Part shown: positions 1-64,000 of the stretch, in pieces
How the letters are laid out: each line of letters opens with the position of its first letter
How positions within the stretch are numbered: the stretch's first letter is position 1
Source: Terriglobia bacterium
GTDB taxonomy: Bacteria; Acidobacteriota; Terriglobia; Terriglobales; Acidobacteriaceae
Direction: 5' to 3'
Length of the DNA: 64,000 bases
Assembly: GCA_020073665.1 (NCBI GenBank)
Contig: JAIQEU010000020.1
Span: forward strand, 1-64,000
Translations under genes and position numbers: made by a program
Notes under the pieces: model-generated
What the model was told of the DNA's origin: nothing
Databases searched by the model: none
What the model saw: the letters and a program-made list of their open reading frames with translations, nothing else

Positions 1-1
1 C

Positions 2-250
2 ATGGTTAATCTTGCGGACGTTTTGAGAGGTTTGACCGCGCAGCGAAAGCACTTAAGACAGGAACTGGACCGCTTGGATACCGCCATTGCAGCGCTGACC
101 GGATTGAATGGGCGTGGCAGTAAGAATGCGCGTTCATCGGACGCGGGCGAGCCGCGGCGCAGGATGTCGGCAGCAGGGCGGAGGAGAATCGCAGCCGCTC
201 AAAGAGCCCGCTGGGCAAAGTGGAAGGCCAAGCACAAACAGGCTGCATAA
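2..250 (+). CDS. small basic protein, possibly nucleic-acid binding
   Basis: This 82-residue protein has no family I can name. Residues 1-35 look like one amphipathic helix (pattern LRQELDRLDTAIAAL). Residues 52-82 are rich in Arg, Lys and Ala (RRRIAAAQRARWAKWKAK), like histone-H1-type or AT-hook-like tails, so nucleic-acid binding is an inference from charge alone. The helix resembles the N-terminus of the convergent protein at 313-552 (RLD-x-AI-x-AL in both). The ATG is at base 2, so no ribosome binding site is visible and the true start may lie outside the window. A strong hairpin terminator follows at 271-298. Confidence 0.6.
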   Translation: MVNLADVLRGLTAQRKHLRQELDRLDTAIAALTGLNGRGSKNARSSDAGEPRRRMSAAGRRRIAAAQRARWAKWKAKHKQAA

Positions 251-270
251 CAGTCGTAAGTTATTAGAAG

Positions 271-298
271 AGAGCGCCTGCGGAGGGCGCTCTTTTTC
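271..298 (+). terminator. rho-independent terminator
   Basis: An 8-bp perfect stem (AGAGCGCC / GGCGCTCT) with a six-base loop is followed by TTTTTC. It lies 21 bases after the stop codon of the small basic protein. Confidence 0.85.
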
Positions 299-312
299 TT
301 AACTGCAATTTC

Positions 313-552
313 CTAACTACCAAACTTTCGTATCGGAATCACCTGCGCAGACTCTCCTCCCTGCGGTCCCGGGGAGGGCGTCCGGGCGCGGAGCTTGCCC
401 GGAAGCCGCGGTGCAGCAGGCTGGCGCTTCTTCGCGCTGGCAAGCATTGCCTTCTTACTGCGCGCCTTGTCGAGTGCGCTGAGCGCCCGGATCGCAACAT
501 CCAGCCGCTCTCTTTCAGCCTTTAGTTTGAGCAGGATCTCCCCGATATCCAA
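313..552 (-). CDS. small basic coiled-coil protein
   Basis: This is a 79-residue protein of unknown function. Residues 1-30 form a predicted helix (LKAERERLDVAIRAL), followed by a Lys/Ala/Arg/Pro-rich tail (KARSKKAMLASAKKRQ). The helix shares the pattern RLD-x-AI-x-AL with the protein at 2-250, so the two may be diverged paralogues facing each other. The composition (charged helix plus basic disordered tail) is consistent with a DNA- or RNA-associated protein, but no motif proves it. The 200 bases upstream, to 753, hold no gene I can support. Confidence 0.5.
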   Translation of the reverse strand: MDIGEILLKLKAERERLDVAIRALSALDKARSKKAMLASAKKRQPAAPRLPGKLRARTPSPGPQGGESAQVIPIRKFGS

Positions 553-753
553 AATCTTACCCCTCGAAGCAGTGGCTTCACCATACCTCGTAGCACGAAA
601 GGCGGCGGCCAGAACTTTTTTCTTGTTCCTGTTCGGTTTTCAGAACAGCCCGGCGGCGGGTCAGAAAGAAGGATGTGGCTTGGCTTTGCGGCTGAGGCAT
701 AAACAAAACGGTAAGACCGTAACGCCACGCGCAGCCGGTTCAGCCGCGCCGGT

Positions 754-2958
754 TCATTCCATGTCCATCAACTGGTCAAAGGGTGTCCGCAGCAGGAAGT
801 ACTCATTGATGGGGCGGTCGTCCTGAAGCGTGGGAGTGGCTGGCGACAGCGCGATGATGGCGTCGGTGGACGACTGGTGGGAGAGAAGGAGATCCATCTG
901 CTGTTCCGGTGAGGGCGCGGGGCCCCACTCCATCATGTCAGAGACCGCGCCCGACGGCATCCGTGCCACCAATTCCGCGGCGGTCCGCACCGGGATCGGA
1001 CGTTCACTCGCCAGGAAGTGCCATCCCCAGCCTTCAATCCCGCGAAATACGCGGACATAAGGAAACGAGCTCTTGAGCGCCCGCGCCACCGCTGCCTGCG
1101 TGGGGTCGTCCGCCTCGGGCAGCCATTGCTGCAGGATGCCGCCCGGCTGCAGTCGCTGCCGGGCAACGGTGTAGAACTCCTCGGAATACAGCAGGCTTGA
1201 GCCCGCCGTCTGCACCGGCGGAGGAGGATCCACGATGATGGCGTCGTACTTAGCCGGTAAACGCTCCAGGAAGCGCCGGCCATCATCGATGACGACGTGC
1301 GCGAGCGGAGACGCCATCACCTGCGCAGCATCCGAGTGATAGTAGCTGAAAAGCTGCGGCACGCTGGGCACCAGCTCAACTGCGGTTGCGGGAATATTCC
1401 ACGAGATGACCGAACGGAACGTGGTTCCCATGCCAAAGCAGATGATCAAGGCGCTATGCGGCGTGTGGTCGAGGGAGGCCAGCGTCATGTGCGCCATCAT
1501 CTTGGTGATGGGGGTTAGCTTGGTCATCCCCATACCGTTCACCAGCAACCGACGCTCCATGCCTTGTCCTTGTGCAATTACAGTTGCAGTGGAGTCGCGC
1601 AGCACACGGCGGACCGGAAACTGGGTTTCGAAATCCTTGCTCGCCATCAGGACCGTCAGCGCCAGCAGCAGCAGGCCGTAAGCCGGCACCCGGCGGAACG
1701 CCTGGAAGCCGGGTGCGCGCCGGCTGGGAAATGCCATCGCAAACCACGGCAGAGCCAGCAACAGCACGGACCAGTGCTCGCCTACCAGGGGCAACAACAG
1801 GAATCCGCAGATCAGCGGACCAACAATGCATCCCACCACGTTGACGGCATAGGCGCGGCCGGCGCGGTCAGGATCACCTCCCGACCACCGGTCCACCAGC
1901 ATGGGCGTGAGAAATCCAATCATCCCCGCAAACGGCATAACGCCCACGAAAACCCGCGCCACCAGGTGTATAGGAACGCGAGCATCCGCGGTCAACAGCG
2001 GCAGCATGCCCAGCAGCGCCAGCGATATCCAGGTAAGCCGGCTCTCCTGCCTGCAGGTGCGGCTCCAGTAGCGGTAGTATTGCGATCCGGCAAATGTGGC
2101 CAACAGGTAAGCCACCAGGATCATGCCAAAGGAATAGACCACCGGGCCCACGTAGGGCGTGAACAGCCGAATCCAGATCAGCTCCATGCCCATGGTGGCC
2201 AGTCCGGTGGTGAACAGCAAGACCAACACGCCGCTATGGCTGGCAGTTGCCCCAGGGGCAGTGACGGCAGCGCGCGTAGCTGACAGCTGAGCCGAACGGG
2301 AGGCGAGTGATACCCCAAAGGCGGAAGCCGCAATAGCAATATTCATCACCACCCCAATCCGCAGGGTGTTATGAAAGCCGTAAGGCTCGATAAGGAGCAG
2401 CGGCAGGAACGAACCCAGCACCGCGCCCAGCACATTCGCAAGATAGAGAAAACTGAACGACCGGCCATCGCTTTCCTGTTGGCGTCGCCGGATCGCGAAC
2501 ATGGCCACGGGAATGGTGGCGCCCATGCACGCGCACCATGGGACCATGGTCGCTGCCAGCCACACTCCGGAGATCAAGTAATAGGTGGCCGAAGACACGG
2601 CCGCGCGATCCGCGAGCCCTTCCAGCAGGCGATGCCCCCACACCAGTTCCACCGGAACCACCAGGGCGGAGAACCCGATCAGCAGCTCAAGCAGGGCATA
2701 CAGCCGTAAGGGAGGAAAGCTGATGCGGTCTCCGTAACGGCGCACCAGCGCGCCCGCGATCCAGGATCCCACTCCAAGTCCCGCCATGAACACGGAAAGG
2801 ACCATCGAAGTCAGCGCCGTGGTCACGCCAAATTGCGCCATCGACAGCCGCAACCAAATAAGCTCGTACAGGACGCTGCAGAATCCAGATACAAAGAAGA
2901 ATCCAAAAAACCACGCCACTCTTTTTGCCTTTCCGAACCGAACTGCGCGGCCGAGCAC
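754..2958 (-). CDS. membrane-fused spermidine synthase-like protein
   Basis: The 734-residue protein has many hydrophobic segments over roughly residues 12-440 and a C-terminal Rossmann domain from about 470 that resembles polyamine aminopropyltransferases (SpeE). Visible SpeE-like motifs are VVIDDGRRFLE and YDAIIVDPPPP, followed by LYSEEFY and RLQPGGILQQW. This MFS-like plus spermidine-synthase-like architecture is common in Acidobacteriota and Proteobacteria, but its substrate is not established; aminopropyl transfer is inferred from the fold. The second Asp of the family motif is retained in IIVDPP. The start is GTG at 2956-2958. The gene appears monocistronic. Confidence 0.8.
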   Translation of the reverse strand: MLGRAVRFGKAKRVAWFFGFFFVSGFCSVLYELIWLRLSMAQFGVTTALTSMVLSVFMAGLGVGSWIAGALVRRYGDRISFPPLRLYALLELLIGFSALVVPVELVWGHRLLEGLADRAAVSSATYYLISGVWLAATMVPWCACMGATIPVAMFAIRRRQQESDGRSFSFLYLANVLGAVLGSFLPLLLIEPYGFHNTLRIGVVMNIAIAASAFGVSLASRSAQLSATRAAVTAPGATASHSGVLVLLFTTGLATMGMELIWIRLFTPYVGPVVYSFGMILVAYLLATFAGSQYYRYWSRTCRQESRLTWISLALLGMLPLLTADARVPIHLVARVFVGVMPFAGMIGFLTPMLVDRWSGGDPDRAGRAYAVNVVGCIVGPLICGFLLLPLVGEHWSVLLLALPWFAMAFPSRRAPGFQAFRRVPAYGLLLLALTVLMASKDFETQFPVRRVLRDSTATVIAQGQGMERRLLVNGMGMTKLTPITKMMAHMTLASLDHTPHSALIICFGMGTTFRSVISWNIPATAVELVPSVPQLFSYYHSDAAQVMASPLAHVVIDDGRRFLERLPAKYDAIIVDPPPPVQTAGSSLLYSEEFYTVARQRLQPGGILQQWLPEADDPTQAAVARALKSSFPYVRVFRGIEGWGWHFLASERPIPVRTAAELVARMPSGAVSDMMEWGPAPSPEQQMDLLLSHQSSTDAIIALSPATPTLQDDRPINEYFLLRTPFDQLMDME

Positions 2959-3137
2959 AGATATGGGAGGCAGCCTCTGCCTCCGGGATGTACTCTCCGC
3001 CTGACTGTGGAAGTAGCGGCATGATACACGGAATCAGGGCAAAACGAAAAAGTGGGTCGAGAGGTCACGTCGACGCGTGGTGCATTTCGACGGGCAGCAG
3101 AACAGGAAGAGAGTAAGGGAAACCGAAAGCAATCGAC

Positions 3138-3473
3138 TCAGATCGCTAATCTTTGGCCATTGCGAATTTGCGCTCGCAGAACATGCTGGATGAGCTGGCA
3201 CGCCTTCTTGACTTCTGGCATGGCCAGGGAAAAAAAGACTTCCCTGCCCTCTCGCCGTCTCACGATGACCCCGGCCGATTTCAGCACCATCACGTGCTGG
3301 GAAAGGTTTGCCTTGGAGACTCCGAGCGCCTTCTGCAAATCAGCGGAAGACCAGTCGCGCCGGCCGAGCAGGTCCAGCATGCGAAGGCGAGTTGAGTTGG
3401 CGAAAGCCTTGCAGATCAAGACTTGCCTTTCGAAGATTTCGTTCTCCAGATATTGTCTGCTGGTTTTGCCCAT
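3138..3473 (-). CDS. ArsR/SmtB-family transcriptional repressor
   Basis: This 111-residue winged-helix regulator has the typical ArsR N-terminal pattern (KAFANSTRLRMLDLL) and a recognition helix SKANLSQHVMVLKSAG, then a wing VRRREGREVFFSL. It carries only two cysteines, C21 in the predicted first helix and C92 in the last helix. Both helices form the dimer interface in this family, so these could be a metal or persulfide sensing pair, although the positions do not match the classic SqrR/BigR pair exactly. The open frame runs on upstream to 3956, but that part overlaps the opposite sigma gene and lacks family similarity, so the ATG at 3471-3473 was chosen. It probably regulates the divergent or nearby thiol/efflux genes. 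Confidence 0.85.
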   Translation of the reverse strand: MGKTSRQYLENEIFERQVLICKAFANSTRLRMLDLLGRRDWSSADLQKALGVSKANLSQHVMVLKSAGVIVRRREGREVFFSLAMPEVKKACQLIQHVLRAQIRNGQRLAI

Positions 3474-3482
3474 AGTTGAGCC

Positions 3483-3500
3483 GTCATCATCGGGGATGAC
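3483..3500. promoter_or_regulatory. dyad, candidate ArsR operator
   Basis: GTCATC and GATGAC form a 6-bp inverted repeat with a six-base spacer, 9 bases upstream of the arsR start codon. This position suits autoregulation. The assignment is by location only. Confidence 0.35.
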
Positions 3501-3611
3501 TCTTTGCCTCGAAACTACTGCGCGCCAAAACGGGCGGCGATGTGGCCGGGGTCTCGCGGTTACGTGATATTGCACCAAGATGGGAGTTAGCAAAAGGCAG
3601 ATGCCAGAAGT

Positions 3612-3619
3612 GCTACATT
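3612..3619 (+). promoter_or_regulatory. extended -10 box before sigma gene
   Basis: TGCTACATT reads as an extended -10 element. It ends 7 bases before the ATG at 3627, so transcription would start at or next to the A of the start codon. No convincing -35 box was seen. Confidence 0.45.
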
Positions 3620-3626
3620 GAACACG

Positions 3627-4520
3627 ATGCGTTCCGAAATTGAGCGAGCCGTCGAACTCTTGCGCCAGGGCGACGATGCCGCATTGGAGCAGGCCCTGGG
3701 GCTGCTGCAAGATACCGTCTTTTCCTTCAGCATGCGGGTCTGTGGCCAGCGCCAGGACGCGGAGGACACCATGCAGGAGGTGTTGCTCAAGTCGGTTCCG
3801 CAGCTGCCCAAATTCGACAATCCCAAAGCACTCGTGGTGTGGCTCTATAAAGTGGCGAAGAATCGCTGCCTGATGAGCCGCCGCCGGAGCAAGTTCGCTC
3901 CGCAGCAGGACCTTTCGCTGGAAGAACTGATGCCCGATCGCAAGGAACTCGAGCAACTGAGTACCGACGGCAGCATCAATCCCGAAGCCTTTGCCATCCG
4001 GAGTGAGGAAGCCGGGCGGTTACGGGAAGCCATTCAGCGACTGCCGCCACCCTACCGCATAGTGTTGGTGCTGCGCGATATGGAAGGTTTGACCGACGAA
4101 GAGGTGGCGGAGATCACCGGGCTGCGTTCTGGAACCGTCCGGGTGCGTCTTCACCGCGCGCGGCTGTTTGTCCGGAAAGAATTGATGAAGGCATGGAAGC
4201 CCCGCCGCAGCGGCATGACCGGAGCCATCGCCACGCGGGTGTCTTCTGACCATCCACCCCGTCCGGCCCGCTGCAAGGCGATGTTTGCTGAACTGTCGAA
4301 TTACCTCGATGAACAGTTGGATGATTCACTGTGTGAGGAACTGGAGCGACACCTGAGCGGTTGCGAACCGTGCCAGGCATTCCTCTCGAGCCTTGAAGCG
4401 ACCATCGAGCAGTGCCGCAAATGGCCTGCCGAGGGCCCTGACCGGGAAAGGGCGGTCGAGGTGCGCAGGAAGCTACTGGCGGATTACCAACGCTTGATCG
4501 CGAGAAATATTCACTCGTAG
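3627..4520 (+). CDS. ECF sigma factor fused to zinc-finger anti-sigma domain
   Basis: The 297-residue protein combines two functions that are usually separate. Residues about 10-85 are sigma-70 region 2 (DAEDTMQEVLLKSV, then WLYKVAKNRCL). Residues about 135-185 are region 4 (LPPPYRIVLVLRDMEGLTDEEVAEITG, HRARLFVRKEL). Residues about 220-265 match an anti-sigma zinc finger (zf-HC2), with the H-x3-C-x2-C core in RHLSGCEPC. The finger would bind region 2 or respond to thiol oxidation by losing zinc; that is inferred from ZAS proteins such as RsrA. The ATG at 3627 is preferred over a TTG at 3618 because of the -10 box just upstream. The gene lies between arsR and a thioredoxin gene and converges on the latter with a 7-base gap. 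Confidence 0.85.
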   Translation: MRSEIERAVELLRQGDDAALEQALGLLQDTVFSFSMRVCGQRQDAEDTMQEVLLKSVPQLPKFDNPKALVVWLYKVAKNRCLMSRRRSKFAPQQDLSLEELMPDRKELEQLSTDGSINPEAFAIRSEEAGRLREAIQRLPPPYRIVLVLRDMEGLTDEEVAEITGLRSGTVRVRLHRARLFVRKELMKAWKPRRSGMTGAIATRVSSDHPPRPARCKAMFAELSNYLDEQLDDSLCEELERHLSGCEPCQAFLSSLEATIEQCRKWPAEGPDRERAVEVRRKLLADYQRLIARNIHS

Positions 4521-4527
4521 TCCATAA

Positions 4528-5082
4528 CTACGAGCCTGAGGAAGCTGGGCCGGCTTTACTCCGCAGCAGGTTCACGATCTCTCTTTCGAAGACCGCGGCG
4601 TCGGTTGCGCCAATATGCCTGGCAGTGATCCGGCCATCGCGCCCGATCAGGAAGGCGATTGGCAGTCCGAGAATTCCTCCATAAAGCTCGCCCGTCGTGG
4701 CATTGCCCATCACTACCGGGTAATTCATATGGAAGCGCTGGTAGAATTCGCGCACCGGTTCGGGCCCGTCATCCATGGAAACACCGATGATCTCGAGGCC
4801 CTGGTCGCGGTACCGGTTCTGCAGTTCGACGAAACGGGGGATCTCTTCCCGGCAGGGATCGCACCAGGTTGCCCAGAAGTCCAGCAGGACCACCTTGCCC
4901 CGATAGGATGAGAGGGTGAGCTTTTGTCCGCTCAGGTCGGGCAGCGAGAAGTCAGGGGCTAAGGAGGTTTGTCCGGTGCCTGCGGCCTTCATACCCGCTG
5001 GCACCCCATGATGACGGGCCAGTAAATACAGTCCAGCCAGCACCACCAGCAATACCAGGCCGCCGAAGAACCCTCTCCTCAA
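4528..5082 (-). CDS. TlpA/ResA-like membrane-anchored thioredoxin
   Basis: The protein is about 184 residues. One N-terminal membrane segment (GGLVLLVVLAGLYLLA) anchors a thioredoxin-like domain on the outer face of the membrane. The redox motif is WCDPC, and the cis-proline region reads LGLPIAFLI. The family reduces disulfides in exported proteins or apocytochromes. The start is uncertain: a TTG at 5080-5082 has a good GGAGG seven bases upstream, while the frame stays open to 5172 inside the rhodanese gene. The gene follows the rhodanese gene closely and is probably cotranscribed, pointing to periplasmic sulfur chemistry. Confidence 0.82.
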   Translation of the reverse strand: MRRGFFGGLVLLVVLAGLYLLARHHGVPAGMKAAGTGQTSLAPDFSLPDLSGQKLTLSSYRGKVVLLDFWATWCDPCREEIPRFVELQNRYRDQGLEIIGVSMDDGPEPVREFYQRFHMNYPVVMGNATTGELYGGILGLPIAFLIGRDGRITARHIGATDAAVFEREIVNLLRSKAGPASSGS

Positions 5083-5110
5083 TACTCCGCCTCCGATCAG
5101 CAAGCGTTCC

Positions 5111-5584
5111 TCACTCCCCTTTGGCCACGGGATAGCCTTTCTCCACCCAGTCCGCCCCGAAGTTGTTGGCAATGTAGAGGACCTTCACGTTGGTGAAGCC
5201 GATGGCATGTAGCGCGTTATCGGCAGGCTGAATATTCGGACAGTGGCTCCATGGGCAACATCCGCAATACAGAACGATAAACCGGTTTCGCGGCAGAGAT
5301 TCCACCCGCCTTCGCAGCGCTTGCAGACCGCTCTCGCTGGAAGCCGGTCCGATATATTCCGAGCCGGGGATGTGCGCCTGCGCGTAAAGGACGTGGGAGC
5401 CCACCTGGATCATGAGTGGCTTTTCGCTCTTGGCAGACTGAAGAATCTTGACCAGTTCGTCGGGGTTGATCAGGCGCGAAGCCGGGATAAGACTTGCCTG
5501 ATACGCGAGAACCCCGGAAGCAAGCGCAATCGTGGCCGTCCCCAGGAGAAGGAGGGCTTGTCTAAACCTAATAAGAAGATTCAT
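5111..5584 (-). CDS. membrane-anchored rhodanese-like protein
   Basis: This 157-residue protein has an N-terminal membrane segment (residues about 7-28) and a rhodanese domain. The active-site region reads VLYCGCCPWSHCPN, so four cysteines sit in the loop where a typical rhodanese has a single catalytic Cys. Sulfur transfer on the outer side of the membrane is inferred. ATG at 5582-5584 was chosen because it has GGAGAG upstream and begins the signal-anchor; the open frame extends further without a plausible start. It is the first gene of a pair with the TlpA-like thioredoxin and is divergent from the OsmC gene. Confidence 0.82.
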   Translation of the reverse strand: MNLLIRFRQALLLLGTATIALASGVLAYQASLIPASRLINPDELVKILQSAKSEKPLMIQVGSHVLYAQAHIPGSEYIGPASSESGLQALRRRVESLPRNRFIVLYCGCCPWSHCPNIQPADNALHAIGFTNVKVLYIANNFGADWVEKGYPVAKGE

Positions 5585-5602
5585 TTGAGGTCTCTCCGCA
5601 TT

Positions 5603-5661
5603 ATCAATTCTTGATCCTTCCGACCGCAAGGACAGGCGCGGCCATCGAAAGCCCTTGCGGT
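5603..5661. promoter_or_regulatory. two dyads between divergent rhodanese and OsmC genes
   Basis: ATCAA-TTC-TTGAT lies at 5603-5615. A wider 9-bp inverted repeat, ACCGCAAGG / CCTTGCGGT, lies at 5623-5631 and 5653-5661. Both are in the divergent intergenic region and are candidate binding sites for the ArsR protein or another regulator; no direct evidence links them. Confidence 0.35.
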
Positions 5662-5745
5662 AACTGCCGAATTTTTCCTGTAACAAAATCCGCTCTACCG
5701 CATTTATTCGTGTACTTCATCGATAGAACCTAGCAGGAGGCAATC

Positions 5746-6213
5746 ATGATCACCGCCAAAGTCGAACTGACTCAACCACTTAAGCAGCAGCGCCAATTTG
5801 TGGCCCAGACCGGAAGCGGGCACAACTTCCTGCTGGACGACACCGCCGGAGGCACCGGGCCAAAGCCCATCGAGTTGGTCGCTGCCGGACTGGCCGGGTG
5901 CACCGCATTCGATGTGGTCACCGTGCTGCGGCAGAAATATCACCAAAAAGTCACGGGCTACGAAGTGCGAGTGGAGGCGGACCAGGCAGAACGTCCGCCG
6001 CAGGTGTTTACCGCAGTGCGAATCCATCACGTGTTGACCGGCTTTGAAATCGATGCAGCCGCCGTAGAGGAAGCCATCCGTCTCTCCGAGGAAAAGTACT
6101 GCTCGGTGGGGGCCATGGTGCAGAAGACCGCCAGCTTTCACACCACGTACGAAATCGTTGCAGACAAGACCGAGTGGATGAAACCGGCCCAGCCTGCGGG
6201 AGTGCAGGCTTGA
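5746..6213 (+). CDS. OsmC/Ohr-family peroxiredoxin-like protein
   Basis: The 155-residue protein has the OsmC fold pattern: PIELVAAGLAGCTAFDVV carries the first conserved Cys, and the second is in SEEKYCSVGAM. Family members reduce organic hydroperoxides or handle persulfides, using the two cysteines with a thiol reductant. AGGAGG seven bases before the ATG supports the start. The next gene, a TolC-like protein, begins with a TTG overlapping this stop codon (TTGA), so translation is probably coupled. Its position with rhodanese, thioredoxin and a YgaP-type membrane protein suggests sulfur-linked stress. Confidence 0.88.
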   Translation: MITAKVELTQPLKQQRQFVAQTGSGHNFLLDDTAGGTGPKPIELVAAGLAGCTAFDVVTVLRQKYHQKVTGYEVRVEADQAERPPQVFTAVRIHHVLTGFEIDAAAVEEAIRLSEEKYCSVGAMVQKTASFHTTYEIVADKTEWMKPAQPAGVQA

Positions 6214-7586
6214 AAGCTTTCTTCAAGCCGGTTGTGATCGCCGCCACCGTGTGGCTGCCCCTGGCTGCGGCTTGGGCCCAACCAGAAGCCCAGCCTTCAC
6301 CGCTTACCCTGCAGCAGGCAGTCAAGCTCGCGCTGGAAAAGAATCCGCTGCGCAAAGCGGCGATCGCAGATACGAAGGCTGCATCTGCGGGTATTGGCGA
6401 GGCGCGTTCGTTTCTCATGCCTCACTTGAGTTTTTCGGAAACCGCTACCCGCGGCAACGATCCCGTTTATGTGTTCGGCGGAAAGCTGCGGCAGCAGCGC
6501 TTCACTACCGCCGACCTCGCACTGAACCAGCTGAACACCCCCCTGCCCTTCGGCAACTTCACCACGCGGTTTGGAGGGAGCTGGAATTTGTTTGATTCCT
6601 TCGCCAGTTGGCACGGGGTGAATCGGGCAAAGCGTCTGAACGAAGCAGTCGAACACCAGTTAAATCGCACGGATCAGGAGATCGTCTTCCGGGTGGTCAG
6701 TTCCTACTACGACGTTCTGCTGGCTGCCAAGCAACTGGAAGTTGCCGAGCAGTCTGCCAAGACTGCCCAGTCAATCATGGAGCGTAGCCAGGCAAGGTTC
6801 GACAGCGGCCTGGTGGTGGAGTCCGATCTGCTGACGGCCAAGGTTCGCATGGCGGCGCGACAGCAGGAGTTGATTCGGGCCAGGAACAATCTGGAAATGG
6901 CGCGGGCGCAACTGAACACCGCCATGGGAATTTCGGTTGAGTCTCCGTTCCAGCTCACCGAAGAGTTGGCCGAGCGCGCGCTTCCTGTTCCCGCCCTCCG
7001 GGAGGTCGAAAAGCAGGCGCTCACGAATCGGCCTGACTTGAAGCGCATCGCCTCGGAAGAGGCAGCACAGCGCCAGAGCGTGTCCATGGCCAAGTCGTCG
7101 TTTGGCCCGCGTGTGAATGCCTTTGCGGGCTGGGAAATGGACAACCCAACATTGCTGGCCGGGGGCGGTGGCAACAACTGGCTGGGCGGGATCGAAGTGC
7201 AATTCGACATCTTTCAGGGCGGCGCCAAACGGGCGGAACTCTCTCGCCAGCGCGCCCTCGAAGAAAGGGTCGTGGCCATGAACCAGGCAGCCAGTGATGC
7301 CGTCCGTCTCGAAGTCCGGCGCTCCTACTACGACGTCGATGCCAGCCGGCAGCAAGTCGAAGTAGCCCGAGCGGTGATCGCCCAGTCACAAGAGAGTCTG
7401 CGCATCAACCAGAACCGCTACGACAGCGGGCTGACCACCATTACCGACCTGTTGGGAGCGGAAGAAGCGGCCCGCCGCAGCCAGACTGATTACTGGGAAG
7501 CCGTCTATCGCTTCCAGACCAGTTACGCCAGCCTCGAGTTAGCGAGTGGAAACCTGAATCCGCAGTCTCCGGTGGTGACGCCATGA
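6210..7586 (+). CDS. TolC-family outer membrane efflux channel
   Basis: The 458-residue protein starts with a signal peptide ending near AAAWAQ, then the pattern LTLQQAVKLALEKNP typical of outer membrane efflux proteins. Two OEP repeats follow; each has long helices and RY/RF-DSGL motifs (QARFDSGLVVESDLL, QNRYDSGLTTITDLL). TTG at 6210 overlaps the osmC stop and has GGGAG upstream; an ATG at 6174 is possible but would place 12 residues before the signal peptide. It forms the outer membrane exit of the tripartite pump and overlaps the adaptor gene by 4 bases. Confidence 0.88.
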   Translation: MKAFFKPVVIAATVWLPLAAAWAQPEAQPSPLTLQQAVKLALEKNPLRKAAIADTKAASAGIGEARSFLMPHLSFSETATRGNDPVYVFGGKLRQQRFTTADLALNQLNTPLPFGNFTTRFGGSWNLFDSFASWHGVNRAKRLNEAVEHQLNRTDQEIVFRVVSSYYDVLLAAKQLEVAEQSAKTAQSIMERSQARFDSGLVVESDLLTAKVRMAARQQELIRARNNLEMARAQLNTAMGISVESPFQLTEELAERALPVPALREVEKQALTNRPDLKRIASEEAAQRQSVSMAKSSFGPRVNAFAGWEMDNPTLLAGGGGNNWLGGIEVQFDIFQGGAKRAELSRQRALEERVVAMNQAASDAVRLEVRRSYYDVDASRQQVEVARAVIAQSQESLRINQNRYDSGLTTITDLLGAEEAARRSQTDYWEAVYRFQTSYASLELASGNLNPQSPVVTP

Positions 7587-8707
7587 ATCGTATGAACCAA
7601 CAACTCAAGCTTCTGCCATTGGTGCTGCTCGCAGTGGGTGGCCTCATCGGCTGCTCCAGCGAGCAGCGCCCCACGACTGCCTCGCCCGAAACCGTGAGAA
7701 ACGTCCCGGTGCTCTCGGTACAGCAGACCAATGTGTCGGACCTGCTGGAAGCAGTGGGAACGGTGCGTGCCGCCCAGACCAGTGACCTCGCCAGCCAGGC
7801 GATGGGGAACATCGTCGAAGTGCGCGTCCACGAAGGAGACCGTGTTCAGCGAGGCCAGGTGCTGGCGGTCATTGACGACTCGCAGCCGCGAGCCGCCGTA
7901 GATCGTGCGATCGCCGCCGACAATGCGGCCCAGCAACAACGGATCGCAGCGGATTCGGACCTGGCGCTGGCGGAATCGACGTTGCAGCGCTACCAGAACC
8001 TCTACGAAAAGAAATCGGTGAGTCCGCAGGAGTTCGATGAGATCAAGGCCCGTCAGCAGGCAGCGCGCGCGCGTCGCGATATGGCACAAGCAGGCCAGGC
8101 CCAGGCAAAAGCGGCGTTGACGCAGGCCCGCACCTCCCTTGATTTCACCCGGATTCGGGCGCCGTTCGACGGAATGGTGACGGAGAAGAAGGCCGACTCC
8201 GGCACATTGGCTTCACCCGGAATGCCGATCTTCACCGTTGAGGATGTGCGTCGTTATCGCCTGGAAGCCACTGTCAACGAAAGCGATCTTCGCTATGTAC
8301 GGGCAGGACAACTGGTTTCGGTCACCATCGATGCCCTCGACAGCACCGGGCTGAAGGGCAAGGTAGTCCAGATCGTCCCCGCCGCGGACTCCGCCAGCCG
8401 CACCTTCCTGGTGAAGATCGACTTGCCGGCGAACACGCAGCTGCGTTCGGGCCTGTTCGGGCGAGCCCAGTTTTCTCGCGGCGAGCGGCAGGCATTGCTG
8501 ATTCCACGTTCGGCGGTGGTCGAGCGCGGCCAATTGCAGGGTGTCTTTGTGCTGGGCCAGAACCAGGTTGCAGGCCTGCGTTACGTCACGCTGGGAAGAC
8601 CCACCGGGCCCGAGGTTGAAGTGCTTGCGGGCCTGCAGGGCGGAGAGCGGCTAGTGGCCAAACCCGGCGACCTCGACCTGAGTGGCAAACGCATAGAGGC
8701 TGAGTGA
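7583..8707 (+). CDS. RND efflux periplasmic adaptor lipoprotein
   Basis: This 374-residue membrane-fusion protein has a lipoprotein signal with lipobox LIGC at about residues 23-26. Then come the first barrel-sandwich half ([20 protein letters not shown]), an alpha-hairpin coiled coil (about 95-185), the second half ([17 protein letters not shown]), a beta-barrel and the membrane-proximal domain. It would link the TolC channel to the RND pump. The start overlaps the TolC stop (ATGA), and its own end overlaps the pump gene by 4 bases, so the three genes form one operon. Confidence 0.9.
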
Positions 8708-11451
8708 TGGCGGATAAAGAATCCAAGTCGGCGTTATCGCAGAGCTTGCGCCTGGCGGGCCGTATCGCTCATACCTTCATCGATTCAAAGCTGACCCCGC
8801 TGGTGATTGTCGCCGCCCTAGTTCTCGGCGCTTTCAGCATTCTCAAAACTCCGCGCGAGGAAGAGCCGCAGATCGTGGTGCCTATGCTCGACGTGTTCGT
8901 GCAAATGCCGGGCGCATCGGCAGACGAGGTGGCGCAGCGCGTGAGTCTTCCGATGGAGAAGCTGCTGCGCGAAGTGCCGGGCGTCGAGTACATCTACTCC
9001 ATCAGTCATCCCGGTGTGAGCATGCTGGTGGTGCGCTTCTACGTTGGAACCAAAGAAGAAGACGCGATTATCCAGACCTACAACAAGCTCTACTCCAACT
9101 TCGATCGTATCCCCCCGGGAGTGTCGCAACCGATCATCAAGGTCCGCTCGATTGATGACGTGCCGATCATAGCCCTGACCCTGTGGGGGAAAGACTACGA
9201 CTCTTACCGCCTGCGGCGAATCGCGGGGGAGATGGAAAACTCGCTCAAACCGCTCGACGATGTTTCTGAGACCAGGATCATTGGCGGACAACCGAGGCAG
9301 CTGCGAGTGGTTCTCGATACCCAACGGCTGGCCGCATACGGCCTTACCCCGGGCGCGATCGTGGGACAGCTTCAGAGCGCGAACAGCCGCGGGCAAGCCG
9401 GCAGCTTCGCGCGGGACAATCGTGAATTCCAGGTCGAGGCGGGCACGTTCTTCACAAGTCTGGAAGATCTGCGCCATGTGGTCGTCGGAGTCCACGGTGG
9501 ACGCCCCGTCTACTTGCGTGATGTCGCAGACAAACTGGAAGACGGAGCGGCGGAGCCGGATACCTACGTTCTGTTTGCCAATGCTCGTGGTGCAGCAGAA
9601 GCCGTGGGGACAGAACACCCTGCTGTGACCATTACGCTCTCCAAGCGGAAGGGCACCAACGCCACCGATATTTCCGAGCGCGTGCTCGGCAAAGTCAACG
9701 CTTTGCGCGGCTATGTGCTTCCCAACGACCTGAACATCACGGTCACCCGTAACTATGGCGAGACCGCCAAAGACAAGTCCGACGAACTACTCAAGCACTT
9801 GCTGATTGCCACCTTGTCAGTCACGTTGCTGATTGCGCTGGCGCTGGGCTGGCGCGAGTCGGGCGTGGTGCTGCTGGCGGTCCCAGTCACTCTCGCCCTC
9901 ACGCTTGCCGTCTTCTATCTATATGGCTACACGCTGAACCGGGTAACATTGTTCGCTCTGATCTTTTCCATCGGTATTTTGGTCGACGACGCCATTGTTG
10001 TGGTCGAAAACATCGTGCGCCATTTCCGGTTGCCGGAAAATCGAGGGCGAGCGCTGGGTGATGTCGCAGTCGAGGCGGTGGACGAGGTTGGTAATCCCAC
10101 GATCCTCGCCACGTTCGCGGTGATCGGCGCCATCCTGCCCATGGCCTTTGTGCGCGGTCTGATGGGCCCGTACATGCGCCCGATCCCCGTTGGCGCATCG
10201 GCAGCCATGCTGTTTTCGCTGATTGTGGCTTTCGTAGTTTCACCGTGGGCGGCATTGAAGTTACTCCGCACTCACGCGGGCGAGGGCGCCCACACCACCC
10301 ATGAGGCTGAAGGCTGGACCACTCGGTTGTACCGCCGGGTGATGAAGCCGCTCATTATTGACGCGCGTCGCCGGTGGATGTTTCTCGGTGGGGTCGTGGT
10401 CCTGCTGCTGGCGGCGGTCGCGTTTGTTCCGCTGAAGTGGGTCCGCGTGAAGATGCTCCCCTTCGACAACAAAAGCGAGTTCCAGGTCATCATTGACATG
10501 CCGGATGGAACGCCGCTGGAGCAAACGACTCGGGTGGCGCAAGCGCTCGGACAATATCTGGGTGAGCAACCCGAGGTCGTCAACTACCAGATCTATGCCG
10601 GCACTTCCGGTCCCTACAACTTCAACGGCTTGGTGCGGCACTATTTCTTGCGGAACCAGCCTAATCAAGCGGACATCCAGGTGAATCTGCTGTCGCGTCA
10701 TGATCGCAAGGCGCAGAGCCACGAGATTGCGCGGCGATTGCGACCGGGATTGGACAAGATCGCCGAGCCCTTCGGCGCCCGGATCAAGGTGGCCGAGGTT
10801 CCGCCGGGTCCTCCGGTACTTCAAACTTTGGTCGCAGAGGTTTACGGGCCAGACTACAAAGGCCAGATCCAGTTGGCGGCTCAGATCAAGAAGGTTTTTC
10901 AGCAGACCCCGGGCGTGGTGGATGTGGACTGGTACGTCGAGGACCCGCAAACCAAGTACGACATGAAAGTCGACTTGGACAAAGCCGCGTTGCACGGCAT
11001 CTCGCCCGCTGACGTCACGCGAACACTGCAGGTGGGGTTGGGCGGCGCTAATGCCGGCTTGCTGCACGATCCCCAATCGCGAGAGGACATCCCCATCGAG
11101 GTGCGGCTGGCGCGAGCGGAACGATCCGGAATCGAAGACCTGGGAAACCTGAAGCTGCCCACGCCTTCCGGTGGTCAGATTGCCCTGCAGGAAGTCACCA
11201 ACCTTCAGCAAACCACCATCGATACCAGCGTTTATCGCAAAAACCTGCAGCCGGTGGTTTATGTGACGGGAGATGTGGCGGGCGGAGAGGAGAGCCCGGT
11301 GTACGCCATCATGAAGATGAGCGATGCCATCGACCAGATCAAGTTGCCCGATGGCTACAGGGTGAAGCAGTACAAGGGCACCACCATGCCCGAGCGAACC
11401 GATCGCTTCCGTTCGTCACGCCGCTGGTCATCATGGCGCCGATTCCGCTGA
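8704..11451 (+). pseudogene. RND efflux pump, N-terminal part (disrupted)
   Basis: These 915 residues cover most of an RND-family inner membrane pump. The N-terminal membrane helix and first porter domain ([15 protein letters not shown]) are intact, TM4 carries the paired acidic motif [13 protein letters not shown], and the second porter domain is present. After MPERTDRF (about 11409) the frame passes into nonsense and stops at 11451. The expected pump sequence resumes in another frame ([14 protein letters not shown]) at about 11414. Compared with the family, about 35-40 residues, including one membrane helix, are missing at the junction. The upstream part alone lacks the last membrane helices, so it is unlikely to transport. 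A sequencing or assembly error is also possible. Confidence 0.85.
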
Positions 11452-11834
11452 CCCTGGTTGGTATCCTCCCAGCGCATGCGCTGATGGGGGCGTTCTTCAC
11501 CGCCACTTCGATGATCGGCTTCATCGCAGGCGCCGGGATCATCGTACGCAATTCCATCATTCTGGTTGACTTCATCGAGCTGCGCCGATCCCAGGGAATG
11601 TCTCTGGAAGACGCCGTGGTCGACGCCGGCGCGGTGCGCTTCCGCCCTATGCTGCTCACCGCTGCTGCGGTCGTGGTTGGAGCCAGCGTGATCCTGTTCG
11701 ACCCGATTTTCCAGGGCTTGGCGCTTTCGTTAATGGCGGGCGAAGTTGCGTCGACGGTTCTTTCGCGGATGGCGGTGCCGGTTCTTTACTACCTGTCCCA
11801 GCGGCGGGGCGCGCTATCCCCAAATGTGGAATAG
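11433..11834 (+). pseudogene. RND efflux pump, C-terminal fragment
   Basis: This fragment encodes the last membrane helices of the pump: [17 protein letters not shown], then the conserved [31 protein letters not shown] and [17 protein letters not shown]. It is the continuation of the gene beginning at 8704, shifted in frame after an apparent internal deletion near 11410. The ATG here is an internal methionine, not a real start, and no ribosome binding site precedes it. The DUF2892 gene follows 29 bases downstream. Confidence 0.85.
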
Positions 11835-11863
11835 TCTAGATGATTGACCAAGGAGAACTCACT

Positions 11864-12052
11864 ATGACTGTAGAACGTACACTGCGTTTGATCGCCGGCG
11901 CTTTTGTTCTGGCGTCGTTGGCATTGGGCTATTGGGTAAGCCCCTACTGGTATCTTTTCACCGCTTTTGTTGGGCTGAATCTGTTTCAGTCTGGATTCAC
12001 CAACTGGTGCCCGATGATGACATTCCTACGCAAGCTCGGAGTTGGAAGATAG
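11864..12052 (+). CDS. DUF2892 / YgaP-type membrane protein
   Basis: This is a 62-residue protein with two membrane segments and the family pattern RLIAGAFVLASLALG, then FVGLNLFQSGFTNWCPM. In E. coli YgaP this domain is fused to a rhodanese; here the rhodanese is a separate gene in the same cluster (5111-5584). The conserved NWCP cysteine near the membrane surface may take part in sulfur handling, which is inference. AAGGAG eight bases before the ATG at 11864 sets the start. It is the last clear gene of the efflux operon apart from a tiny membrane peptide. Confidence 0.88.
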   Translation: MTVERTLRLIAGAFVLASLALGYWVSPYWYLFTAFVGLNLFQSGFTNWCPMMTFLRKLGVGR

Positions 12053-12063
12053 GTCAGAAAAAT

Positions 12064-12153
12064 ATGCCTGACTGGATTTGGATAATCGGGTTGCTATTCT
12101 CCTACCTGGTCTTGACGCAGTGGTTGCTGCCAAAACTGGGCCTCCCCACTTGA
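12064..12153 (+). CDS. tiny single-pass membrane peptide
   Basis: This 29-residue frame starts 11 bases after the DUF2892 stop. It encodes one hydrophobic helix (IWIIGLLFSYLVL) ending WLLPKLGLPT. Its position in the operon and clean membrane-helix composition make it plausible, but the ribosome binding site is weak. It ends at a TGA. It could be a complete micropeptide or the truncated start of a longer protein. Confidence 0.4.
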   Translation: MPDWIWIIGLLFSYLVLTQWLLPKLGLPT

Positions 12154-12253
12154 AGGGGCCGGATGTGCGTCGGGTCGCGACGCCAGAATGCCCAAGCCGC
12201 GCCAGGATCGAAGAGTCCGGAAGGGCCTTGAGCGGATTGCGGGGAAATACCAA

Positions 12254-12270
12254 ACGCCCCCTCGGGGCGT
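12254..12270 (-). terminator. hairpin terminator after tRNA-Asp
   Basis: A 7-bp perfect stem (ACGCCCC / GGGGCGT, three-base loop) lies 21 bases past the tRNA 3' end on the minus strand, followed by TTTGG. Confidence 0.6.
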
Positions 12271-12291
12271 CCTGTAAGTCGCTGAAAGGAA

Positions 12292-12368
12292 TGGCGGGGA
12301 CGACGGGACTCGAACCCGCGGCCTCTGCCGTGACAGGGCAGCGTTCTAACCAACTGAACTACGTCCCC
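12292..12368 (-). tRNA. tRNA-Asp (GTC)
   Basis: On the minus strand the gene begins GGGGACG and ends CGTCCCC-G-CCA, giving a 7-bp acceptor stem and an encoded CCA tail. The anticodon loop CTGTCAC is closed by a GCC/GGC-containing stem, giving GTC. The T arm contains GGTTCGAGTCC. Length is 77 bases. Confidence 0.97.
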
Positions 12369-12484
12369 AGCTTTTTCGTGAAGCGGGCCGGTTAGAACCC
12401 GCACAGTGATTGTATCAGAACCGCCGTTTCTCATGAACCTCTGCGCCAGCACGCGCTGCCCCTTCACGGCGAAATTGGCGGCAG

Positions 12485-13846
12485 CTATTTTTCTGGTGCA
12501 ACTTGCAGCATGACTTGAAACAGCACCAGCCATCGCCTCAGGTTGGTGGTGATCAGAAAGTTTTCCCGCACGTGTTCCCGGCCGTCCTGACCCAGTCGCC
12601 GGGCGAGTTCGGGATGGGTCAGCAGGTAGCGGATGTGGTAAGCGCAGCCTTCGATCGAATGCACCAGCACGCCCGTCAGCTTGTGGATGATCTGGGTGGG
12701 AATGCCGCCGACGGCGCTGGCAATTACCGGCTTCCCTTTCCATAAGGCCTCAGTCACGGTGAGCCCGAAGCCTTCGCGCAGCGACTTCTGGATGACGATC
12801 GTGGAGATGCGCTGCAGCGCATTGATCTCGAGCGCCGACCAGGGCGGCAGGTTCAGAATAATAATATCGGGGTCGTCGCCGGCGGCCTCCACCACTTCCT
12901 GCAGCACCGCGGCGCCTTCGGGGTCGTCGCTGGCGCCGCCGCCGGCCAGCACCAACTGGCAGTCCACATATTTTCTTGCCAGCTTAAAGGCCTGCACTAC
13001 GCCGACCGGATCCTTAAGCCGGTCGAACCGGGAAACCTGGGTAACCACCGGACGCGAGCGATCAATTCCAAAATCATCACAGATCTTCTGCAGGTAGCTT
13101 TCGTCCAGTTCCTTGTTCTTTTCCGACAGCGGGTCAATGCAGGGATAGAAAAGATACTGGGGAACAGCCAGCTGCCGCGAGAAGGCGGGCGACGAAAAGA
13201 TGGCAGCGTCGTACTGCTCCACGAAGGGGCGCAGAAATCCCCACACCCCGGGATGGGGATGCGACAGGTCAATGTGGCATCGCCAAATCCATCGTCCCGG
13301 CGTGCCGGTTTTCGAGCGGACCAGGGCACAGGGTTGGGGATCGTGGATCACGACCAGATCTTCGCCGAACTCCATGCGCCGGCGATTCATCTCGCTGTAG
13401 GTGAGAAAAATCTCCCGCGCTTCCTTGGTGAAGTCATATTCTCCACCGTGCAGCGCGTTGTGGAAGGCCTTGGTCACCTCGAAGAAGTCGTTGCCCCCGG
13501 TGATCACTTCCCAACGGGTGGACACTTCCAGTTCACTCATCAGTGGGATCAGCCGGTTCAAGATCTCGGCGACGCCACCACCCACAGCCGTGGAGTTCAC
13601 CATCTTCAGAGTCCGGGCACGCAGTCCGCTGGCCAGGAAGCGCAGCTCATCGAGTTCGGGTTTTCCCAGCAGGGGTTCGTAGTCGTCGAGGCTCGGGGGC
13701 GGCGGAGGCGCAGGAGGTGTGTCCGGAATACGCGGTTTGCGGCGCCGCTCAACCGGTGGCGGGGTGACATTCACGGCCTGAACCGACTCGCCATGGGCGC
13801 CGTTGCCACCCTCGATTTTCTCTTCCGGCCGCTGGGGCGCGCTCAT
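12485..13846 (-). CDS. GT4 glycosyltransferase, trehalose-synthase (TreT) type
   Basis: The 453-residue protein resembles trehalose glycosyltransferring synthases. Residues 1-50 are a Pro-rich low-complexity leader (PPAPPPPPSLDDYEPL). The N-terminal Rossmann domain includes VVIHDPQPCAL and WRCHIDLSHP; the C-terminal one includes VTQVSRFDRLKDP and the EX7E motif EGFGLTVTE. TreT enzymes join a nucleotide-glucose to glucose to give trehalose; acceptor identity cannot be read from sequence. It overlaps the DUF5752 gene by 4 bases and is the last gene of the trehalose operon. Confidence 0.85.
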   Translation of the reverse strand: MSAPQRPEEKIEGGNGAHGESVQAVNVTPPPVERRRKPRIPDTPPAPPPPPSLDDYEPLLGKPELDELRFLASGLRARTLKMVNSTAVGGGVAEILNRLIPLMSELEVSTRWEVITGGNDFFEVTKAFHNALHGGEYDFTKEAREIFLTYSEMNRRRMEFGEDLVVIHDPQPCALVRSKTGTPGRWIWRCHIDLSHPHPGVWGFLRPFVEQYDAAIFSSPAFSRQLAVPQYLFYPCIDPLSEKNKELDESYLQKICDDFGIDRSRPVVTQVSRFDRLKDPVGVVQAFKLARKYVDCQLVLAGGGASDDPEGAAVLQEVVEAAGDDPDIIILNLPPWSALEINALQRISTIVIQKSLREGFGLTVTEALWKGKPVIASAVGGIPTQIIHKLTGVLVHSIEGCAYHIRYLLTHPELARRLGQDGREHVRENFLITTNLRRWLVLFQVMLQVAPEK

Positions 13847-14520
13847 GCGAGCGCTCCGCGAACAATCTGCAGAATCTTGCGCCGAACGTCTTCCAGGGTG
13901 CAGGCGTAGATGTCGATGGTCTCAATGCGGTCGGCCAACTGGTGCTGTCCCATCTCTGCATCCAGCCAGACGGAGAAATCGTTAGAGACCAGCTTGAGGC
14001 GAAGCCGCGCCTCGATGAAGTGGTAATGAATGGAGTGCACCGTCACTACCTTAAGCGCCTCCACGAATTCTGGCAGGCTGCGCGCTACCAGTGGCGTGGG
14101 GACAACCACCGTCTCCGAAGCACAGAAGTAAAAAGGCTCCAGCGCAAGCCGGTCCGCGGCTGCGGGATTCTGCTCCAGGTACTTGCCCACGATCTGTACC
14201 AAGCGCCCGCGCAGTTGCTGGATAGAAGTGAATTCCCGCACATCGGCGCTGGCGAATTGCTCTCCCAACGCGGCTTCCTGGCACTCGACGAACGCCCAGT
14301 GGGCAAAGTCGTTGGAGAAACCTTCGCGAATGAAATGGTGTTCCTCGAGGGTCCGGAAAGTATGCTGAAAAATGGAATCGTCGGCACACACCCGCAGTCC
14401 GGCCAGCAGTTCACGGAGATTCACTGCCTTCTCCCGTCCAATGCGCAGGAGATGGGCTGCCGATTTGAAGTGAAAGGCGTTGTGATCTGGGTTGTCGTGT
14501 GGCGCGAGTGAGTCGGTCAT
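13843..14520 (-). CDS. DUF5752 family protein
   Basis: This 225-residue soluble protein matches the DUF5752 type that often accompanies trehalose-synthase-like glycosyltransferases. Recognisable stretches are the N-terminal FHFKSAAHLLRIGREKA and LAGLRVCADDSIF, and a C-terminal HYHFIEARLRL. No catalytic motif is visible and the function is unknown; a regulatory or partner role for the neighbouring glycosyltransferase is inferred from the 4-base overlap with it. The start ATG is at 14518-14520, 46 bases after the HAD gene. Confidence 0.75.
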   Translation of the reverse strand: MTDSLAPHDNPDHNAFHFKSAAHLLRIGREKAVNLRELLAGLRVCADDSIFQHTFRTLEEHHFIREGFSNDFAHWAFVECQEAALGEQFASADVREFTSIQQLRGRLVQIVGKYLEQNPAAADRLALEPFYFCASETVVVPTPLVARSLPEFVEALKVVTVHSIHYHFIEARLRLKLVSNDFSVWLDAEMGQHQLADRIETIDIYACTLEDVRRKILQIVRGALA

Positions 14521-14566
14521 GTGTTTTGTTGAAACGTGCGAATCGCGGAATCTCCGCTGCCAGCCC

Positions 14567-15328
14567 TCAGCACGGCTGCTTCTGTTTTTTTCTTCTCATG
14601 ATTGCCGCCGCAGCCGGCTTGGTGAGGAGCCGGTCAACGCTTTCTACTACCCCTGCCCCTTCGGCCGCCCGGGTCACCATGTCCGCAATGGCCTTCACCA
14701 TCGGCAACGCGTTACCCACTGCAACGGAATATCCGCACCGATCGAGGAAAGCCACGTCATTTTCCGCATCGCCGATCCCGACCACTTCAGGGAAACCAAT
14801 GGCGAGCTCTTCCAGCGCCGCCTCCAGTCCGGTGCCTTTGTTGACGCCCGGCGGCAAGATCATCATCGACTCCCGGTTCATGCTCAGCTGCAGGTCAAGA
14901 CCCAACTCCTGGATGATCCGCAACACAGTTTCCTGGTGAACCCGAAGCGTGGCCACGACCGAGCGGCCAATCGACAGCGGTTGCACGTTTTCCGCTTGCA
15001 ACCTTTTCACAAACTCCGCCGGCGACGGAGCGGCCAGTTGGACTTCGGCTTTGCTGGATGGCCGATAAAGCACGGCGCCGTTCTCCGCTACCACCCGTGC
15101 AAACAGACCCAACTGCGGCATGACGTCGAACAAGCTGGCTAGTTCCCGGCCGGTAACCAGGATCAACTTGCGCTCGGCCAGGCGAACTCGCACCAGCGCG
15201 GTCAGAGTCCCGGGCAGAACGCTTCCGTTGCTGGCCAGGGTGCCGTCGTAGTCCATAGCGACGGCGTGAAAATTTGTGGACAGTCTCTGCCTACGAATCA
15301 CAGGTGTCACGGTAGCCTTTTGCTTCAA
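14567..15328 (-). CDS. HAD-superfamily phosphatase, likely trehalose-6-phosphate phosphatase role
   Basis: The 253-residue Cof/SPP-type HAD hydrolase has motif I VAMDYDGTLAS, motif II LILVTGRE, a Lys in the MMILPPGVNKGTG region and motif IV GIGDAENDVAFL. A C2-type cap lies between. It overlaps the OtsA-fusion gene by 4 bases, so dephosphorylation of trehalose-6-phosphate is the most likely job, but the family also includes sucrose- and mannosylglycerate-phosphate phosphatases and Cof-type enzymes. The C-terminus is a short basic tail (MRRKKQKQPC). Confidence 0.83.
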   Translation of the reverse strand: MKQKATVTPVIRRQRLSTNFHAVAMDYDGTLASNGSVLPGTLTALVRVRLAERKLILVTGRELASLFDVMPQLGLFARVVAENGAVLYRPSSKAEVQLAAPSPAEFVKRLQAENVQPLSIGRSVVATLRVHQETVLRIIQELGLDLQLSMNRESMMILPPGVNKGTGLEAALEELAIGFPEVVGIGDAENDVAFLDRCGYSVAVGNALPMVKAIADMVTRAAEGAGVVESVDRLLTKPAAAAIMRRKKQKQPC

Positions 15329-17610
15329 AAGCCTGCGGCGTTGCTGAGGGCCTGCTCGCGAGCTGGAACAGCCTTCTCCACCCGGATGTCGCAGAGCCCC
15401 GCCACCAGGTTGCCGGCCCAGCGGTAAATGTTGTTCTCGCGCACGGCGCGGCGCATGTGCTGCATGCGAGACGCCTTGTCCTCCGGCGACATTTCCAATG
15501 CGACCCGGACCGCTTCCGCCATTTGCTCGATGTCGTACGGGTTAACGATGAGGGCATCGCGCAGCTCGCGCGAAGCTCCGGCAAAGCGGCTCAGCACCAG
15601 CACGCCCTGCTCATCGTGGCGGGCGGCCACGAATTCTTTTGCCACCAGGTTCATGCCATCATGCAGCGAAGTCACCATGCACACGTCGGCGGTGCGGTAG
15701 TACCTCTGAATTTCCTGATGACTATGCTGCCGCTGCAGGTAGACGATGGGTTTCCAGTTCGCGGTCTGAAAGCGCCAGTTGATGCGCTCAGCTTCCGCCC
15801 CCACCTCCGCCAGCAGATCGTGATAACGCTTGATGTGGGTGCGGCTGGGGGCGCCAATCTGGACAAAAGTAAAGCGCCCAACATACTGCGGATGCTTTTC
15901 CAATAGCCGCTCCAGGGCCAGGAAGCGTTCCAGGATCCCCTTGGTGTAGTCCACGCGTTCAACCCCTACACCCAGGAAGGTGGCTTCTACCCCCAGCTCT
16001 TTGAACAGAGAGGCGCGATCCACATAGGCCGACTCGGAGGCGCTCGCCTCGGGCGGCGATTCCGCAAACTCCACGCTGATGGGAAAAGGTTGCACCTGGG
16101 TAAGGTGGTCCTCACGATTCACCGCGGAACGGTCCCACTCGATACGCGATTCCAGCGTACGGTCCACGGTCTGAAGAAAATTGTTGCAGTGCGACTGCAG
16201 GTGGAACCCGATCAGGTCGGCTCCCAGCAGGCCATCGAGCAACTCGCGTTGCCAGGGACAGATGCCAAAAGCTTCGGCGTTAGGCCACGGGATGTGCCAG
16301 AAGATGGCGACCCGAGCATCAGGGCGCTCCTTCTTGATGAGGCGCGGCAGCAAGGCAAAGTGATAATCCTGGGCCAGCAGGACCGGCCGCTCGATTCCGT
16401 CCATTTCCTGCAGCACCGCCTCGGCGAACTTGTGATTTACTTCCTGGTACCACTGCCAATCACTTGCCCGGAAGGCGGGCCGGGTGTGGGCGATGTGGCA
16501 AAGCGGCCACAGTCCCTCGTTGGCAAACCCGTAGTAGTAGCCTTCTTCCTCTTCCTTGTTCAGCCAGACGCGGCGCAGGTTGTACTTGGGGTCGTCCGGA
16601 GGCACGCGCAAAGCGTCGTGGTAGTTGACCGTCTCCCGGTCGGCATCCCCGCTGCCATGGGCGATCCAGGTTCCGTCGCAGGCCCGCAAAATGGGCTCCA
16701 GGGCCGTGACCAGTCCGCTGGCCGGCACCACGGTGCGCACCAGCTTGCCTTCCCTAACATGGATGTACGGTTCGCGATTGGAGACAACGAAGAGACGGCT
16801 CTCCCGCAGCCGGCTACGCACGTGGACGGCGAGGCGCTCCGCGGTCCACAACGACTCGGCATCTTCGCGCAGCCGGGCTTCCTGTTCGGCGGCGGCGCGA
16901 GCCGCGGTGAGGCTTTCCACAAACGTCGTGACTTCCTTGGTCAGCGGGCTGAACACATCCCAATCGGGCACGTTCGGGTGTGATGCGTAACGGCCTGTCC
17001 GCAGCGAGCGCATCCATTGTGCGGTCCGGGCAATCGGTCCCACGACACTCCAGCGCACAATCAGCAAGGTGATGAGGCCGATCAGGAATCCCTGCGCCAG
17101 CACGCGGAGAAAAGTGTCTTTCCACACGTACTGAGTTTGGGCAGTGATGTAGCTGGCATCGTGAACAATGGCCAGCGTTCCCAGCGTGGTGTCCCCTTGG
17201 TGCAGCGGGACGGCGTAGATGTGTGCCGGGGTGGCGCCAAGGTGCACAAATTCTCCATACCCGGCATCGCTGCGGGAAGCTCGATCAACGGCAGCAGGAC
17301 GTTGGGTAAGATGCGCCGCAAGCCCCGAACTGATGGCCAGGCGGCCTTTCTGGGTATCGTAGATCACCACCCCGAGCAGATGTTCACGGTTGCCGAAGCG
17401 CTCCACCATGCGCTGTAGTTCTTTGTTGGAGCCTTGCACCAGCAGCGGAGACGCATTCTGCTCCAAGCTTTCCGCCAACACTTCCGCTCGCCGGTCAAGG
17501 TCCTTGCGCAGCTGGGTCTTATCCGCCCGAACCTCATAGTAGGAGAACGCCAGCGACACCAGCGCCAGACCAAGCACCAGCGAGACGACCAAACGAAGTG
17601 TCAGTCGCAT
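15325..17610 (-). CDS. otsA: membrane sensor-HAMP-trehalose-6-phosphate synthase fusion
   Basis: This 761-residue protein is far longer than a normal OtsA (about 460-480). Residues 6-26 and 168-189 are membrane helices bracketing an extracytoplasmic sensor-like region of about 140 residues. Residues about 190-240 look like HAMP plus a coiled coil (AARAAAEQEARLREDAESL). From about 272 the GT20 domain begins (SRLFVVSNREPY) with HIPWPNAEAFG, GLLGADLIGFH, VERVDYTKGI and HDGMNLVAKEFVA, so both substrate sites look intact. It would make trehalose-6-phosphate from UDP-glucose and glucose-6-phosphate. The ATG at 17608-17610 has GGAGG upstream; a TTG 60 bases earlier is less likely. Confidence 0.9.
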   Translation of the reverse strand: MRLTLRLVVSLVLGLALVSLAFSYYEVRADKTQLRKDLDRRAEVLAESLEQNASPLLVQGSNKELQRMVERFGNREHLLGVVIYDTQKGRLAISSGLAAHLTQRPAAVDRASRSDAGYGEFVHLGATPAHIYAVPLHQGDTTLGTLAIVHDASYITAQTQYVWKDTFLRVLAQGFLIGLITLLIVRWSVVGPIARTAQWMRSLRTGRYASHPNVPDWDVFSPLTKEVTTFVESLTAARAAAEQEARLREDAESLWTAERLAVHVRSRLRESRLFVVSNREPYIHVREGKLVRTVVPASGLVTALEPILRACDGTWIAHGSGDADRETVNYHDALRVPPDDPKYNLRRVWLNKEEEEGYYYGFANEGLWPLCHIAHTRPAFRASDWQWYQEVNHKFAEAVLQEMDGIERPVLLAQDYHFALLPRLIKKERPDARVAIFWHIPWPNAEAFGICPWQRELLDGLLGADLIGFHLQSHCNNFLQTVDRTLESRIEWDRSAVNREDHLTQVQPFPISVEFAESPPEASASESAYVDRASLFKELGVEATFLGVGVERVDYTKGILERFLALERLLEKHPQYVGRFTFVQIGAPSRTHIKRYHDLLAEVGAEAERINWRFQTANWKPIVYLQRQHSHQEIQRYYRTADVCMVTSLHDGMNLVAKEFVAARHDEQGVLVLSRFAGASRELRDALIVNPYDIEQMAEAVRVALEMSPEDKASRMQHMRRAVRENNIYRWAGNLVAGLCDIRVEKAVPAREQALSNAAGF

Positions 17611-18223
17611 ATGCCTCCATGGCCTACCTGGGATTACCTTGGGTCGCTGAGGACGATCAGCAAGTGTCAAAACCGGTTATTTCGTCTTCCGCTATGGGAT
17701 CAAAACAGAGCAACTGTCAGGCCATTTACGGAGCGAAAGGTGAAGGCACTTTGATATGAACAGCTTGGCGCTCCAAACCGGTGCGGTCCAACTGTAAAGT
17801 GCCTTGTAAATCGGGGTCTGCCAGGGTTCGGAAATCGCCAGCAGGAAACTTTTGCTCGACTCCTGGACAGAATTTCCGTTTGTCCTGGGCGCAGCTCGGG
17901 GCCACAAGCACATACTCTGTGCGATGCACGCCTGCGGCACCGGAGATGCCAAACTTCGAAGGCATGAACTACTCATTTCCGCATGAGTAGCCAAGGCCAC
18001 ATTCTTGTCTCGTATTTTTTTCATCCAGCGATGCCGCACCGCAGAATTGCTCGTATCGTGCAAAAACTGCCGGCGCTCAGGTTGGCGACACCGACGTAAA
18101 AGCACTTACTTGCTGCATGGAGACCTGCACCCACCGTTTTGGAACCCCGCTTGCTCTTCGCAGTGCAGCAACTCAATCTCAACGAGTCAAGCACGACCAA
18201 GGCTCTCCCCCGGAGGTGTGTTC
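17611..18223. other. 613-base intergenic region with one dyad
   Basis: No gene is supported here. A perfect 8-bp inverted repeat, CTACTCAT / ATGAGTAG with a six-base loop, lies at 17969-17990. A minus-strand frame of 79 codons (17726-17965) opens right after a stop, has no clear ribosome binding site and only moderate third-position GC. The region holds the divergent promoters of the trehalose operon and the DUF5818 gene, which could not be pinpointed. Confidence 0.5.
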
Positions 18224-18586
18224 GTGAAAAGTCAATTCAATGTTTTGGGAACATTTCTATTCCTCGCGTTGCTGTTCGGGCTGGTCATGCCAGTTCCACA
18301 GCTTGTGGCCCAACAAAGTCCCGGCTCGCAACCGTATGCCAGTCCGCAGCCCGCGGCTCCTTCGACGAACGATCCCGCTCCGTCGAATGAAATGAAGGCA
18401 TTCAGCGGAACCATCGTAAAAGACGGCAGCAAGCTGGTCTTGAAAGACACAACTAACAAGATGGTTTTTCAGCTCGACGACCAAACCAAAGCCAAGCAGT
18501 ACGTCGGCAAAGACGTGAAAGTAACCGGCAGCCTGGATGCTTCCACTAACACCATCCACGTGGAAAGCATCGAGGGCGCGTCCTAG
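18224..18586 (+). CDS. secreted DUF5818 protein
   Basis: The 120-residue protein has a signal peptide (FLFLALLFGLVMPVPQLVAQ) followed by a Pro/Ser linker (residues about 28-55) and a small beta-rich domain: FSGTIVKDGSKLVLKD, QLDDQTKAKQYVGKDVKVTG, TNTIHVESIE. This pattern matches the DUF5818 proteins that are abundant in Acidobacteriota; function is unknown, and an OB-like fold is a guess. The GTG at 18224 was chosen because GGAGG lies 8-12 bases before it and the signal peptide starts there; the open frame continues upstream without support. Confidence 0.8.
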   Translation: MKSQFNVLGTFLFLALLFGLVMPVPQLVAQQSPGSQPYASPQPAAPSTNDPAPSNEMKAFSGTIVKDGSKLVLKDTTNKMVFQLDDQTKAKQYVGKDVKVTGSLDASTNTIHVESIEGAS

Positions 18587-19026
18587 CTGGCACTTCCAAG
18601 TCCGCTGGGGCGCCGTCTGCGCGCCCCAGCCGGATTGCTCCATTCGACAAAGACCCCAGACGCTGCGCCGCTTAAAGGGAGTAACTTGAGGAAAAACGCA
18701 AGGCTGTTTTTCCACAAGGCTTGACCCCTGAGGGTCAATCGTCACCCTCGACCGTGGCGCGCGTCATATTCGTGACCGGATCAGGTGGGTTGTAATCGGT
18801 ATCGGTAAGCGGCTTAAGCGGTAGCGGCTCCAACCGTCACGGTTGTGTTTTCGACCGCACCCTTCGCCCTACCCCTGTCCGGTTGCCCGCTTTCCACGGC
18901 TTCGCATAACCAGCGCTCACCCTTCGACAAACAAGATCCGGGCCGACAGATCTTGCGAGGGATCCTGCTGTCTGAACGTCGGTTTGAGAACCGACGCGGA
19001 GCTGAACAAATTCTTAACGGGAGATC
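18587..19026. other. 440-base region with three dyads upstream of esterase
   Basis: Besides the hairpin at 18604-18630, three perfect inverted repeats lie here: GGAAAAAC / GTTTTTCC (18690-18713), TTGACCC / GGGTCAA (18721-18738) and CAACCGT / ACGGTTG (18831-18845). No gene is supported. The first two could be leader hairpins; the last is a compact, operator-like palindrome. Confidence 0.45.
18604..18630 (+). terminator. strong GC hairpin after DUF5818 gene
   Basis: A perfect 10-bp stem (GCTGGGGCGC / GCGCCCCAGC) with a seven-base loop begins 17 bases after the stop codon. There is no T-tract, so it may act with Rho or as an mRNA stabiliser. Confidence 0.55.
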
Positions 19027-19968
19027 ATGATGAAACGCGCACTCATAAGTTTACTGATCGGCTGTTTCGCAACTCTGGCAAGCGCCAGCAACTGCGACTT
19101 GTCACTCCGGGGCAAAAGTCAGACGTGCACGCTGATTGTGAACGGCGTCACTCGCCAGTACCGGGTCTACATTCCTACTAACATCCCGCCAGCGCCTAGC
19201 CTGGTGCTCTACTTGCACGGCGCGCACGGGGGCATGTGGGAAGGAGACAGCAACGGATGGACTACCAAGGCTGCCAGTGCCGGGTTCATTGCGGCTTATC
19301 CGCAGGCATTGCCAAATCAGAGCAACATTACCTCCTGGAACCTGTACTACAACCCGTCCTTCGGCAAGAACCCGCCGGATGATGTCGGATTCATCAAAGC
19401 CGTGATCCTCGCCCTGGAAGCGGGCGTAGCCGTGGATCATCGCAAAGTGTATGTGACCGGATTTTCGCTAGGCGCTTTCATGACCAACCGGGTCGGCGTC
19501 GAGTTGGGTGACTTAGTGGCGGCCATCGCACCTATCTCAGGCGAACTGTGGCAGGACGTTGGGCCGCCGGTGCCTGCCGAGAAGGCCCCCGTGTCGGTCT
19601 TGATGATCAATGGAGACGCCGACACCGCAGTGCCGTACTGTGGCCTGACCAATCCGTATCCGGAAGCCACCGAAGACGACAGCTTCAATTACTGGCAAAC
19701 GCAAAACGTGTGCAAGACCAACAGCACGGCTTTGTGTTCGAGCGGCAAGCCGACGTCAGCCAGTTCCAAGCTGGCTTCGGGCTGTTCTTCGAGTGTGGTG
19801 GTGCAGCAGTACAAGCTGATCGGCGGCATTCACAAGTGGTACCAGGTGGCCATGAATCTGGCTCCGGGCACGTCGGCGCAGCCCTACAACTCCACCTTCA
19901 ATAGCAAGACAGGGCTCACGACCGATGACATCATCTGGGACTTTTTTGCCACCCACGCCAAGCCGTGA
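19027..19968 (+). CDS. secreted esterase/depolymerase (LpqC-type, CE1-like)
   Basis: The 313-residue alpha/beta hydrolase has a signal peptide (ISLLIGCFATLASAS). Conserved landmarks are LVLYLHGAHGG (oxyanion hole), the nucleophile elbow GFSLGAF, MINGDADTAVPY with a likely catalytic Asp, and GGIHKWYQ with the catalytic His. This set fits the polyhydroxybutyrate depolymerase/feruloyl esterase-like family. Several Cys pairs suggest disulfides in the exported enzyme. GGGAG precedes the tandem ATG start. The natural ester substrate is not readable from the sequence. Confidence 0.85.
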   Translation: MMKRALISLLIGCFATLASASNCDLSLRGKSQTCTLIVNGVTRQYRVYIPTNIPPAPSLVLYLHGAHGGMWEGDSNGWTTKAASAGFIAAYPQALPNQSNITSWNLYYNPSFGKNPPDDVGFIKAVILALEAGVAVDHRKVYVTGFSLGAFMTNRVGVELGDLVAAIAPISGELWQDVGPPVPAEKAPVSVLMINGDADTAVPYCGLTNPYPEATEDDSFNYWQTQNVCKTNSTALCSSGKPTSASSKLASGCSSSVVVQQYKLIGGIHKWYQVAMNLAPGTSAQPYNSTFNSKTGLTTDDIIWDFFATHAKP

Positions 19969-20048
19969 GCAGACAGGCAGAATGCGTGGGTCGAGAAGCA
20001 CTCGGCCCTCGCTTTCTTGCCTCAATCGCCGGATTGCACAGCGGGAAC

Positions 20049-20125
20049 TGGTGGGCGGTGCAGGACTCGAACCTGCGACCTCCTCGGTGTAAGCGAGGCG
20101 CTCTAACCAACTGAGCTAACCGCCC
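20049..20125 (-). tRNA. tRNA-Val (TAC)
   Basis: On the minus strand the acceptor stem is GGGCGGT / ACCGCCC, followed by A and an encoded CCA. The D arm reads AGCTCAGTTGGTTAGAGC, the anticodon stem is CCTCG/CGAGG, and the loop CTTACAC gives anticodon TAC. Length is 77 bases. Confidence 0.97.
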
Positions 20126-20220
20126 CTCGCGCCCGGCCTGGATTGCGGGAGCCTCGCGAAGAATAATGACGGGCATCCATACGAGAGCAGCTTCTCGAGT
20201 ATACGCAGGCGCGAAAGAAG

Positions 20221-20319
20221 GTTGCAAGGTTGTGGAGTTGCAAGGCTTCAAGGTAGTCGAGACTCACGATCTTCCTGGCTTCACCTTGAAACCTTGCAAA
20301 ATTGAAACTTCGAAACCCT
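20221..20319. repeat. phrase-repeat inverted repeat (GCAAGGTTTCAAGG type)
   Basis: The left arm at 20238-20254 pairs with 20283-20299 at 16 of 17 positions. Both flanks repeat the same phrases (GTTGCAAGG, TTGAAAC). It lies between tRNA-Val and the YdjC-family gene. Confidence 0.75.
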
Positions 20320-20363
20320 CCGTCCCACCCTCCTTCGCCAGCCTCCGCTTACCCCTTCCCTGC

Positions 20364-20369
20364 TAGACT
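20364..20369 (+). promoter_or_regulatory. -10 box of a probable leaderless gene
   Basis: TAGACT ends 6 bases before the TTG start codon at 20376. No -35 box is evident. Confidence 0.4.
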
Positions 20370-20375
20370 GGCGCC

Positions 20376-21245
20376 TTGCGCCGCCTCATCGTCAATGCCG
20401 ATGATTTTGGACTGACCCCGGGGGTGAATCGCGCCATCCTCGAAGCCCACGGACACGGCGTGGTGACTTCCGCCACCCTGATGGCTAACGGGCCGGCGTT
20501 CGACCAGGCGGTGCAGTTGGCCAAGACTGTGCCCAGTCTCAGTGTCGGCTGCCACGTCGTGCTGGTGGACGGCTCCCCGCTGCTGACAGCCTCGCAGGTA
20601 CAGAGCCTCATCCCAGGTCGAGCGCAGGGCGAACCACGCTTCCGCCGCGCTCTGGGAAGGTTTGCCGCGCGGGCCATAGCTGGGCGTATTGATCCCGCTC
20701 AGGTCGAGGCGGAAACCATCGCGCAGATCCGCAAGCTGCAGGCCGCCGGCGTGGCCGTGACTCACCTGGACACACACAAGCACACCCACCTGTTCTCGCA
20801 GGTACTGCAGCCGCTTTTGCGGGCAGCCAAGGCTTGCGGCGTCCGGGCTGTCCGCAATCCATTCGAGCCCGTGCGGCTGTCGCTGCTGGCCGCTCGGCCG
20901 AGCTTGTGGAAGCGCTGGCTGGAAGTCCGGACCCTACACGCCCTCGCTGGAAACTTTCAGCGAGCGCTCGGGGCAACCGGTATCCTTGCCTCCGACGGTA
21001 GCATTGGCATTGCCGCTACCGGCTCTCTGGACGAGTCGCTATTTCGGACCCTGGTGGACGAGTTGCCGGAGGGTACGTGGGAGCTTGTCTGCCATCCCGG
21101 TTACAACGACGCCGAACTGCAGACGCTCCACACCCGCCTGCGGCAATCGCGAGCGGACGAACTGCGGCTCTTGACCTCTGCCGTCACCCGCGCCCGGCTG
21201 GCAGAAAACGGCATCCAGCTTATTTCCTACCGCGATCTCAGTTGA
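20376..21245 (+). CDS. ChbG/HpnK (YdjC) family carbohydrate deacetylase
   Basis: The 289-residue protein begins RRLIVNADDFGLTPGVNRAI, with the metal-binding DD pair, and has the second metal site in THLDTHKHTH. Residue HPGYND near 246 is also typical. The family removes N-acetyl groups from sugars; HpnK members sit in hopanoid clusters, but no other hopanoid gene is present here, so the substrate is open. The start is TTG, only 6 bases after a -10-like box, with no ribosome binding site; this fits leaderless translation. Confidence 0.85.
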   Translation: MRRLIVNADDFGLTPGVNRAILEAHGHGVVTSATLMANGPAFDQAVQLAKTVPSLSVGCHVVLVDGSPLLTASQVQSLIPGRAQGEPRFRRALGRFAARAIAGRIDPAQVEAETIAQIRKLQAAGVAVTHLDTHKHTHLFSQVLQPLLRAAKACGVRAVRNPFEPVRLSLLAARPSLWKRWLEVRTLHALAGNFQRALGATGILASDGSIGIAATGSLDESLFRTLVDELPEGTWELVCHPGYNDAELQTLHTRLRQSRADELRLLTSAVTRARLAENGIQLISYRDLS

Positions 21246-21335
21246 TCTTCGGTGACATCTACCTTCGTAACCGCGCGTTTTGACCGGTCAGGGTATGATT
21301 GTGCCAGCCGTTCCGACACTAGCGAAACCTATTTT

Positions 21336-22025
21336 ATGGAGAGCCGGCCCGAAACCCGCGTTCGCGCAGACATTCTGGTGCGGGTGTGGGGCATGGGTGC
21401 GGACGGACATCCCTTCTTCCAAAACGCCCGCGCCGACAATATCAGCAGCGGTGGCGCATTGCTCACCGGCATCGAGCACCAACTGACTGCGGGCGACATC
21501 ATCGGGGTGCAGTACGGCGACAAGAAAGCGCGCTTCCGGGTGGTCTGGGCCATCGATGGCGGGATCCTGCACAAGATCCAGGTAGGGATCGAATTGCTCG
21601 ACGGCCAGAACTGCCCCTGGAGAGCGGAACTGAGTCAGCCCGCGGCACCGGCGGTGGCAGGGGGTCACAATAAGAGGAAGTTTGTCCGCCACAAGATAAC
21701 CTTCCCCATTGATATCCGCGATGAACGCGGCGGCGGCAGCCACATGCAGACCAGCGCCACCGATATCAGCGGGCGCGGCTGTTATGTTGAGACTCTGCTG
21801 CCCCTGCCTCTCGGCACCGCGGTGGAAATTACCTTCTGGATGGAGTCGGAGAAAATCCATACCGCGGGTATGGTGCGGGCCAGCGACCCTGGAGTCGGCA
21901 TGGGGATCGAGTTTGTCGGACTCGACGACGTCACCCAGCAGCGATTTCAGCGGCTCATCGAACGGCTCGACACCGGGGTCACCGGGGTCAGCGGCCTGGG
22001 TGGAGGTCCACCGACGACCGCGTAG
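21336..22025 (+). CDS. tandem PilZ domain protein
   Basis: The 229-residue protein contains two PilZ-like domains. The first spans residues about 5-100 (RVRADILVRV, then ADNISSGGALL). The second, about 112-210, has the better c-di-GMP motif: RKFVRHKITF supplies an R-x3-R-like start, and ATDISGRGCYVET matches D/NxSxxG. The first domain lacks a clear RxxxR and may be a degenerate partner. A role as a c-di-GMP effector is inferred from the family. The ATG at 21336 was chosen because the domain begins directly after it; the open frame extends to 21252. Confidence 0.85.
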   Translation: MESRPETRVRADILVRVWGMGADGHPFFQNARADNISSGGALLTGIEHQLTAGDIIGVQYGDKKARFRVVWAIDGGILHKIQVGIELLDGQNCPWRAELSQPAAPAVAGGHNKRKFVRHKITFPIDIRDERGGGSHMQTSATDISGRGCYVETLLPLPLGTAVEITFWMESEKIHTAGMVRASDPGVGMGIEFVGLDDVTQQRFQRLIERLDTGVTGVSGLGGGPPTTA

Positions 22026-22121
22026 TTCTCACTTTTTCTCGTGCATTCCGTCAAAATCTGAATCCAGGCTTGCCCGTTCCCATCGAATGGGAAAGAGCGG
22101 GAAGGCGCCAAAAGGACTGAG

Positions 22122-23261
22122 ATGAAGATCGGCATTACCTGTTATCCGACCTACGGTGGCAGCGGCGTGGTGGCCACCGAGCTTGGATTGGAACTGGCCG
22201 AGCGTGGCCACGAGATTCACTTCATCTCCTACGCCCAACCCATTCGCTTGACCGGCCCCCATCCCAACATTCACTACCACGAGGTGGAGGTCTCACGTTA
22301 CCCGCTGTTCGACTATCCTCCGTACGACTTGGCGCTGGCCACGCGCATGGCGGAAGTCTCAGAACTTTATGACCTCGACCTGCTGCACGTGCACTACGCG
22401 ATTCCGCATTCCGTCAGCGCATTGCTGGCCCGCCAGATGCTGGCCGCCAAGCCGCGCGGCCGCAAGCTGCCCTTCGTGACCACGCTGCACGGCACCGACA
22501 TCACCTTGGTCGGCCTGGACCGTTCGTACCTGCCGATCACGCGCTTCTCCATCGAGCAGAGTGACGGTGTGACCGCGGTCTCAAGCTACCTTCGGGAACG
22601 CACCATGCGCGAACTGGATGTGCGCAACCAGATCCAGGTGATTTACAACTTTGTGAATTGCGACGTGTACGTTCACGATCCCGAGGCCAAGCATCGCGCC
22701 GAGTACGCGCCCAACGGCGAACGTATTTTGGTGCACCTGTCCAACTTCCGTCCGGTAAAAAGGGTCACCGACACTATCGAGATCTTCGACCGGGTGCGCA
22801 AGAAAATCCCGGCTAAGCTGCTGTTGATTGGCGACGGCCCCGACCGCTCGCGGGCGGAATGGCTGGCGGTACAGAAGGGCATCCACGATGACGTGCTGTT
22901 CCTGGGTAAGCAGGACGTGATCCACGAGAAACTCGCCCTGGCCGACGTCTTGCTGCTGCCCAGCGAGTCAGAGTCGTTTGGGCTGGCTGCGCTCGAAGGC
23001 ATGGCCTGCAGGGTAGTGCCGATCGCCACCCGCGTTGGCGGCGTGCCGGAAGTAGTGGAGCACGGCGTCAGCGGATTCCTGGCGGACGTGGGAGACGTCG
23101 ATACCATGGCGCGCTACGCCATTGAACTCCTCAGCGACGAGAATCGGCTCAAGGAAATGGCGCAGGCGGCGCGGACGGTGGCGCAGTCACGCTTCTGCGC
23201 CAGCAGAATCATCCCCCAATATGAAGATTTTTACCGCCGCGTGCTGGAACGCTCGTCATAG
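22122..23261 (+). CDS. bshA: N-acetyl-alpha-D-glucosaminyl L-malate synthase
   Basis: This 379-residue GT4 enzyme closely follows the BshA pattern: MKIGITCYPTYGGSGVVATELG at the start (residues 1-22 region), HFISYAQPIRL, HVHYAIPHS, LHGTDITLVG, HLSNFRPVKRV and the EX7E motif ESFGLAALE. BshA joins UDP-GlcNAc and L-malate in the first step of bacillithiol synthesis in the cytoplasm. The later genes bshB and bshC are not in the window, but a YpdA-type bacillithiol reductase is at 56659. The 3' end overlaps the convergent histidine kinase gene by 31 bases. Confidence 0.93.
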   Translation: MKIGITCYPTYGGSGVVATELGLELAERGHEIHFISYAQPIRLTGPHPNIHYHEVEVSRYPLFDYPPYDLALATRMAEVSELYDLDLLHVHYAIPHSVSALLARQMLAAKPRGRKLPFVTTLHGTDITLVGLDRSYLPITRFSIEQSDGVTAVSSYLRERTMRELDVRNQIQVIYNFVNCDVYVHDPEAKHRAEYAPNGERILVHLSNFRPVKRVTDTIEIFDRVRKKIPAKLLLIGDGPDRSRAEWLAVQKGIHDDVLFLGKQDVIHEKLALADVLLLPSESESFGLAALEGMACRVVPIATRVGGVPEVVEHGVSGFLADVGDVDTMARYAIELLSDENRLKEMAQAARTVAQSRFCASRIIPQYEDFYRRVLERSS

Positions 23262-24583
23262 AGTGCAACCCGTGTGGCACCGGTGGTCTGCAGCAGGGGC
23301 AGGCGCAGCCTGACCAGAGTTCCCTTGCCTTCGTGACTGTCGATGGTCATGCGGGCAGCCTCGCCGTAGAGCACCTTCAGCCGCTCGGCCACGTTGGCCA
23401 TGCCAATGCCCGTGCCGCCCAGACCACTGGGACGCTCCAAGATGTTGGCCGCACCCATGCCGACCCCGTCGTCTTCCACTTCAATAATCAGCTCGGACTC
23501 GGTCAAGCGACTACGGAGGTAGATGCTGCCGCCTTCAATCTTCGCCGAAAGCCCATGCTTGATGGAGTTCTCCACCAGCGGCTGCAGCAGCATGCTGGGA
23601 ACCATCACGTCCAGTGACTGGGCATCGAGTTCCTTCACCACCCGCAGCTTGTCGCGGCCGAAACGGACTACCTCGATGTCGAGATAGTCGTCAATAAACT
23701 CCAGCTCTTCCCGCAGCGGAACGGAGGAATCTGTACTGTTCAGCAGCCGGCGCAGGATGTTGGCCAGCTTGATGATCATTTCGCGCGCGGTGTCAGGATC
23801 AAAGCGCACCAGCGATGAGACCGAGTTCAGGGTATTGAACAGGAAGTGCGGGTTGATCTGGTTCTGCAACGCTTCCATGCGGGCGTGCAGCAGCATGCGC
23901 TCCTGCTCTTCCAGCTTGATCTGGATGCGCACGCTGTTCCAGATTTTGAGTTCGGTGCCGATCACCATGACCGAGGTGGCGTAGATCGCGACTTCCACCC
24001 ACAGGTTCGGGCTCTCCAGGCTGAAGGTGGCGCGAGGCAGCACCCGCGCCAGCTCGGTGTGCATAAAGCGCAGCGCCACGATGGTCACAAAGAACATGAT
24101 CTGCCAGTCGAACAGACGAGGCCGGGGCAGGTTGCGCCGGATCATGCGGTAAATGCTCAGATCAATGAACGGCGAGAACGACCAGATATCTTCCCGGTCG
24201 GGAGCCAGATTGCGCAGTTGCCCCGCCGCAATTCCGCACAGCAGGGTAAACGGCAAGGTCAGCCATTCCCCGTGGAGCAGCGCCGGAAGACTCACCAACA
24301 CGCCTGCCATCGATCCCGCAAACCGCCCAGCAATCACACCCAGCAGGATGGCGGTTTCGAACGACAGGTCGCCGGCGAAAAAGCTTTTCGCGCTGAACCG
24401 GATCCAAACCCCGATGGCCAGCGGTATGCCGATCCACAAGACCAGGTAGATTTTCTGCTTGATCGTCCGTTCTTCCAGGAACAGCAGCCGCTTGAACTCC
24501 ACCGAGCGCACCAGCGCGCTGGCGACCGCGGCAGCGACGCCGAGCTTGACCAGCAGATTAATAAGGATGAGGCGTTGTTCCAT
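23231..24583 (-). CDS. LytS/YehU-type sensor histidine kinase
   Basis: The 450-residue protein has an N-terminal membrane region with about six helices resembling 5TMR-LYT, including WIRFSAKSFFAGDLSFETAILLG in part. The cytoplasmic His_kinase domain has NQINPHFLFNTLNSV with the phosphorylatable His, and the HATPase domain has LLQPLVENSIKHG (N box), DDGVGMG and GGTGIGMANVAERL (G boxes). No LytTR response regulator lies next to it. Ligand and target are unknown. It runs opposite to bshA and their 3' ends overlap by 31 bases. Confidence 0.9.
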   Translation of the reverse strand: MEQRLILINLLVKLGVAAAVASALVRSVEFKRLLFLEERTIKQKIYLVLWIGIPLAIGVWIRFSAKSFFAGDLSFETAILLGVIAGRFAGSMAGVLVSLPALLHGEWLTLPFTLLCGIAAGQLRNLAPDREDIWSFSPFIDLSIYRMIRRNLPRPRLFDWQIMFFVTIVALRFMHTELARVLPRATFSLESPNLWVEVAIYATSVMVIGTELKIWNSVRIQIKLEEQERMLLHARMEALQNQINPHFLFNTLNSVSSLVRFDPDTAREMIIKLANILRRLLNSTDSSVPLREELEFIDDYLDIEVVRFGRDKLRVVKELDAQSLDVMVPSMLLQPLVENSIKHGLSAKIEGGSIYLRSRLTESELIIEVEDDGVGMGAANILERPSGLGGTGIGMANVAERLKVLYGEAARMTIDSHEGKGTLVRLRLPLLQTTGATRVALYDERSSTRR

Positions 24584-24649
24584 GAGAACCGCTGAGGAAA
24601 ATGTAGCACGAAGGGAGGTTTGGGTTTTTCCGGGTTATCCTCTTTATGG

Positions 24650-25504
24650 ATGAAGAGGGCCCGTTTCATCGCTGCCACCGCACTCGTCTTGTCAGTGCTG
24701 GTTTTCTCGCTATCCGTGCCTGCACACGATTCTTCTGCCAGGTCCGCCTATCTGGGATTCGATCGCAATGACTATCCCGGCGACCAGAATCTCAAAGCGC
24801 TTCGCCAGACGTTTTCCTACTCCGGGTACTGGCTGAACAATCCGCCGGGGGCCACCCGCAACACCTGGTCGGGAAAACGGCAGGCGCTCGCGGCGGAAGG
24901 TTTTGGATTCCTGGTGTTGTTTAACGGCCGTCTGTACGCCGAACTGAAGAAGGTCCCTAGCGCCGCCGCGTTGGGCAAATCGGACGCACTCGCCGCGGCC
25001 ACATCTGCCAAAAAAGAAGGATTCGCGCGCGCAACGATCATCTTTCTTGACCAGGAGCAAGGTGGACGCCTGTTGCCGGAACAACGGGCCTACTTGCATG
25101 CCTGGGTCGACGGCGTCAACGCGGCCGGATTCCGAGCGGGCGTCTACTGCTCCGGCATCGCTTTCCAGGAAGATAAGAACAACGTCGTAATCACGGCAGA
25201 AGACATCCGCAAGAATGCCGGTGGAAGAAATATCGTCTACTGGGTCACGAATGATGCCTGCCCACCCTCGCCAGGATGCGAGTTCCGGAACCCTCCGCCA
25301 CCGGCACACAGCGGCGTGCCCTTTGCGACGGTCTGGCAATTCGCGCAATCGCCTAAGCGGCCGGAGGTTGCGGGCCGCTGTCCGGCCAACTACCACCGCG
25401 ACGGCAACTGCTATCCGCCGGGAGCGGATCCCGCCCTGCGCCTGCACGTGGACGTGAACAGCGCAACCACCGACGACCCGTCGGGTGGGAGAGGTCTGCA
25501 ATGA
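24650..25504 (+). CDS. secreted DUF1906 glycoside-hydrolase-like protein
   Basis: This 284-residue protein has a signal peptide (ALVLSVLVFSLSVPAHDSSA) and a TIM-barrel-like domain of the Rv2525c/DUF1906 type: AYLGFDRNDYPGD at the first strand, ATIIFLDQEQGG with a D-x-E pair in the GH25-like catalytic position, and GFRAGVYCSG. Peptidoglycan or polysaccharide cleavage is inferred. The C-terminus has paired cysteines (DACPPSPGCEF, RCPANYHRDGNCYPP). The ATG at 24650 starts the signal peptide; an ATG 30 bases earlier adds no family sequence. Confidence 0.78.
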   Translation: MKRARFIAATALVLSVLVFSLSVPAHDSSARSAYLGFDRNDYPGDQNLKALRQTFSYSGYWLNNPPGATRNTWSGKRQALAAEGFGFLVLFNGRLYAELKKVPSAAALGKSDALAAATSAKKEGFARATIIFLDQEQGGRLLPEQRAYLHAWVDGVNAAGFRAGVYCSGIAFQEDKNNVVITAEDIRKNAGGRNIVYWVTNDACPPSPGCEFRNPPPPAHSGVPFATVWQFAQSPKRPEVAGRCPANYHRDGNCYPPGADPALRLHVDVNSATTDDPSGGRGLQ

Positions 25505-25548
25505 GAATGCAGCGCCGCAAGGCATGCCCTGATACGAATCGCAGATGA

Positions 25549-26769
25549 TTATCCACTCAGCCGGGTTGCGAGTTCCGCTAGCGCAGAGTCCAGCCCTTCC
25601 ACCTGCGCCGGGCCGCCCTGGGCCATATCCTTGCTTCCGCCGCCGCGGCCGCCGAGCTTCGCCAGGGCGTCGTTCATCAACGCTCCCATGTCGAATGGCT
25701 GCCCCGGCGACGCGGCAAACACCAGGGCGGGCTGGCCGGAAGTAGCAGCGAGCAGCGCGATGACATTGGTGCTCTGGCGCGTCAACCGCTGCGCCAGGAG
25801 CTTGATAAACGTGAGATCGCGATCGGCAAAGGCACGCACCACGACTTTGCGTCCGCCATTTTCGGCAGTCTCCACCAGCAGTCGCGCAGCATACAGATCA
25901 GCGAGCTCTTCGAGGATCCGTTCATTCGACTTGCGCGACGCCCGCAATTCTTCCTGCGCTTTGCGTATCTGCTGCGGGAGATCCCAGATGTGGCAGGAAT
26001 ACAGGCTGCCAGCTTCGGTCAACACCGTGTAGTCGCGCCGCGCCGTAGCCACCGCGCGTTTGCCGCAAACGAATTCCACCCGCCATCCCTGCTTGGCTTT
26101 TTCGGTTTTACGCAACAGGATGCAGCCGATCTGCCCGGTGCCCGTGACATGCGTTCCGCCGCACGCCGTCAGGTCAAAATCGCTTATCTCAATCAGCCGC
26201 AGCTCGTCTTTGTCTCCCGGCGGAAGCTTGCGCAGGCCCAGCCCGCGCGCCTCCTCCTGGGTGACAAAGCGAATTCCAACAGGGCGGTTCTGCATGACCA
26301 CGTCGTTAGCCAGCGCTTCCGCGGCCTCGACTTGCTGAGCTGACAGGTTCTTGGTGTCGAGATCGATCGAGCAGTAGTCCGCGCCCATGTGAAACGAAAC
26401 CGTGGGCATTTCGAACAGCCGCACAAACGCCGCCGACAACACGTGTTGGCCGGAGTGCTGCTGCATGTGATCGCGCCGCCGGTCGACATCGATCAGCCCG
26501 CGGACGCGGCTGCCCTGCTTGACCTGATCAATGCCCTCAACAAAATGCAGCACCGCCCCGTCTTCCCGCTCCGCCACCTCAGCCACGCGCACTTTGTCAT
26601 GGTCCGACAACAGCATCCAACCAGTGTCGAACACTTGTCCTCCGCTGGTCGGATAGAACGCCGTGCGGTCCAGAATGACCGCCGCCCGGGAGCCTGCCGC
26701 GGTCACGTCCCGAACTTCAGCGTCGAATTCGTAGAGAAAAGAGTCGTGATAGTAGAGACGTTCGGTCAT
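25549..26769 (-). CDS. stand-alone alanyl-tRNA editing protein (AlaX type)
   Basis: The 406-residue protein resembles the editing half of AlaRS plus a DHHA1 domain (AlaX-L). Zinc ligands appear in QQHSGQHVLSAAF and ACGGTHV. The N-terminal pattern AFYPTSGGQVFDTG is diagnostic. Residues about 320-406 form a DHHA1-like Gly-rich domain (KLGGRGGGSKDMAQGG). It would hydrolyse Ser- or Gly-tRNA(Ala) in trans. It lies directly downstream of the threonine synthase gene (45 bases), so the two may be cotranscribed. Confidence 0.9.
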   Translation of the reverse strand: MTERLYYHDSFLYEFDAEVRDVTAAGSRAAVILDRTAFYPTSGGQVFDTGWMLLSDHDKVRVAEVAEREDGAVLHFVEGIDQVKQGSRVRGLIDVDRRRDHMQQHSGQHVLSAAFVRLFEMPTVSFHMGADYCSIDLDTKNLSAQQVEAAEALANDVVMQNRPVGIRFVTQEEARGLGLRKLPPGDKDELRLIEISDFDLTACGGTHVTGTGQIGCILLRKTEKAKQGWRVEFVCGKRAVATARRDYTVLTEAGSLYSCHIWDLPQQIRKAQEELRASRKSNERILEELADLYAARLLVETAENGGRKVVVRAFADRDLTFIKLLAQRLTRQSTNVIALLAATSGQPALVFAASPGQPFDMGALMNDALAKLGGRGGGSKDMAQGGPAQVEGLDSALAELATRLSG

Positions 26770-26813
26770 GGTGATTTTGCTGAGGTCTGAAGTCCGAGGG
26801 CCGACGCCCGCTT

Positions 26814-28022
26814 TCAGTACGGCCCAATAATTCCGCCGATGTGCCGCGAAGCCGGTGGCTCAGGACGCGGGCGTCCGCTTTGCCCGTCAATTACGTCAAG
26901 GTACTTCAGCCCCGAGCCGGTGTTGAACAGCACGACTTTATCGTCGGGGCCGAAGAACAGGCTGTCGTGCAGCTTGCGGTAGGCGGCCAGTGCGGCGGCT
27001 CCTTCGGGGGCAGCAAAAATTCCTTCCACGCGCGCCCAGTGATGCAGCGCATCCATGATCTCCTCATCGGTTACCGACAGTGCGACCCCACCACTTTTCT
27101 TCAGAATGTCCAGAATAAGGTAGTCGCCGTAGGCCTTGGGCACGCGCAAGCCGGCCGCCAGGGTCGAGGCTTCCGGCCAGAATTCCGCTGTAGTCTTGCC
27201 TTCATCCCATGCTTTAGGGATAGGCGCACAACCGCTTGATTGAACGACCACCATCTGGGGGCGTTCCGGGCCGATCCAGCCCAGTTTTTCCATCTCGTCG
27301 AAAGCCTTCCACATGCCAATCAGCCCAACCCCGCCGCCCGTGGGATAGATGATGCCTTGCGGCAGGCGCCATCCCAGTTGCTCGGCGACCTCGTAGCCCA
27401 TGGTCTTCTTGCCTTCGACGCGGAACGGTTCTTTGAGCGTGGAGACGTCGAACCAGCCTTCTTTCTCTCCGCGTTCTGCCACCATGCGCGCGCAGTCGCT
27501 GATCAGGCCGTTGACCAGGGTCACGTGGGCGCCATAGCTTTCGCACTCAACGCGATTCGCAAGCGGCACATCCTTGGGCATGAAGATGTGTGCTTCTATT
27601 CCGGCGGCAGCGGCATAGGCAGCGAGTGCGCTGCCGGCATTTCCCGCGGACGGGGCAGCCAGCTTTTTCAGCCCGTACGCCTTGGCCATGGTGATTGCCG
27701 CCGACATCCCCCGCGCCTTGAACGAGCCGGTCGGGTTCAGCCCTTCGTCTTTGATGTAGACGTTGGGAAACTCCTGGCTGGCGATCATGGGAGTAAAGCC
27801 CTCGCCGAGGGAAACCGGCTCCGCCGGCGGCATAACTTCGGCATAGCGCCACATGGTGGCGACGCGTCCCGCCAGCGAGCCAATCTTAAAGCTTTGCTTT
27901 AGATTCTCCAGGTCGTGGCGGACGTAGAGCACCCCGCCATCTTTGGGGCAAACCGTCTGGGGATGCTCGGTCTTATTCCACGCCCCACATTTGGTGCACT
28001 CAAAATGGATGACTGGCGGCAC
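26814..28022 (-). CDS. thrC: threonine synthase
   Basis: The 402-residue PLP enzyme converts O-phosphohomoserine to threonine. The PLP lysine is in NPTGSFKARGM, the phosphate-binding loop in PTGGGVGLIGMWKA, and PSAGNAGSALAAYAAAAG is typical of fold-type II. An N-terminal Cys cluster (C9, C12, C25) resembles a small zinc ribbon found in bacterial ThrC of this subtype. The start is GTG at 28020-28022, with a TAGACT box 9 bases upstream and no ribosome binding site. The C-terminus carries a short Pro/Gly tail. Confidence 0.92.
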   Translation of the reverse strand: MPPVIHFECTKCGAWNKTEHPQTVCPKDGGVLYVRHDLENLKQSFKIGSLAGRVATMWRYAEVMPPAEPVSLGEGFTPMIASQEFPNVYIKDEGLNPTGSFKARGMSAAITMAKAYGLKKLAAPSAGNAGSALAAYAAAAGIEAHIFMPKDVPLANRVECESYGAHVTLVNGLISDCARMVAERGEKEGWFDVSTLKEPFRVEGKKTMGYEVAEQLGWRLPQGIIYPTGGGVGLIGMWKAFDEMEKLGWIGPERPQMVVVQSSGCAPIPKAWDEGKTTAEFWPEASTLAAGLRVPKAYGDYLILDILKKSGGVALSVTDEEIMDALHHWARVEGIFAAPEGAAALAAYRKLHDSLFFGPDDKVVLFNTGSGLKYLDVIDGQSGRPRPEPPASRHIGGIIGPY

Positions 28023-28031
28023 GGCAGGAAA

Positions 28032-28037
28032 AGTCTA
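28032..28037 (-). promoter_or_regulatory. -10 box of thrC (near-leaderless)
   Basis: On the minus strand TAGACT ends 9 bases before the GTG start codon, predicting a 5' leader of only about two bases. Confidence 0.4.
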
Positions 28038-28049
28038 ACATCAGCGGCC

Positions 28050-28079
28050 AGCTTCTAGCTGCTCGCTGCTAGCTTCTAG
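28050..28079. repeat. AGCTTCTAG phrase repeat
   Basis: AGCTTCTAG occurs at 28050-28058 and 28071-28079, separated by CTGCTCGCTGCT. It lies between the TPR gene end and the thrC promoter. Similar AGCTAGAAGCT phrases occur at 49185-49213 and 30463-30493. Confidence 0.55.
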
Positions 28080-28112
28080 GGATCGAGTTGCGACCTGTGA
28101 CCTGCCACCTTC

Positions 28113-28847
28113 TTACGACAGTCTCTTAAGTAACCCGCTCGCTCTCCGGAACCACGGCCGCTCGCGCCGCCGCAGGTAGCCGGGCATGGTCGGCTTCTTC
28201 GCCAGGATGCGTTGCGCCCACTCGCGGGCCTCGGCATTGCGCCCCTGCGCTGCCAGAAGGTTTGCGTAGTTAAAATAAGTTTCCGACAAGGTCGAGATTT
28301 TGGTGACTTCCTGAAACAGGGCCTCGGCTTTTTCCTGCTGCCCGGTATTCGCGTAGGTATGCGCCAGCAAGCCGCCTGCACGGTAGAAGTCGTACTTCGG
28401 ATCTTTGCCCACTACACGCTCCAGGTCGGGCAAGGCGGCAGCGAAATCGCCCATTTCGATTTCCGCGATGGCGCGCCGGTAAAACGGATCGGGTGAATCA
28501 GTCCGGGATGAGATCGCATGGTCGTAGCACTGGCGGGCCCGCGCGAACTTGCCTTCTTCCAGATAGAGGTCGGCTAACTCCTCATAGTTCCCGGCCGAAG
28601 GATTGTCCAGAATGGCGGCTTCGAGTTCACCGATCCGCTTGCGACGGGGAAAAGCCTTGAACGACTGGCGCAACAGCCCAGCGTCGGGAATCACTTCGAC
28701 GGCAATATAGACAATCGCGCCCAGAGGCCCGAGAAAAAGAATTATCCATAACCAATAACCATCGGGCCGGCGCCGGATGAAATGCACAATGGCCAACGCC
28801 TGCAGCAAGAACCCCCAAGGATAAAAGAGATAGGAGAGTGCGCCCAT
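28113..28847 (-). CDS. membrane-anchored TPR protein
   Basis: This 244-residue protein has two N-terminal membrane helices (residues about 6-24 and 33-55; WLWIILFLGPLGAIVYI, similar to PLD nuclease N-terminal anchors) and then about four tetratricopeptide repeats: NYEELADLYLEEGKFARARQ, DPFYRRAIAEIEMGDFAAAL, LAHTYANTGQQEKAEALF, NYANLLAAQGRNAEAREWA. It probably scaffolds protein assemblies on the cytoplasmic side. A TGCTATAGT box lies 11 bases before the ATG. It is divergent from the HAD gene. Confidence 0.8.
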   Translation of the reverse strand: MGALSYLFYPWGFLLQALAIVHFIRRRPDGYWLWIILFLGPLGAIVYIAVEVIPDAGLLRQSFKAFPRRKRIGELEAAILDNPSAGNYEELADLYLEEGKFARARQCYDHAISSRTDSPDPFYRRAIAEIEMGDFAAALPDLERVVGKDPKYDFYRAGGLLAHTYANTGQQEKAEALFQEVTKISTLSETYFNYANLLAAQGRNAEAREWAQRILAKKPTMPGYLRRRERPWFRRASGLLKRLS

Positions 28848-28858
28848 GGGTTGAGCGC

Positions 28859-28867
28859 ACTATAGCA
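28859..28867 (-). promoter_or_regulatory. extended -10 box of TPR gene
   Basis: TGCTATAGT on the minus strand ends 11 bases before the ATG at 28845-28847, so the leader would be about four bases. Confidence 0.45.
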
Positions 28868-28912
28868 TGTCGCGCCCCGCGGCCTGCGGCCTGAAAGCGC
28901 GGCCTGCAATGG

Positions 28913-28918
28913 TAGAAT
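28913..28918 (+). promoter_or_regulatory. -10 box of HAD gene (leaderless)
   Basis: TAGAAT ends 5 bases before GTG at 28924. CTGAAA at 28891-28896 is a possible -35 with a 16-base spacer. Confidence 0.5.
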
Positions 28919-28923
28919 CGGCT

Positions 28924-29763
28924 GTGCTAACGCCTCCCATCCGCCTGCTGGCCGTTGATATCGACGGCACCCTGTTGAACCCGCAATTCCAGATCTCCGA
29001 CACCGACCTGGCCGCGTTGCGACGGGCGCACGCCGCGGGGGTCGAGGTCGTCGTGGTCACCGGCCGGCGGCACACCTTTGCCCTGCCGATCGTGGCCCAA
29101 TTCGGGTTTGACCTGTGGCTGATCAGCTCTAATGGCGCCATCACCCGCTCGCAGCGCGGCGAAACTTTCCATCGCGACCTGCTCCCCGCTGGCACCTGCC
29201 GCCAGCTCTGCCAGGCCATGCAGGATTTCCGCGGCAACACGGTGTTGACTTTTGATATCGAAGGCAAAGGTTCGATCGTGCTCGAGCGCATGGACGAACT
29301 GGGCGCCAGCATCCAACGCTGGCTGGAAAAGAACCTGGAATACATTGAGTTCGTCATTCCGGTAGAAAAGTCTCTGAGCATCGACCCGGTGCAGGCCATG
29401 TTCTGCGGGCCCATCGAGCGCATGCACCAGGCTCTCGCGGCGCTGGCGGCGAGTGGCCTGGAAAGACAGATCACCGTGCTGCGCACCGAGTATCCGGTCC
29501 GCGATTTGTCGATCGTGGATGTTTTGAACCAGGGCTGTTCCAAGGGCCACGCGCTCGAGCGCTGGGCCGCCCACCGCGGCATTCCCCGCGAACAGGTCAT
29601 GGCCATTGGTGACAACTACAACGACATTGAAATGCTTGCCTTCGCCGGAGTGCCGTTTATCATGGGGAATGCGTCGGAAGAACTGCGCGGCCAGGGCTGG
29701 GCGGTAACGTTACCCAACGACCAGAATGGCGTGGCCGCAGCCATCGAGCAAGTGTTGGGATAG
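28924..29763 (+). CDS. Cof-type HAD-superfamily phosphatase
   Basis: The 279-residue protein has motif I LLAVDIDGTLLN, motif II VVVVTGRR, and motif IV AIGDNYNDIEMLAFAG, with a C2 cap between. Members dephosphorylate sugar phosphates, pyridoxal phosphate or FMN; the substrate is not known. GTG at 28924 was chosen because a TAGAAT box lies 5 bases before it; an in-frame ATG at 28909 would lie upstream of that box. The lytic transglycosylase gene starts 10 bases after the stop, so an operon is likely. Confidence 0.82.
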   Translation: MLTPPIRLLAVDIDGTLLNPQFQISDTDLAALRRAHAAGVEVVVVTGRRHTFALPIVAQFGFDLWLISSNGAITRSQRGETFHRDLLPAGTCRQLCQAMQDFRGNTVLTFDIEGKGSIVLERMDELGASIQRWLEKNLEYIEFVIPVEKSLSIDPVQAMFCGPIERMHQALAALAASGLERQITVLRTEYPVRDLSIVDVLNQGCSKGHALERWAAHRGIPREQVMAIGDNYNDIEMLAFAGVPFIMGNASEELRGQGWAVTLPNDQNGVAAAIEQVLG

Positions 29764-29773
29764 CCACAGAGGC

Positions 29774-30466
29774 ATGTCAGATTTGCGAAAAGTCGCACTC
29801 GGGCTGGTGATTTCTCTGATCGCGATGCCGCTGCTCGCCTCCGACCTCGCCATCCTGCACAACGGATTTTCCATCCGCCACGAGCGCCGCGAAATTGTGG
29901 GTTCGGTGACTCGCCTTTATCCCACGGCCGACGGCGCCGGCTACGTGGAAGTCCCCACCGACCAGATTGACCACTTTGAGAAGGACCTAAGCCCGCCACC
30001 ACAGGCGACCGCGCCGGCCGCTCCACAAAAACTAGACGAGGTGATCAGCGACATCAGCGACCGCCATCATCTGGATCCGGACCTGATCAACAGCGTGATT
30101 CACGCCGAGAGCGGATTCAACCCCCACGCCGTCTCCCGCAAGGGCGCGCAGGGCCTGATGCAACTGATGCCGCAAACCGCTTCGCAGCTGGGCGTCGCCA
30201 ACACTTTTGATCCCGGCGACAACCTGGAAGGCGGCACCCGCTACTTGCGCGAACTGCTGGAGCGCTATAACTTCGACCTGGTCAAAGCGCTGGCCGCCTA
30301 CAATGCCGGCCCGCGGCGCGTGGACCAGTACCGCGGGGTGCCACCCTATTCCGAGACGCGCGCCTACGTGTCGCGCATCATCCGCGACTTCAATCGCAAG
30401 AAACTGGCTGAGCAGAAGGCTTCGGCAGCCAGTGCTCCTGCGACCAAAGTAAAATCCACTCGCTAG
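29774..30466 (+). CDS. secreted lytic transglycosylase (SLT domain)
   Basis: This 230-residue protein has a signal peptide (ALGLVISLIAMPLLAS), a short DUF4124-like or linker region to about residue 95, and an SLT domain. The catalytic Glu is in VIHAESGFNPHAVS, followed by GAQGLMQLMPQTA and AAYNAGPRRVDQY, all characteristic of soluble lytic transglycosylases. It cleaves peptidoglycan glycan strands to 1,6-anhydro ends in the periplasm. ATG at 29774 starts the signal peptide; the open frame extends upstream into the preceding gene. Confidence 0.9.
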   Translation: MSDLRKVALGLVISLIAMPLLASDLAILHNGFSIRHERREIVGSVTRLYPTADGAGYVEVPTDQIDHFEKDLSPPPQATAPAAPQKLDEVISDISDRHHLDPDLINSVIHAESGFNPHAVSRKGAQGLMQLMPQTASQLGVANTFDPGDNLEGGTRYLRELLERYNFDLVKALAAYNAGPRRVDQYRGVPPYSETRAYVSRIIRDFNRKKLAEQKASAASAPATKVKSTR

Positions 30467-30594
30467 AAGCTGTCAGCTCTGAGTTTCTCAGCTATGTTCC
30501 ATGGATTTTTGTCACTTGCAACTCCTCTTTGCCCTATCATGACGACGTCAGGACACGAGCTGAAAGCTGCGCGCTGAGAGTTGAGAGCGGCTTC
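30463..30594. repeat. AGCTGAGAG phrase-repeat region
   Basis: Phrases such as AGAAGCTGTCAGCT, TTCTCAGCT, GAGCTGAAAGCT and GCTGAGAGTTGAGAG recur in both orientations. The array begins at the stop codon of the transglycosylase gene. Pairing is weaker than in the other copies. Confidence 0.45.
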
Positions 30595-30670
30595 CCGCGT
30601 TGACCCGTTGCATCCCTGTCATTTACCTTGACACTGGGCGATGCTCGTGCGGCGTGCGCAGTTTCCATAC

Positions 30671-31771
30671 ATGGACAAGAAACGTATTCTTTTTACCAGC
30701 GGGGTTGTGGCCGTACTGGGTCTCCTCGTCTACCTGCAGTTCCGTCACTGGCAGAGGTTCGACTGGGCCACTTTCTGGGCTGAGGCTCACGAGATCCGTC
30801 CCTGGCATATCGCGCATGCCGTCGCTCTTATTTACCTGGGCTACGTGATGCGGGCGATCCGCTGGAAGCTGTTTCTCCGCCCGGTGCGCCCGCGCGCCTC
30901 ATCGTTGCAACTGATCGCCCCCACACTCATCGGATTCACCGGCCTGGCCCTGCTAGGACGCCCGGGCGAGTTTATTCGCCCCTATTTGATCGCGCGCCGG
31001 GAGAACTTGCCGTTTTCGTCGCAGATCGCGGTGTGGGCGGTGGAGCGAATCTTCGATATCGGGGCCTTCGCCGTCCTGCTGGCGCTGGCGATTTTTCTTC
31101 CTGGCGCCCTCGGCTCTACCCCGCACCCGGAGTTCAGGAACAAGTTGATCTACGGCGGCGTTCTGCTGCTCGGCATCGTTTTTGCTCTGGCCATCGGCGC
31201 GGTGGTGGTCGCCCAGAAGGGTGAGGCCCTTGCCAACTGGTTCGAGCAACGGTTCTCGCACTGGACAAAGAACCTCGGAAAGCGGGTAGCCGAAAGGATC
31301 CGCGAGTTCGGCTCCGGACTGAATACCATCCATAGTCCCTTCTCGCTGTTACTGCTGATCGTGGTGTCGCTGCTCATGTGGTACCTGATCGCGCTCGCTT
31401 ATCACGAAGTAACCATCGCCTATCACGGCGTGCTCAATGCCGCGGGAGACCAGCCACTCGACATTCCCGTACCGCAGATTCTGCTGCTGATGGGTTCGAG
31501 CATGGTGGGATCGATCCTGCAGCTGCCCGGAGTAGGCGGCGGGTCGCAACTGGCTACCATTGCGGCGCTGGAACACATTTTCGATGTGCCCCAGGAACTG
31601 GCCCTCAGCTGCGGCATCATGCTCTGGCTGGTGACCTTCGTTGCTGTGATCCCGCTCGGGTTACTGCTGGCACGCTACGAGCATTTGTCCCTGCGGCGGC
31701 TTTCGCAGGAGAGCCATCAAGCGGAACACGAAGCAGCGCCGCCGCTGCCTCCGTCAGAAGCGGAAACCTGA
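30671..31771 (+). CDS. LPG synthase TM-like (UPF0104) membrane protein
   Basis: The 366-residue protein has about eight membrane helices and the family patterns GYVMRAIRWKLFL, TGLALLGRPGEFIRPYLIAR, WAVERIFDIGAF and LQLPGVGGGSQLATIAAL. It corresponds to the flippase-like membrane domain of MprF/AglD, without the synthase domain. Lipid flipping or lipid-linked sugar transport is inferred from the family. The ATG at 30671 precedes the first helix; 10 further codons upstream are possible but unsupported. The C-terminus is an acidic/Pro tail. Confidence 0.85.
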   Translation: MDKKRILFTSGVVAVLGLLVYLQFRHWQRFDWATFWAEAHEIRPWHIAHAVALIYLGYVMRAIRWKLFLRPVRPRASSLQLIAPTLIGFTGLALLGRPGEFIRPYLIARRENLPFSSQIAVWAVERIFDIGAFAVLLALAIFLPGALGSTPHPEFRNKLIYGGVLLLGIVFALAIGAVVVAQKGEALANWFEQRFSHWTKNLGKRVAERIREFGSGLNTIHSPFSLLLLIVVSLLMWYLIALAYHEVTIAYHGVLNAAGDQPLDIPVPQILLLMGSSMVGSILQLPGVGGGSQLATIAALEHIFDVPQELALSCGIMLWLVTFVAVIPLGLLLARYEHLSLRRLSQESHQAEHEAAPPLPPSEAET

Positions 31772-31884
31772 GCCTGCGATTCAGCCGTCCGGGTGTGCGA
31801 ATCCGCGCCACAGTGGCTCTTGCCTCCCGGAACCTGCGAAGTTACCGACGTACCTGGAACCGCCTCGGTCCCGTCCACCCCTGC

Positions 31885-31890
31885 TACAAT
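31885..31890 (+). promoter_or_regulatory. -10 box upstream of nrdR
   Basis: TACAAT lies 19 bases before the nrdR ATG, giving a predicted leader of about 12 bases. Confidence 0.45.
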
Positions 31891-31909
31891 GCAGTGAGTT
31901 CCCAAGCAC

Positions 31910-32401
31910 ATGAAGTGCCCCTTCTGTGGTTTCGCGAATGACAAGGTGGTGGATTCGCGCGAGAGTAAGGAAGCCGATTCCATACGCCGGCGCCGCGAGT
32001 GTCTGAAGTGCGAAAAGCGCTTCACCACCTACGAGCGGATCGACGAGATCCCCTACATGGTGGTGAAGAAAGACGGGCGTCGGGAGAAATTCGACCGCCA
32101 GAAAGTGCTGAATGGACTGCTACGGGCCTGCGAAAAGCGGCCGGTGCCCATCAGCAAGCTGGAACAGATCGTGAACGAGGCCGAAAGCTTCGTGATCGAG
32201 TCACCCGAGCGCGAGCGCAAGACCAGCGAACTTGGAGAGCTCATCATGAACCGCCTGCGCCGCTACGACAAGGTTGCGTACGTGCGCTTCGCCTCGGTCT
32301 ACCTGGATTTCAAAGACGTCCAGGAGTTCATGGCCGAGTTGAAGGATTTGCTGAAGACGAAGGAGCCCGAAGCAAAGGGAAAGGGCGTAACGAAGAATTG
32401 A
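31910..32401 (+). CDS. nrdR: transcriptional repressor NrdR
   Basis: The 163-residue protein has the NrdR zinc ribbon with Cys at 3, 6, 31 and 34 (MKCPFCGF, RECLKCEKRFTTYER), followed by an ATP-cone (VVKKDGRREKFDRQKVLNGL). It represses ribonucleotide reductase genes in response to dATP/ATP; none of those genes is in the window. Its length is typical. The stop codon lies inside the left arm of a phrase-repeat hairpin. Confidence 0.96.
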   Translation: MKCPFCGFANDKVVDSRESKEADSIRRRRECLKCEKRFTTYERIDEIPYMVVKKDGRREKFDRQKVLNGLLRACEKRPVPISKLEQIVNEAESFVIESPERERKTSELGELIMNRLRRYDKVAYVRFASVYLDFKDVQEFMAELKDLLKTKEPEAKGKGVTKN

Positions 32402-32488
32402 CGGATTGAAGAATTTGCGAATTGACGTATTAAGGGATAGCCAACCTCCAATTCGTCAATTCTTCGATCCGGCGATTCGTCAATATTT
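32396..32488. repeat. phrase-repeat inverted repeat (GAATTGACG type)
   Basis: GAATTGACG at 32419-32427 pairs perfectly with CGTCAATTC at 32454-32462. The phrase AATTGAC/GTCAATT recurs on both sides. The array begins in the nrdR stop codon and ends just before the isocitrate dehydrogenase ATG. Confidence 0.75.
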
Positions 32489-32489
32489 C

Positions 32490-33530
32490 ATGTCTCACAA
32501 AATTACTCTCATCCCCGGCGACGGCATCGGCCCTGAGGTCACCCAGGCCGCGGTGCGTATTCTGGAAGCTACCGGCCTGAAATTTGAGTGGGAGAGTTTC
32601 GAGGCCGGCGCCGAGGCCTACGAGAAATACAAGGAATACATTCCCAAGGACTTGGTGCAGTCCATCGAGCGCACCCGGGTGGCGCTCAAGGGGCCGGTGA
32701 CCACGCCCATCGGCGGCGGGTTCGCCAGCATCAACGTCGAACTGCGCAAGATGTTCGAGCTGTATGCCAACTTCCGGCCGATCCGCAACCTTCCGCATAT
32801 TCCGACACGCTATCCCGACGTTGACCTGATCATCGTGCGAGAGAATACCGAAGGCCTGTATTCCGGGATTGAGCACGAGGTGGTCCCCGGCGTGGTGGAG
32901 AGCCTGAAGATCATGACCGAAAAGGCTTGCACCCGCATCTCGCGTTTCGCCTTTGAATATGCCCGCAAGAACAAGCGCAAGAAGATCCACGCCGTCCACA
33001 AAGCCAACATCATGAAGCTTTCCGATGGCCTGTTCCTGCGCTGCTCGCGCAACATCGCCAAGGAGTATCCCGAGATCACCTACGGCGAGCACATCGTGGA
33101 CAACACCTGCATGCAACTGGTGATGAATCCCTACCAGTACGACATGCTGCTGATGGAAAATCTCTACGGCGACATTCTCTCCGACCTGTGCGCGGCGTTC
33201 GTGGGGGGCCTGGGATTTGTGCCCGGAGCGAATTTCGGTGACCATTGCGCCATTTTCGAGGCCGTCCACGGCTCCGCTCCCGATATTGCTGGAAAGAACA
33301 TCGCCAATCCCACCGCGGTAATTCGCTCGGCGCTGCTCATGCTGCGCCACTTGAACGAGTACGAGGCAGCAACCAAGATTCGCAATGCGCTGGAGAAGGT
33401 TTACCGCACGCGCGACAAACTGACCCGCGACGTGGGCGGCAAGGCTGGGACGTCGGAATTCACCGATTCGGTGATTGAGATGATGGAGTCTGCGCCGAGC
33501 CTGGAACCTGCCGAATCTTCACGCGTGTAA
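32490..33530 (+). CDS. NAD-dependent isocitrate dehydrogenase
   Basis: This 346-residue beta-decarboxylating dehydrogenase matches the NAD-IDH (IDH3-like) type: [13 protein letters not shown] at the start, VIVRENTEG-like [13 protein letters not shown], the Lys/Tyr region [12 protein letters not shown], the metal site [12 protein letters not shown] and the cofactor loop [21 protein letters not shown]. Asp in the loop after the last motif fits NAD preference. It oxidises isocitrate to 2-oxoglutarate. Isopropylmalate dehydrogenase is a less likely alternative because of the substrate-binding [11 protein letters not shown]-like region ([12 protein letters not shown]). ATG at 32490 lies right after the repeat. 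Confidence 0.9.
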
Positions 33531-33548
33531 ATCGAGCTGCGCCCATCG

Positions 33549-34436
33549 TCACAGCCGAATCCGCGCCAGCGGGTCCACCTCAGTCGACTTCAACTGCGGC
33601 GCCAGGGTTTCCAGCACTTCCAGAAATACCAGCACGTCGGGCACTTTGTCAGACCGCACGTTGACCACGCTGGCCCATTTTCCCTCGCGCTTGATGCGCA
33701 GCCTGGTGCCCAGGATCTGGGCGCTTGCGAGGTCTTGCAGCAGAACCGGCGGTTGCTTTTTCCAGGTAAGGTTGATTGCCGAAAGTGCAAGCTGCCCGAA
33801 GTTGACGGTTTCTCCGCGTTGAATCCGGGCGCGCACCGCGGCCACCATGGGCGGCAGGATTCTTCCGAAAATGGCGCCGACAGCCTCCTTGGCCTTCTGG
33901 AAACTGGATGTGACCTTGAGGCGCTTGCCCTCGTTGCTCACCAGGGTCAGATCCAGGTTTACCGGCGAAGTCTTTCGCGAAGCGGCAATCAGCGCGCCGA
34001 TCAGGCCGAAATGAACCGCGAGCCGTACCGGTGTAACCACGTAGCGGGTCTCGGTGATCTGGCTCCAGAAAATTTCTTGCACGCCGAAGATGGACTCACG
34101 CCGCACGCCCTGGTCGGAGATGGTCAGGACGGTCTTGCCAATCGCGATCCAGAGCGCTGCATAGGCGAGCACGACTGCCGCCGAAATCCAGACCAGCGTA
34201 AGGTGAGAGGAAATGTCCGGTTGATCGACCGTCGCCCACGCCACCATCAATCCACCCAGCATGAGCACTCCCAACAGGGCGCGGGAGGCATAGGTCTGTG
34301 CAAACTTGCGTTCTCCGAAACCGAGGCCTGAAATCGCCATGCGAGCATCCTCAGGAACCAGAAGTTTTACATGTTCGCCGTCGCGAATCCAGCAAACCGG
34401 CAACTCCCGCATTCGATGGACGAGATTTAAGCTCAT
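33549..34436 (-). CDS. membrane protein with PH-like segment, unknown
   Basis: I do not recognise a family with certainty. The 295-residue protein has a soluble N-terminal part (CWIRDGEHVKLLVPED), two adjacent membrane helices (residues about 50-70 and 78-98), a beta-rich region (VLTISDQGVRRESIFGVQEIFWSQITE) like PH/bPH domains after a double-TM anchor, another hydrophobic stretch near 140-155, and a C-terminal soluble domain (LSAINLTWKKQPPVLLQDLASAQILG). The order helices then 'isolated PH-like' resembles DUF6585-type proteins. It is convergent with the dehydrogenase gene and divergent from hemH. Confidence 0.6.
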   Translation of the reverse strand: MSLNLVHRMRELPVCWIRDGEHVKLLVPEDARMAISGLGFGERKFAQTYASRALLGVLMLGGLMVAWATVDQPDISSHLTLVWISAAVVLAYAALWIAIGKTVLTISDQGVRRESIFGVQEIFWSQITETRYVVTPVRLAVHFGLIGALIAASRKTSPVNLDLTLVSNEGKRLKVTSSFQKAKEAVGAIFGRILPPMVAAVRARIQRGETVNFGQLALSAINLTWKKQPPVLLQDLASAQILGTRLRIKREGKWASVVNVRSDKVPDVLVFLEVLETLAPQLKSTEVDPLARIRL

Positions 34437-34499
34437 CCCGCGTTGACCGCCTAGTCACAGATGGGGTAACATCCCTTTTCTTCTGGGGAACCACGGGGG

Positions 34500-35516
34500 A
34501 TGGCCACGACAACACGGCGCGTAGGGGTAGTTCTGTTCCAGCTCGGCGGACCCGACACGCTGGAGGCAATAGAGCCCTTTCTTTTTAATCTTTTCTGCGA
34601 CCCCGATATTATCGACTTCCCCTTTGCCCGCATCGGCCGCAAACCTCTGGCCAAGCTGATCTCCTCTACCCGGGCGCGCAAGGTGCAACACCATTACGCC
34701 GTTATTGGTGGCGGTTCTCCCATCCGGCGTTTTACCGAGCAGCAAGCGCGCGCTTTGCAGCTCAAACTCAAGGAATCTGGTGTGGATGCCCGCTGTTTCG
34801 TGGCCATGCGCTATTGGCATCCGTTCACCGCCGAGGCCATCCAGCAGGTGCGGGCGGCTGGCTGCGACGAGATCGTCCTGCTGCCGCTGTATCCTCACTA
34901 CTCCAGCACTACTACCGGAAGCAGCCTGAATGAGTGGCGGCGGTTGTTTCGCGACAATGTTCCGGTCCACTCCATTGAGACCTTTTATCACCACCCGCTT
35001 TATCTGGAAGCCGTAGTCGAGAAAGTGGAGGAAGCGTTGGCGCGTTTCCCCCAACCGGAGCAGGCCGAAATCGTTTTCAGCGCGCACAGCGTTCCCATGT
35101 CCGTCATTGAAAAGGGCGATCCATATCAGCGCCAGATTCAAGAGACCGTCGAACTGGTCATGCAGCGCGGCCAGTGGCCGAACCGCTACCGGCTCTGCTA
35201 TCAGAGCAAGGTGGGCGCCAGCAAGTGGTTGCAGCCTTCGCTGCACACGACTTTGAAGGACCTGGCGGCGGAAAAGCGGCGCGAACTTTGCATTGTGCCG
35301 ATCTCCTTCGTATCCGACCACGTGGAAACCCTGGGGGAGATCAATCACGAGGCGCGCGAAGAGGCAGAAGCCTTAGGCATAGAGCGCTTTGAGATGACCA
35401 GCGGGCTGAACGATTCGCCAACTTTCATCGCGGCGCTGGCTCAACTGGTGGCAGGCGCAGCAGGAATTGAGTGGGGTCAGCAGCAGGGTGTTGATCGTTT
35501 GGTAGCAGCCGATTGA
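34500..35516 (+). CDS. hemH: ferrochelatase
   Basis: The 338-residue enzyme inserts Fe2+ into protoporphyrin IX (or the coproporphyrin form). Diagnostic motifs are VGVVLFQLGGPDTLEAI, PLYPHYSSTTTGSS, SAHSVPMSVIEKGDPY with the catalytic His, and PISFVSDHVETLGEI with the conserved Glu. GGGGG lies directly before the ATG. It leads the block of respiratory genes and provides haem for the cytochromes encoded downstream. Confidence 0.93.
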   Translation: MATTTRRVGVVLFQLGGPDTLEAIEPFLFNLFCDPDIIDFPFARIGRKPLAKLISSTRARKVQHHYAVIGGGSPIRRFTEQQARALQLKLKESGVDARCFVAMRYWHPFTAEAIQQVRAAGCDEIVLLPLYPHYSSTTTGSSLNEWRRLFRDNVPVHSIETFYHHPLYLEAVVEKVEEALARFPQPEQAEIVFSAHSVPMSVIEKGDPYQRQIQETVELVMQRGQWPNRYRLCYQSKVGASKWLQPSLHTTLKDLAAEKRRELCIVPISFVSDHVETLGEINHEAREEAEALGIERFEMTSGLNDSPTFIAALAQLVAGAAGIEWGQQQGVDRLVAAD

Positions 35517-35520
35517 TTTG

Positions 35521-35592
35521 AGTCCTCAGTCGTCCGTCGTCGGTCGTCAGGAAAGTCCCTGACGACGGATGACTGAAGACTGACGACTGGAG
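35521..35592. repeat. phrase-repeat inverted repeat (GTCGTCAGT type)
   Basis: GTCGTCAGG at 35543-35551 pairs with CCTGACGAC at 35558-35566; CAGTCGTC/GACGACTG phrases flank both sides. It starts 5 bases after the hemH stop codon and ends at the Rieske gene ribosome binding site. Confidence 0.75.
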
Positions 35593-35600
35593 GGGAACGG

Positions 35601-36719
35601 ATGGCAGACGAGAACAAAGCCGCAGGCGTGCTCGGGCACCTTCCACCGTGGCCGCGAGCTGCGCTCAACAACTCGGTCATTGGCATGGAGCAGGCCTACC
35701 GGCAGCGCAAGGGATTGCCGCTGCTGAGCGACGCGGACATCGAGGCCCTCAAGGCCGGCGTGCAAATGCCGTGGGAAACCGGCGCCGCAGCGCCGGCGCC
35801 AGAGGCCGCAAGCGCCACACCGGCGGCGGCCACACCCGCGGCGGCAGCGCCGCCCGCAGCTGCCCCGGTTGCAACTGCGTCGGCGGCCATTAGCCCCGAG
35901 GTCGCCGCCATCGTTGCTCAGGGAAAGAAGTGGAGCAAGTCGTCGGTGGCGGCCGAGCAGGCGCGCCGTGGCCGCAAAAGTCTCCCGGCGCTTAACGACG
36001 CGGAAATCACTGCCCTGCTGGGCGAACCGGCCGCACCTGCGCCCGCTGCTGCAGCCGCACCGGTTGCCGCCACCACCGCGAGACCTGCGGCAGCCGCTCC
36101 CGCAGCCTCCATGGCCGCTTCCGTGGCGCGAGGCGGGGAATCCACCAAGTATGTTGGTACGCCTGCGGTAGGAACTTCCAAAGCCGCAGCCGCAGGCGGC
36201 ATCTCCTCAACCGGCCCGGAAGACAACGCCGTGAATCAGGCCCGGCGTCGCCTGGCCTGGAGTTGCGTCGCAGCTTTCCTGATGGCCTGGTTCCTGGCCT
36301 TTTTCCGGTTCTTTCTGCCGCGCACCCTGTTTGAGCCGGCCACAACCTTCAAGATCGGATATCCCTCGGAGTTCGGACTCGGGGTTGACACCAAGTTCCA
36401 GCAGAAATTCCGCATCTGGGTGGACCGCACTCCTGATCGTTTGTTCGTTATTTATGCGCGCTGCACTCACCTGGGATGCACGCCTGACTGGAAGCCCAGC
36501 GAAAACAAGTTCAAGTGCCCCTGCCATGGCAGCGGCTATGACAGTGAAGGCATCAACTTTGAAGGGCCGGCGCCGCGCCCCATGGACCGCGCGCACGTAG
36601 AGTTGGCACCCGATGGACAGGTTGTGGTGGACGTCTCCCGCCTCTACCAGTGGCCTAAAGGTCAGCCTAGCCAGTTCAACGAGGGAGACGGTTCCAGCGG
36701 AGCCTGGCTGCGAGGGTAG
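35601..36719 (+). CDS. Rieske iron-sulfur protein with long duplicated N-terminal extension
   Basis: At 372 residues this is about twice the normal Rieske length. Residues 219-239 are the membrane helix. The Rieske fold follows, with cluster ligands C288/H290 (CTHLGC) and C306-H309 (CPCHGS). The first 210 residues are Ala/Pro-rich and contain one motif twice: residues 25-53 and 114-142 share EQA-R-RK-LP-L-DA-I-AL. This extension is expected on the cytoplasmic side and its role is unknown. GGAGGGG lies just upstream of the ATG. It is the first gene of the bc-type complex operon. Confidence 0.92.
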   Translation: MADENKAAGVLGHLPPWPRAALNNSVIGMEQAYRQRKGLPLLSDADIEALKAGVQMPWETGAAAPAPEAASATPAAATPAAAAPPAAAPVATASAAISPEVAAIVAQGKKWSKSSVAAEQARRGRKSLPALNDAEITALLGEPAAPAPAAAAAPVAATTARPAAAAPAASMAASVARGGESTKYVGTPAVGTSKAAAAGGISSTGPEDNAVNQARRRLAWSCVAAFLMAWFLAFFRFFLPRTLFEPATTFKIGYPSEFGLGVDTKFQQKFRIWVDRTPDRLFVIYARCTHLGCTPDWKPSENKFKCPCHGSGYDSEGINFEGPAPRPMDRAHVELAPDGQVVVDVSRLYQWPKGQPSQFNEGDGSSGAWLRG

Positions 36720-36745
36720 GCAAGTCGCAACAAGAAGAGGACACG

Positions 36746-37666
36746 ATGGCTGAAGACAACCAAAACGGCAAGAATGGCAACCGACTCGGCTTGCTGGAGC
36801 GAGTGAAGGCCGGGGTCAAAGAGGACGTGCAGTCCCTCAAGACCGACCTGCCTGCGAAGGCCAAAGATCAGGTTGAGCACCTCAAAGACCCGACCAAGAC
36901 CCAGGTCTACACCTCGATCTTCCGCCACAAGCACGACGACACCCCGCGCAACCGCGCACTGGGCGTGCTCTCGAACGTCTTCCTGCACCTGCACCCGGCC
37001 AAGATTAATCGCGACGCGGTGCGCTACAGCTATACCTGGGGCATGGGCGGAATCACGTTCTACCTGTTCATCGTGCTCACCTTCACTGGCGTTCTGCTGA
37101 TGTTCTACTACCATCCCACCAAGGTGCAGGCGTTCCGCGATGTGTTGTACCTGGAGCACGACGTCCCCTTCGGGAAGTTACTGCGCAACATGCATCGCTG
37201 GGCCGCTCACCTGATGGTGATTGCGGTGTGGCTGCACATGTTCCGCGTGTTTCTTACCGGGTCTTATAAGAAGCCGCGCGAGTTCAACTGGAACATCGGC
37301 GTTCTGCTGTTGGTATTCACGCTGCTGCTTTCGTTCACCGGCTACCTGCTTCCCGACGACCAGCTCGGCTTCTGGGCGGTTACGGTGGGCACGAACATGG
37401 CACGCGCCACGCCGCTGCTGGGACACGAAGGTCCATTCGGCCACATGCTTGGCATGACGCCCTATAACGATGTGCGTTTCGGCTTGCTTGGCGGATCGAT
37501 CGTTGACGCCAATGCGCTGCTGCGGTCTTACATCTGGCATTGCATCGGAATTCCAATCGTGGCTTCCGTGCTGATGATCGTGCATTTCTGGCGAGTGAGA
37601 AAAGACGGCGGCATTTCCGGTCCAGCACCGGTAATGCTGGAGTCCGAGGTAAAAGAACCGAAGTAG
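36746..37666 (+). CDS. cytochrome b, N-terminal (b6-type) subunit
   Basis: This 306-residue protein carries the four-helix haem-binding half of cytochrome b. Haem ligands are in MHRWAAHLMVIAVWLHMFR and WHCIGIPIVASVLMIVHFWRVRKDGG. LPDDQLGFWAVTVGTNM corresponds to the quinol-site region. About 65 charged residues precede the core (KAGVKEDVQSLKTDLPAKA), longer than usual. With the next gene it makes a split cytochrome b, as in b6f and many menaquinol-cytochrome c reductases. Confidence 0.93.
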   Translation: MAEDNQNGKNGNRLGLLERVKAGVKEDVQSLKTDLPAKAKDQVEHLKDPTKTQVYTSIFRHKHDDTPRNRALGVLSNVFLHLHPAKINRDAVRYSYTWGMGGITFYLFIVLTFTGVLLMFYYHPTKVQAFRDVLYLEHDVPFGKLLRNMHRWAAHLMVIAVWLHMFRVFLTGSYKKPREFNWNIGVLLLVFTLLLSFTGYLLPDDQLGFWAVTVGTNMARATPLLGHEGPFGHMLGMTPYNDVRFGLLGGSIVDANALLRSYIWHCIGIPIVASVLMIVHFWRVRKDGGISGPAPVMLESEVKEPK

Positions 37667-37729
37667 CAGCGTGTGGGGCCGGGCGAATGCCCGGCACCTG
37701 CCAAAACTGGCAACAGTTTGGGAGCACAT

Positions 37730-38659
37730 ATGGATTGGCGACAACTTTGGGAAATCGCTTCCGCACCCGACAACGTTCCCATCGTCGGTATGATTCCGTT
37801 GCTGGCCTTCTATATCTACCTGGCATGGAAACAGGCCAAGGCCAACGACGAACTGATCGGCGAACTGGAAGCCAGTCCGGCCATGGCCAAGACCCATCAC
37901 CGCAAGAGCTGGCCGTTCCGTCCCGGCTGGTCCAAGGAAGTCCATGTCTGGCCGTTCCTGCTGCGTATCGAATTCCTGGCCGCCATGATCGTGACCATCA
38001 TTCTGATGGTGTGGTCAATCACGTTGAGCGCGCCCCTGGAAGAGCCGGCCAATCCCAACCTCACTATGAATCCTGCGAAAGCGCCGTGGTACTTCTTGGG
38101 GCTGCAGGAAATGCTGGTGTACTTCGATCCCTGGATCGCAGGCGTGGTCATGCCCACGCTCATCATCATCGGCTTAATGGTGATTCCATACATTGACACC
38201 AACCCGCTGGGCAGCGGCTATTACACCTGGAAGCAGCGCAAGTTTGCCATCGGCACGTTCCTGTTTGGCTTCATCGTGCTGTGGATCTCGATGATCATCA
38301 TTGGCACGTTTATCCGCGGCCCCGGCTGGCAGTGGTTCTGGCCGGGCCAGACCTGGGACCACAATCGCCTCATTTATGAGGTGAACCGCGACCTGCCAGA
38401 CCTTTTCGGCATTGCCTCGAATTGGGCCAAGGCTGTTTTTGGCGCGATTGTAGTCGGAGGCTATTACCTGGTCGGCGGATTCGTTGCCCATGGCCTGTTC
38501 CGCCGCTACAACCCGAAAGATTACAAGCGCATGAGCCTGCTGCAGTATTCCATCATGATGTTTTTCCTGCTCACCATGGTGGGACTGCCGGCCAAGATGC
38601 TTCTGCGCCTGGCGTGGCACATCAAGTACGTGTGGATTACGCCCTGGTTCAACGTGTAG
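37730..38659 (+). CDS. cytochrome b, C-terminal (subunit IV-like) protein
   Basis: This 309-residue protein has about six membrane helices. APWYFLGLQEMLVYFDPW replaces the PEWY motif of the quinol oxidation site, as in other bacterial menaquinol-cytochrome c reductases. A charged N-terminal part precedes the first helix (AWKQAKANDELIGELEASP). ATG at 37730 has GGGAGC upstream. The stop codon adjoins a phrase-repeat hairpin. It pairs with the b6-type subunit encoded immediately upstream. Confidence 0.9.
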   Translation: MDWRQLWEIASAPDNVPIVGMIPLLAFYIYLAWKQAKANDELIGELEASPAMAKTHHRKSWPFRPGWSKEVHVWPFLLRIEFLAAMIVTIILMVWSITLSAPLEEPANPNLTMNPAKAPWYFLGLQEMLVYFDPWIAGVVMPTLIIIGLMVIPYIDTNPLGSGYYTWKQRKFAIGTFLFGFIVLWISMIIIGTFIRGPGWQWFWPGQTWDHNRLIYEVNRDLPDLFGIASNWAKAVFGAIVVGGYYLVGGFVAHGLFRRYNPKDYKRMSLLQYSIMMFFLLTMVGLPAKMLLRLAWHIKYVWITPWFNV

Positions 38660-38722
38660 TCGTCAGTCGTCAGGGGAACCCAGCGCTGGGACCTGACGAC
38701 CGATGACTGACGACCAACGACT
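38659..38722. repeat. phrase-repeat inverted repeat (GTCGTCAGT type, second copy)
   Basis: GTCGTCAGTCGTCAGG at 38659-38674 faces CCTGACGACCGATGACTGACGAC beginning at 38692; the nine inner bases pair perfectly. The loop holds the palindrome CCCAGCGCTGGG. It starts in the cytochrome b stop codon. Confidence 0.75.
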
Positions 38723-38739
38723 GATTTTGGAGGATTTTG

Positions 38740-41700
38740 GTGCCCGAACAACCAATCCCCGAGCACGATCCGATCGTAACCCGGTCTTACGCGCTGCACT
38801 ACGTCGTGGCCATGGTCATCCTGATGGCCACGCTGTTCTGGGCGCTGTGGGACGAAGGCTTTGGGCAGCGGCCCTGGAAGGCCTACCAGCAAGAGTGGAA
38901 GCAGCGTTACACCGCTTTCCTCGGCACCGCCCGATCCAAGTCCGAGCACACCGTCACGGACCTGGAGAAAAATCCCGAGTACCAGCAACTCAGCCAGGCT
39001 GCTGAGCAGGCGGACGCCGCTTCCAAAACGCGCAAGAACGAACTGCAGAAGCAGATCACCGACCTGAGCGCGCAAATCCTGGCGGTGCAGAACGTTTTCA
39101 CTGACAAGCGCGCCTACGTCAACTACCTGACCTACGACATCGAGACCGAAACCAGCGCGTCCGGCAAAGAGAGCAAGAAGAAGGACCTGGAGGAGTACAA
39201 GAAGGAAACCTGGACGGTCGAGTTTCCCGACGGCCACAAAGAGAAATACGACTTCCGCCACCTGGAAGAGAAATACAACGAACTCAAGGACGAACGTACC
39301 AAGGCCAGCGCGGAGCTGGGCGAAGTCCTCAAGCCGGTTACCGAGGCCAGCACCAAGCTTTCCGAATACATCTCCGATCACATGGTCGATCTCACTCCCG
39401 CCCAGATCGACGGCCTGAAGAAAAAGACTGCAGATTGGGACCCCAAAATCATGCAGATCAACGTGGCGGAAGCCAACATCGTGGACCGCTGCGAGTCCTG
39501 CCATATGGGCATTCGCGAACCGCTGAAGCTTACCGCGGCGTCCATGACGCCCAAGGGCGCGAAGAAGCCGGATGAATACGCCCAGGCGTTCACCAGCCAT
39601 CCCGAGCCTGACCTGCTCAAGACGCACGATCCGGAAAAATTCGGCTGCTCGCCCTGCCACCAGGGCAACGGCCGCGCCACCACCAGTGTGGAGAAAGCCC
39701 ACGGAAATTACGAGCACTGGCTATGGCCGCTCTTCCCCAAGCAAAACGCGGAGGCCGGCTGCCAAACCTGCCATGCCGCCGACATGGTGCTGGTCAGCGG
39801 CGATGTGGGATGGACCATCAGCGAAGGCAAAGACCTGTTCCGCCAGAAAGGCTGCATGGGTTGCCATCGCTACGAGGGTTACGACAAAGAGCCCGAGGAA
39901 TTGAACTCGGTCAGCCAGCAGATCAAGCAGTTCGAACAGCAGAAGATTGAGAACACGAAGGACGCCGCCGACCTGATGAAACAGGCTGATGCGGCCGAAA
40001 GCAACGAAGAAGCCAACCGGCTCAATGACAAAGCGGTGGCGCTGCGGGTATCGAACAGCAAGCTCGACGGGCGCATCCAGCAACTCGACTTTCAGTCTCA
40101 CAGCCTGTTGCAGGACATGAAAAAAGTCGGGCCGAACCTGAAGGACGTCCGGCTGAAGCTGAACCGGAACTGGATTCCAGTATGGCTGAAGAAGCCGACC
40201 GATTTCCGGCCCAACACCAAGATGCCGAACTTCCGCTTGAATGATGAGCAGATTCGCTCCATCTCGGCCTACATCTGGCAATCGTCGTTCACCGATCCGC
40301 TGCCCAAGCAGAAAACCGGCAACGCGGAACACGGCAGAGAACTATTCGAGACCCGCGGCTGCCTGGCCTGCCATTCGATCGGTGAAGGCGATCAGATGCA
40401 GGGCGGCACCTTCGCCGCGAACCTGACCCGCGTGGGCGAGAAGGCCAACTTCGACTACCTGGTCCGCTGGATCCACAACGCCCGCCAGCGCACACGTCCC
40501 TATTGCCCGTACGAAAAGAAGGACATCGGCCCCGAGGACTACGCCAAGAAGGGCCTGCCCTACGTCTTCGATCTGCAGCACAGCCGTTGCCCCAACGACG
40601 GCCACGAACTGCAGGTGCAGAACATGACGGTGATGCCCAGCCTGCGCCTGAGCATCGAGGATGCCCAGGACATCGCCACCTATCTGATGACGCAGAAAAA
40701 GCAGGAACCATCTGCTTACGCCGACGCGTCGTTCATGGAAGATCCCAAGCTGAAAGAAGAAGGCAAGAAGTGGGTGCGCCAGTTCGGCTGCGCTGGCTGC
40801 CATGAAATTTCGGGTTTCGAAGACGAAGGCCGCATCGGCACTGAGCTTACCTTCGAAGGTAGCAAGCCGATCGAGCGTCTCGACTTCGCCCTGTTCACCG
40901 AAGTCGCACAGCGCGGCGAACGTGAGCCTATCACTGACAAACAAGACTTGGCGCGCCTGCCCGAAGGTCCAGCGAAAGGCCCGTGGTACGACCACAAGGG
41001 ATTCTTCGAGCACAAGCTCGCCGAGCCCAACATCTACGATCAGGGCAAGATCAAGTCGGACACCGAAGCGCTCCGCATGCCCAACCTGCACCTCGACAAG
41101 GAGCAGATCCGAGCCCTGACCACCTTCCTGCTCGGCAGTGAGGAGAGTTCCCTGCCCGCCAGCTACCAGTACAAGCCCGGCGACACCCGCCGCGACATCC
41201 AGGAAGGCTGGTGGATCGTCAAGAAATACAACTGCATGGGATGTCACCAGTTCATTCCCGGCCAGCGCACCGTGCTGATGGGCATGAAACACTACCAGGA
41301 CATCCCCGAGCAACTGCCGCCCAAACTCCTGACCGAAGGTGCGCGCGTTGATCCAGAGTGGCTGCGTAAGTTCCTGTCGAACCCGTCGCTGAGCACCACC
41401 GACACCAATCGCAACGGGGTGCGCCCGTACCTTGCCGTGCGCATGCCTACGTTCTCGTTCTCCGACAACGAACTGCGCAAGCTGGTGCGCTTCTTCGAGG
41501 CGCTCTCGCAGCAGCCGATTCCCTACATTCCGGAAGAGGTTCCCACTTTGTCGGCGAAGGAAAGCGACATGGCGCGCAGCTTGTTCTCGAGCACGGCCGC
41601 GCCTTGCCTGAAGTGTCACGCGACCGGCGATCCCCAGCACGACAAGATCGCCACCGCACCGAACTTCCTGCTGGCCAAAGAGCGCCTCAAGCCGGACTGG

Positions 41701-41997
41701 GTGGAGCGGTGGATTATTGACCCACAAGCCGTGAGCCCGGGCACGTCCATGCCTTCGGGATTGTTCCGCAAGCAGGGCAGCCAGTGGGTGTTCGCCGGCC
41801 CCACGCCTCCGTCGTTCCAGGGCTACGACAAGGACCACACCAAGCTGCTGGTGGATTACATCTTCCAGTTGACGCCCGAAGAACAGCGGCGGGTGGCAGC
41901 GGCCATGGGACGTACCCGAGCTTCCACCGCTCCGCCCGGCACCGGCAAGCCAGCCTCCGCGGCACGGATGGCAGCAAGCGGCGGCGGTTCGCGGTAG
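38740..41997 (+). CDS. membrane-anchored octahaem cytochrome c
   Basis: This 1085-residue protein contains eight CxxCH haem motifs, at residues 251, 303, 341, 372, 541, 684, 832 and 956. One N-terminal membrane helix (residues about 14-34) is followed by a long charged coiled-coil region (about 60-230) before the first haem. Several segments (IWQSSFTDPL, PSLRLSIEDAQDIATYLM, MPTFSFSDNELRKLVRFF) resemble separate class I cytochrome c domains joined in series. GTG at 38740 with GGAGGA upstream is the start. It follows Rieske and cytochrome b genes, so it likely replaces cytochrome c1 and extends electron transfer towards the oxidase. Confidence 0.9.
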   Translation: MPEQPIPEHDPIVTRSYALHYVVAMVILMATLFWALWDEGFGQRPWKAYQQEWKQRYTAFLGTARSKSEHTVTDLEKNPEYQQLSQAAEQADAASKTRKNELQKQITDLSAQILAVQNVFTDKRAYVNYLTYDIETETSASGKESKKKDLEEYKKETWTVEFPDGHKEKYDFRHLEEKYNELKDERTKASAELGEVLKPVTEASTKLSEYISDHMVDLTPAQIDGLKKKTADWDPKIMQINVAEANIVDRCESCHMGIREPLKLTAASMTPKGAKKPDEYAQAFTSHPEPDLLKTHDPEKFGCSPCHQGNGRATTSVEKAHGNYEHWLWPLFPKQNAEAGCQTCHAADMVLVSGDVGWTISEGKDLFRQKGCMGCHRYEGYDKEPEELNSVSQQIKQFEQQKIENTKDAADLMKQADAAESNEEANRLNDKAVALRVSNSKLDGRIQQLDFQSHSLLQDMKKVGPNLKDVRLKLNRNWIPVWLKKPTDFRPNTKMPNFRLNDEQIRSISAYIWQSSFTDPLPKQKTGNAEHGRELFETRGCLACHSIGEGDQMQGGTFAANLTRVGEKANFDYLVRWIHNARQRTRPYCPYEKKDIGPEDYAKKGLPYVFDLQHSRCPNDGHELQVQNMTVMPSLRLSIEDAQDIATYLMTQKKQEPSAYADASFMEDPKLKEEGKKWVRQFGCAGCHEISGFEDEGRIGTELTFEGSKPIERLDFALFTEVAQRGEREPITDKQDLARLPEGPAKGPWYDHKGFFEHKLAEPNIYDQGKIKSDTEALRMPNLHLDKEQIRALTTFLLGSEESSLPASYQYKPGDTRRDIQEGWWIVKKYNCMGCHQFIPGQRTVLMGMKHYQDIPEQLPPKLLTEGARVDPEWLRKFLSNPSLSTTDTNRNGVRPYLAVRMPTFSFSDNELRKLVRFFEALSQQPIPYIPEEVPTLSAKESDMARSLFSSTAAPCLKCHATGDPQHDKIATAPNFLLAKERLKPDWVERWIIDPQAVSPGTSMPSGLFRKQGSQWVFAGPTPPSFQGYDKDHTKLLVDYIFQLTPEEQRRVAAAMGRTRASTAPPGTGKPASAARMAASGGGSR

Positions 41998-42158
41998 AAT
42001 AGTCAGTTCCGATACAGCCTGGGGCTTCACCTGTGTGGGCCGGCCCCGGTGCGCGGTTGTATACACGCAAGCTCCCGCCAGACGCCATTGGTCTTTCGGG
42101 ATGACGCAACGTAATTACCGAACGAATCCAAGAACACTTTCAATGAAAGGGCGACATC

Positions 42159-42941
42159 ATGAACTGTAGGAAGAACTGGGTAGTAATGACCGGCCTGCTC
42201 TGCCTTCTCGGCCTGTTTCTGCTGGTAGGCTGCAACAAGAGCGAGGCCCCCGAGCAGACATCCAGCGCGCCGGAGAAAGCAGCTCCAGCCGCGGCAGCCA
42301 CTCCGATTGATCCCGCCACCGCAGCCTCCATCAGCGGCACCGTGAAGCTGGAAGGCGCGGCCCCGAAGGGCGCCAAGATCGACATGAGTCAGGACCCGGC
42401 CTGCAAGGGCGCCAACATGGCCGAGACCATCGTCGCGGACGGGGGCAACCTGGCCAACGTTTTTGTCTACGTGAAAGAAGGTCTGGGCGACCGCACGTTC
42501 GATGTTCCTAAGGAAGCTGCCACCATCAACCAGGAAGGCTGTAAATATCATCCTCACGTGCTGGGTGCGATGGCCGGCCAGAACATCGAGATCAAGAATT
42601 CGGATCAGACCACGCACAACATCCATCCCACCCCGAAAGACAACCGGGAATGGAACGAATCCCAGCCGCCCGCAGCTGCCCCCATCGAAAAGAGCTTCGC
42701 CCGCGAAGAAATCATGTTGCCGGTGAAGTGTAACCAGCACCCGTGGATGAAGATGTACGTCAACGTAGTGAAGAGCCCGTTCTTCGCGGTCACCGGACCC
42801 GACGGCAAGTACGAGATCAAGGGCCTGCCGCCGGGCGACTACACCATCGCCTTCGTCCAGGAAAAGCTGGGCGAGCAGACGCAGAAGGTCACGCTGGCCG
42901 CCAAGGACAGCAAGACCGTCGACAGCAGTTTCAAGCAGTAG
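42159..42941 (+). CDS. cupredoxin-like lipoprotein
   Basis: The 260-residue protein has a lipobox LVGC (C25), an Ala/Pro linker and a beta-sandwich. TTHNIHPTP and the cluster CNQHPWMKMYV provide a His, Cys, His and Met set in the order expected for a type 1 copper site; this is inferred, not proven. The last 60 residues (FFAVTGPDGKYEIKGLPPGDYTI) are a carboxypeptidase-regulatory-like domain. It follows the octahaem cytochrome, so an electron-carrier or copper-delivery role for the oxidase is plausible. A hairpin terminator follows. Confidence 0.8.
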   Translation: MNCRKNWVVMTGLLCLLGLFLLVGCNKSEAPEQTSSAPEKAAPAAAATPIDPATAASISGTVKLEGAAPKGAKIDMSQDPACKGANMAETIVADGGNLANVFVYVKEGLGDRTFDVPKEAATINQEGCKYHPHVLGAMAGQNIEIKNSDQTTHNIHPTPKDNREWNESQPPAAAPIEKSFAREEIMLPVKCNQHPWMKMYVNVVKSPFFAVTGPDGKYEIKGLPPGDYTIAFVQEKLGEQTQKVTLAAKDSKTVDSSFKQ

Positions 42942-42955
42942 CGCAACCGCTCACG

Positions 42956-42982
42956 AAGGGACAGCCGCCTCGGCTGTCCCTT
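42956..42982 (+). terminator. hairpin terminator after cupredoxin gene
   Basis: A perfect 12-bp stem (AAGGGACAGCCG / CGGCTGTCCCTT) has a three-base loop and is followed by TGAATT. It begins 15 bases after the stop codon. Confidence 0.75.
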
Positions 42983-42989
42983 TGAATTA

Positions 42990-43078
42990 AGCCACTGGGT
43001 GCACGGATGGAAGCGGATCTGAAAAAACAGTTACTCACCTGATCCGTGAGAATCCGTGCAAATCCGCGGCCAAGGTTT
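42990..43078. repeat. phrase-repeat inverted repeat (GCACGGAT type)
   Basis: TGCACGGAT at 43000-43008 pairs with ATCCGTGCA at 43052-43060, and GCGGAT with ATCCGC nearby. It lies between the cupredoxin terminator and ctaA. Confidence 0.65.
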
Positions 43079-43099
43079 TGTCGATCAAGGAGCAGGGCC

Positions 43100-44038
43100 C
43101 TGAAGTCTCTGGCAACACCCTACAATCGCGCGCTGCACCGCTTCGCCGTGTTCACGGCGTGCGTGACGTTGGTGCTTATCGTTGCCGGGGCGCTGGTCAC
43201 CAGCAACGACGCCGGCTTGTCCGTTCCCGATTGGCCGACTTCGTTTGGTTCGCTGTACAAGATTCCCCGCATGGTCGGGGGCGTGCGTTTCGAGCACACT
43301 CATCGCATGGTGGCCGAGTTCGTCGGCTTGCTGACCATCATCCTCGCCGTCTGGACCTGGAGAACTGAGCGTCGCCGCTGGATGAAGATTCTGGGCATTG
43401 CCGCCCTGGGCACGGTGATAGCACAAGGGATTCTCGGCGGCATCACCGTCTTGCACTATTTGCCGCCGGCCGTCTCGTCAGCGCATGCTGCCCTGGCGCA
43501 AACGTTCTTCTGCATTGCGGTGGTCATCGCGCTGTTTACAGGACGCCAGTTCGTCGAAGAAGTTCCGCAGGTTGAATTGGACACCCGGCGCCCCAGCCTG
43601 ATCACCCTGACCCTGCTTTCCATCTTTGTGCTCTATGTGCAACTCATCCTGGGCGCCATGTTTCGCCATCACGGCCTGAGCTGGTGGCCGCACGTGGTTC
43701 ACGCTGGCGTAGTCTGCGTGGTGCTGACCTGGACTGCGGTTCGTGCCTTGTCGCTGTATTCCAAAATCGAAGCGGTGCGCCGTCCCGCCATCACCATGCT
43801 TGCCCTGATGATTACCCAGCTTTGCCTGGGCTTTGTGGCGTTTCTCACCCGTGTGGCGTGGGGCCACGACGCCGCTCAGCCAGAACTTCCCATGGTGATC
43901 TCCACGGTCGCGCACGTGGCCGTGGGCGCTCTATTGCTAGCCACCGCCGTGATTCTGGCGATCCAGGTGTGGCGGCACGTCCCGGTAGCCTTTGAAGAGC
44001 GAATCCCCGCGAGAACCCGAAAGCCGGTGGCGGTGTGA
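43100..44038 (+). CDS. ctaA: haem A synthase
   Basis: The protein is about 312 residues with eight membrane helices. Haem ligand histidines are in FEHTHRMVAEFVG and SSAHAALAQ, then MFRHHGLSWWPHVVHAG and STVAHVAVGA. SNDAGLSVPDWPTSFG is a signature of CtaA/COX15. It oxidises haem O to haem A. The start is unusual: the only start-like codon with a ribosome binding site (AAGGAG at 43088-43093) is CTG at 43100; a GTG at 43046 lies inside the preceding repeat, and the first in-frame ATG is far too late. It overlaps ctaB by 4 bases. Confidence 0.9.
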   Translation: MKSLATPYNRALHRFAVFTACVTLVLIVAGALVTSNDAGLSVPDWPTSFGSLYKIPRMVGGVRFEHTHRMVAEFVGLLTIILAVWTWRTERRRWMKILGIAALGTVIAQGILGGITVLHYLPPAVSSAHAALAQTFFCIAVVIALFTGRQFVEEVPQVELDTRRPSLITLTLLSIFVLYVQLILGAMFRHHGLSWWPHVVHAGVVCVVLTWTAVRALSLYSKIEAVRRPAITMLALMITQLCLGFVAFLTRVAWGHDAAQPELPMVISTVAHVAVGALLLATAVILAIQVWRHVPVAFEERIPARTRKPVAV

Positions 44039-44964
44039 GCACGGCGACCCAACCATTGGCGCTGACGCGGAGCAGCCTTGCGACGGTCGTGCGGGATTAC
44101 GCCGAACTGACCAAGGCACGAGTCACCACGCTGATCATCATGACCGCATGGTGCGGCTACTATTTCGGGGCCCTTCAGTCAGGAGTGTCTTCCCTTTCCT
44201 GGAACTTGCTGCACGCTTTGCTGGGAATCGGCCTGGTTTCCGGCGGCACTGCCGCGCTGAACGAAGTCATGGAGTGGGACATCGACAGTCGCATGCGCCG
44301 CACTGCCCAGCGCCCGCTTCCCACCGGACGCATGAGCCTGTGGCACGCGACCGTCGTCGGCGCAGCAATGACCATCGGCGGAGCGCTTTATCTCGGCTTC
44401 GCCTTGAATCCGCTGACCGGATGGCTCACCTTCGCCACCTCCGTCGTCTATCTCGCCGCGTACACCCCGCTGAAGAAGGTTCATCCCATTTGCACCTTTG
44501 TGGGAGCCTTCCCCGGCGCCATGCCCGGTGTGCTGGGCTGGGTGGCTGCCCGCGGCCGGTTGGAGTGGGGCGCGCTGGTGATGTTCGCTATCGTCTTCTT
44601 CTGGCAGTTTCCCCACTTTTTCTCGATTGCCTGGCTTTACCGCGACGACTACGAAGCTGGCGGGATCCGCATGCTTCCGGTGGTCGAGCCCGATGGCAAG
44701 TCCACGGCACGGCAGATTTTGTTGTACTCGGCGGGCCTGATTCCGGTGAGCTTGGCGCCGACATTCTTCGGCATGTCAGGCAAGCTGTACTTCGTCGGCG
44801 CGCTGGTCATGGGAACGACGTTGCTCTATTTCAGCCTGCGGCTGGCCACGTTCAACTTGCCAGCCGCGAATACCCGTTCCAAGCAACGTGCCCGTCAACT
44901 GCTGCAGGCGACGGTGTTCTACCTGCCGCTCCTGTTTGCTTTGATGATGTTGAATAAGCGGTAG
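44035..44964 (+). CDS. ctaB: protohaem IX farnesyltransferase (haem O synthase)
   Basis: This 309-residue UbiA-family prenyltransferase has YAELTKARVTTLII at the start, the Asp-rich motif NEVMEWDIDSRMRRTAQRPLP, the second conserved region AAYTPLKKVHP, and WQFPHFFSIAWLYRDDY. It converts haem B to haem O for the terminal oxidase. The GTG start overlaps the ctaA stop (GTGA), indicating translational coupling. Confidence 0.95.
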   Translation: MSTATQPLALTRSSLATVVRDYAELTKARVTTLIIMTAWCGYYFGALQSGVSSLSWNLLHALLGIGLVSGGTAALNEVMEWDIDSRMRRTAQRPLPTGRMSLWHATVVGAAMTIGGALYLGFALNPLTGWLTFATSVVYLAAYTPLKKVHPICTFVGAFPGAMPGVLGWVAARGRLEWGALVMFAIVFFWQFPHFFSIAWLYRDDYEAGGIRMLPVVEPDGKSTARQILLYSAGLIPVSLAPTFFGMSGKLYFVGALVMGTTLLYFSLRLATFNLPAANTRSKQRARQLLQATVFYLPLLFALMMLNKR

Positions 44965-45053
44965 CGCCGGTGTCCCGCCGGTAATTACACGACCAGCGCC
45001 CAAAGATGTTTTCTCCGTGTACCAGCAGCGAAGGTTTCGAGTGATCGGTAAGA

Positions 45054-45059
45054 TAGAAT
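45054..45059 (+). promoter_or_regulatory. -10 box of ABC ATPase gene (leaderless)
   Basis: TAGAAT ends 5 bases before GTG at 45065. No -35 box is evident. Confidence 0.45.
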
Positions 45060-45064
45060 ACCCT

Positions 45065-46084
45065 GTGGCCTCCAGAACCCCTGCGTACGACGTAGCCGGC
45101 ACCGACACTGATCCCAAGGCCGGCACGCTTCCCGTCATTTCGGTGGAAGATGTAGTCCACCGTTACGACAGCCGCACCGCGCTGAACGGCGTGTCGTTCC
45201 AGGTGCGTCCGGCCGAATTGTTCGGTTTGCTGGGACCCAACGGCAGCGGCAAGACCACACTGTTTCGCATCCTCTCGACCCTGATGATCCCGATTGGCGG
45301 ACGGGCCGTCATCCTCGGATACGACGCCGCCAAGGATCCGACCCAATTGCGCCGCCACATCGGCGTTGTGTTCCAGGCGCAGAGTATTGACGTGAAGCTG
45401 ACTGCGGCCGAGAACCTGCGCCACCAGGGACATCTCTACGGCCTGCAAGGGAAAGCCCTCACCACCCGCATCCAGGAGATGCTGGGCCGGGTAGGATTGT
45501 CCGACCGCGCCAAGGAAAAAGCGGAAACATTCTCCGGCGGAATGCAGCGGCGGCTGGAACTGGCGAAAGGCCTGCTGCACCACCCCTCGGTCCTTCTGCT
45601 GGACGAACCCACCACCGGGCTGGATCCCGGAGCGCGCCGCGACCTCTGGCAGTATCTCCGCATCTTGCGCGACGAGGAAAAAGTCACGGTCATCGTCACT
45701 ACGCACCTGATGGAAGAAGCCGAACGCTGTGACCGCCTTGCCATCCTGAACGAGGGCAAACTGGTGGCACTGGGTACGCCCGCGGACCTGAAACATGAAA
45801 TTGGCGGCGACGTGATCTGGCTCGAAGCTACCCACGATCCGCACGACCTTGCGTTGAGAATCACCGCGCGGCTCGGAGTCGAGGCTACGGTCATTGGGGA
45901 GAACGAGCAGGACGCACGCATCCGGCTGGAAAAAGAGAACGGGCACCGCGTCATCGCCGAACTTGGGGAGACGTTCCCGGGAGAGATCGAATCCATCTCG
46001 GTCAGCAAACCAACTTTGGAAGACGTTTTCATCCACCGCACCGGTCACCGCTTCTGGATCGAAGGTGGAGAGAAGTCGACGTAG
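45065..46084 (+). CDS. ABC transporter ATP-binding protein (drug/Nos type)
   Basis: The protein is about 339 residues. Walker A is LLGPNGSGKTTLFR, the signature FSGGMQRRLELAKG, Walker B VLLLDEPTTGLDPG and the switch His in VTTHLMEEAERC. A C-terminal domain of about 80 residues follows, as in DrrA/CcmA-like subunits. The GTG at 45065 is favoured by the -10 box; upstream GTG codons at 45041 or 45017 are alternatives. Together with the permease downstream it forms an exporter between ctaB and a CtaM-like gene, so a link with oxidase or copper-site maturation is possible. Confidence 0.88.
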   Translation: MASRTPAYDVAGTDTDPKAGTLPVISVEDVVHRYDSRTALNGVSFQVRPAELFGLLGPNGSGKTTLFRILSTLMIPIGGRAVILGYDAAKDPTQLRRHIGVVFQAQSIDVKLTAAENLRHQGHLYGLQGKALTTRIQEMLGRVGLSDRAKEKAETFSGGMQRRLELAKGLLHHPSVLLLDEPTTGLDPGARRDLWQYLRILRDEEKVTVIVTTHLMEEAERCDRLAILNEGKLVALGTPADLKHEIGGDVIWLEATHDPHDLALRITARLGVEATVIGENEQDARIRLEKENGHRVIAELGETFPGEIESISVSKPTLEDVFIHRTGHRFWIEGGEKST

Positions 46085-46111
46085 CGCCGCAGGCGCAGAA
46101 AACGAGATTAC

Positions 46112-46939
46112 GTGGCAACTCAGACGACAACTCTACCGGCGCAAGCGGCGCCCACCTCCAGCGGGGTCATGCTCCCCGCCTACACCCTCTGGTGGCGCGA
46201 GATCGTCCGCTTCTACCGCCAGCGTTCTCGCGTGGTCGGCGTGATTGCCTCTCCCCTGCTGTTCTGGGTGGTCATCGGATCGGGCTTTGGCACTTCCTTC
46301 CGCTCCGGAGAGGCCGCCGGTCAACAGCATTATCTCGACTACTTTTATCCCGGCGCGCTGATCATGATCGTGCTGTTCACCTCGATCTTCACCATGATGT
46401 CGGTGATCGAGGACCGCAAAGAAGGCTTCCTGCTCTCGGTGCTGGTAGCGCCCGTACCGCGATCGGCCATCGTGCTGGGCAAGGTGTTGGGAGGGACTAC
46501 GCTGGCCGCCATCCAGGGACTGATTTTTCTGGCGTTCGCGCCCCTGGTAGGCGTCCACATGGGCCTGTTGTCATTTCTTCTGGTCGTGGTGGTGGTATTC
46601 CTGGTGTCGTTCTCGCTTACCGCACTGGGATTCGCCATCGCCTGGCCCATGGATTCCAGCCAGGCCTTCCACGCCATCATCAACCTGTTCCTGATCCCGC
46701 TGTGGCTGCTCTCCGGCGCGCTGTTTCCGTTGGCCGGTGCTTCCGGATGGATGCGCGTCCTCATGGAAATCAACCCGCTGACCTACGGCGTGGAAGCCTT
46801 GCGCACCCTGCTGTACCCGCAAGCTCCGTCAGAATTTTCGCTGGCCGCCTCCATGGCTACGATCCTGCTGTTTTCCCTATTCATGTTCGGACTTTCGTTT
46901 GTCATGGTGAACCGGCGGACGACCAAGCCAGCCGCATGA
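46112..46939 (+). CDS. ABC-2 type transporter permease
   Basis: The 275-residue protein has six membrane helices. Typical ABC-2 features are YTLWWREIVRFYRQRSRVVGV, LDYFYPGALIMIVLF, VIEDRKEGFLLSVLVAPVPRSAIVLGK and INPLTYGVEALR. The start is GTG at 46112. Its end overlaps the DUF420 start (ATGA), so all three genes are coupled. The substrate is unknown. Confidence 0.9.
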   Translation: MATQTTTLPAQAAPTSSGVMLPAYTLWWREIVRFYRQRSRVVGVIASPLLFWVVIGSGFGTSFRSGEAAGQQHYLDYFYPGALIMIVLFTSIFTMMSVIEDRKEGFLLSVLVAPVPRSAIVLGKVLGGTTLAAIQGLIFLAFAPLVGVHMGLLSFLLVVVVVFLVSFSLTALGFAIAWPMDSSQAFHAIINLFLIPLWLLSGALFPLAGASGWMRVLMEINPLTYGVEALRTLLYPQAPSEFSLAASMATILLFSLFMFGLSFVMVNRRTTKPAA

Positions 46940-47373
46940 TGCAGGTGCCTGCCCAGTACGCCATTTTCCCTGCCATCAACGCCACCTTGAATGGCGCCAG
47001 CGCCGTGCTGCTGCTGATCGGCCGCGGCTTCATCAAGCGCGGACGCAGGGCGGCCCACCGGGCGGTAATGATCACGGCGTTGGTTTCCTCCACCTTGTTC
47101 CTGATCTCGTACTTGTACTATCACGCCCACGTGGGCTCGGTGCATTTCCAGGGGCAAGGCTGGTCACGCCCGGTATATTTCACAATTTTAGCAACCCACA
47201 CGGTCCTGGCCGGAGTGATTGTGCCCATGGTGATCATTACCCTGAGCCGCGCGCTGCGTGAGCGTTTTGACCGCCACCGCGCCATCGCTCGCTGGACCTT
47301 CCCGCTGTGGCTGTACGTATCGGTGACTGGCGTGGTTATCTACGTGATGCTGTACCACCTGTTCGTGGTGTAA
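46936..47373 (+). CDS. DUF420 membrane protein, CtaM-like
   Basis: The 145-residue protein has four membrane helices with FPAINATLNGASAVLLLIGRGFIKRG, SYLYYHAHVGSVHFQGQGW, and LATHTVLAGVIVPMVI. This is the DUF420 (YozB) family; the Staphylococcus member CtaM is needed for maturation of the aa3-type oxidase. Conserved His residues lie in HAHVG and ATHT. Its place after ctaA-ctaB supports an assembly role here. ATG at 46936 overlaps the permease stop; ATG 46939 is an alternative. Confidence 0.88.
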   Translation: MMQVPAQYAIFPAINATLNGASAVLLLIGRGFIKRGRRAAHRAVMITALVSSTLFLISYLYYHAHVGSVHFQGQGWSRPVYFTILATHTVLAGVIVPMVIITLSRALRERFDRHRAIARWTFPLWLYVSVTGVVIYVMLYHLFVV

Positions 47374-47420
47374 AGGGTTAACAAGAAGTTTGTGTGTCGC
47401 TGTGGTGATATGGTTGTGCG

Positions 47421-47690
47421 ATGGCGACCATACGATTGAAAATCGACGTCTCCGGCACGGTCGGTGACCAGGCCTGGCGCGGGATCAAGCAGTATGACGA
47501 GATCCAGAGCGCCGACTTCGGCCCGCAATTCGGTAGCGGAGGCCGCTGTAACCATCCGCGGAACGCGCCCCACGCGAAGGGTGAGTGGATCGGCGCCGAG
47601 ATCCGGCTGCAGACGCCGCTTCTGGCGCAGTACGCCGTGTCGCACTACCTGGAGCAGGAGCGCGTGCTGGACGCGGATGTGGTGGATTGA
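47421..47690 (+). CDS. hypothetical small protein
   Basis: This is an 89-residue protein I do not recognise. It has no signal peptide or membrane helix. The sequence (IRLKIDVSGTVGDQAWRGIKQYDEIQ, then EWIGAEIRLQTPLLAQYAVSHYLEQERV) suggests a small alpha/beta fold. No ribosome binding site is evident. It is codirectional with the DUF420 gene, 47 bases downstream. Confidence 0.5.
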   Translation: MATIRLKIDVSGTVGDQAWRGIKQYDEIQSADFGPQFGSGGRCNHPRNAPHAKGEWIGAEIRLQTPLLAQYAVSHYLEQERVLDADVVD

Positions 47691-47761
47691 GCCAAGACAA
47701 TTTGGTCATCTCGAGAATAAATTTGTCATCCTGAGCGCAGCGTTCTGATATCCGAAATACA

Positions 47762-48634
47762 ATGCACCCCACCCCCAACTCCGAAACAACCATTCCTGGT
47801 TCCCAGGCGAATCCGCCTAAGCACCGCATGCCCACGCGCAATCGCATCCTGTTTTTCCTCACCGCATGGCTGATCGTGCTGATGCCGTTCCTGTTCTGGT
47901 GGAATACCTGGTTCGGCCGCCAACTCTCTGACAAAGATTTGCGCACCTACCTGCATGACGAGCAAAAGCCCCGCCACATCCAGCACGCCCTGGTGCAAAT
48001 CGGCGAGCGCATGAGCCGGCACGACGCTCAAGTGGCGCAGTGGTACCCGGAGGTCGTGCGCCTCTCCGCTCATCCCGTGGAAGAGGTCCGCAACACTGAC
48101 GCCTGGGTTATGGGACAGGACACCTCCGGCCCCGGCTTCCATCAAGCCCTGCTGAAGATGCTGGGCGACTCTTCCACCATGGTGCGCGGCAACGCAGCGC
48201 TGTCGCTGGTGCGCTTTGGCGATGCGACCGGCCGGCCACAAATACTCGCTCTGCTGCAACCCGCAACCATCACGGCTCCGCACGGAGGAAAAGTCGTCGA
48301 CGCCAGCACCGTAGGGACATCGATTCGCCAAGGTGGTTTGATCGCCAAGCTGCAGGATGGCGGGCAGACCACCGAGATCCGCTCCCCCATCACCGGACGC
48401 CTGCATTTTGTCGGAGCGCAGATTGGAGCAACCATCGCCGCCGGCGCCGAGGTCGCAACCGTTGATCCCGGTACCGACCAGGTGTGGGAAGCGCTGCGCG
48501 CGCTGTATCTGATCGGCCAACCCGACGATCTGCCAGCTATCCTTCCCTTCCAGCGCGAACTCCCTGACATCCCCGACCACGTTCGCCGGCAAGCCATAGA
48601 AACCGAGAAAGCGATCCGGGAAAGAAACCAGTAG
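47762..48634 (+). CDS. membrane-anchored HEAT-repeat protein with inserted barrel-sandwich domain
   Basis: The 290-residue protein has one N-terminal membrane helix (about 30-48; LFFLTAWLIVLMPFLFW). Residues about 60-160 are HEAT-like helices (HIQHALVQIGERM, EVRNTDAWVMGQD, MVRGNAALSLVRFGD). Residues about 168-235 form a lipoyl-like barrel-sandwich hybrid (ITAPHGGKVVDASTV, SPITGRLHFVGAQIGATIAAG) without the lipoylated Lys, then a final HEAT-like helix pair. The role is unknown; a periplasmic adaptor-like function is possible. The ATG at 47762 overlaps a TACAAT box, so a later start (47828) is possible. Confidence 0.7.
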   Translation: MHPTPNSETTIPGSQANPPKHRMPTRNRILFFLTAWLIVLMPFLFWWNTWFGRQLSDKDLRTYLHDEQKPRHIQHALVQIGERMSRHDAQVAQWYPEVVRLSAHPVEEVRNTDAWVMGQDTSGPGFHQALLKMLGDSSTMVRGNAALSLVRFGDATGRPQILALLQPATITAPHGGKVVDASTVGTSIRQGGLIAKLQDGGQTTEIRSPITGRLHFVGAQIGATIAAGAEVATVDPGTDQVWEALRALYLIGQPDDLPAILPFQRELPDIPDHVRRQAIETEKAIRERNQ

Positions 48635-48900
48635 CGAGTACCTGGTACGGAACGAGAGTTACGTTTTAGCAGTATAGCTATTAGCTTAGTATTGCACAGC
48701 ATTTGTTTTGACGTATCGCTGGATAGCCGGATGACCTGGAAGTCCCGCCGCCTCCCAGGAAGGTCTCTACGGGCTTCCATGCGCAATTAAACGGCATTCC
48801 ACGCGATGACCGGATAGTGATTTCGACTCCTATTTGAGCTGCCACGGAGATTCAACGACTTAGCTGGAAGCGAACTGTCTCTAGGCCTGAAAGGGTAGGC

Positions 48901-48926
48901 CGGGAAGGGCACGGCTTTAGCCGTGC
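48901..48926. repeat. dispersed palindromic element, copy 1
   Basis: GCACGGCT-TT-AGCCGTGC forms an 8-bp stem preceded by CGGGAAGG. Copy 2 shares the core and the CTTCCCG flank on the other side. Confidence 0.7.
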
Positions 48927-49050
48927 TAATTCGAACGGGGCAGAGACCGGCTTCAGTCGCTGCGGTAGACTTTGTCCGTCCACAGAATCGACGGACTGCG
49001 GAAACAACAAACCTCAGCGGCACAAGCCTTGTTCATCAGGCGGCGCTAGC

Positions 49051-49077
49051 GGCACGGCTGAAGCCGTGCCCTTCCCG
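49051..49077. repeat. dispersed palindromic element, copy 2
   Basis: GGCACGGCT-GA-AGCCGTGCC forms a 9-bp stem followed by CTTCCCG, the inverse orientation of copy 1. Confidence 0.7.
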
Positions 49078-49158
49078 ATAACTCCCGCAAGCTCGTGCCA
49101 CGCCTAAGATCTGCTCTTCCCGATCCTATCCAGTCGACACCGGTAACCCTGAAAGCAA

Positions 49159-49181
49159 AACGCGCGCCCGAGGCGCGCGTT
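49159..49181 (-). terminator. terminator of ferredoxin gene
   Basis: A 10-bp perfect stem (AACGCGCGCC / GGCGCGCGTT, three-base loop) is followed on the minus strand by TTGCTTTC, 30 bases past the ferredoxin stop codon. Confidence 0.75.
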
Positions 49182-49210
49182 GTTCTGGCTAGGAGCTAAC
49201 AGCTAGAAGC

Positions 49211-49579
49211 TCAAATCGGCATTACTCCAACTTCTTTTTCCACTTCCACCGTGTCCACCATCGCGATCGCATCCCAGGGGCAGCCGTCGAGAAAGGCGCC
49301 GTCGGGGCCCTTGCTGGTGCACTTCTTGCAGCCGATGCACAAGATGGGGTCAACCTGGATGCGGCCAAACGGCGGATGATCTTCATCCGGCACCCAGAAC
49401 ATGCAGTCTTCGACCGGGCAATATTCCACGCAGGCAGGCGAGCCAGCGCAACCGGTGCAGCACTCGGTGATGACCGCCAACTCCTTTGGCTTCTTCTTCC
49501 GCGGAGTGGTCAGGCCCTTGGACCTGGGTTCGTGCTTCATCTCGTCGGGCACCATGCCGACATTGGACGTGGCAGACAT
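49211..49579 (-). CDS. dicluster [4Fe-4S] ferredoxin
   Basis: The 122-residue protein has a basic N-terminal segment (RSKGLTTPRKKKPKE) and two cysteine clusters: CTGCAGSPACVEYCP with a five-residue spacing before the third Cys, and CIGCKKCTSKGPDGAFLDGCPW, where 12 residues separate the third and fourth Cys. These spacings are wider than in classical bacterial ferredoxins. It likely shuttles electrons in the cytoplasm; its partner is unknown. The ATG at 49577-49579 lies 7 bases after a perfect TATAAT, so the mRNA should be leaderless. Confidence 0.85.
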   Translation of the reverse strand: MSATSNVGMVPDEMKHEPRSKGLTTPRKKKPKELAVITECCTGCAGSPACVEYCPVEDCMFWVPDEDHPPFGRIQVDPILCIGCKKCTSKGPDGAFLDGCPWDAIAMVDTVEVEKEVGVMPI

Positions 49580-49586
49580 GGGAAGA

Positions 49587-49592
49587 ATTATA
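49587..49592 (-). promoter_or_regulatory. -10 box of ferredoxin gene (leaderless)
   Basis: A perfect TATAAT on the minus strand ends 7 bases before the ATG. No -35 box is visible. Confidence 0.55.
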
Positions 49593-49602
49593 CCGGAGAA
49601 AT

Positions 49603-49694
49603 CCGGCACTCGGCACTCAGCATTCAGCCCTTGGGCGCTTGTTGCGACTCGGTGCTGCTTCACGGTTCGAATGGCTGAATGCTGATTGCTGGTC
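49603..49694. repeat. phrase-repeat inverted repeat (TCAGCATTCAGCC type)
   Basis: TCAGCATTCAGCC at 49617-49629 pairs perfectly over 13 bases with GGCTGAATGCTGA at 49673-49685. CGGCACTC is repeated in the left arm. It lies between the divergent ferredoxin and ssb genes. Confidence 0.75.
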
Positions 49695-49814
49695 CCTTAT
49701 CACCTCGCCGCCCCTGCAATTCTGATATATTGACCGCCTAGCCCCTGGAATCCGTCTCCCAGCGTTTCATACGGCTCCGCAGTTGATCTTCCAGGCGCGG
49801 AAGGAGCAGCCATC

Positions 49815-50276
49815 ATGGCAGGCAAAAGCGTTAATAAAGTCATTCTTATTGGCAATCTTGGCAAGGACCCGGAAGTGAAGTACACGCCCCAGGGGACGCC
49901 GGTGGCGAAAATTACCCTCGCCACCAACGAGCGCTACAAAGACAAAGCCGGCGAATGGCAGGACCGCACCGAGTGGCATAACGTGGTGCTGTGGCAGCGG
50001 CTGGCCGAAATTGCCGGCGAGTACCTGAAGAAGGGCGGCAAGGTCTATATCGAGGGCCGCCTGCAAACCCGCTCCTGGGACGACAAGACTAGCGGCCAAA
50101 AGAAATACATGACCGAAGTCGTGGCCAACGACCTGGTACTGCTCGGCGGACGCGGCGAAGGCGGAGGAGGCGGCGACCACGCCCGCAGCGCACCGGCCAA
50201 CAACTTCGATCAGCGCGCCCCGGAACCGGAACCGGCAACGTCATCTCCGATCAGCGATGAGGACATTCCTTTTTAG
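49815..50276 (+). CDS. ssb: single-stranded DNA-binding protein
   Basis: The 153-residue protein has an OB fold from the start ([54 protein letters not shown]), a Gly-rich linker and the acidic C-terminal tip DEDIPF that recruits partner proteins. AAGGAG lies 9 bases before the ATG. Length and layout are typical. A hairpin follows the gene. Confidence 0.96.
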
Positions 50277-50283
50277 TGATTAA

Positions 50284-50313
50284 AGAGCGGTAGGGGACGT
50301 TCCCTACCGCTCT
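50284..50313 (+). terminator. hairpin after ssb
   Basis: A perfect 12-bp stem (AGAGCGGTAGGG / CCCTACCGCTCT) lies 7 bases after the ssb stop. It lacks a T-tract. Confidence 0.6.
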
Positions 50314-50336
50314 CGAAACCATCGCCCCACTCCCGT

Positions 50337-50342
50337 TACAAT
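50337..50342 (+). promoter_or_regulatory. -10 box of 50349 gene (leaderless)
   Basis: TACAAT ends 6 bases before the GTG start. TCGAAA at 50313-50318 is a possible -35 with an 18-base spacer. Confidence 0.5.
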
Positions 50343-50348
50343 CCTCCC

Positions 50349-50651
50349 GTGCCCGAATCCTCTAATCCTCGCCTCGACCGCGTCCTGGCCCAACTACGCC
50401 TCTACGAACATCCGCTGCTCGATTTCAGTGCGCGAGCGAGCGGCGATGGGGTCGAAGTTATCATCCAGTTCAAGAACTCCCCGGTGCCGGTGCACACCTA
50501 CTACTTCAGCCTGCACCCGCGCGATTTAGACCATCCCCAGTTCGAATGGGCCTTCCAGCGTCAGCTCTACGACTGCCTGCACGACTACCTGGTAGAAATG
50601 TTCATCCGCACGCCCCAGGACCGGGCGGAGCGGCGGCGGACTGGCCTGTGA
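50349..50651 (+). CDS. hypothetical protein coupled to methyltransferase
   Basis: This 100-residue protein has no family I can name. It is soluble, with VEVIIQFKNSPVPVHTYYFSLHPRDL in the middle (beta-rich) and a C-terminal helix (FQRQLYDCLHDYLVEMFI). The start is GTG, 6 bases after TACAAT. Its stop overlaps the GTG start of the MidA-type methyltransferase gene, so the two are translated together and may be functionally linked. Confidence 0.7.
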   Translation: MPESSNPRLDRVLAQLRLYEHPLLDFSARASGDGVEVIIQFKNSPVPVHTYYFSLHPRDLDHPQFEWAFQRQLYDCLHDYLVEMFIRTPQDRAERRRTGL

Positions 50652-51778
50652 GCCTGCGCCAGATCATCGAGCAGGAGATCCGCGAGCGCGGCCCCATTCC
50701 GTTTTCGCGCTACATGCAGCTCTGCCTGTACCATCCCGAACTCGGCTACTATTCTCGCCACGCGGAACAGTTCGGTAAGGCGGGCGACTTCTACACTTCC
50801 AGCGACGTGCATGCGGTTTTTGGACGCCTGCTGGCCCGCCAGTTCGAAGAAATGTGGCGCGCGCTCGGATCGCCGCAACAAGTCAGCATCGTCGAGCTGG
50901 GGCCGGGGCGCGGATTGTTTGCCCAAGACGTACTCGATTGGTCAGCCAAGAAGTTTCTCGAGTTCGCTTATGCGCTCCGCTACTGCCTGATTGAGAATTC
51001 TCCTGCACTGCATCGCGAACTGAAATCAAGATTCTCCCAGCTCATCGAACGGCGCAAGGTCCAGGTGTGCTATGACGTGGACGAGATGCAGTCCTACCTC
51101 GATCACACCATCGTCTTCGCCAATGAGTATTTCGACGCCTTCCCCGTCGAGGTGGTCTCGGATGCCGGGCAGGTGTTCGTAGATGTCAGAGATGGAAAGT
51201 TTGAGGAAGTTTGCCTTCCACCCACTCCCGCAGTGCAAGCCTACCTGGATCAGTATTCGGTTCGCCCGGAGCCGGGCGAGCGGGTGGAAGCTCCGCTCGC
51301 CGCCCAGCAGGCCGTGGCGGGCCTCGCGCGACTGATGCGGTCTGGATTTGTGGTGCTCATCGACTACGGCTATAGCCGCGCCGAGCTACTTGCCGGACGC
51401 CACCGCGGAACCGTTATGGCCTACCGCCAGCATTCCGCCAGCCCCAACCCCTACCAGGCCCCGGGGGAGCAGGACATCACCGCCCATGTGAACTTTACCG
51501 CCTTGGCCGCGGTCGCCGAGCAGGAGGGCCTGCTGCCGCAGCCGCTGCTCACCCAATCCCAGTTCCTGATGGGCATCGGCGAGCCCAACCAGTTTGCCGA
51601 CGCCTTTGAAGACTGCCGCCTGCCGCAGGAGCACGCCAAAGTGGCGCTGCAACTCAAGCATCTGGTCACCCCAGCCGGTATGGGAGAAAGCTTCCACGTC
51701 TTCGTCGCCAGCAAGGGCGTGTCCGCAGAGAAGGTGGCGGCGCTCAGCGGGCTGAGCTTCAGCAAGAGCCGGCTGTGA
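50648..51778 (+). CDS. MidA/NDUFAF7-type SAM-dependent methyltransferase
   Basis: This 376-residue protein matches the SAM-MT28 family that includes mitochondrial NDUFAF7. Landmarks are GPIPFSRYMQLCLYHPELGYYS, GKAGDFYTSSDVHAVFG, the SAM loop VELGPGRGLFA, and FANEYFDAFPV. NDUFAF7 methylates an Arg of complex I; the bacterial substrate is not established. GTG at 50648 overlaps the previous stop codon. The open frame extends about 100 bases upstream, but that part overlaps the preceding gene and lacks family sequence. Confidence 0.88.
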   Translation: MSLRQIIEQEIRERGPIPFSRYMQLCLYHPELGYYSRHAEQFGKAGDFYTSSDVHAVFGRLLARQFEEMWRALGSPQQVSIVELGPGRGLFAQDVLDWSAKKFLEFAYALRYCLIENSPALHRELKSRFSQLIERRKVQVCYDVDEMQSYLDHTIVFANEYFDAFPVEVVSDAGQVFVDVRDGKFEEVCLPPTPAVQAYLDQYSVRPEPGERVEAPLAAQQAVAGLARLMRSGFVVLIDYGYSRAELLAGRHRGTVMAYRQHSASPNPYQAPGEQDITAHVNFTALAAVAEQEGLLPQPLLTQSQFLMGIGEPNQFADAFEDCRLPQEHAKVALQLKHLVTPAGMGESFHVFVASKGVSAEKVAALSGLSFSKSRL

Positions 51779-51864
51779 ACCGAAACCGCGTGACGTTGGT
51801 AACGTTCCAATGGTGCATAGAAGCAACGGCACCTACGTAGATTGCCATCGGGACGCAGCTACGA

Positions 51865-51870
51865 CACAAT
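51865..51870 (+). promoter_or_regulatory. -10-like box of 51876 gene
   Basis: CACAAT ends 5 bases before the ATG at 51876. Confidence 0.35.
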
Positions 51871-51875
51871 GCCGC

Positions 51876-52343
51876 ATGCTTCGACGCACCCAACGCGCCC
51901 TGACCAGGCTCATGGCCTGGTGCGTCCTGCTTTCGGTGTGCGCGCTCGGGCAAAGCGGCAAAGACGATCCTCACGCCCAGGAAACCCGGCTCGTAGTGTT
52001 GGAGCATCTTTGGAACGAAGCCCAGGTAGGCCGGGATGCGAACGCGCTCGCTAACATGATCGGCGACAAGTTCGTGAATACCGAGTGGGATGGGGAAGTC
52101 AGCGAGCGCGGAAAGTTTCTGGCCGATATCGCTGACCCTGCGTTCAAACCCACCGTGCTCAACATTCAGGATGTAAAAGTGAACCTGTTCCACGATACCG
52201 CGGTGGTGACCGGGATTTATCGCACCAAGGGCACCTACCAGGGGAAGCCCTACGATCACGTCGGGCGCTTTACCGACACCTGGGTATACGACAACGACAA
52301 GTGGCAATGCGTGGCCAGCCACACCAGCCTGCTGAAGAAGTAG
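51876..52343 (+). CDS. secreted SnoaL/DUF4440-like protein
   Basis: This 155-residue protein has a signal peptide (LMAWCVLLSVCALGQ) and an NTF2-like cone fold: LEHLWNEAQVGRDANALANMIGDKFVNTEWDG in pieces, VKVNLFHDTAVVTGIYRTKG and RFTDTWVYDNDKWQCVASHTS. This is the DUF4440/SnoaL-like family, often secreted in Acidobacteriota, without known function. The ATG at 51876 was chosen because the signal peptide starts there and a -10-like box lies 5 bases before. Confidence 0.82.
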   Translation: MLRRTQRALTRLMAWCVLLSVCALGQSGKDDPHAQETRLVVLEHLWNEAQVGRDANALANMIGDKFVNTEWDGEVSERGKFLADIADPAFKPTVLNIQDVKVNLFHDTAVVTGIYRTKGTYQGKPYDHVGRFTDTWVYDNDKWQCVASHTSLLKK

Positions 52344-52461
52344 TCCCCGCAAGTCTTCCGATTCGCCCATCCACCCAGCTTTTGAACACTGCTTCCCAAT
52401 GGGTGTAAACTTCCCAGCCAAAGTAGTTGCTTCGGCCCCGGACGATCGCGTAGGAGGAACC

Positions 52462-53136
52462 ATGAAGCGCACACTGGGATGCCTTGGCGTGCTTCTATTC
52501 TTCGGATTCCTGTTGGGATGTTCCCACAGCTCGAAGGCAGGCTCGGAGAACCAGGCCAGCGCCGCCAACAACGCTGGGGCCCCGCAGTCGACTGCTGCGA
52601 AGGTAGCAACCCAGCCAGCACCTCCGTCCCCGAGCGAGCACACTGGATCTTTCATCAACGGTCGCGAACTTACTCCCGACCAAGCCATGGCTCTTGCTGC
52701 CACGTATCATTACGCACCCCCACGCGGGCGTTACTGGTATGACCCGATGAGCGGGGCCTGGGGTGTGGAAGGTCGCGAAGCCGTCGGATTCATTCTGCCT
52801 GGCTACGATTTCGGTCCGCTGGCAGCCGACGCTTCTGCGGGCAACACCGGCGTGTTCATCAACGGGCGCGAGATCAACATGATCGAGGCCGCCAACCTGC
52901 AGCGCACTTTCGGCGCGGTGTATCAAGGACATTGGTGGCTGGACGGACGCACGGGCAACTACGGCCTCGAGGGCAATCCCATGCCGATGGGCAACATCAT
53001 CGCGGCGCTGCGCGCCCAGAACAGCGGCCGCAATGGAGACAACTTCTGGTCCAGCGCGACAGCCCGGGGGAATTCCGCCGGTGGATGCTCCTACGTCAGC
53101 GTGGACGGGGCCACGGCTACCAGTGGCTGCGACTGA
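52462..53136 (+). CDS. lipoprotein with duplicated FINGRE motif
   Basis: The 224-residue protein has a lipobox LLGC (FFGFLLGCSHSS) and an Ala/Ser/Pro linker. Two related modules follow: residues about 63-115 (TGSFINGRELTPDQA, YWYDPMSGAWGVEG) and about 125-180 (TGVFINGREINMIEA, WWLDGRTGNYGLEG). Each pairs an INGRE element with a WYD/WLD-G-W/NYG-EG element. No family is recognised. The tail is Ser/Gly-rich with two cysteines. AGGAGG lies five bases before the ATG. Confidence 0.78.
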   Translation: MKRTLGCLGVLLFFGFLLGCSHSSKAGSENQASAANNAGAPQSTAAKVATQPAPPSPSEHTGSFINGRELTPDQAMALAATYHYAPPRGRYWYDPMSGAWGVEGREAVGFILPGYDFGPLAADASAGNTGVFINGREINMIEAANLQRTFGAVYQGHWWLDGRTGNYGLEGNPMPMGNIIAALRAQNSGRNGDNFWSSATARGNSAGGCSYVSVDGATATSGCD

Positions 53137-53148
53137 CCCGTTGCCCGC

Positions 53149-53817
53149 TCACGCTTTCCTCTCTCGGCACAGCAGCCCGCCGGCGGCAACGAACCAGATT
53201 GCCTGGCCGACGACAACCATGCCGAAGATGTGTGGATAGCGGTCCATTTGTCCAGAGATCAGCGCGATCACGGTGACTGCTCCCAGAACACAGCCGTAAA
53301 CTCCGAGTCCACGCGCCAGCACCCGGCTACGTACGATAGCAACCGACCACAGCCCGATCGCCGCCGACGAGGCCGTGATGAACACTCGCACAAAAGCTTC
53401 GTCCAATATGCCGTTGTAGCGCAGCGCAATACGCCATGACTGGCCCAGCGTGGCCTGGTCCACCGTTCCGGTGGTTTCGACGATGTGGCGCGCCAGGCCC
53501 GGAGTGACCAAGCCGTCCATCACCACAGCAACCATCATCGCCGCCATGGCAAAACCGTATAGCACCAGCCCGGCGAAACCGAGCTGATCGTCAGGATTTT
53601 CAGGGTGGCCTACGCGCCGCGACAGGCCGCACGCACCCAGAAACCACACCGGCAAGCTGCAAAGCGCCAGCGAATGCACCGCGATCAAGGTTCGCGCCGC
53701 CGATTCAAACTTGCCGGGTTCGAACAGTTCCCTGCCCGAGGGATGGAGGCTCAGAGTTACAATTACGCCAGCCGATCCGGCGATCAGCGCAAGTCCAGCC
53801 ATTCGATCGTTCGTCAT
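53149..53817 (-). CDS. integral membrane protein, unknown
   Basis: This 222-residue protein has about seven hydrophobic segments and no catalytic motif I recognise; the spacing is similar to DUF4386-like or DoxX-like membrane proteins. Landmarks are LALIAGSAGVIVTLSLHPSG, GFAGLVLYGFAMAAMMVAVV and GMVVVGQAIWFVAAGG. ATG at 53815-53817 was preferred over one 39 bases upstream. It is divergent from the TetR gene, so it is the likely target of that regulator. Confidence 0.7.
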   Translation of the reverse strand: MTNDRMAGLALIAGSAGVIVTLSLHPSGRELFEPGKFESAARTLIAVHSLALCSLPVWFLGACGLSRRVGHPENPDDQLGFAGLVLYGFAMAAMMVAVVMDGLVTPGLARHIVETTGTVDQATLGQSWRIALRYNGILDEAFVRVFITASSAAIGLWSVAIVRSRVLARGLGVYGCVLGAVTVIALISGQMDRYPHIFGMVVVGQAIWFVAAGGLLCRERKA

Positions 53818-53901
53818 AGTTTGTCGCACTCCAGGCATGAGACTTGGAGTCGTCAACGCTGGTTAGCTTCAGCGCGCTGATACCGGACAAAGCAGCGCCA
53901 T

Positions 53902-54552
53902 ATGTCCGGGAAAACCAAGCCACCCTCGCGAAAGGCAGCGCCGAAGGCGTCACATAAGCCACCCACAAAGATGGACCGCCGGGTCCGCCGCACCCGGGAC
54001 GCGCTGGGCGATGCACTGGTTGACCTGATGCACGAAAAGCCGTTCACCGACATTACGGTGCAGCAGGTACTGGATCGCGCAGGGGTCAGCCGCTCCACCT
54101 TCTACACCCACTTCAGCGATAAAGACGACCTGTTTCTCAGCGATGTAGAAGACTTCCTGGAGATGATGGCCTTCTCCCTCTCGCGGCACGGAGAGAAATC
54201 GAATCGCGTGGCCCCGGTGCGCGAACTGTTTGCCCACGTTGCCGAGTGGCACAAATTCCACGCCGTGCTGGTGGCGGCCGACAAGATGGGCGACTTTCTG
54301 GAGATGGGCCAGGGATACTTTGCCCGTGCCATTGAGCAACGCCTGGCTGAAATACCGCGGGCACGCGAGCTGACATGCAAACGGCGCGCAGCCATCTCAC
54401 AGATGTTCGCAGGTGCGCTGATGTCGTCGCTGTCGTGGTGGATCAGTCACGGTATGCCGGGATCAGCCGCCGAGATGGACGAGTTGTACCACCGGATGGT
54501 GTGGCAAGGGGTGGGGGCAACAGATAACAGTCGAGCCTCTACAGGCTCTTGA
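53902..54552 (+). CDS. TetR-family transcriptional regulator
   Basis: The 216-residue protein has a basic disordered leader (SGKTKPPSRKAAPKASHKPP) and the TetR helix-turn-helix at residues about 27-72 (VRRTRDALGDALVDLMHEK, ITVQQVLDRAGVSRSTFYTHF). The C-terminal ligand domain has TetR_C-like features (SWWISHGMPG). The 84-base divergent region to the membrane protein gene should hold its operator, but no clear palindrome was seen. Confidence 0.9.
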   Translation: MSGKTKPPSRKAAPKASHKPPTKMDRRVRRTRDALGDALVDLMHEKPFTDITVQQVLDRAGVSRSTFYTHFSDKDDLFLSDVEDFLEMMAFSLSRHGEKSNRVAPVRELFAHVAEWHKFHAVLVAADKMGDFLEMGQGYFARAIEQRLAEIPRARELTCKRRAAISQMFAGALMSSLSWWISHGMPGSAAEMDELYHRMVWQGVGATDNSRASTGS

Positions 54553-54609
54553 CGGAGAGCGCTAACGAGATCCGTTGTGCCGGGTGTCGCCCTGGGAGAT
54601 TTTGTCGCG

Positions 54610-55998
54610 TTACGGCCTTGTCATCCTCTCCGGCTTCATCAACTGATCGAACTCTTCGCCCGTGAGATACCCCAGCTTCAGCGCCGCTTCGCGCAGGTTG
54701 CTGTGTTCGACGTGTGCGGTGTGGGCGATCTGCGCGGCCTTGTCGTATCCCACCTTTGGGGCTAGGGCCGTTACCAGCATCAGGGAGTTCTTCACGTACC
54801 AGTCCACTTTGGCTCTATCAACTTCGATTCCCTTAAGCATGTAATCGACGTAGCCGTGGCAGGCGTCGGAGATCAGCGTCACCGAGTGCAGGAAGTTGTA
54901 AATCATGACCGGCTTGAAGACGTTGAGTTCGAAGTTACCCTGGGAGCCCGCGAATCCCACCGCGGCGGTAGCGCCATGGACCTGGACGCAGACCATGGTC
55001 ATGGCCTCGCACTGCGTGGGGTTCACTTTGCCCGGCATGATTGACGAACCCGGCTCGTTCTCGGGGATCGACAGTTCTCCCAGGCCGCAGCGCGGGCCGG
55101 AAGCCAGCCAGCGGATGTCGTTCGAGATCTTCATCAGCGAGGCGGCCAGGGTTTCCATCGCACCTTGCGCAAAGACGATCTCGTCGTGCGCCGACAGCGC
55201 GGCGAACTTGTTGGGATGCGAGCGGAACGGCAGCCCGGTGAGTTCTGCAATCTTCTTGGCGGCGCGCTCGGCGAATTCCGGATGCGTGTTCAGCCCAGTG
55301 CCCACCGCGGTTCCGCCGATGGCCAAGTCATAGAGGCCATCGAGCACCTGCTCCAGGCGCTTGAGGTCGCGATCCAGCAGGCTGGCCCAGCCGCCGAACT
55401 CCTGCCCGATGGTCAGAGGCACCGCGTCCTGCAAGTGGGTGCGGCCGATCTTCACCACGTCGGCGAATTGCTTGGCTTTAGCTGCGATGGCATCACGGAC
55501 GCTTGTGATCGCCGGAATCAGCGAGTTCTTCACCCGCTCCGCGGCCGCAATGTGCATGGCTGCCGGGAAGGTGTCGTTCGACGACTGCGACATGTTCACG
55601 TGGTCGTTGGGATGGATCGGCTTCTTCGATCCCATCTCGCCGCCTGCCATCTGAATGGCGCGGTTGGAGATGACCTCGTTGACGTTCATGTTGGTCTGAG
55701 TACCGCTGCCGGTCTGCCAGATGCGCAGCGGAAACTGCGAGTCGAGCTTGCCGGCGATGACTTCGTCGGCGGCCTGGGCGATGAGCTTGGCCTTGTCGGC
55801 GGGCAGCTTGCCCAGGTCCTGGTTCACCAGGGCGCAGGCTTTCTTCAGGATGCCAAAGGCGCGGATCAGCTCCGGCGGCATGGTATCGCGGCCAATGTTG
55901 AAATGCAGGAGTGAGCGCTGCGTCTGCGCGCCCCAGTAGACGTCGGATGGGACCTCGATTTGTCCCATGCTGTCGGATTCCATGCGCATGCCGGCCAT
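54610..55998 (-). CDS. fumC: class II fumarate hydratase
   Basis: The 462-residue enzyme interconverts fumarate and malate in the TCA cycle. Signature [15 protein letters not shown] is present, as are [33 protein letters not shown] and [17 protein letters not shown] at 55996-55998 has GAAGAGG upstream; the open frame continues 93 codons further without family similarity. The first residues ([11 protein letters not shown]) are normal for FumC. Confidence 0.94.
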
Positions 55999-56041
55999 AG
56001 GGCCTCTTCCTAATAAGTGCGTAGAGATGAAACAACGGAAA

Positions 56042-56047
56042 AGTATA
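56042..56047 (-). promoter_or_regulatory. -10 box of fumC
   Basis: TATACT on the minus strand lies 43 bases upstream of the fumC ATG, leaving a leader of about 37 bases that contains the ribosome binding site. This contrasts with the leaderless divergent gene at 56109. Confidence 0.45.
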
Positions 56048-56096
56048 GCGCGGATAAAGTAGCGCCGACAGTGAGTAGCGGAAAACAGCCATCGAC

Positions 56097-56102
56097 TATA
56101 CT
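56097..56102 (+). promoter_or_regulatory. -10 box of cupin gene (leaderless)
   Basis: TATACT ends 6 bases before the ATG at 56109. Confidence 0.5.
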
Positions 56103-56108
56103 CGCCGC

Positions 56109-56435
56109 ATGAAGATCGCCCAGTTCCCGCTGTCGACCACCGATTGGAGCCAGATCGCCCCGTCCGAACATCCCGGAGAAACCGGCTTCGCGCTTTGGCG
56201 GACTCACACGTTTGGCGACATCCGTGTCCGCATGGTCGAGTACTCACCGGGCTATGAAGCGGACCACTGGTGTTCAAAGGGACACGTGGTTCTCTGCCTG
56301 GAAGGTGAACTCGAAACCCGATTGTCCGATGGGCGTCGTTTTGCGCTCAGGCCAGGACTGAGCTACCACGTGGGCGACGGCGAGCCCCATCGCAGTTCGA
56401 CTCGGACCGGAGCCAAGCTCTTCATCGTTGACTAA
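56109..56435 (+). CDS. DHCW-motif cupin fold protein
   Basis: The 108-residue single-domain cupin has [23 protein letters not shown] in pieces, containing the DHCW motif, and a second half with [11 protein letters not shown]. The His and Cys residues could hold a metal. Function is unknown for this family. It is divergent from fumC and appears leaderless. Confidence 0.85.
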
Positions 56436-56658
56436 GCGACGCGAAACCAAGCGTCGGCTTGCCAGAAGTGATAACCAAAACTCCAACCGAAGCGGGGACG
56501 GGTAGACAGCTGAGGCTGCATTGGTTGCGTCCCGGAACGGGACGTTTGCTTGTCTGGCGCGGGAAAGGCCCGGGCGCAAGGGATAAGAAGCTGTCGCGCC
56601 ACGTGCTAAAATCGGGTGTTTCGGGAAGACACGTTTCTCATAATAGAGGCATCCTTTC

Positions 56659-57699
56659 TTGGCTACCCAGCAAACCCCCGATACCCTGCCGCGTACCCAG
56701 GCGCATTCCCGTCCTGACAGCTGGAGTGATGTGCTCGTGATTGGCGCCGGGCCCACCGGGCTGGCCTGCGCCATCGAGGCGCAAAAGGCCGGATTCAAAG
56801 TTCTGGTCATCGACAAGGGCTGCGTGGTGAATTCGGTGTTCAACTATCCGGCCAACATGGTTTTTTTCACCACGCCCGAGCTGCTCGAGATCGGCGACAT
56901 CCCTTTCAACACCGCCCATCAGAAGCCCACCCGCCAGGAAGCGCTCGAGTATTACCGCCGCGTGGCCGAACACTACCGCTTGCACATTTGCCAATACCAG
57001 TGGGTGAAGACGGTAACCGGCGAGGACGGTACTTTCCGCGTCACCGCGACCGACCGCTCCGGCGGCATTCATGACTACCGTACCCGCAAGGTAATCGTGT
57101 CCACCGGGTATTACGACCTGGCCAATCAACTGGGTGTTCCCGGAGAGGACTTACCCAAAGTTTTCCATTACTACCGCGAGCCGCATCCGTTTTACGACAG
57201 CGACGTGGTGATTGTCGGAGGCAAGAACTCGGCAGCCGAGGCCGCCCTCGATCTGTGGCGGCACGGGGCCCGCGTCACCCTGGTGCACCGCGACGCGCGC
57301 CTCCATGATCACATCAAGTACTGGGTGCGGCCCGACATCGACAACCGCATCAAGGGGGGTGAAATCGGGGCTTATTTCCGCAGTACCGTGCAGGAGATTG
57401 GAAACGACTACGTGCTGGTGAAAGCTCCCGACGGCATGGTACGGCTGAAGAACGATTTCGTTTTTGCCTTGATCGGTTATCACCCCGATTTCGATTTCCT
57501 GCGCTCGCTGGGTATTGAACTCATCTCCGATCAATGTCGTCCAGTGTGCGATCCGGAGACGCTGGAGAGCAATGTGCCTGGTATTTATGTGGCGGGGGTG
57601 ATCTTGGCAGGATCGCGGACCAACGAAATCTTCATCGAGAACGGGCGCTTCCACGGCAAGCAAATTGCCGCCGCTTTGAAACAGAAACTCAGTACCTAG
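56659..57699 (+). CDS. ypdA: YpdA-family bacillithiol disulfide reductase
   Basis: The 346-residue FAD/NADPH-dependent protein matches YpdA (Bdr): GAGPTGLACAIEA, VFNYPANMVFFTTPE, STGYYDLANQLGVPGEDLPKVFHYY, VVIVGGKNSAAEAALDL, FALIGYHPDFDFL and NEIFIENGRFHG. In S. aureus YpdA the FAD-loop reads GGGPCG and that Cys is thought to be catalytic; here the position is Thr. There is no CxxC either. Start is TTG at 56659 with AGAGG upstream. It would recycle oxidised bacillithiol made via BshA (22122). The stop codon lies inside a hairpin shared with cyaY. Confidence 0.88.
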   Translation: MATQQTPDTLPRTQAHSRPDSWSDVLVIGAGPTGLACAIEAQKAGFKVLVIDKGCVVNSVFNYPANMVFFTTPELLEIGDIPFNTAHQKPTRQEALEYYRRVAEHYRLHICQYQWVKTVTGEDGTFRVTATDRSGGIHDYRTRKVIVSTGYYDLANQLGVPGEDLPKVFHYYREPHPFYDSDVVIVGGKNSAAEAALDLWRHGARVTLVHRDARLHDHIKYWVRPDIDNRIKGGEIGAYFRSTVQEIGNDYVLVKAPDGMVRLKNDFVFALIGYHPDFDFLRSLGIELISDQCRPVCDPETLESNVPGIYVAGVILAGSRTNEIFIENGRFHGKQIAAALKQKLST

Positions 57700-57840
57700 T
57701 ACCGAGTACCTAGTACCGAGAAAAAATCTCAAAGAGGTTTGGGAAGGGCACGGCTGAAGCCCTGCCTCCAGCGCCAGGAAAAGGCGCAGAGTTCAGTGGT
57801 CAAGGCTCAGTCCCGGTACTGGGTACTCGGTACTTGCCTA
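57692..57840. repeat. phrase-repeat inverted repeat spanning two stop codons
   Basis: AGTACCGAGTACCTAGTACCG at 57698-57718 pairs with 57814-57834 at 20 of 21 positions. The left arm begins in the ypdA stop codon and the right flank ends in the cyaY stop codon (convergent genes). Confidence 0.85.
57741..57766. repeat. dispersed palindromic element, copy 3 (degenerate)
   Basis: GGGAAGGGCACGGCTGAAGC is shared with the copies near 49 kb; the right half reads CCCTGCC instead of CCGTGCC. Confidence 0.6.
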
Positions 57841-58170
57841 GACCAACGTGACTACCTCTTCCCCAAGCTGCTGATTGATTACCCGCGCCACCAGCGCCTT
57901 CAACTTCTCGCCGGTTTTCTGCAGGACGAAATCCCGCTGCGCTTCTGACCAGTCCAGCTTGAAGCTGGTGGAAAGCGCCGAAATCCATATTTGCTGCACC
58001 GGCGCGTTGGGCGAAATGACAAACCGGCTGCCATCGTCAAACGAAATGTGCAGCGCCCCAGCCTGGTCTTCCACTTCCATGTCCGCCGACTCTTCCGCGG
58101 TGATCAAGCTTTGTTTCAGGGAATCCAATGCGCTGTCGGCACGCTTGCGAAACTCGTGTTCCTCGAGCAT
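57838..58170 (-). CDS. cyaY: frataxin-like iron donor protein
   Basis: This 110-residue protein is frataxin-like: MLEEHEFRKRADSALDSLKQSL at the start is an acidic helix, then DMEVEDQAGALHISFDDG, VISPNAPVQQIWIS and FKLDWSEAQRDFVLQKTGEKL. Frataxins bind iron and modulate iron-sulfur cluster assembly. The ATG at 58168-58170 lies 6 bases after a perfect TATAAT; the longer open frame runs into a repeat and was rejected. Confidence 0.87.
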   Translation of the reverse strand: MLEEHEFRKRADSALDSLKQSLITAEESADMEVEDQAGALHISFDDGSRFVISPNAPVQQIWISALSTSFKLDWSEAQRDFVLQKTGEKLKALVARVINQQLGEEVVTLV

Positions 58171-58176
58171 GAACAG

Positions 58177-58182
58177 ATTATA
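58177..58182 (-). promoter_or_regulatory. -10 box of cyaY (leaderless)
   Basis: A perfect TATAAT on the minus strand ends 6 bases before the ATG. No -35 box is visible; the upstream bases belong to a repeat. Confidence 0.55.
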
Positions 58183-58259
58183 GTCGTTGGTCGTTGGTGA
58201 TTGGTCGTTGGCAAGACCTTTCGCCAGTTCCTGCTTTTCGGCCAACGACGAACGACCTG
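58180..58259. repeat. phrase-repeat inverted repeat (CGTTGGT type)
   Basis: GTCGTTGGC at 58204-58212 pairs with GCCAACGAC at 58241-58249; TCGTTGGT is iterated three times on the left. It overlaps the cyaY promoter. Confidence 0.7.
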
Positions 58260-58269
58260 GCCGCACAAC

Positions 58270-58297
58270 AAAAAAAAACCCGGAGCCTTGCTCCGGG
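58270..58297 (-). terminator. strong terminator of small PEP-CTERM gene
   Basis: On the minus strand an 8-bp perfect stem (CCCGGAGC / GCTCCGGG) is followed by nine consecutive T. Confidence 0.9.
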
Positions 58298-58305
58298 GTG
58301 TGAGA

Positions 58306-58328
58306 AGAGAGAGAGAGAGAGAGAGAGA
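58306..58328. repeat. AG dinucleotide microsatellite
   Basis: Twenty-three bases of perfect alternating AG lie between the stop codon of the small PEP-CTERM gene and its terminator. Confidence 0.9.
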
Positions 58329-58333
58329 CGAGG

Positions 58334-58519
58334 TTACTCTTTGGCGGAATCCGCAGGGTTCGACAGGTTGCGCCGCACCAGGGTTGCCATGCCGACCAGG
58401 CTGGTTCCCAGCAGCAGCAGGGTGCCCTGTTCCGGCACGATGTCCCGGTTCATGACCGCGACAAACAACAAGGCGATAAAGAATGCTAAACCGACGGCGT
58501 GCTTCGTACTGGAAATCAT
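58334..58519 (-). CDS. small PEP-CTERM-like protein
   Basis: This 61-residue protein has an N-terminal hydrophobic segment (LAFFIALLFVAVM) and a C-terminal sorting-signal-like end: IVPEQGTLLLLGTSLVGMATLVRR, in pieces VPEQGT, hydrophobic helix, basic tail. The canonical PEP is PEQ here. Almost nothing lies between the two signals, so the mature protein would be tiny. It shares 3' untranslated sequence with the PEP-CTERM gene at 58795. No exosortase gene is in the window. Confidence 0.65.
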   Translation of the reverse strand: MISSTKHAVGLAFFIALLFVAVMNRDIVPEQGTLLLLGTSLVGMATLVRRNLSNPADSAKE

Positions 58520-58737
58520 CCCGAGGCTTCCTCCGTTGCCCCTAGGTAGAGCAAGTTCGAGTCCACAACCAGTTTAGTCGGCGCTTGAGGAGGGCAATGT
58601 AAGTACCCCTTCCGCAAGGGTTTCCAGAACACAGAATCAGGGTGACAAAATTTGTTGTGGGAACTATTTTTCACACCGGCGGTATCCCCGCTCCATTTCG
58701 AGCAGCTGCGCCGGTGGGTCTCGTGCCAAAAGCAAAA

Positions 58738-58762
58738 GGCCCTGGAGACGCGCTCCAGGGCC
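58738..58762 (-). terminator. terminator of PEP-CTERM gene
   Basis: A 10-bp perfect stem (GGCCCTGGAG / CTCCAGGGCC) with a five-base loop is followed on the minus strand by TTTTGC. Confidence 0.85.
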
Positions 58763-58794
58763 CAAGAGGAGAACCAAGAGAGACGAGGAACCGG

Positions 58795-59445
58795 CTAGCC
58801 CTTGCGGAAACGTCGCCGAATCAGGCCTGACAAACCAATCAGTCCACTGCCCATCATGGTCAAGGTTCCGGGTTCAGGCACTACCTGCGTCTGGCGTCCG
58901 AGGATGGCAGCTTCCGAGTTAGGCGTGATGTACACAATCTGCCCGCGGCTATCCAGAACCAGACCGTAGAACACAGCGCCCGTGGGAACGCCGTTGGCGG
59001 TCACCGTAACGCTACCGTTGGCCGACAATGCGCTGTGCAGGTCCACATAACCGAACGACAAGTTGCAAGTGCTGCCACAGAAGCCCAGCCCTTGCAAGCT
59101 GCTGGTGATCGCATTCGTTGCCGCTCCCTCAGGAAAGCTGCTCAGGCTGGTGAACTGGATGCCGTTGAGCGAGCCCATGGGCGCGGAGTTGGCAAAGGCC
59201 GCGATTACGATCAGGTCAGAACCCGCCGATCCATTGGCCGTGGACAGCGTAAACGTATTTCCGGTGAGAAGAACGCCAACGGATTGACCACTCGCTACAC
59301 CGCCGCCCACGTGGACAATGTTCGGCGTAGCATGGGCGCAGTTGTACGTCACAAAGCTGTTGCAGGTATTGGCCAATGCCGATCCGCAAAGCAGTAGGGT
59401 TAGAGGGAAAGATAAAACCAGGTATTTCAGGGCCCGCAAAGACAT
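58795..59445 (-). CDS. PEP-CTERM sorting domain protein
   Basis: The 216-residue exported protein has a signal peptide (LVLSFPLTLLLCGSALA), a Ser/Thr/Gly/Asn-rich beta-type body with paired cysteines (GFCGSTCNLSFG), and a C-terminal PEP-CTERM signal: VVPEPGTLTMMGSGLIGLSG then RRRFRKG. Exosortase would cleave the signal and export the protein to the surface or matrix. ATG at 59443-59445 was preferred because GGAGG lies nine bases before it; an in-frame GTG two codons earlier is too close to the ribosome binding site. Confidence 0.88.
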   Translation of the reverse strand: MSLRALKYLVLSFPLTLLLCGSALANTCNSFVTYNCAHATPNIVHVGGGVASGQSVGVLLTGNTFTLSTANGSAGSDLIVIAAFANSAPMGSLNGIQFTSLSSFPEGAATNAITSSLQGLGFCGSTCNLSFGYVDLHSALSANGSVTVTANGVPTGAVFYGLVLDSRGQIVYITPNSEAAILGRQTQVVPEPGTLTMMGSGLIGLSGLIRRRFRKG

Positions 59446-59682
59446 CGACACGATCCTCCTGCCTATCCGGGGAGCACGCCAGAGGCCAAAGGTCCGTCTT
59501 CTCGCCGCGGGATGTAGGCATGTAAACTCTTGCAGAACTGGAGAGTACGCCCGTGGGCGGCGAATTGACAGAATTTGTCAGTGTGAATTCTTTTTCCTTT
59601 GGCGGACTGGTCCGGCGCTGCAGTGGAAAACTCTTGTCTTCGCCAGACCAGTGCACTTGATATTGCAGGCGTGCGATTTGCT

Positions 59683-61005
59683 ATGGAACCGCAGCCCGAA
59701 CTCGAACGCACCGCGATTTCGTTCGCTGGTTACGTGCGCCTGGTGCGCCAGAACCGCAACTTCCGCCGTCTATGGATGGCGCAGATTGTCAGCGAGATCG
59801 GGGACTGGTTCTATACCCTCTCGATTTACAGCCTACTGCTGCAGTTGACCGGGCGCGCCAGTTCGGTGGCCCTGGCGCTGATCCTGCAAGTGCTGCCGCA
59901 AACGTTCGTTGGGCCCACGGCAGGCGTGGTCAACGACCGCATCCGCCGCAAGCACGTGATGATCGCGGCCGACCTTGCGCGAGTCGTGATTGTGCTGGCC
60001 ATGCTGCTGGTTCGGTCCCGCTCGCTGGTCTGGCTGATCTATCCGTTGCTGCTGCTGGAAACCATCATGGCAGCGTTTTTCGAGCCGGCGCGGAATTCCG
60101 TGATTCCCAACATCACGTCTCGCGAAGATGTAGTCCTCGCCAACACTCTTTCCTCCACGACCTGGTCGCTGAATCTGGTGATGGGTGCGACTCTGGGCGG
60201 CATAGTGGCGGCGCTGCTCGGTCGCGATGCGGTGTTCGTGCTGAACGCGCTGTCGTTTCTGGCATCGGCATTCCTGATTCGTGGCATGCGTTTTGAGGAG
60301 CCTCATGCCGAGTCCTCACCGCCGCTGCGGGTCAAAGACCTGTTCGACTATTCGCCGATGCTGGAAGGCGTGCGTTACGTGGTTGGCGATCGCCGCTTGC
60401 TGGCGACTGTCTTTGTGAAAGCTGGAAATTTGATGGTGGGCGTGAGCTGGGTGCTATTCACCGTGATGGGACAAAAATACTTTCCCGTGCAGTTGCACGG
60501 TGTGGACCCGCAACGAGGCGCCATGCTGGGGATGAGCTTATTGATGGGAGCGCGGGGTGTGGGCGCGCTGCTCGGCCCCCTGTTTAGCGCGCCTTGGGCC
60601 GGACACAACGACAGCCGGCTGCGGCTCGGCATCTTGCTGGGTTATCTGATTGTGGGTGTCGGCTACGCCGCGCTGGGCGGCGCGGGCAACATCTGGGTCG
60701 CATGCGCCTCGGTGGTGCTGGCACACATTGGAGGTTCGACAGTCTGGGTCTTTTCTACCAGCCTGCTGCAACTCAACACCGACGATCGCTTTCGCGGACG
60801 CGTGTTCTCCGCCGACCTCGGTTTCGCCATGCTGACCATCGCGATCGGCGCGTATCTGTGCGGAGTGTTTCTGGACTGGGGCGCTTCCGCCAGAGTCGTG
60901 GCGGTCGCGACGGGGCTCCTCATGGTGATTCCGGCAGCACTTTGGGCCGGAGCGATGCGGTTCTGGAACGTGCCCGGAGCAGAAGCGAGCGCGGAGTTAG
61001 ATTAA
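59683..61005 (+). CDS. MFS transporter
   Basis: This 440-residue protein has about 12 membrane helices and MFS features: NFRRLWMAQIVSEIGDWFYTLS at the start, the loop 2-3 motif GVVNDRIRRKHVM, and FEPARNSVIPNI. It resembles the MFS_3 (enterobactin exporter EntS-like) group; the substrate is unknown. ATG at 59683 starts a short hydrophilic leader. The open frame extends 84 bases upstream without support. Confidence 0.85.
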   Translation: MEPQPELERTAISFAGYVRLVRQNRNFRRLWMAQIVSEIGDWFYTLSIYSLLLQLTGRASSVALALILQVLPQTFVGPTAGVVNDRIRRKHVMIAADLARVVIVLAMLLVRSRSLVWLIYPLLLLETIMAAFFEPARNSVIPNITSREDVVLANTLSSTTWSLNLVMGATLGGIVAALLGRDAVFVLNALSFLASAFLIRGMRFEEPHAESSPPLRVKDLFDYSPMLEGVRYVVGDRRLLATVFVKAGNLMVGVSWVLFTVMGQKYFPVQLHGVDPQRGAMLGMSLLMGARGVGALLGPLFSAPWAGHNDSRLRLGILLGYLIVGVGYAALGGAGNIWVACASVVLAHIGGSTVWVFSTSLLQLNTDDRFRGRVFSADLGFAMLTIAIGAYLCGVFLDWGASARVVAVATGLLMVIPAALWAGAMRFWNVPGAEASAELD

Positions 61006-61030
61006 GACCGACATGATTCCAGCCGGCTAC

Positions 61031-61555
61031 ATGGCAAAGCGGGTATACAAGAAGCCTGACTGGCTCCAAGCGGCCCACGTGGTTGACATATATTCCGTTA
61101 GCAGTTGTGTTTCCGAAACTTTCGCTGACTATATTGACTACTGGAAGCACAACGGCTATTGGTTCTTTGACTCGCCGGAAATCATAAAGAGCATCGCCGA
61201 GGAAACCTCAATTCAGCTTGATGGGACGTCGCTATTTTATTACGAAGTGTACGAAATGGAATTCGACGGCAACAAATGGCAATCTTACGCACCCGAGCCG
61301 TCATTTCCAACCAATGTAGTCCCGCCTTCACACCAGCAGCTTGAGGGTTTCGATGTCGTTACTTTTTATGCTGGAGCGTTGCCAGAATGCTCACCTCTGT
61401 CGTGCAACTCTCTGGCCAAAGATATTCGCACGAATGACCACTGCTTGTTTTCTTCTTTTGATGAGGCCGAATCGAACGTCAAAGGTGGGGCATTTCGTCA
61501 GTGCGAACCTGGCCCCTATCGAATATTCTCCGTCTATTCCGTGGACTGGTCCTAA
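61031..61555 (+). CDS. hypothetical protein, lower GC
   Basis: I do not recognise this 174-residue protein. It is soluble and acidic, rich in aromatic residues (DYIDYWKHNGYWFFDSPEI, FYYEVYEMEFDGNKW), with six cysteines. Its DNA is visibly less GC-rich than its neighbours, which may mean recent acquisition. ATG at 61031 (MAKRVYKKPDWL) was preferred to one 18 bases earlier because the sequence after it looks like a natural start; no ribosome binding site distinguishes them. It lies 25 bases after the MFS gene. Confidence 0.65.
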   Translation: MAKRVYKKPDWLQAAHVVDIYSVSSCVSETFADYIDYWKHNGYWFFDSPEIIKSIAEETSIQLDGTSLFYYEVYEMEFDGNKWQSYAPEPSFPTNVVPPSHQQLEGFDVVTFYAGALPECSPLSCNSLAKDIRTNDHCLFSSFDEAESNVKGGAFRQCEPGPYRIFSVYSVDWS

Positions 61556-61600
61556 AGGGTGAGCAGTGTGGTGCCAATGTCGCCTTGCTGTGAGATGAAA

Positions 61601-61933
61601 CTAGCTCGTGTACAGCCCGTCGATCTTAGCCGCCATAATGAAGTCACTCTCGGTGAGTCCGTCAATCTTGTGGGTCCATAAGGTCACTTCGGCCTTGCCC
61701 CATGCCAGCAGGATGTCGGGGTGATGACCCTGTTGCTCAGCCACCTCTCCCATCCGATTGACGAAGTCGAGTGCTTTGCGAAAGTCCGGGAATGTGAAGG
61801 TGCGGGTCAGGTGATGCTCGTTGACCACGCTCCACTGCGGAACCTCTTTGTGCAGAGTTTTCAGGTCTTTGCCTTTCAGCGCAGGCACGCCGCCGCGGCA
61901 GGGGATGCAGGTTTTTTCAGCGAGAGCAGACAT
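61601..61933 (-). CDS. phhB: pterin-4a-carbinolamine dehydratase
   Basis: This 110-residue enzyme recycles 4a-hydroxytetrahydropterin after aromatic amino acid hydroxylation. The PCD motif is present: EQQGHHPDILLAW with the catalytic His pair, then VTLWTHKIDGLTESDF. FTFPDFRKALDFVNRMGEVA is the usual first helix. N-terminal cysteines (CIPC) are also common in bacterial members. The partner hydroxylase is not in the window. Confidence 0.93.
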   Translation of the reverse strand: MSALAEKTCIPCRGGVPALKGKDLKTLHKEVPQWSVVNEHHLTRTFTFPDFRKALDFVNRMGEVAEQQGHHPDILLAWGKAEVTLWTHKIDGLTESDFIMAAKIDGLYTS

Positions 61934-62142
61934 GATTTCACCCCACGATCTGTTTCTATTATCGGCGCTGAAAAATGGGATTGTCTACGACGAACATTGG
62001 CATCTGAGGATTAAGGCAGTTTCTCTCGCCTGTTGGGGGCTGGACCTCATCTTCTACGCCCACCCCATGGCTGGCGCCGCGGGCTTCATTCTTGCGCCGC
62101 TCCGCGGCTAAAGTTCTCTCTAGCTCGACTAGAAACTAGAAA

Positions 62143-63381
62143 CTACTCATATCGCAACGCCTCAATGGGATCGAGCCGGGCCGCCTTGATGGCAGGCAGC
62201 ATGCCGCTCACGATTCCGACAAAGCTCAAGATCGCGGTGGATGCGATCAGGGTGCCGGAATCGATGATCAGGTGAATGTCGCCTTCGCCGGCGTCTTCGA
62301 TGAATGCGCTCCACAGCGGCAGCGAGCCTACCGACCAAGAGACCAGATAGGCCAGTGCCACCCCAGCCAGACCGCCGATAAACGTGATTACCAGGGCTTC
62401 AGCCAGGAACTGAAAGAGGATCTGCGCCTTGCGTGCGCCCAAGGCTTTTTCTACGCCGATTTCGCGGGTGCGTTGGGTCACCGATACCAACATGATGTTC
62501 ATCAGGCCGACGCCACCGATGCCCAGGGTGAGCAGCCCAATAAAGCCCAGCAAGACCTTGATCCCGACCGTAATCACGGTCAGGTCCGCCAGGTCTTTCA
62601 CCGCATCAAAAACGAAAATGGCGCGATCGTCCTTGGGATCGAAGCTGTGATGGTAGGCCATTGATTGGCGCACCATCTTCACCACTTTTTCGTGCTCGCC
62701 TTCGTAATCGAAGCTGATGCCATCCAGGTAGTACGTATTCTTGAGATCGCTCATGGCGCTGAACGGGATGTAAATGTTGCCGTTCATGTTGTCGTCGCCA
62801 TCCTGGATCATGCGCTTCATTACGCCGACGACCTGGTACGAGATGCCGTCAATGCGCACCGTCTCGCCAATCGCGTTCTGTCCGGAGAAGAGCTTCTTCT
62901 TGACATCATGCCCGAGTACCGCCACTCGGGTGTGGGTGAAGTCTTCCTGGTCGCTGAAGAAACTGCCCTCGTCCAGCTCGACGTTGCGAATATGCTGGTA
63001 GCTGGAGTAGACCCCGTGAACGCTGTAGTTGGCGGAGCGCGTGCCGTAGGCCAGCAGGCTCTGCTTGTTTGCCTCCGGAGACATCAGCTTGATCATGGGC
63101 ACTTCGGCGCGCAGGTAGTCCAAGTCTGGCTGGCTCAGCTTGATTTCTGTGCCGGCCTTGCTTCCTCCCGCCTGCAGCGAAGTGCGCCCAGGGAAGATGG
63201 CGACCAGGTTGCCGCCGAAGGTACGGAAGGCAACCATCAGCCCGCGCTGAAAGCCGGTGCCGTAGGCCAGAAGCAGCACGACCGTCGCGATGCCCCAAGC
63301 CATGCCCAGCATGGTGAGCAGGGAGCGTCGCCGGTTGTGGCGTAGCGCGTTGTAGGCTTGCTTTCCCAGTTCGCCGATCAT
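62143..63381 (-). CDS. MacB-type ABC transporter permease
   Basis: The 412-residue protein has one N-terminal membrane helix (SLLTMLGMAWGIATVVLLLAYG), a large periplasmic MacB-like domain (about 45-285), and three C-terminal helices of the FtsX fold with GGVGLMNIMLVSVTQRTREIGVEKALGAR in pieces and the ending RLDPIEALRYE. These mechanotransmission permeases export macrolides, toxins or lipoproteins. It lies 4 bases after a second permease gene; the ATPase is expected outside the window. Confidence 0.9.
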   Translation of the reverse strand: MIGELGKQAYNALRHNRRRSLLTMLGMAWGIATVVLLLAYGTGFQRGLMVAFRTFGGNLVAIFPGRTSLQAGGSKAGTEIKLSQPDLDYLRAEVPMIKLMSPEANKQSLLAYGTRSANYSVHGVYSSYQHIRNVELDEGSFFSDQEDFTHTRVAVLGHDVKKKLFSGQNAIGETVRIDGISYQVVGVMKRMIQDGDDNMNGNIYIPFSAMSDLKNTYYLDGISFDYEGEHEKVVKMVRQSMAYHHSFDPKDDRAIFVFDAVKDLADLTVITVGIKVLLGFIGLLTLGIGGVGLMNIMLVSVTQRTREIGVEKALGARKAQILFQFLAEALVITFIGGLAGVALAYLVSWSVGSLPLWSAFIEDAGEGDIHLIIDSGTLIASTAILSFVGIVSGMLPAIKAARLDPIEALRYE

Positions 63382-63385
63382 GTTT

Positions 63386-64000
63386 CTATTCCTGCCTCAT
63401 GGCTTCCACCGGGGGAAGCACGGCCGCCTTGCGGGCGGGATATAAACCAGCAACCACGCCAGCCACGGTGAGCGACAGAATTGCAGCCAGGGCCGACGAG
63501 GGCACGATGCGCGGGGTGTCGAACCCCTCGGGCGAAGGCAGTTGGGCCAGCAGGGTCACAAACGCCACCGAAATGGCCAGTCCGATTCCGCCGCTGAATG
63601 CGGTCAGGAACGCGCCTTCCACAAAGAACTGGGTAAGAATATTGCGGTGGGTCGCGCCCAGCGCTTTGCGCAGCCCGATCTCCTTGGTGCGCTCGCTGAC
63701 GGAAACCAGCATGATGTTGATGATGCCGATGGCGCCCAAAGCCAGCGTGACCAGGCCTACGACTCCGAGGAACCAATCCATGGCATCGAAAATCCTGCCC
63801 ACCCGCATGGAACCTTCGATGGTGTCCCAGTCTTCAAAGGCGTCTTCCACCTTGGGATCGAAACCGTGGCGGCGGGCCAGGATGGTATGTACTTCGTTTT
63901 TCGCTTCCAGGTGCTGCTCTTTGGTCAGAGGCCGGTAGTTGAGAAACGAAATTGCGTTCTCGCTGTTTTCCGTTTTCATCGGAAACAGCATGCGCATGGT
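63386..64000 (-). CDS. MacB-type ABC transporter permease, partial
   Basis: This is the C-terminal part of a second FtsX-fold permease; the N-terminus lies beyond the window edge, where the frame stays open. Visible are the end of the periplasmic domain (HLEAKNEVHTILARRHGFDP), LGAIGIINIMLVSVSERTKEIGLRKALGAT in pieces, and the ending LPPVEAMRQE. It is probably the first of a tandem permease pair. Confidence 0.9.
   Translation of the reverse strand, partial: TMRMLFPMKTENSENAISFLNYRPLTKEQHLEAKNEVHTILARRHGFDPKVEDAFEDWDTIEGSMRVGRIFDAMDWFLGVVGLVTLALGAIGIINIMLVSVSERTKEIGLRKALGATHRNILTQFFVEGAFLTAFSGGIGLAISVAFVTLLAQLPSPEGFDTPRIVPSSALAAILSLTVAGVVAGLYPARKAAVLPPVEAMRQE

Follow-up and report, generated by a model that had tools for sequence, protein, structure and literature searches.

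The 64,000-nucleotide window (the whole stretch of DNA analysed here, from contig JAIQEU010000020.1 of a Terriglobia bacterium) encodes a GT20 synthase built like a membrane receptor. In a single polypeptide, a first membrane helix (TM1), a single-Cache fold resembling that of WalK, a second membrane helix (TM2), a HAMP-derived module, a conserved helix and a complete GT20 domain follow one another in this order (Table 1). We consider it probable that this protein is a transmembrane receptor-enzyme, with a GT20 activity gated by a signal from the envelope or the environment. The predicted arrangement suggests that an external signal could directly turn on trehalose synthesis, with neither a relay nor gene regulation in between.

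Table 1. Positions in the window of the fusion gene, its encoded domains and the other genes of the operon.
Feature	Coordinates	Strand	Basis
Sensor-HAMP-GT20 fusion gene	15325..17610	(-)	761 aa plus stop codon; heads the operon
TM1, residues 3-21 (inside helix 2-58)	17548..17604	(-)	Hydropathy; predicted model
Extracytoplasmic single-Cache (sCache-like) domain, residues 28-152	17155..17529	(-)	Fold and profile matches
TM2, residues 167-185	17056..17112	(-)	Hydropathy; helix 153-204 in model
HAMP-derived module, residues 187-240	16891..17052	(-)	hhalign with controls; model topology; homologous kinases
Conserved signalling-type helix, residues 241-268	16807..16890	(-)	Alignment conservation
GT20 (trehalose-6-phosphate synthase) catalytic domain, residues 272-737	15400..16797	(-)	PF00982; 5jio; active-site residues
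HAD-IIB phosphatase, TTG start, 4-base overlap with fusion gene	14567..15328	(-)	PF08282, E=9.7e-30
DUF5752 gene, conserved neighbour	13843..14520	(-)	PF19027, E=2.3e-57
TreT-like GT4 glycosyltransferase, 4-base overlap with DUF5752	12485..13846	(-)	PF21269 TreT_GT1, E=3.9e-54

The minus-strand reading frame begins with an ATG at 17610 and closes with a stop codon ending at 15325. GGAGG lies at 17614-17618, at a rather close spacing of 3 nt upstream of the ATG. A longer frame from an alternative TTG start at 17670 is mechanically possible.

The sensor half

The initial annotation placed two membrane helices around an extracytoplasmic domain of about 140 residues, and hydropathy, which gives residues 3-21 and 167-185, bears this out. 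In the predicted model, the domain has the long N-terminal helix and the PAS-like sheet of a single Cache, both outside the membrane. Structure comparison of the model returns the Cache folds of WalK, CitA, DcuS, KinD and DctB; against the WalK receptor domain 4ywz_B the values are Z 14.9 and rmsd 2.3 over 134 aligned residues, with which other Cache chains tie. A search of the sensor profile against the PDB also finds WalK (E=0.0015). The window protein (P0001) misses the Pfam Cache cut-off, with 14.0 against 28.4 bits for sCache_3_2; among 29 family members searched at E up to 0.1, sCache_3_2 is matched in 7 and SMP_2, a family of the Cache clan, in 11.

Conservation is distributed unevenly along the protein. 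Mean entropy over 44 sequences is 2.10 in sensor residues 61-152, 0.92 in residues 237-268 and 0.76 in GT20, so that the most variable sensor is followed by a pre-GT20 helix nearly as conserved as GT20 itself, which is the pattern of a receptor. Since residues 61-152 hold no invariant position in the 44 aligned sequences, no ligand can be named for the sensor, and osmolarity or drying as the signal is only plausible.

The HAMP-derived module and the conserved helix

The HAMP domain proposed in the initial annotation stands by profile-profile comparison and fails by the Pfam cut-off. Aligned by hhalign to 12 HAMP domains encoded in the same genome, the module gives 54 ungapped columns with a probability of 93%, P=3.4e-7 and a score of 33.5. 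None of 200 column shuffles reaches that score (best 19.3), the reversed profile scores 9.6, and six other family segments score at most 14.4. Searched at E up to 1, the window protein gives no PF00672 hit. The cut-off of this model is unreached in all the fusions scanned (29 members, P0001, L061 and L064), and 2 of the 29 members have sub-cut-off matches when E is allowed up to 0.1 (the better at E 0.062). Because the cut-off is missed, we label the module "HAMP-derived".

The predicted monomer model shows the HAMP topology, with an amphipathic helix on either side of a connector: AS1 extends to residue 204, the connector spans 205-217 (13 residues) and AS2 begins at 218, while TM2 and AS1 form one continuous helix. 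The reference geometry, as given in the available part of its source, is 16-residue helices with a connector of 14-15 residues (PMC5936718). Block pLDDT is 53-68 over residues 191-230 of the model. Hydrophobic periodicity as strong as the real one arose in 4 of 2000 permutations for residues 188-204 and in 0 of 2000 for residues 218-236, in a lenient test that allowed the real profile more angles. The helix that follows carries the invariant residues E244, A245, L247, R248, W255, T256, R259 and L260, and P222 and E226, earlier in the relay, are likewise invariant; clear periodicity is absent from residues 237-268, where 140 of 2000 permutations were equally high.

Kinases sharing the input module

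A homologous sensor-TM-HAMP-helix module is found in 16 kinase-type ORFs of the same phylum. HAMP, HisKA and HATPase_c are present in all ten of the module-bearing kinases that were scanned, each of which passes the PF00672 cut-off, while the same Pfam models for HisKA and HATPase_c find nothing in the fusion protein. On the alignment, the input half of the fusion is homologous to the input halves of these kinases; the similarity extends into the start of DHp, in whose place GT20 stands. The idea of a histidine kinase layout with its output replaced is thus borne out by actual counterparts, the strongest evidence in its favour. In a tree of the input module, a single branch separates 14 kinases from 55 fusions (SH-aLRT 99 by a quick method); the kinase rows had been picked for resembling the module, and the tree contains long branches. 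Such a split fits one capture, the direction of which is not given by the tree.

Spread and loss of the fusion

Of 53 related loci, 44 have the full-length fusion (the L037 copy with an internal masked run), and the fusion is present in all 13 sampled genomes of the window's family with a GT20 match. A chance ORF or an assembly fusion is ruled out by this full-length recurrence. Among the remaining nine loci, one has the fusion disrupted by a frameshift (L047), one is cut by a contig end (L046), six are without the N-terminal module (L043, L044, L048, L049, L051 and L052), and L039 has lost the Cache domain. The last state is shared by L101: both keep the TM helices, the HAMP-derived module and the helix. 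Within the fusion's subclade, 10 of 72 rows were scored as having no membrane part, including L076 with one predicted TM. With the Cache domain lost or the membrane part absent in some relatives, sensing appears to be dispensable in some lineages.

Homologues with the N-terminal part as a separate gene had been named as one case that would overturn the initial annotation, and no clear instance appears among ORFs of at least 80 codons in 135 loci holding a GT20 ORF. The sole match is weak (an ORF of L034, E=0.0012, profile positions 5-92); it sits where L023 has its kinase and is not a split fusion. L168 is apparently frameshifted, as its ORF of 361 residues stops shortly past the input half and the contig's GT20 match is read in a different frame.

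The catalytic domain and the operon

That the GT20 domain is complete is confirmed by PF00982, which covers residues 272-737 and profile positions 2-469 of 473 (E=3e-119, 399.3 bits against a cut-off of 32.5); the model superposes on 5jio with TMt 0.91. Eleven donor and acceptor positions, in E. coli OtsA numbering (R9, G22, Y76, W85, D130, H154, R262, K267, R300, D361 and E369), are intact in the fusion. They are identical in 44/44 A2 rows (window included), 39/39 acidobacterial two-TM rows and 10/10 many-TM rows. Variation is seen at H132, in 4 of those 39 two-TM rows, and at I295, F339 and L343, the positions of donor preference. In the mycobacterial enzyme, roles are known for R286, K291, D385, E393, R18, Y90, D144 and R324 (PMC6879718). 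Reading the domain as a pseudo-enzyme is unsupported, the active-site residues being kept.

The fusion gene heads a four-gene operon, followed by the HAD phosphatase, DUF5752 and TreT-like GT4 genes. The HAD-IIB gene, which also matches PF05116 (sucrose-6-phosphate phosphatase, E=4.7e-7), occupies the position of OtsB in relatives, and we propose that its product may act as a trehalose-6-phosphate phosphatase. DUF5752 lies near 36 of 84 fusion loci, and a literature search with this name found nothing. The GT4 protein misses the NCBIfam equivalog cut-off for TreT (374.9 against 775); TreT-like GT4 genes lie near 37 of the 84 loci, and an MscS-like match near 2. The genome itself has one GT20 copy, no match to OtsB (PF02358), and a single sub-cut-off place for TreY and TreS (E 1.7e-5 and 1.8e-4), so the operon may be its sole trehalose route, in a search that covered OtsB, TreY, TreS and GT20. 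A promoter scan gave a single site for the region, where 1.7 were expected, and none ahead of the operon; terminator-like sites in the same scan numbered 13 against 7.3 expected.

Discussion

In the mechanism that we infer, the Cache domain, lying outside the inner membrane, would read a signal from the envelope or the environment. A helix rearrangement would be relayed into the cytoplasm by TM2, the HAMP-derived module and the conserved helix, within a dimer and in the manner of a histidine kinase, and this would alter the open/closed balance or the dimer geometry of GT20. With the signal present, glucose-6-phosphate and NDP-glucose would be converted to trehalose-6-phosphate, from which the product of the overlapping HAD-IIB gene would take off the phosphate. 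The TreT-like enzyme could provide a second trehalose route or help the first.

The product is very probably trehalose-6-phosphate, because 64 of the 84 fusion loci have an OtsB gene in their vicinity. The fusion misses the OtsA equivalog cut-off of TIGR02400 (436 against 564.85 bits), and we therefore call it OtsA-like rather than OtsA; together with a match to GgpS TIGR02398 (321.9 bits), this leaves a slim chance that its product is a different glucoside phosphate, for example glucosylglycerol-phosphate. Against such a product stand the OtsA score, which is well above that of GgpS, the kept OtsA acceptor residues R9, Y76, D130 and R300, and the same proximity of OtsB.

The main rival to gating is a membrane half that merely tethers, anchoring the synthase to the inner membrane close to its phosphatase or a channel, or holding it as a dimer, with output set by substrate and expression. 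It draws on the loss of the Cache domain from L039 and L101 with the rest of the membrane half retained, on a sensor devoid of invariant residues, and on the quite different membrane protein fused to sister GT20s. We think it unlikely, as a full Cache-TM-HAMP-helix chain, homologous to that of kinases and with a highly conserved relay helix, exceeds the needs of a tether. A reversed flow, in which GT20 reports the cytoplasmic level of a sugar phosphate or nucleotide sugar outward, recalls LapD and similar HAMP-containing receptors, which operate inside-out so far as the available part of the source describes them, and 1 of 29 members weakly matches the LapD/MoxY periplasmic domain. The kept active-site residues and the phosphatase gene near most copies point instead to a working enzyme and make this reversal very improbable.

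A receptor-enzyme gated from outside would also fit a wider pattern. In the sister clade, GT20 is fused to a Na+/H+-exchanger domain, and GT20 thus appears to serve as an output that can be reused with membrane inputs. In the N-terminal extensions of L061 and L064, the parts scanned are free of Pfam hits at E 0.1. We advance more tentatively, at somewhat less than even confidence, that the GT20 synthases of the clade are receptor-type outputs, with at least two unrelated membrane inputs (Cache-HAMP and cation/proton-exchanger) joined to the committed step of trehalose synthesis. The envelope would then switch compatible-solute production within one polypeptide, independently of second messenger, phosphorelay and transcription.

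The known outputs of bacterial receptors are mostly signalling enzymes such as kinases, cyclases, phosphatases and c-di-GMP enzymes. Apart from one family, a survey of Cache proteins, in the part available, lists known signal-transduction outputs only (PMC4822843). The receptor-HAMP-enzyme type is already known, and a GT20 output on it would be a new variation. Among the literature matches listed, mostly non-subscription papers, no sensor- or HAMP-fused GT20 is described; domain-architecture databases may list such proteins. If true, a biosynthetic enzyme as receptor output would be the shortest path from an outside signal to a protective solute, with a bearing on the bacterial response to drying or salt. 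It would offer a direct readout of HAMP signalling, as product formed per minute, and it resembles a natural case of the output swapping engineered in chimeric receptors.

Comparison with known systems

OtsA of E. coli and M. thermoresistibile shares the GT20 fold and the active-site residues with the fusion, and has an adjoining phosphatase gene. OtsA is a soluble enzyme without a sensor, and the GT20 of the fusion falls in a separate, well supported clade. In Sulfolobus acidocaldarius, a HAD-superfamily protein unlike canonical OtsB had trehalose-6-phosphate phosphatase activity, according to the available part of the report, which is a precedent for the HAD gene of the window; the synthase there is a GT4 in place of GT20, and that part mentions no membrane portion (PMC7688234). 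The TPSP-GT-MSC operon and complex of Thermoproteus tenax has a trehalose-6-phosphate synthase and a GT4 in one operon, like the window, and a membrane component in its osmotic stress model. Its synthase is fused to the phosphatase and requires the GT4 for activity, the GT4 is likened to PimA and not to TreT, and the membrane component is a channel made as a protein of its own (PMC3634074), whereas in the window the phosphatase is a separate gene and no channel is among the four operon genes. The closest likeness in layout is with the Cache-HAMP histidine kinases (WalK and the acidobacterial L152-L165), which by sequence and fold share TM1, Cache, TM2, HAMP and helix in one chain; in place of their HisKA, HATPase_c and phosphorelay, the fusion has as its output a putative glycosyltransferase for a solute precursor.

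Domain architecture of the fusion

Two membrane helices and a complete GT20 domain, both proposed in the initial annotation, are borne out: hydropathy places two membrane segments at residues 3-21 and 167-185, and Pfam finds complete GT20 at residues 272-737 (E=3e-119). The predicted structure of the whole protein (mean pLDDT 84.1) runs from a helix (residues 2-58) through a Cache-like domain (to 151), a single helix (153-204), a 13-residue connector and helices 218-253 and 257-268 into GT20. The picture is unchanged when the input half (residues 1-268) is modelled by itself (81.1). For the GT20 half, the PDB sequence matches and all of the best 50 structure matches are trehalose-6-phosphate synthases and GT20 kin.

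A HAMP domain had also been claimed. HAMP was matched by Pfam in only 2 of 29 relatives (E up to 0.1) and was not called in the window protein; therefore, a family profile from 86 sequences was compared directly with 12 HAMP domains from the same genome. Fifty-four columns align gap-free (probability 93%, P=3.4e-7, score 33.5), with the HAMP proline, the glycine preceding the connector and the aspartate opening the second helix (AS2) in register. None of 200 column shuffles reaches this score (best 19.3), the reversed profile scores 9.6, and six other family segments score at most 14.4. The claim is thus supported by controlled profile comparison and not by Pfam, and the HAMP-like packing stays putative because block pLDDT is 53-68 at residues 191-230 when the input half is predicted alone.

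Foldseek of the input half gave WalK as top match (9a5d_A, an integrative model; E=8.9e-10), followed by WalK crystal structures near 2e-6. VIA-align scores 9a5d_A at Z 15.7 (rmsd 5.2) across residues 1-268 and the crystal structure 4ywz_B at Z 14.9 (rmsd 2.3) across 134 residues, the latter level with Cache chains of KinD, DctB and chemoreceptors (Z 14-15). WalK receptor domains in the PDB were also matched by the family profile (E=0.0015 to 0.009). Pfam Cache models match the window protein below cut-off only, and weak matches among 29 members were to SMP_2 (11), sCache_3_2 (7) and, in a few, other families. The available part of PMC4822843 counts SMP_2 among Cache families and records WalK as a Cache protein linked to wall stress. 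Osmolarity or drying had been put forward as a possible signal; kinship to WalK would point to the state of the envelope no less than to osmolarity.

Features of the window and of loci fetched from related genomes (L numbers)
Feature	Location	Strand	Remarks
Fusion ORF	15325-17610	minus	ATG at 17610, GGAGG close upstream; 761 residues
HAD-IIB phosphatase gene			overlaps fusion gene by 4 bases
DUF5752 gene			46 bases after HAD-IIB gene
TreT-like GT4 gene			overlaps DUF5752 gene by 4 bases
tRNA-Asp(gtc)	12292-12368	minus	just downstream of operon
tRNA-Val(tac)	20049-20125	minus	farther along
Transporter gene, RND-type by eye	8704-11834	plus	apparently split into overlapping frames 8704-11451 and 11433-11834
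Exchanger-GT20 fusions	L055-L057, L059, L060, L062, L063, L068, L113		PF00999 N-terminal to GT20, in frame; Acidobacteriota genomes
Fusions with extra N-terminal stretch	L061:2362-5346; L064:3726-7262		~250 and ~420 residues ahead of TM1, without Pfam match
Fusions without Cache domain	L039:5947-7785; L101:3505-5406		two TM helices and HAMP-derived module retained
Two GT20 gene copies, one Elusimicrobia contig	L028:2-1066; L028:6001-8256		DUF5752 and TreT between; first copy cut by locus end
GT20 proteins without predicted TM in N-terminal part	L070:2578-4866; L072; L074; L077; L084; L089		N-terminal parts ~160-310 residues; no other Pfam family in those of L070, L072 and L074, the three scanned
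Sensor histidine kinase in trehalose operon	L023:9040-10437		between OtsB and DUF5752; HisKA and HATPase_c found
ORF similar to the L023 kinase	L034:9010-10440		HisKA/HATPase_c checked in L023 only
Genes after a fusion gene	L003:8270-12250		alpha-amylase-family gene read as TreS, then glycosyltransferase-like gene (by eye); also mechanosensitive-channel gene (PF05552)

Histidine kinases sharing the input half

The input-half profile has matches in 86 of 396 Acidobacteriota genomes, many partial and weak; in its own genome, the fusion is the sole match. Of 17 listed places fetched, 16 hold kinase-type ORFs and the other, L168, a fusion that seems to be frameshifted. Among the kinase-type ORFs, L152-L162 match strongly, at 60.7-99.6 bits and across most of the 268 positions, and L163-L167 less so, at 25.8-49.8 bits. 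HAMP, HisKA and HATPase_c are over cut-off in all 10 ORFs scanned with Pfam, and the kinase identity of the remaining six rests on motif. The G2 box is present in 15 of the 16; L165 lacks the motif used, but its HATPase_c was found by Pfam.

When ten kinases are aligned with the window protein, the match spans TM1 through HAMP and is followed by a gap of several columns, past which window EDAESLWTAERLAVHV aligns with RHAERLAAIGRLAAGLAHE, where the DHp domain of the kinases begins; GT20 comes next. EARLR is common to both shortly before the DHp start (by eye, in a register differing from MAFFT's). This is the best evidence that the fusion is a receptor of the kinase type whose output has been exchanged. 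The receptor or kinase layout first suggested is upheld by these homologous input halves and by GT20 following the DHp-start match. A quick input-module tree parts kinases and fusions by one branch, as a single capture would give.

Distribution and phylogeny

Full-length fusions occur in 44 of 53 loci from reference genomes, whose record titles (metagenome-bin titles taken as given) name Acidobacteria, Blastocatellia, Terriglobia, Elusimicrobia, Deltaproteobacteria, Thermodesulfobacteriota, Thermodesulfovibrionales, Lindowbacteria, Bacteroidota and Omnitrophota. GT20 matches were found in at least 147 of 396 Acidobacteriota genomes (over cut-off in at least 129), and 80 regions were fetched from the places listed, a subset chosen mostly for long open frames. 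By hydropathy, the two-TM fusion is present in no fewer than 36 genomes, counting that of the window, and a 10-11 TM fusion in 10. Among the matches listed, 13 genomes belonging to the window's own family have a GT20 match, and the two-TM fusion occurs in every one of them.

A tree built by a quick method from 112 GT20 domains puts the fusions within one clade of 84 rows (SH-aLRT 100), apart from synthase-phosphatase fusions and E. coli OtsA. It holds 62 two-TM, 10 many-TM and 11 solo members and one with a soluble N-terminal part; Aminobacter L076, scored solo, has one predicted TM.

The exchanger fusions are the sister clade of the two-TM fusions. A Na+/H+ exchanger domain is over cut-off in 9 of the 10 many-TM members (E 2e-18 to 5e-25; ORF lengths 910-1295 aa, counted from the earliest possible start), and L058 keeps the TM pattern with no PF00999 match in Pfam. 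By eye, the last TM leads into GT20 after ~20 residues, and the aspartate of the ND motif of such exchangers is retained in 8 of 10. Here, again, a GT20 enzyme is attached to membrane machinery.

Genomic context and product

OtsB lies near 64, TreT near 37 and DUF5752 near 36 of 84 two-TM loci, counting either strand in flanks of uneven length. In 25 of 39 Acidobacteriota loci, an OtsB match begins at most 141 bases downstream and in the same orientation. The identity of OtsB was checked with Pfam for L005 and L015 alone. OtsB is not matched in the genome of the window, whose HAD gene occupies the OtsB position, as a HAD gene also does in L002 and L008. A non-canonical HAD phosphatase of Sulfolobus has trehalose-6-phosphate phosphatase activity, according to the available part of PMC7688234. 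Because of this neighbourhood and precedent, trehalose-6-phosphate is very probably what the fusion makes, although its score falls short of the OtsA equivalog cut-off.

Discussion

Across 44 sequences, column entropy averages 2.10 at residues 61-152, 1.24 in the first HAMP helix (AS1), 2.18 in the connector, 1.16 in AS2, 0.92 at residues 237-268 and 0.76 in GT20. Receptors show this pattern, in which the sensor varies and the relay and output are conserved. Eleven GT20 active-site positions, numbered as in E. coli OtsA, are identical across both fusion groups; the residue roles come from the mycobacterial enzyme (PMC6879718, available part).

On balance, we favour a dimeric receptor-enzyme. 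OtsA closes when acceptor is bound and is found as dimers or tetramers, as the accessible text of PMC6879718 describes, and a change at the N-terminus could therefore shift the open/closed balance of GT20. The main rival, that the membrane part serves for tethering alone, draws on L039 and L101, which have lost the Cache domain, and on the solo members of the GT20 clade, and we consider it rather unlikely.

No description of a sensor-fused GT20 was found in the literature searched, which mostly excluded subscription papers; the search for the exchanger fusion was narrower. Receptors with enzymatic outputs are already known, and the dimeric receptor-enzyme that we favour would be of more than usual interest among them because its output makes a bulk solute.
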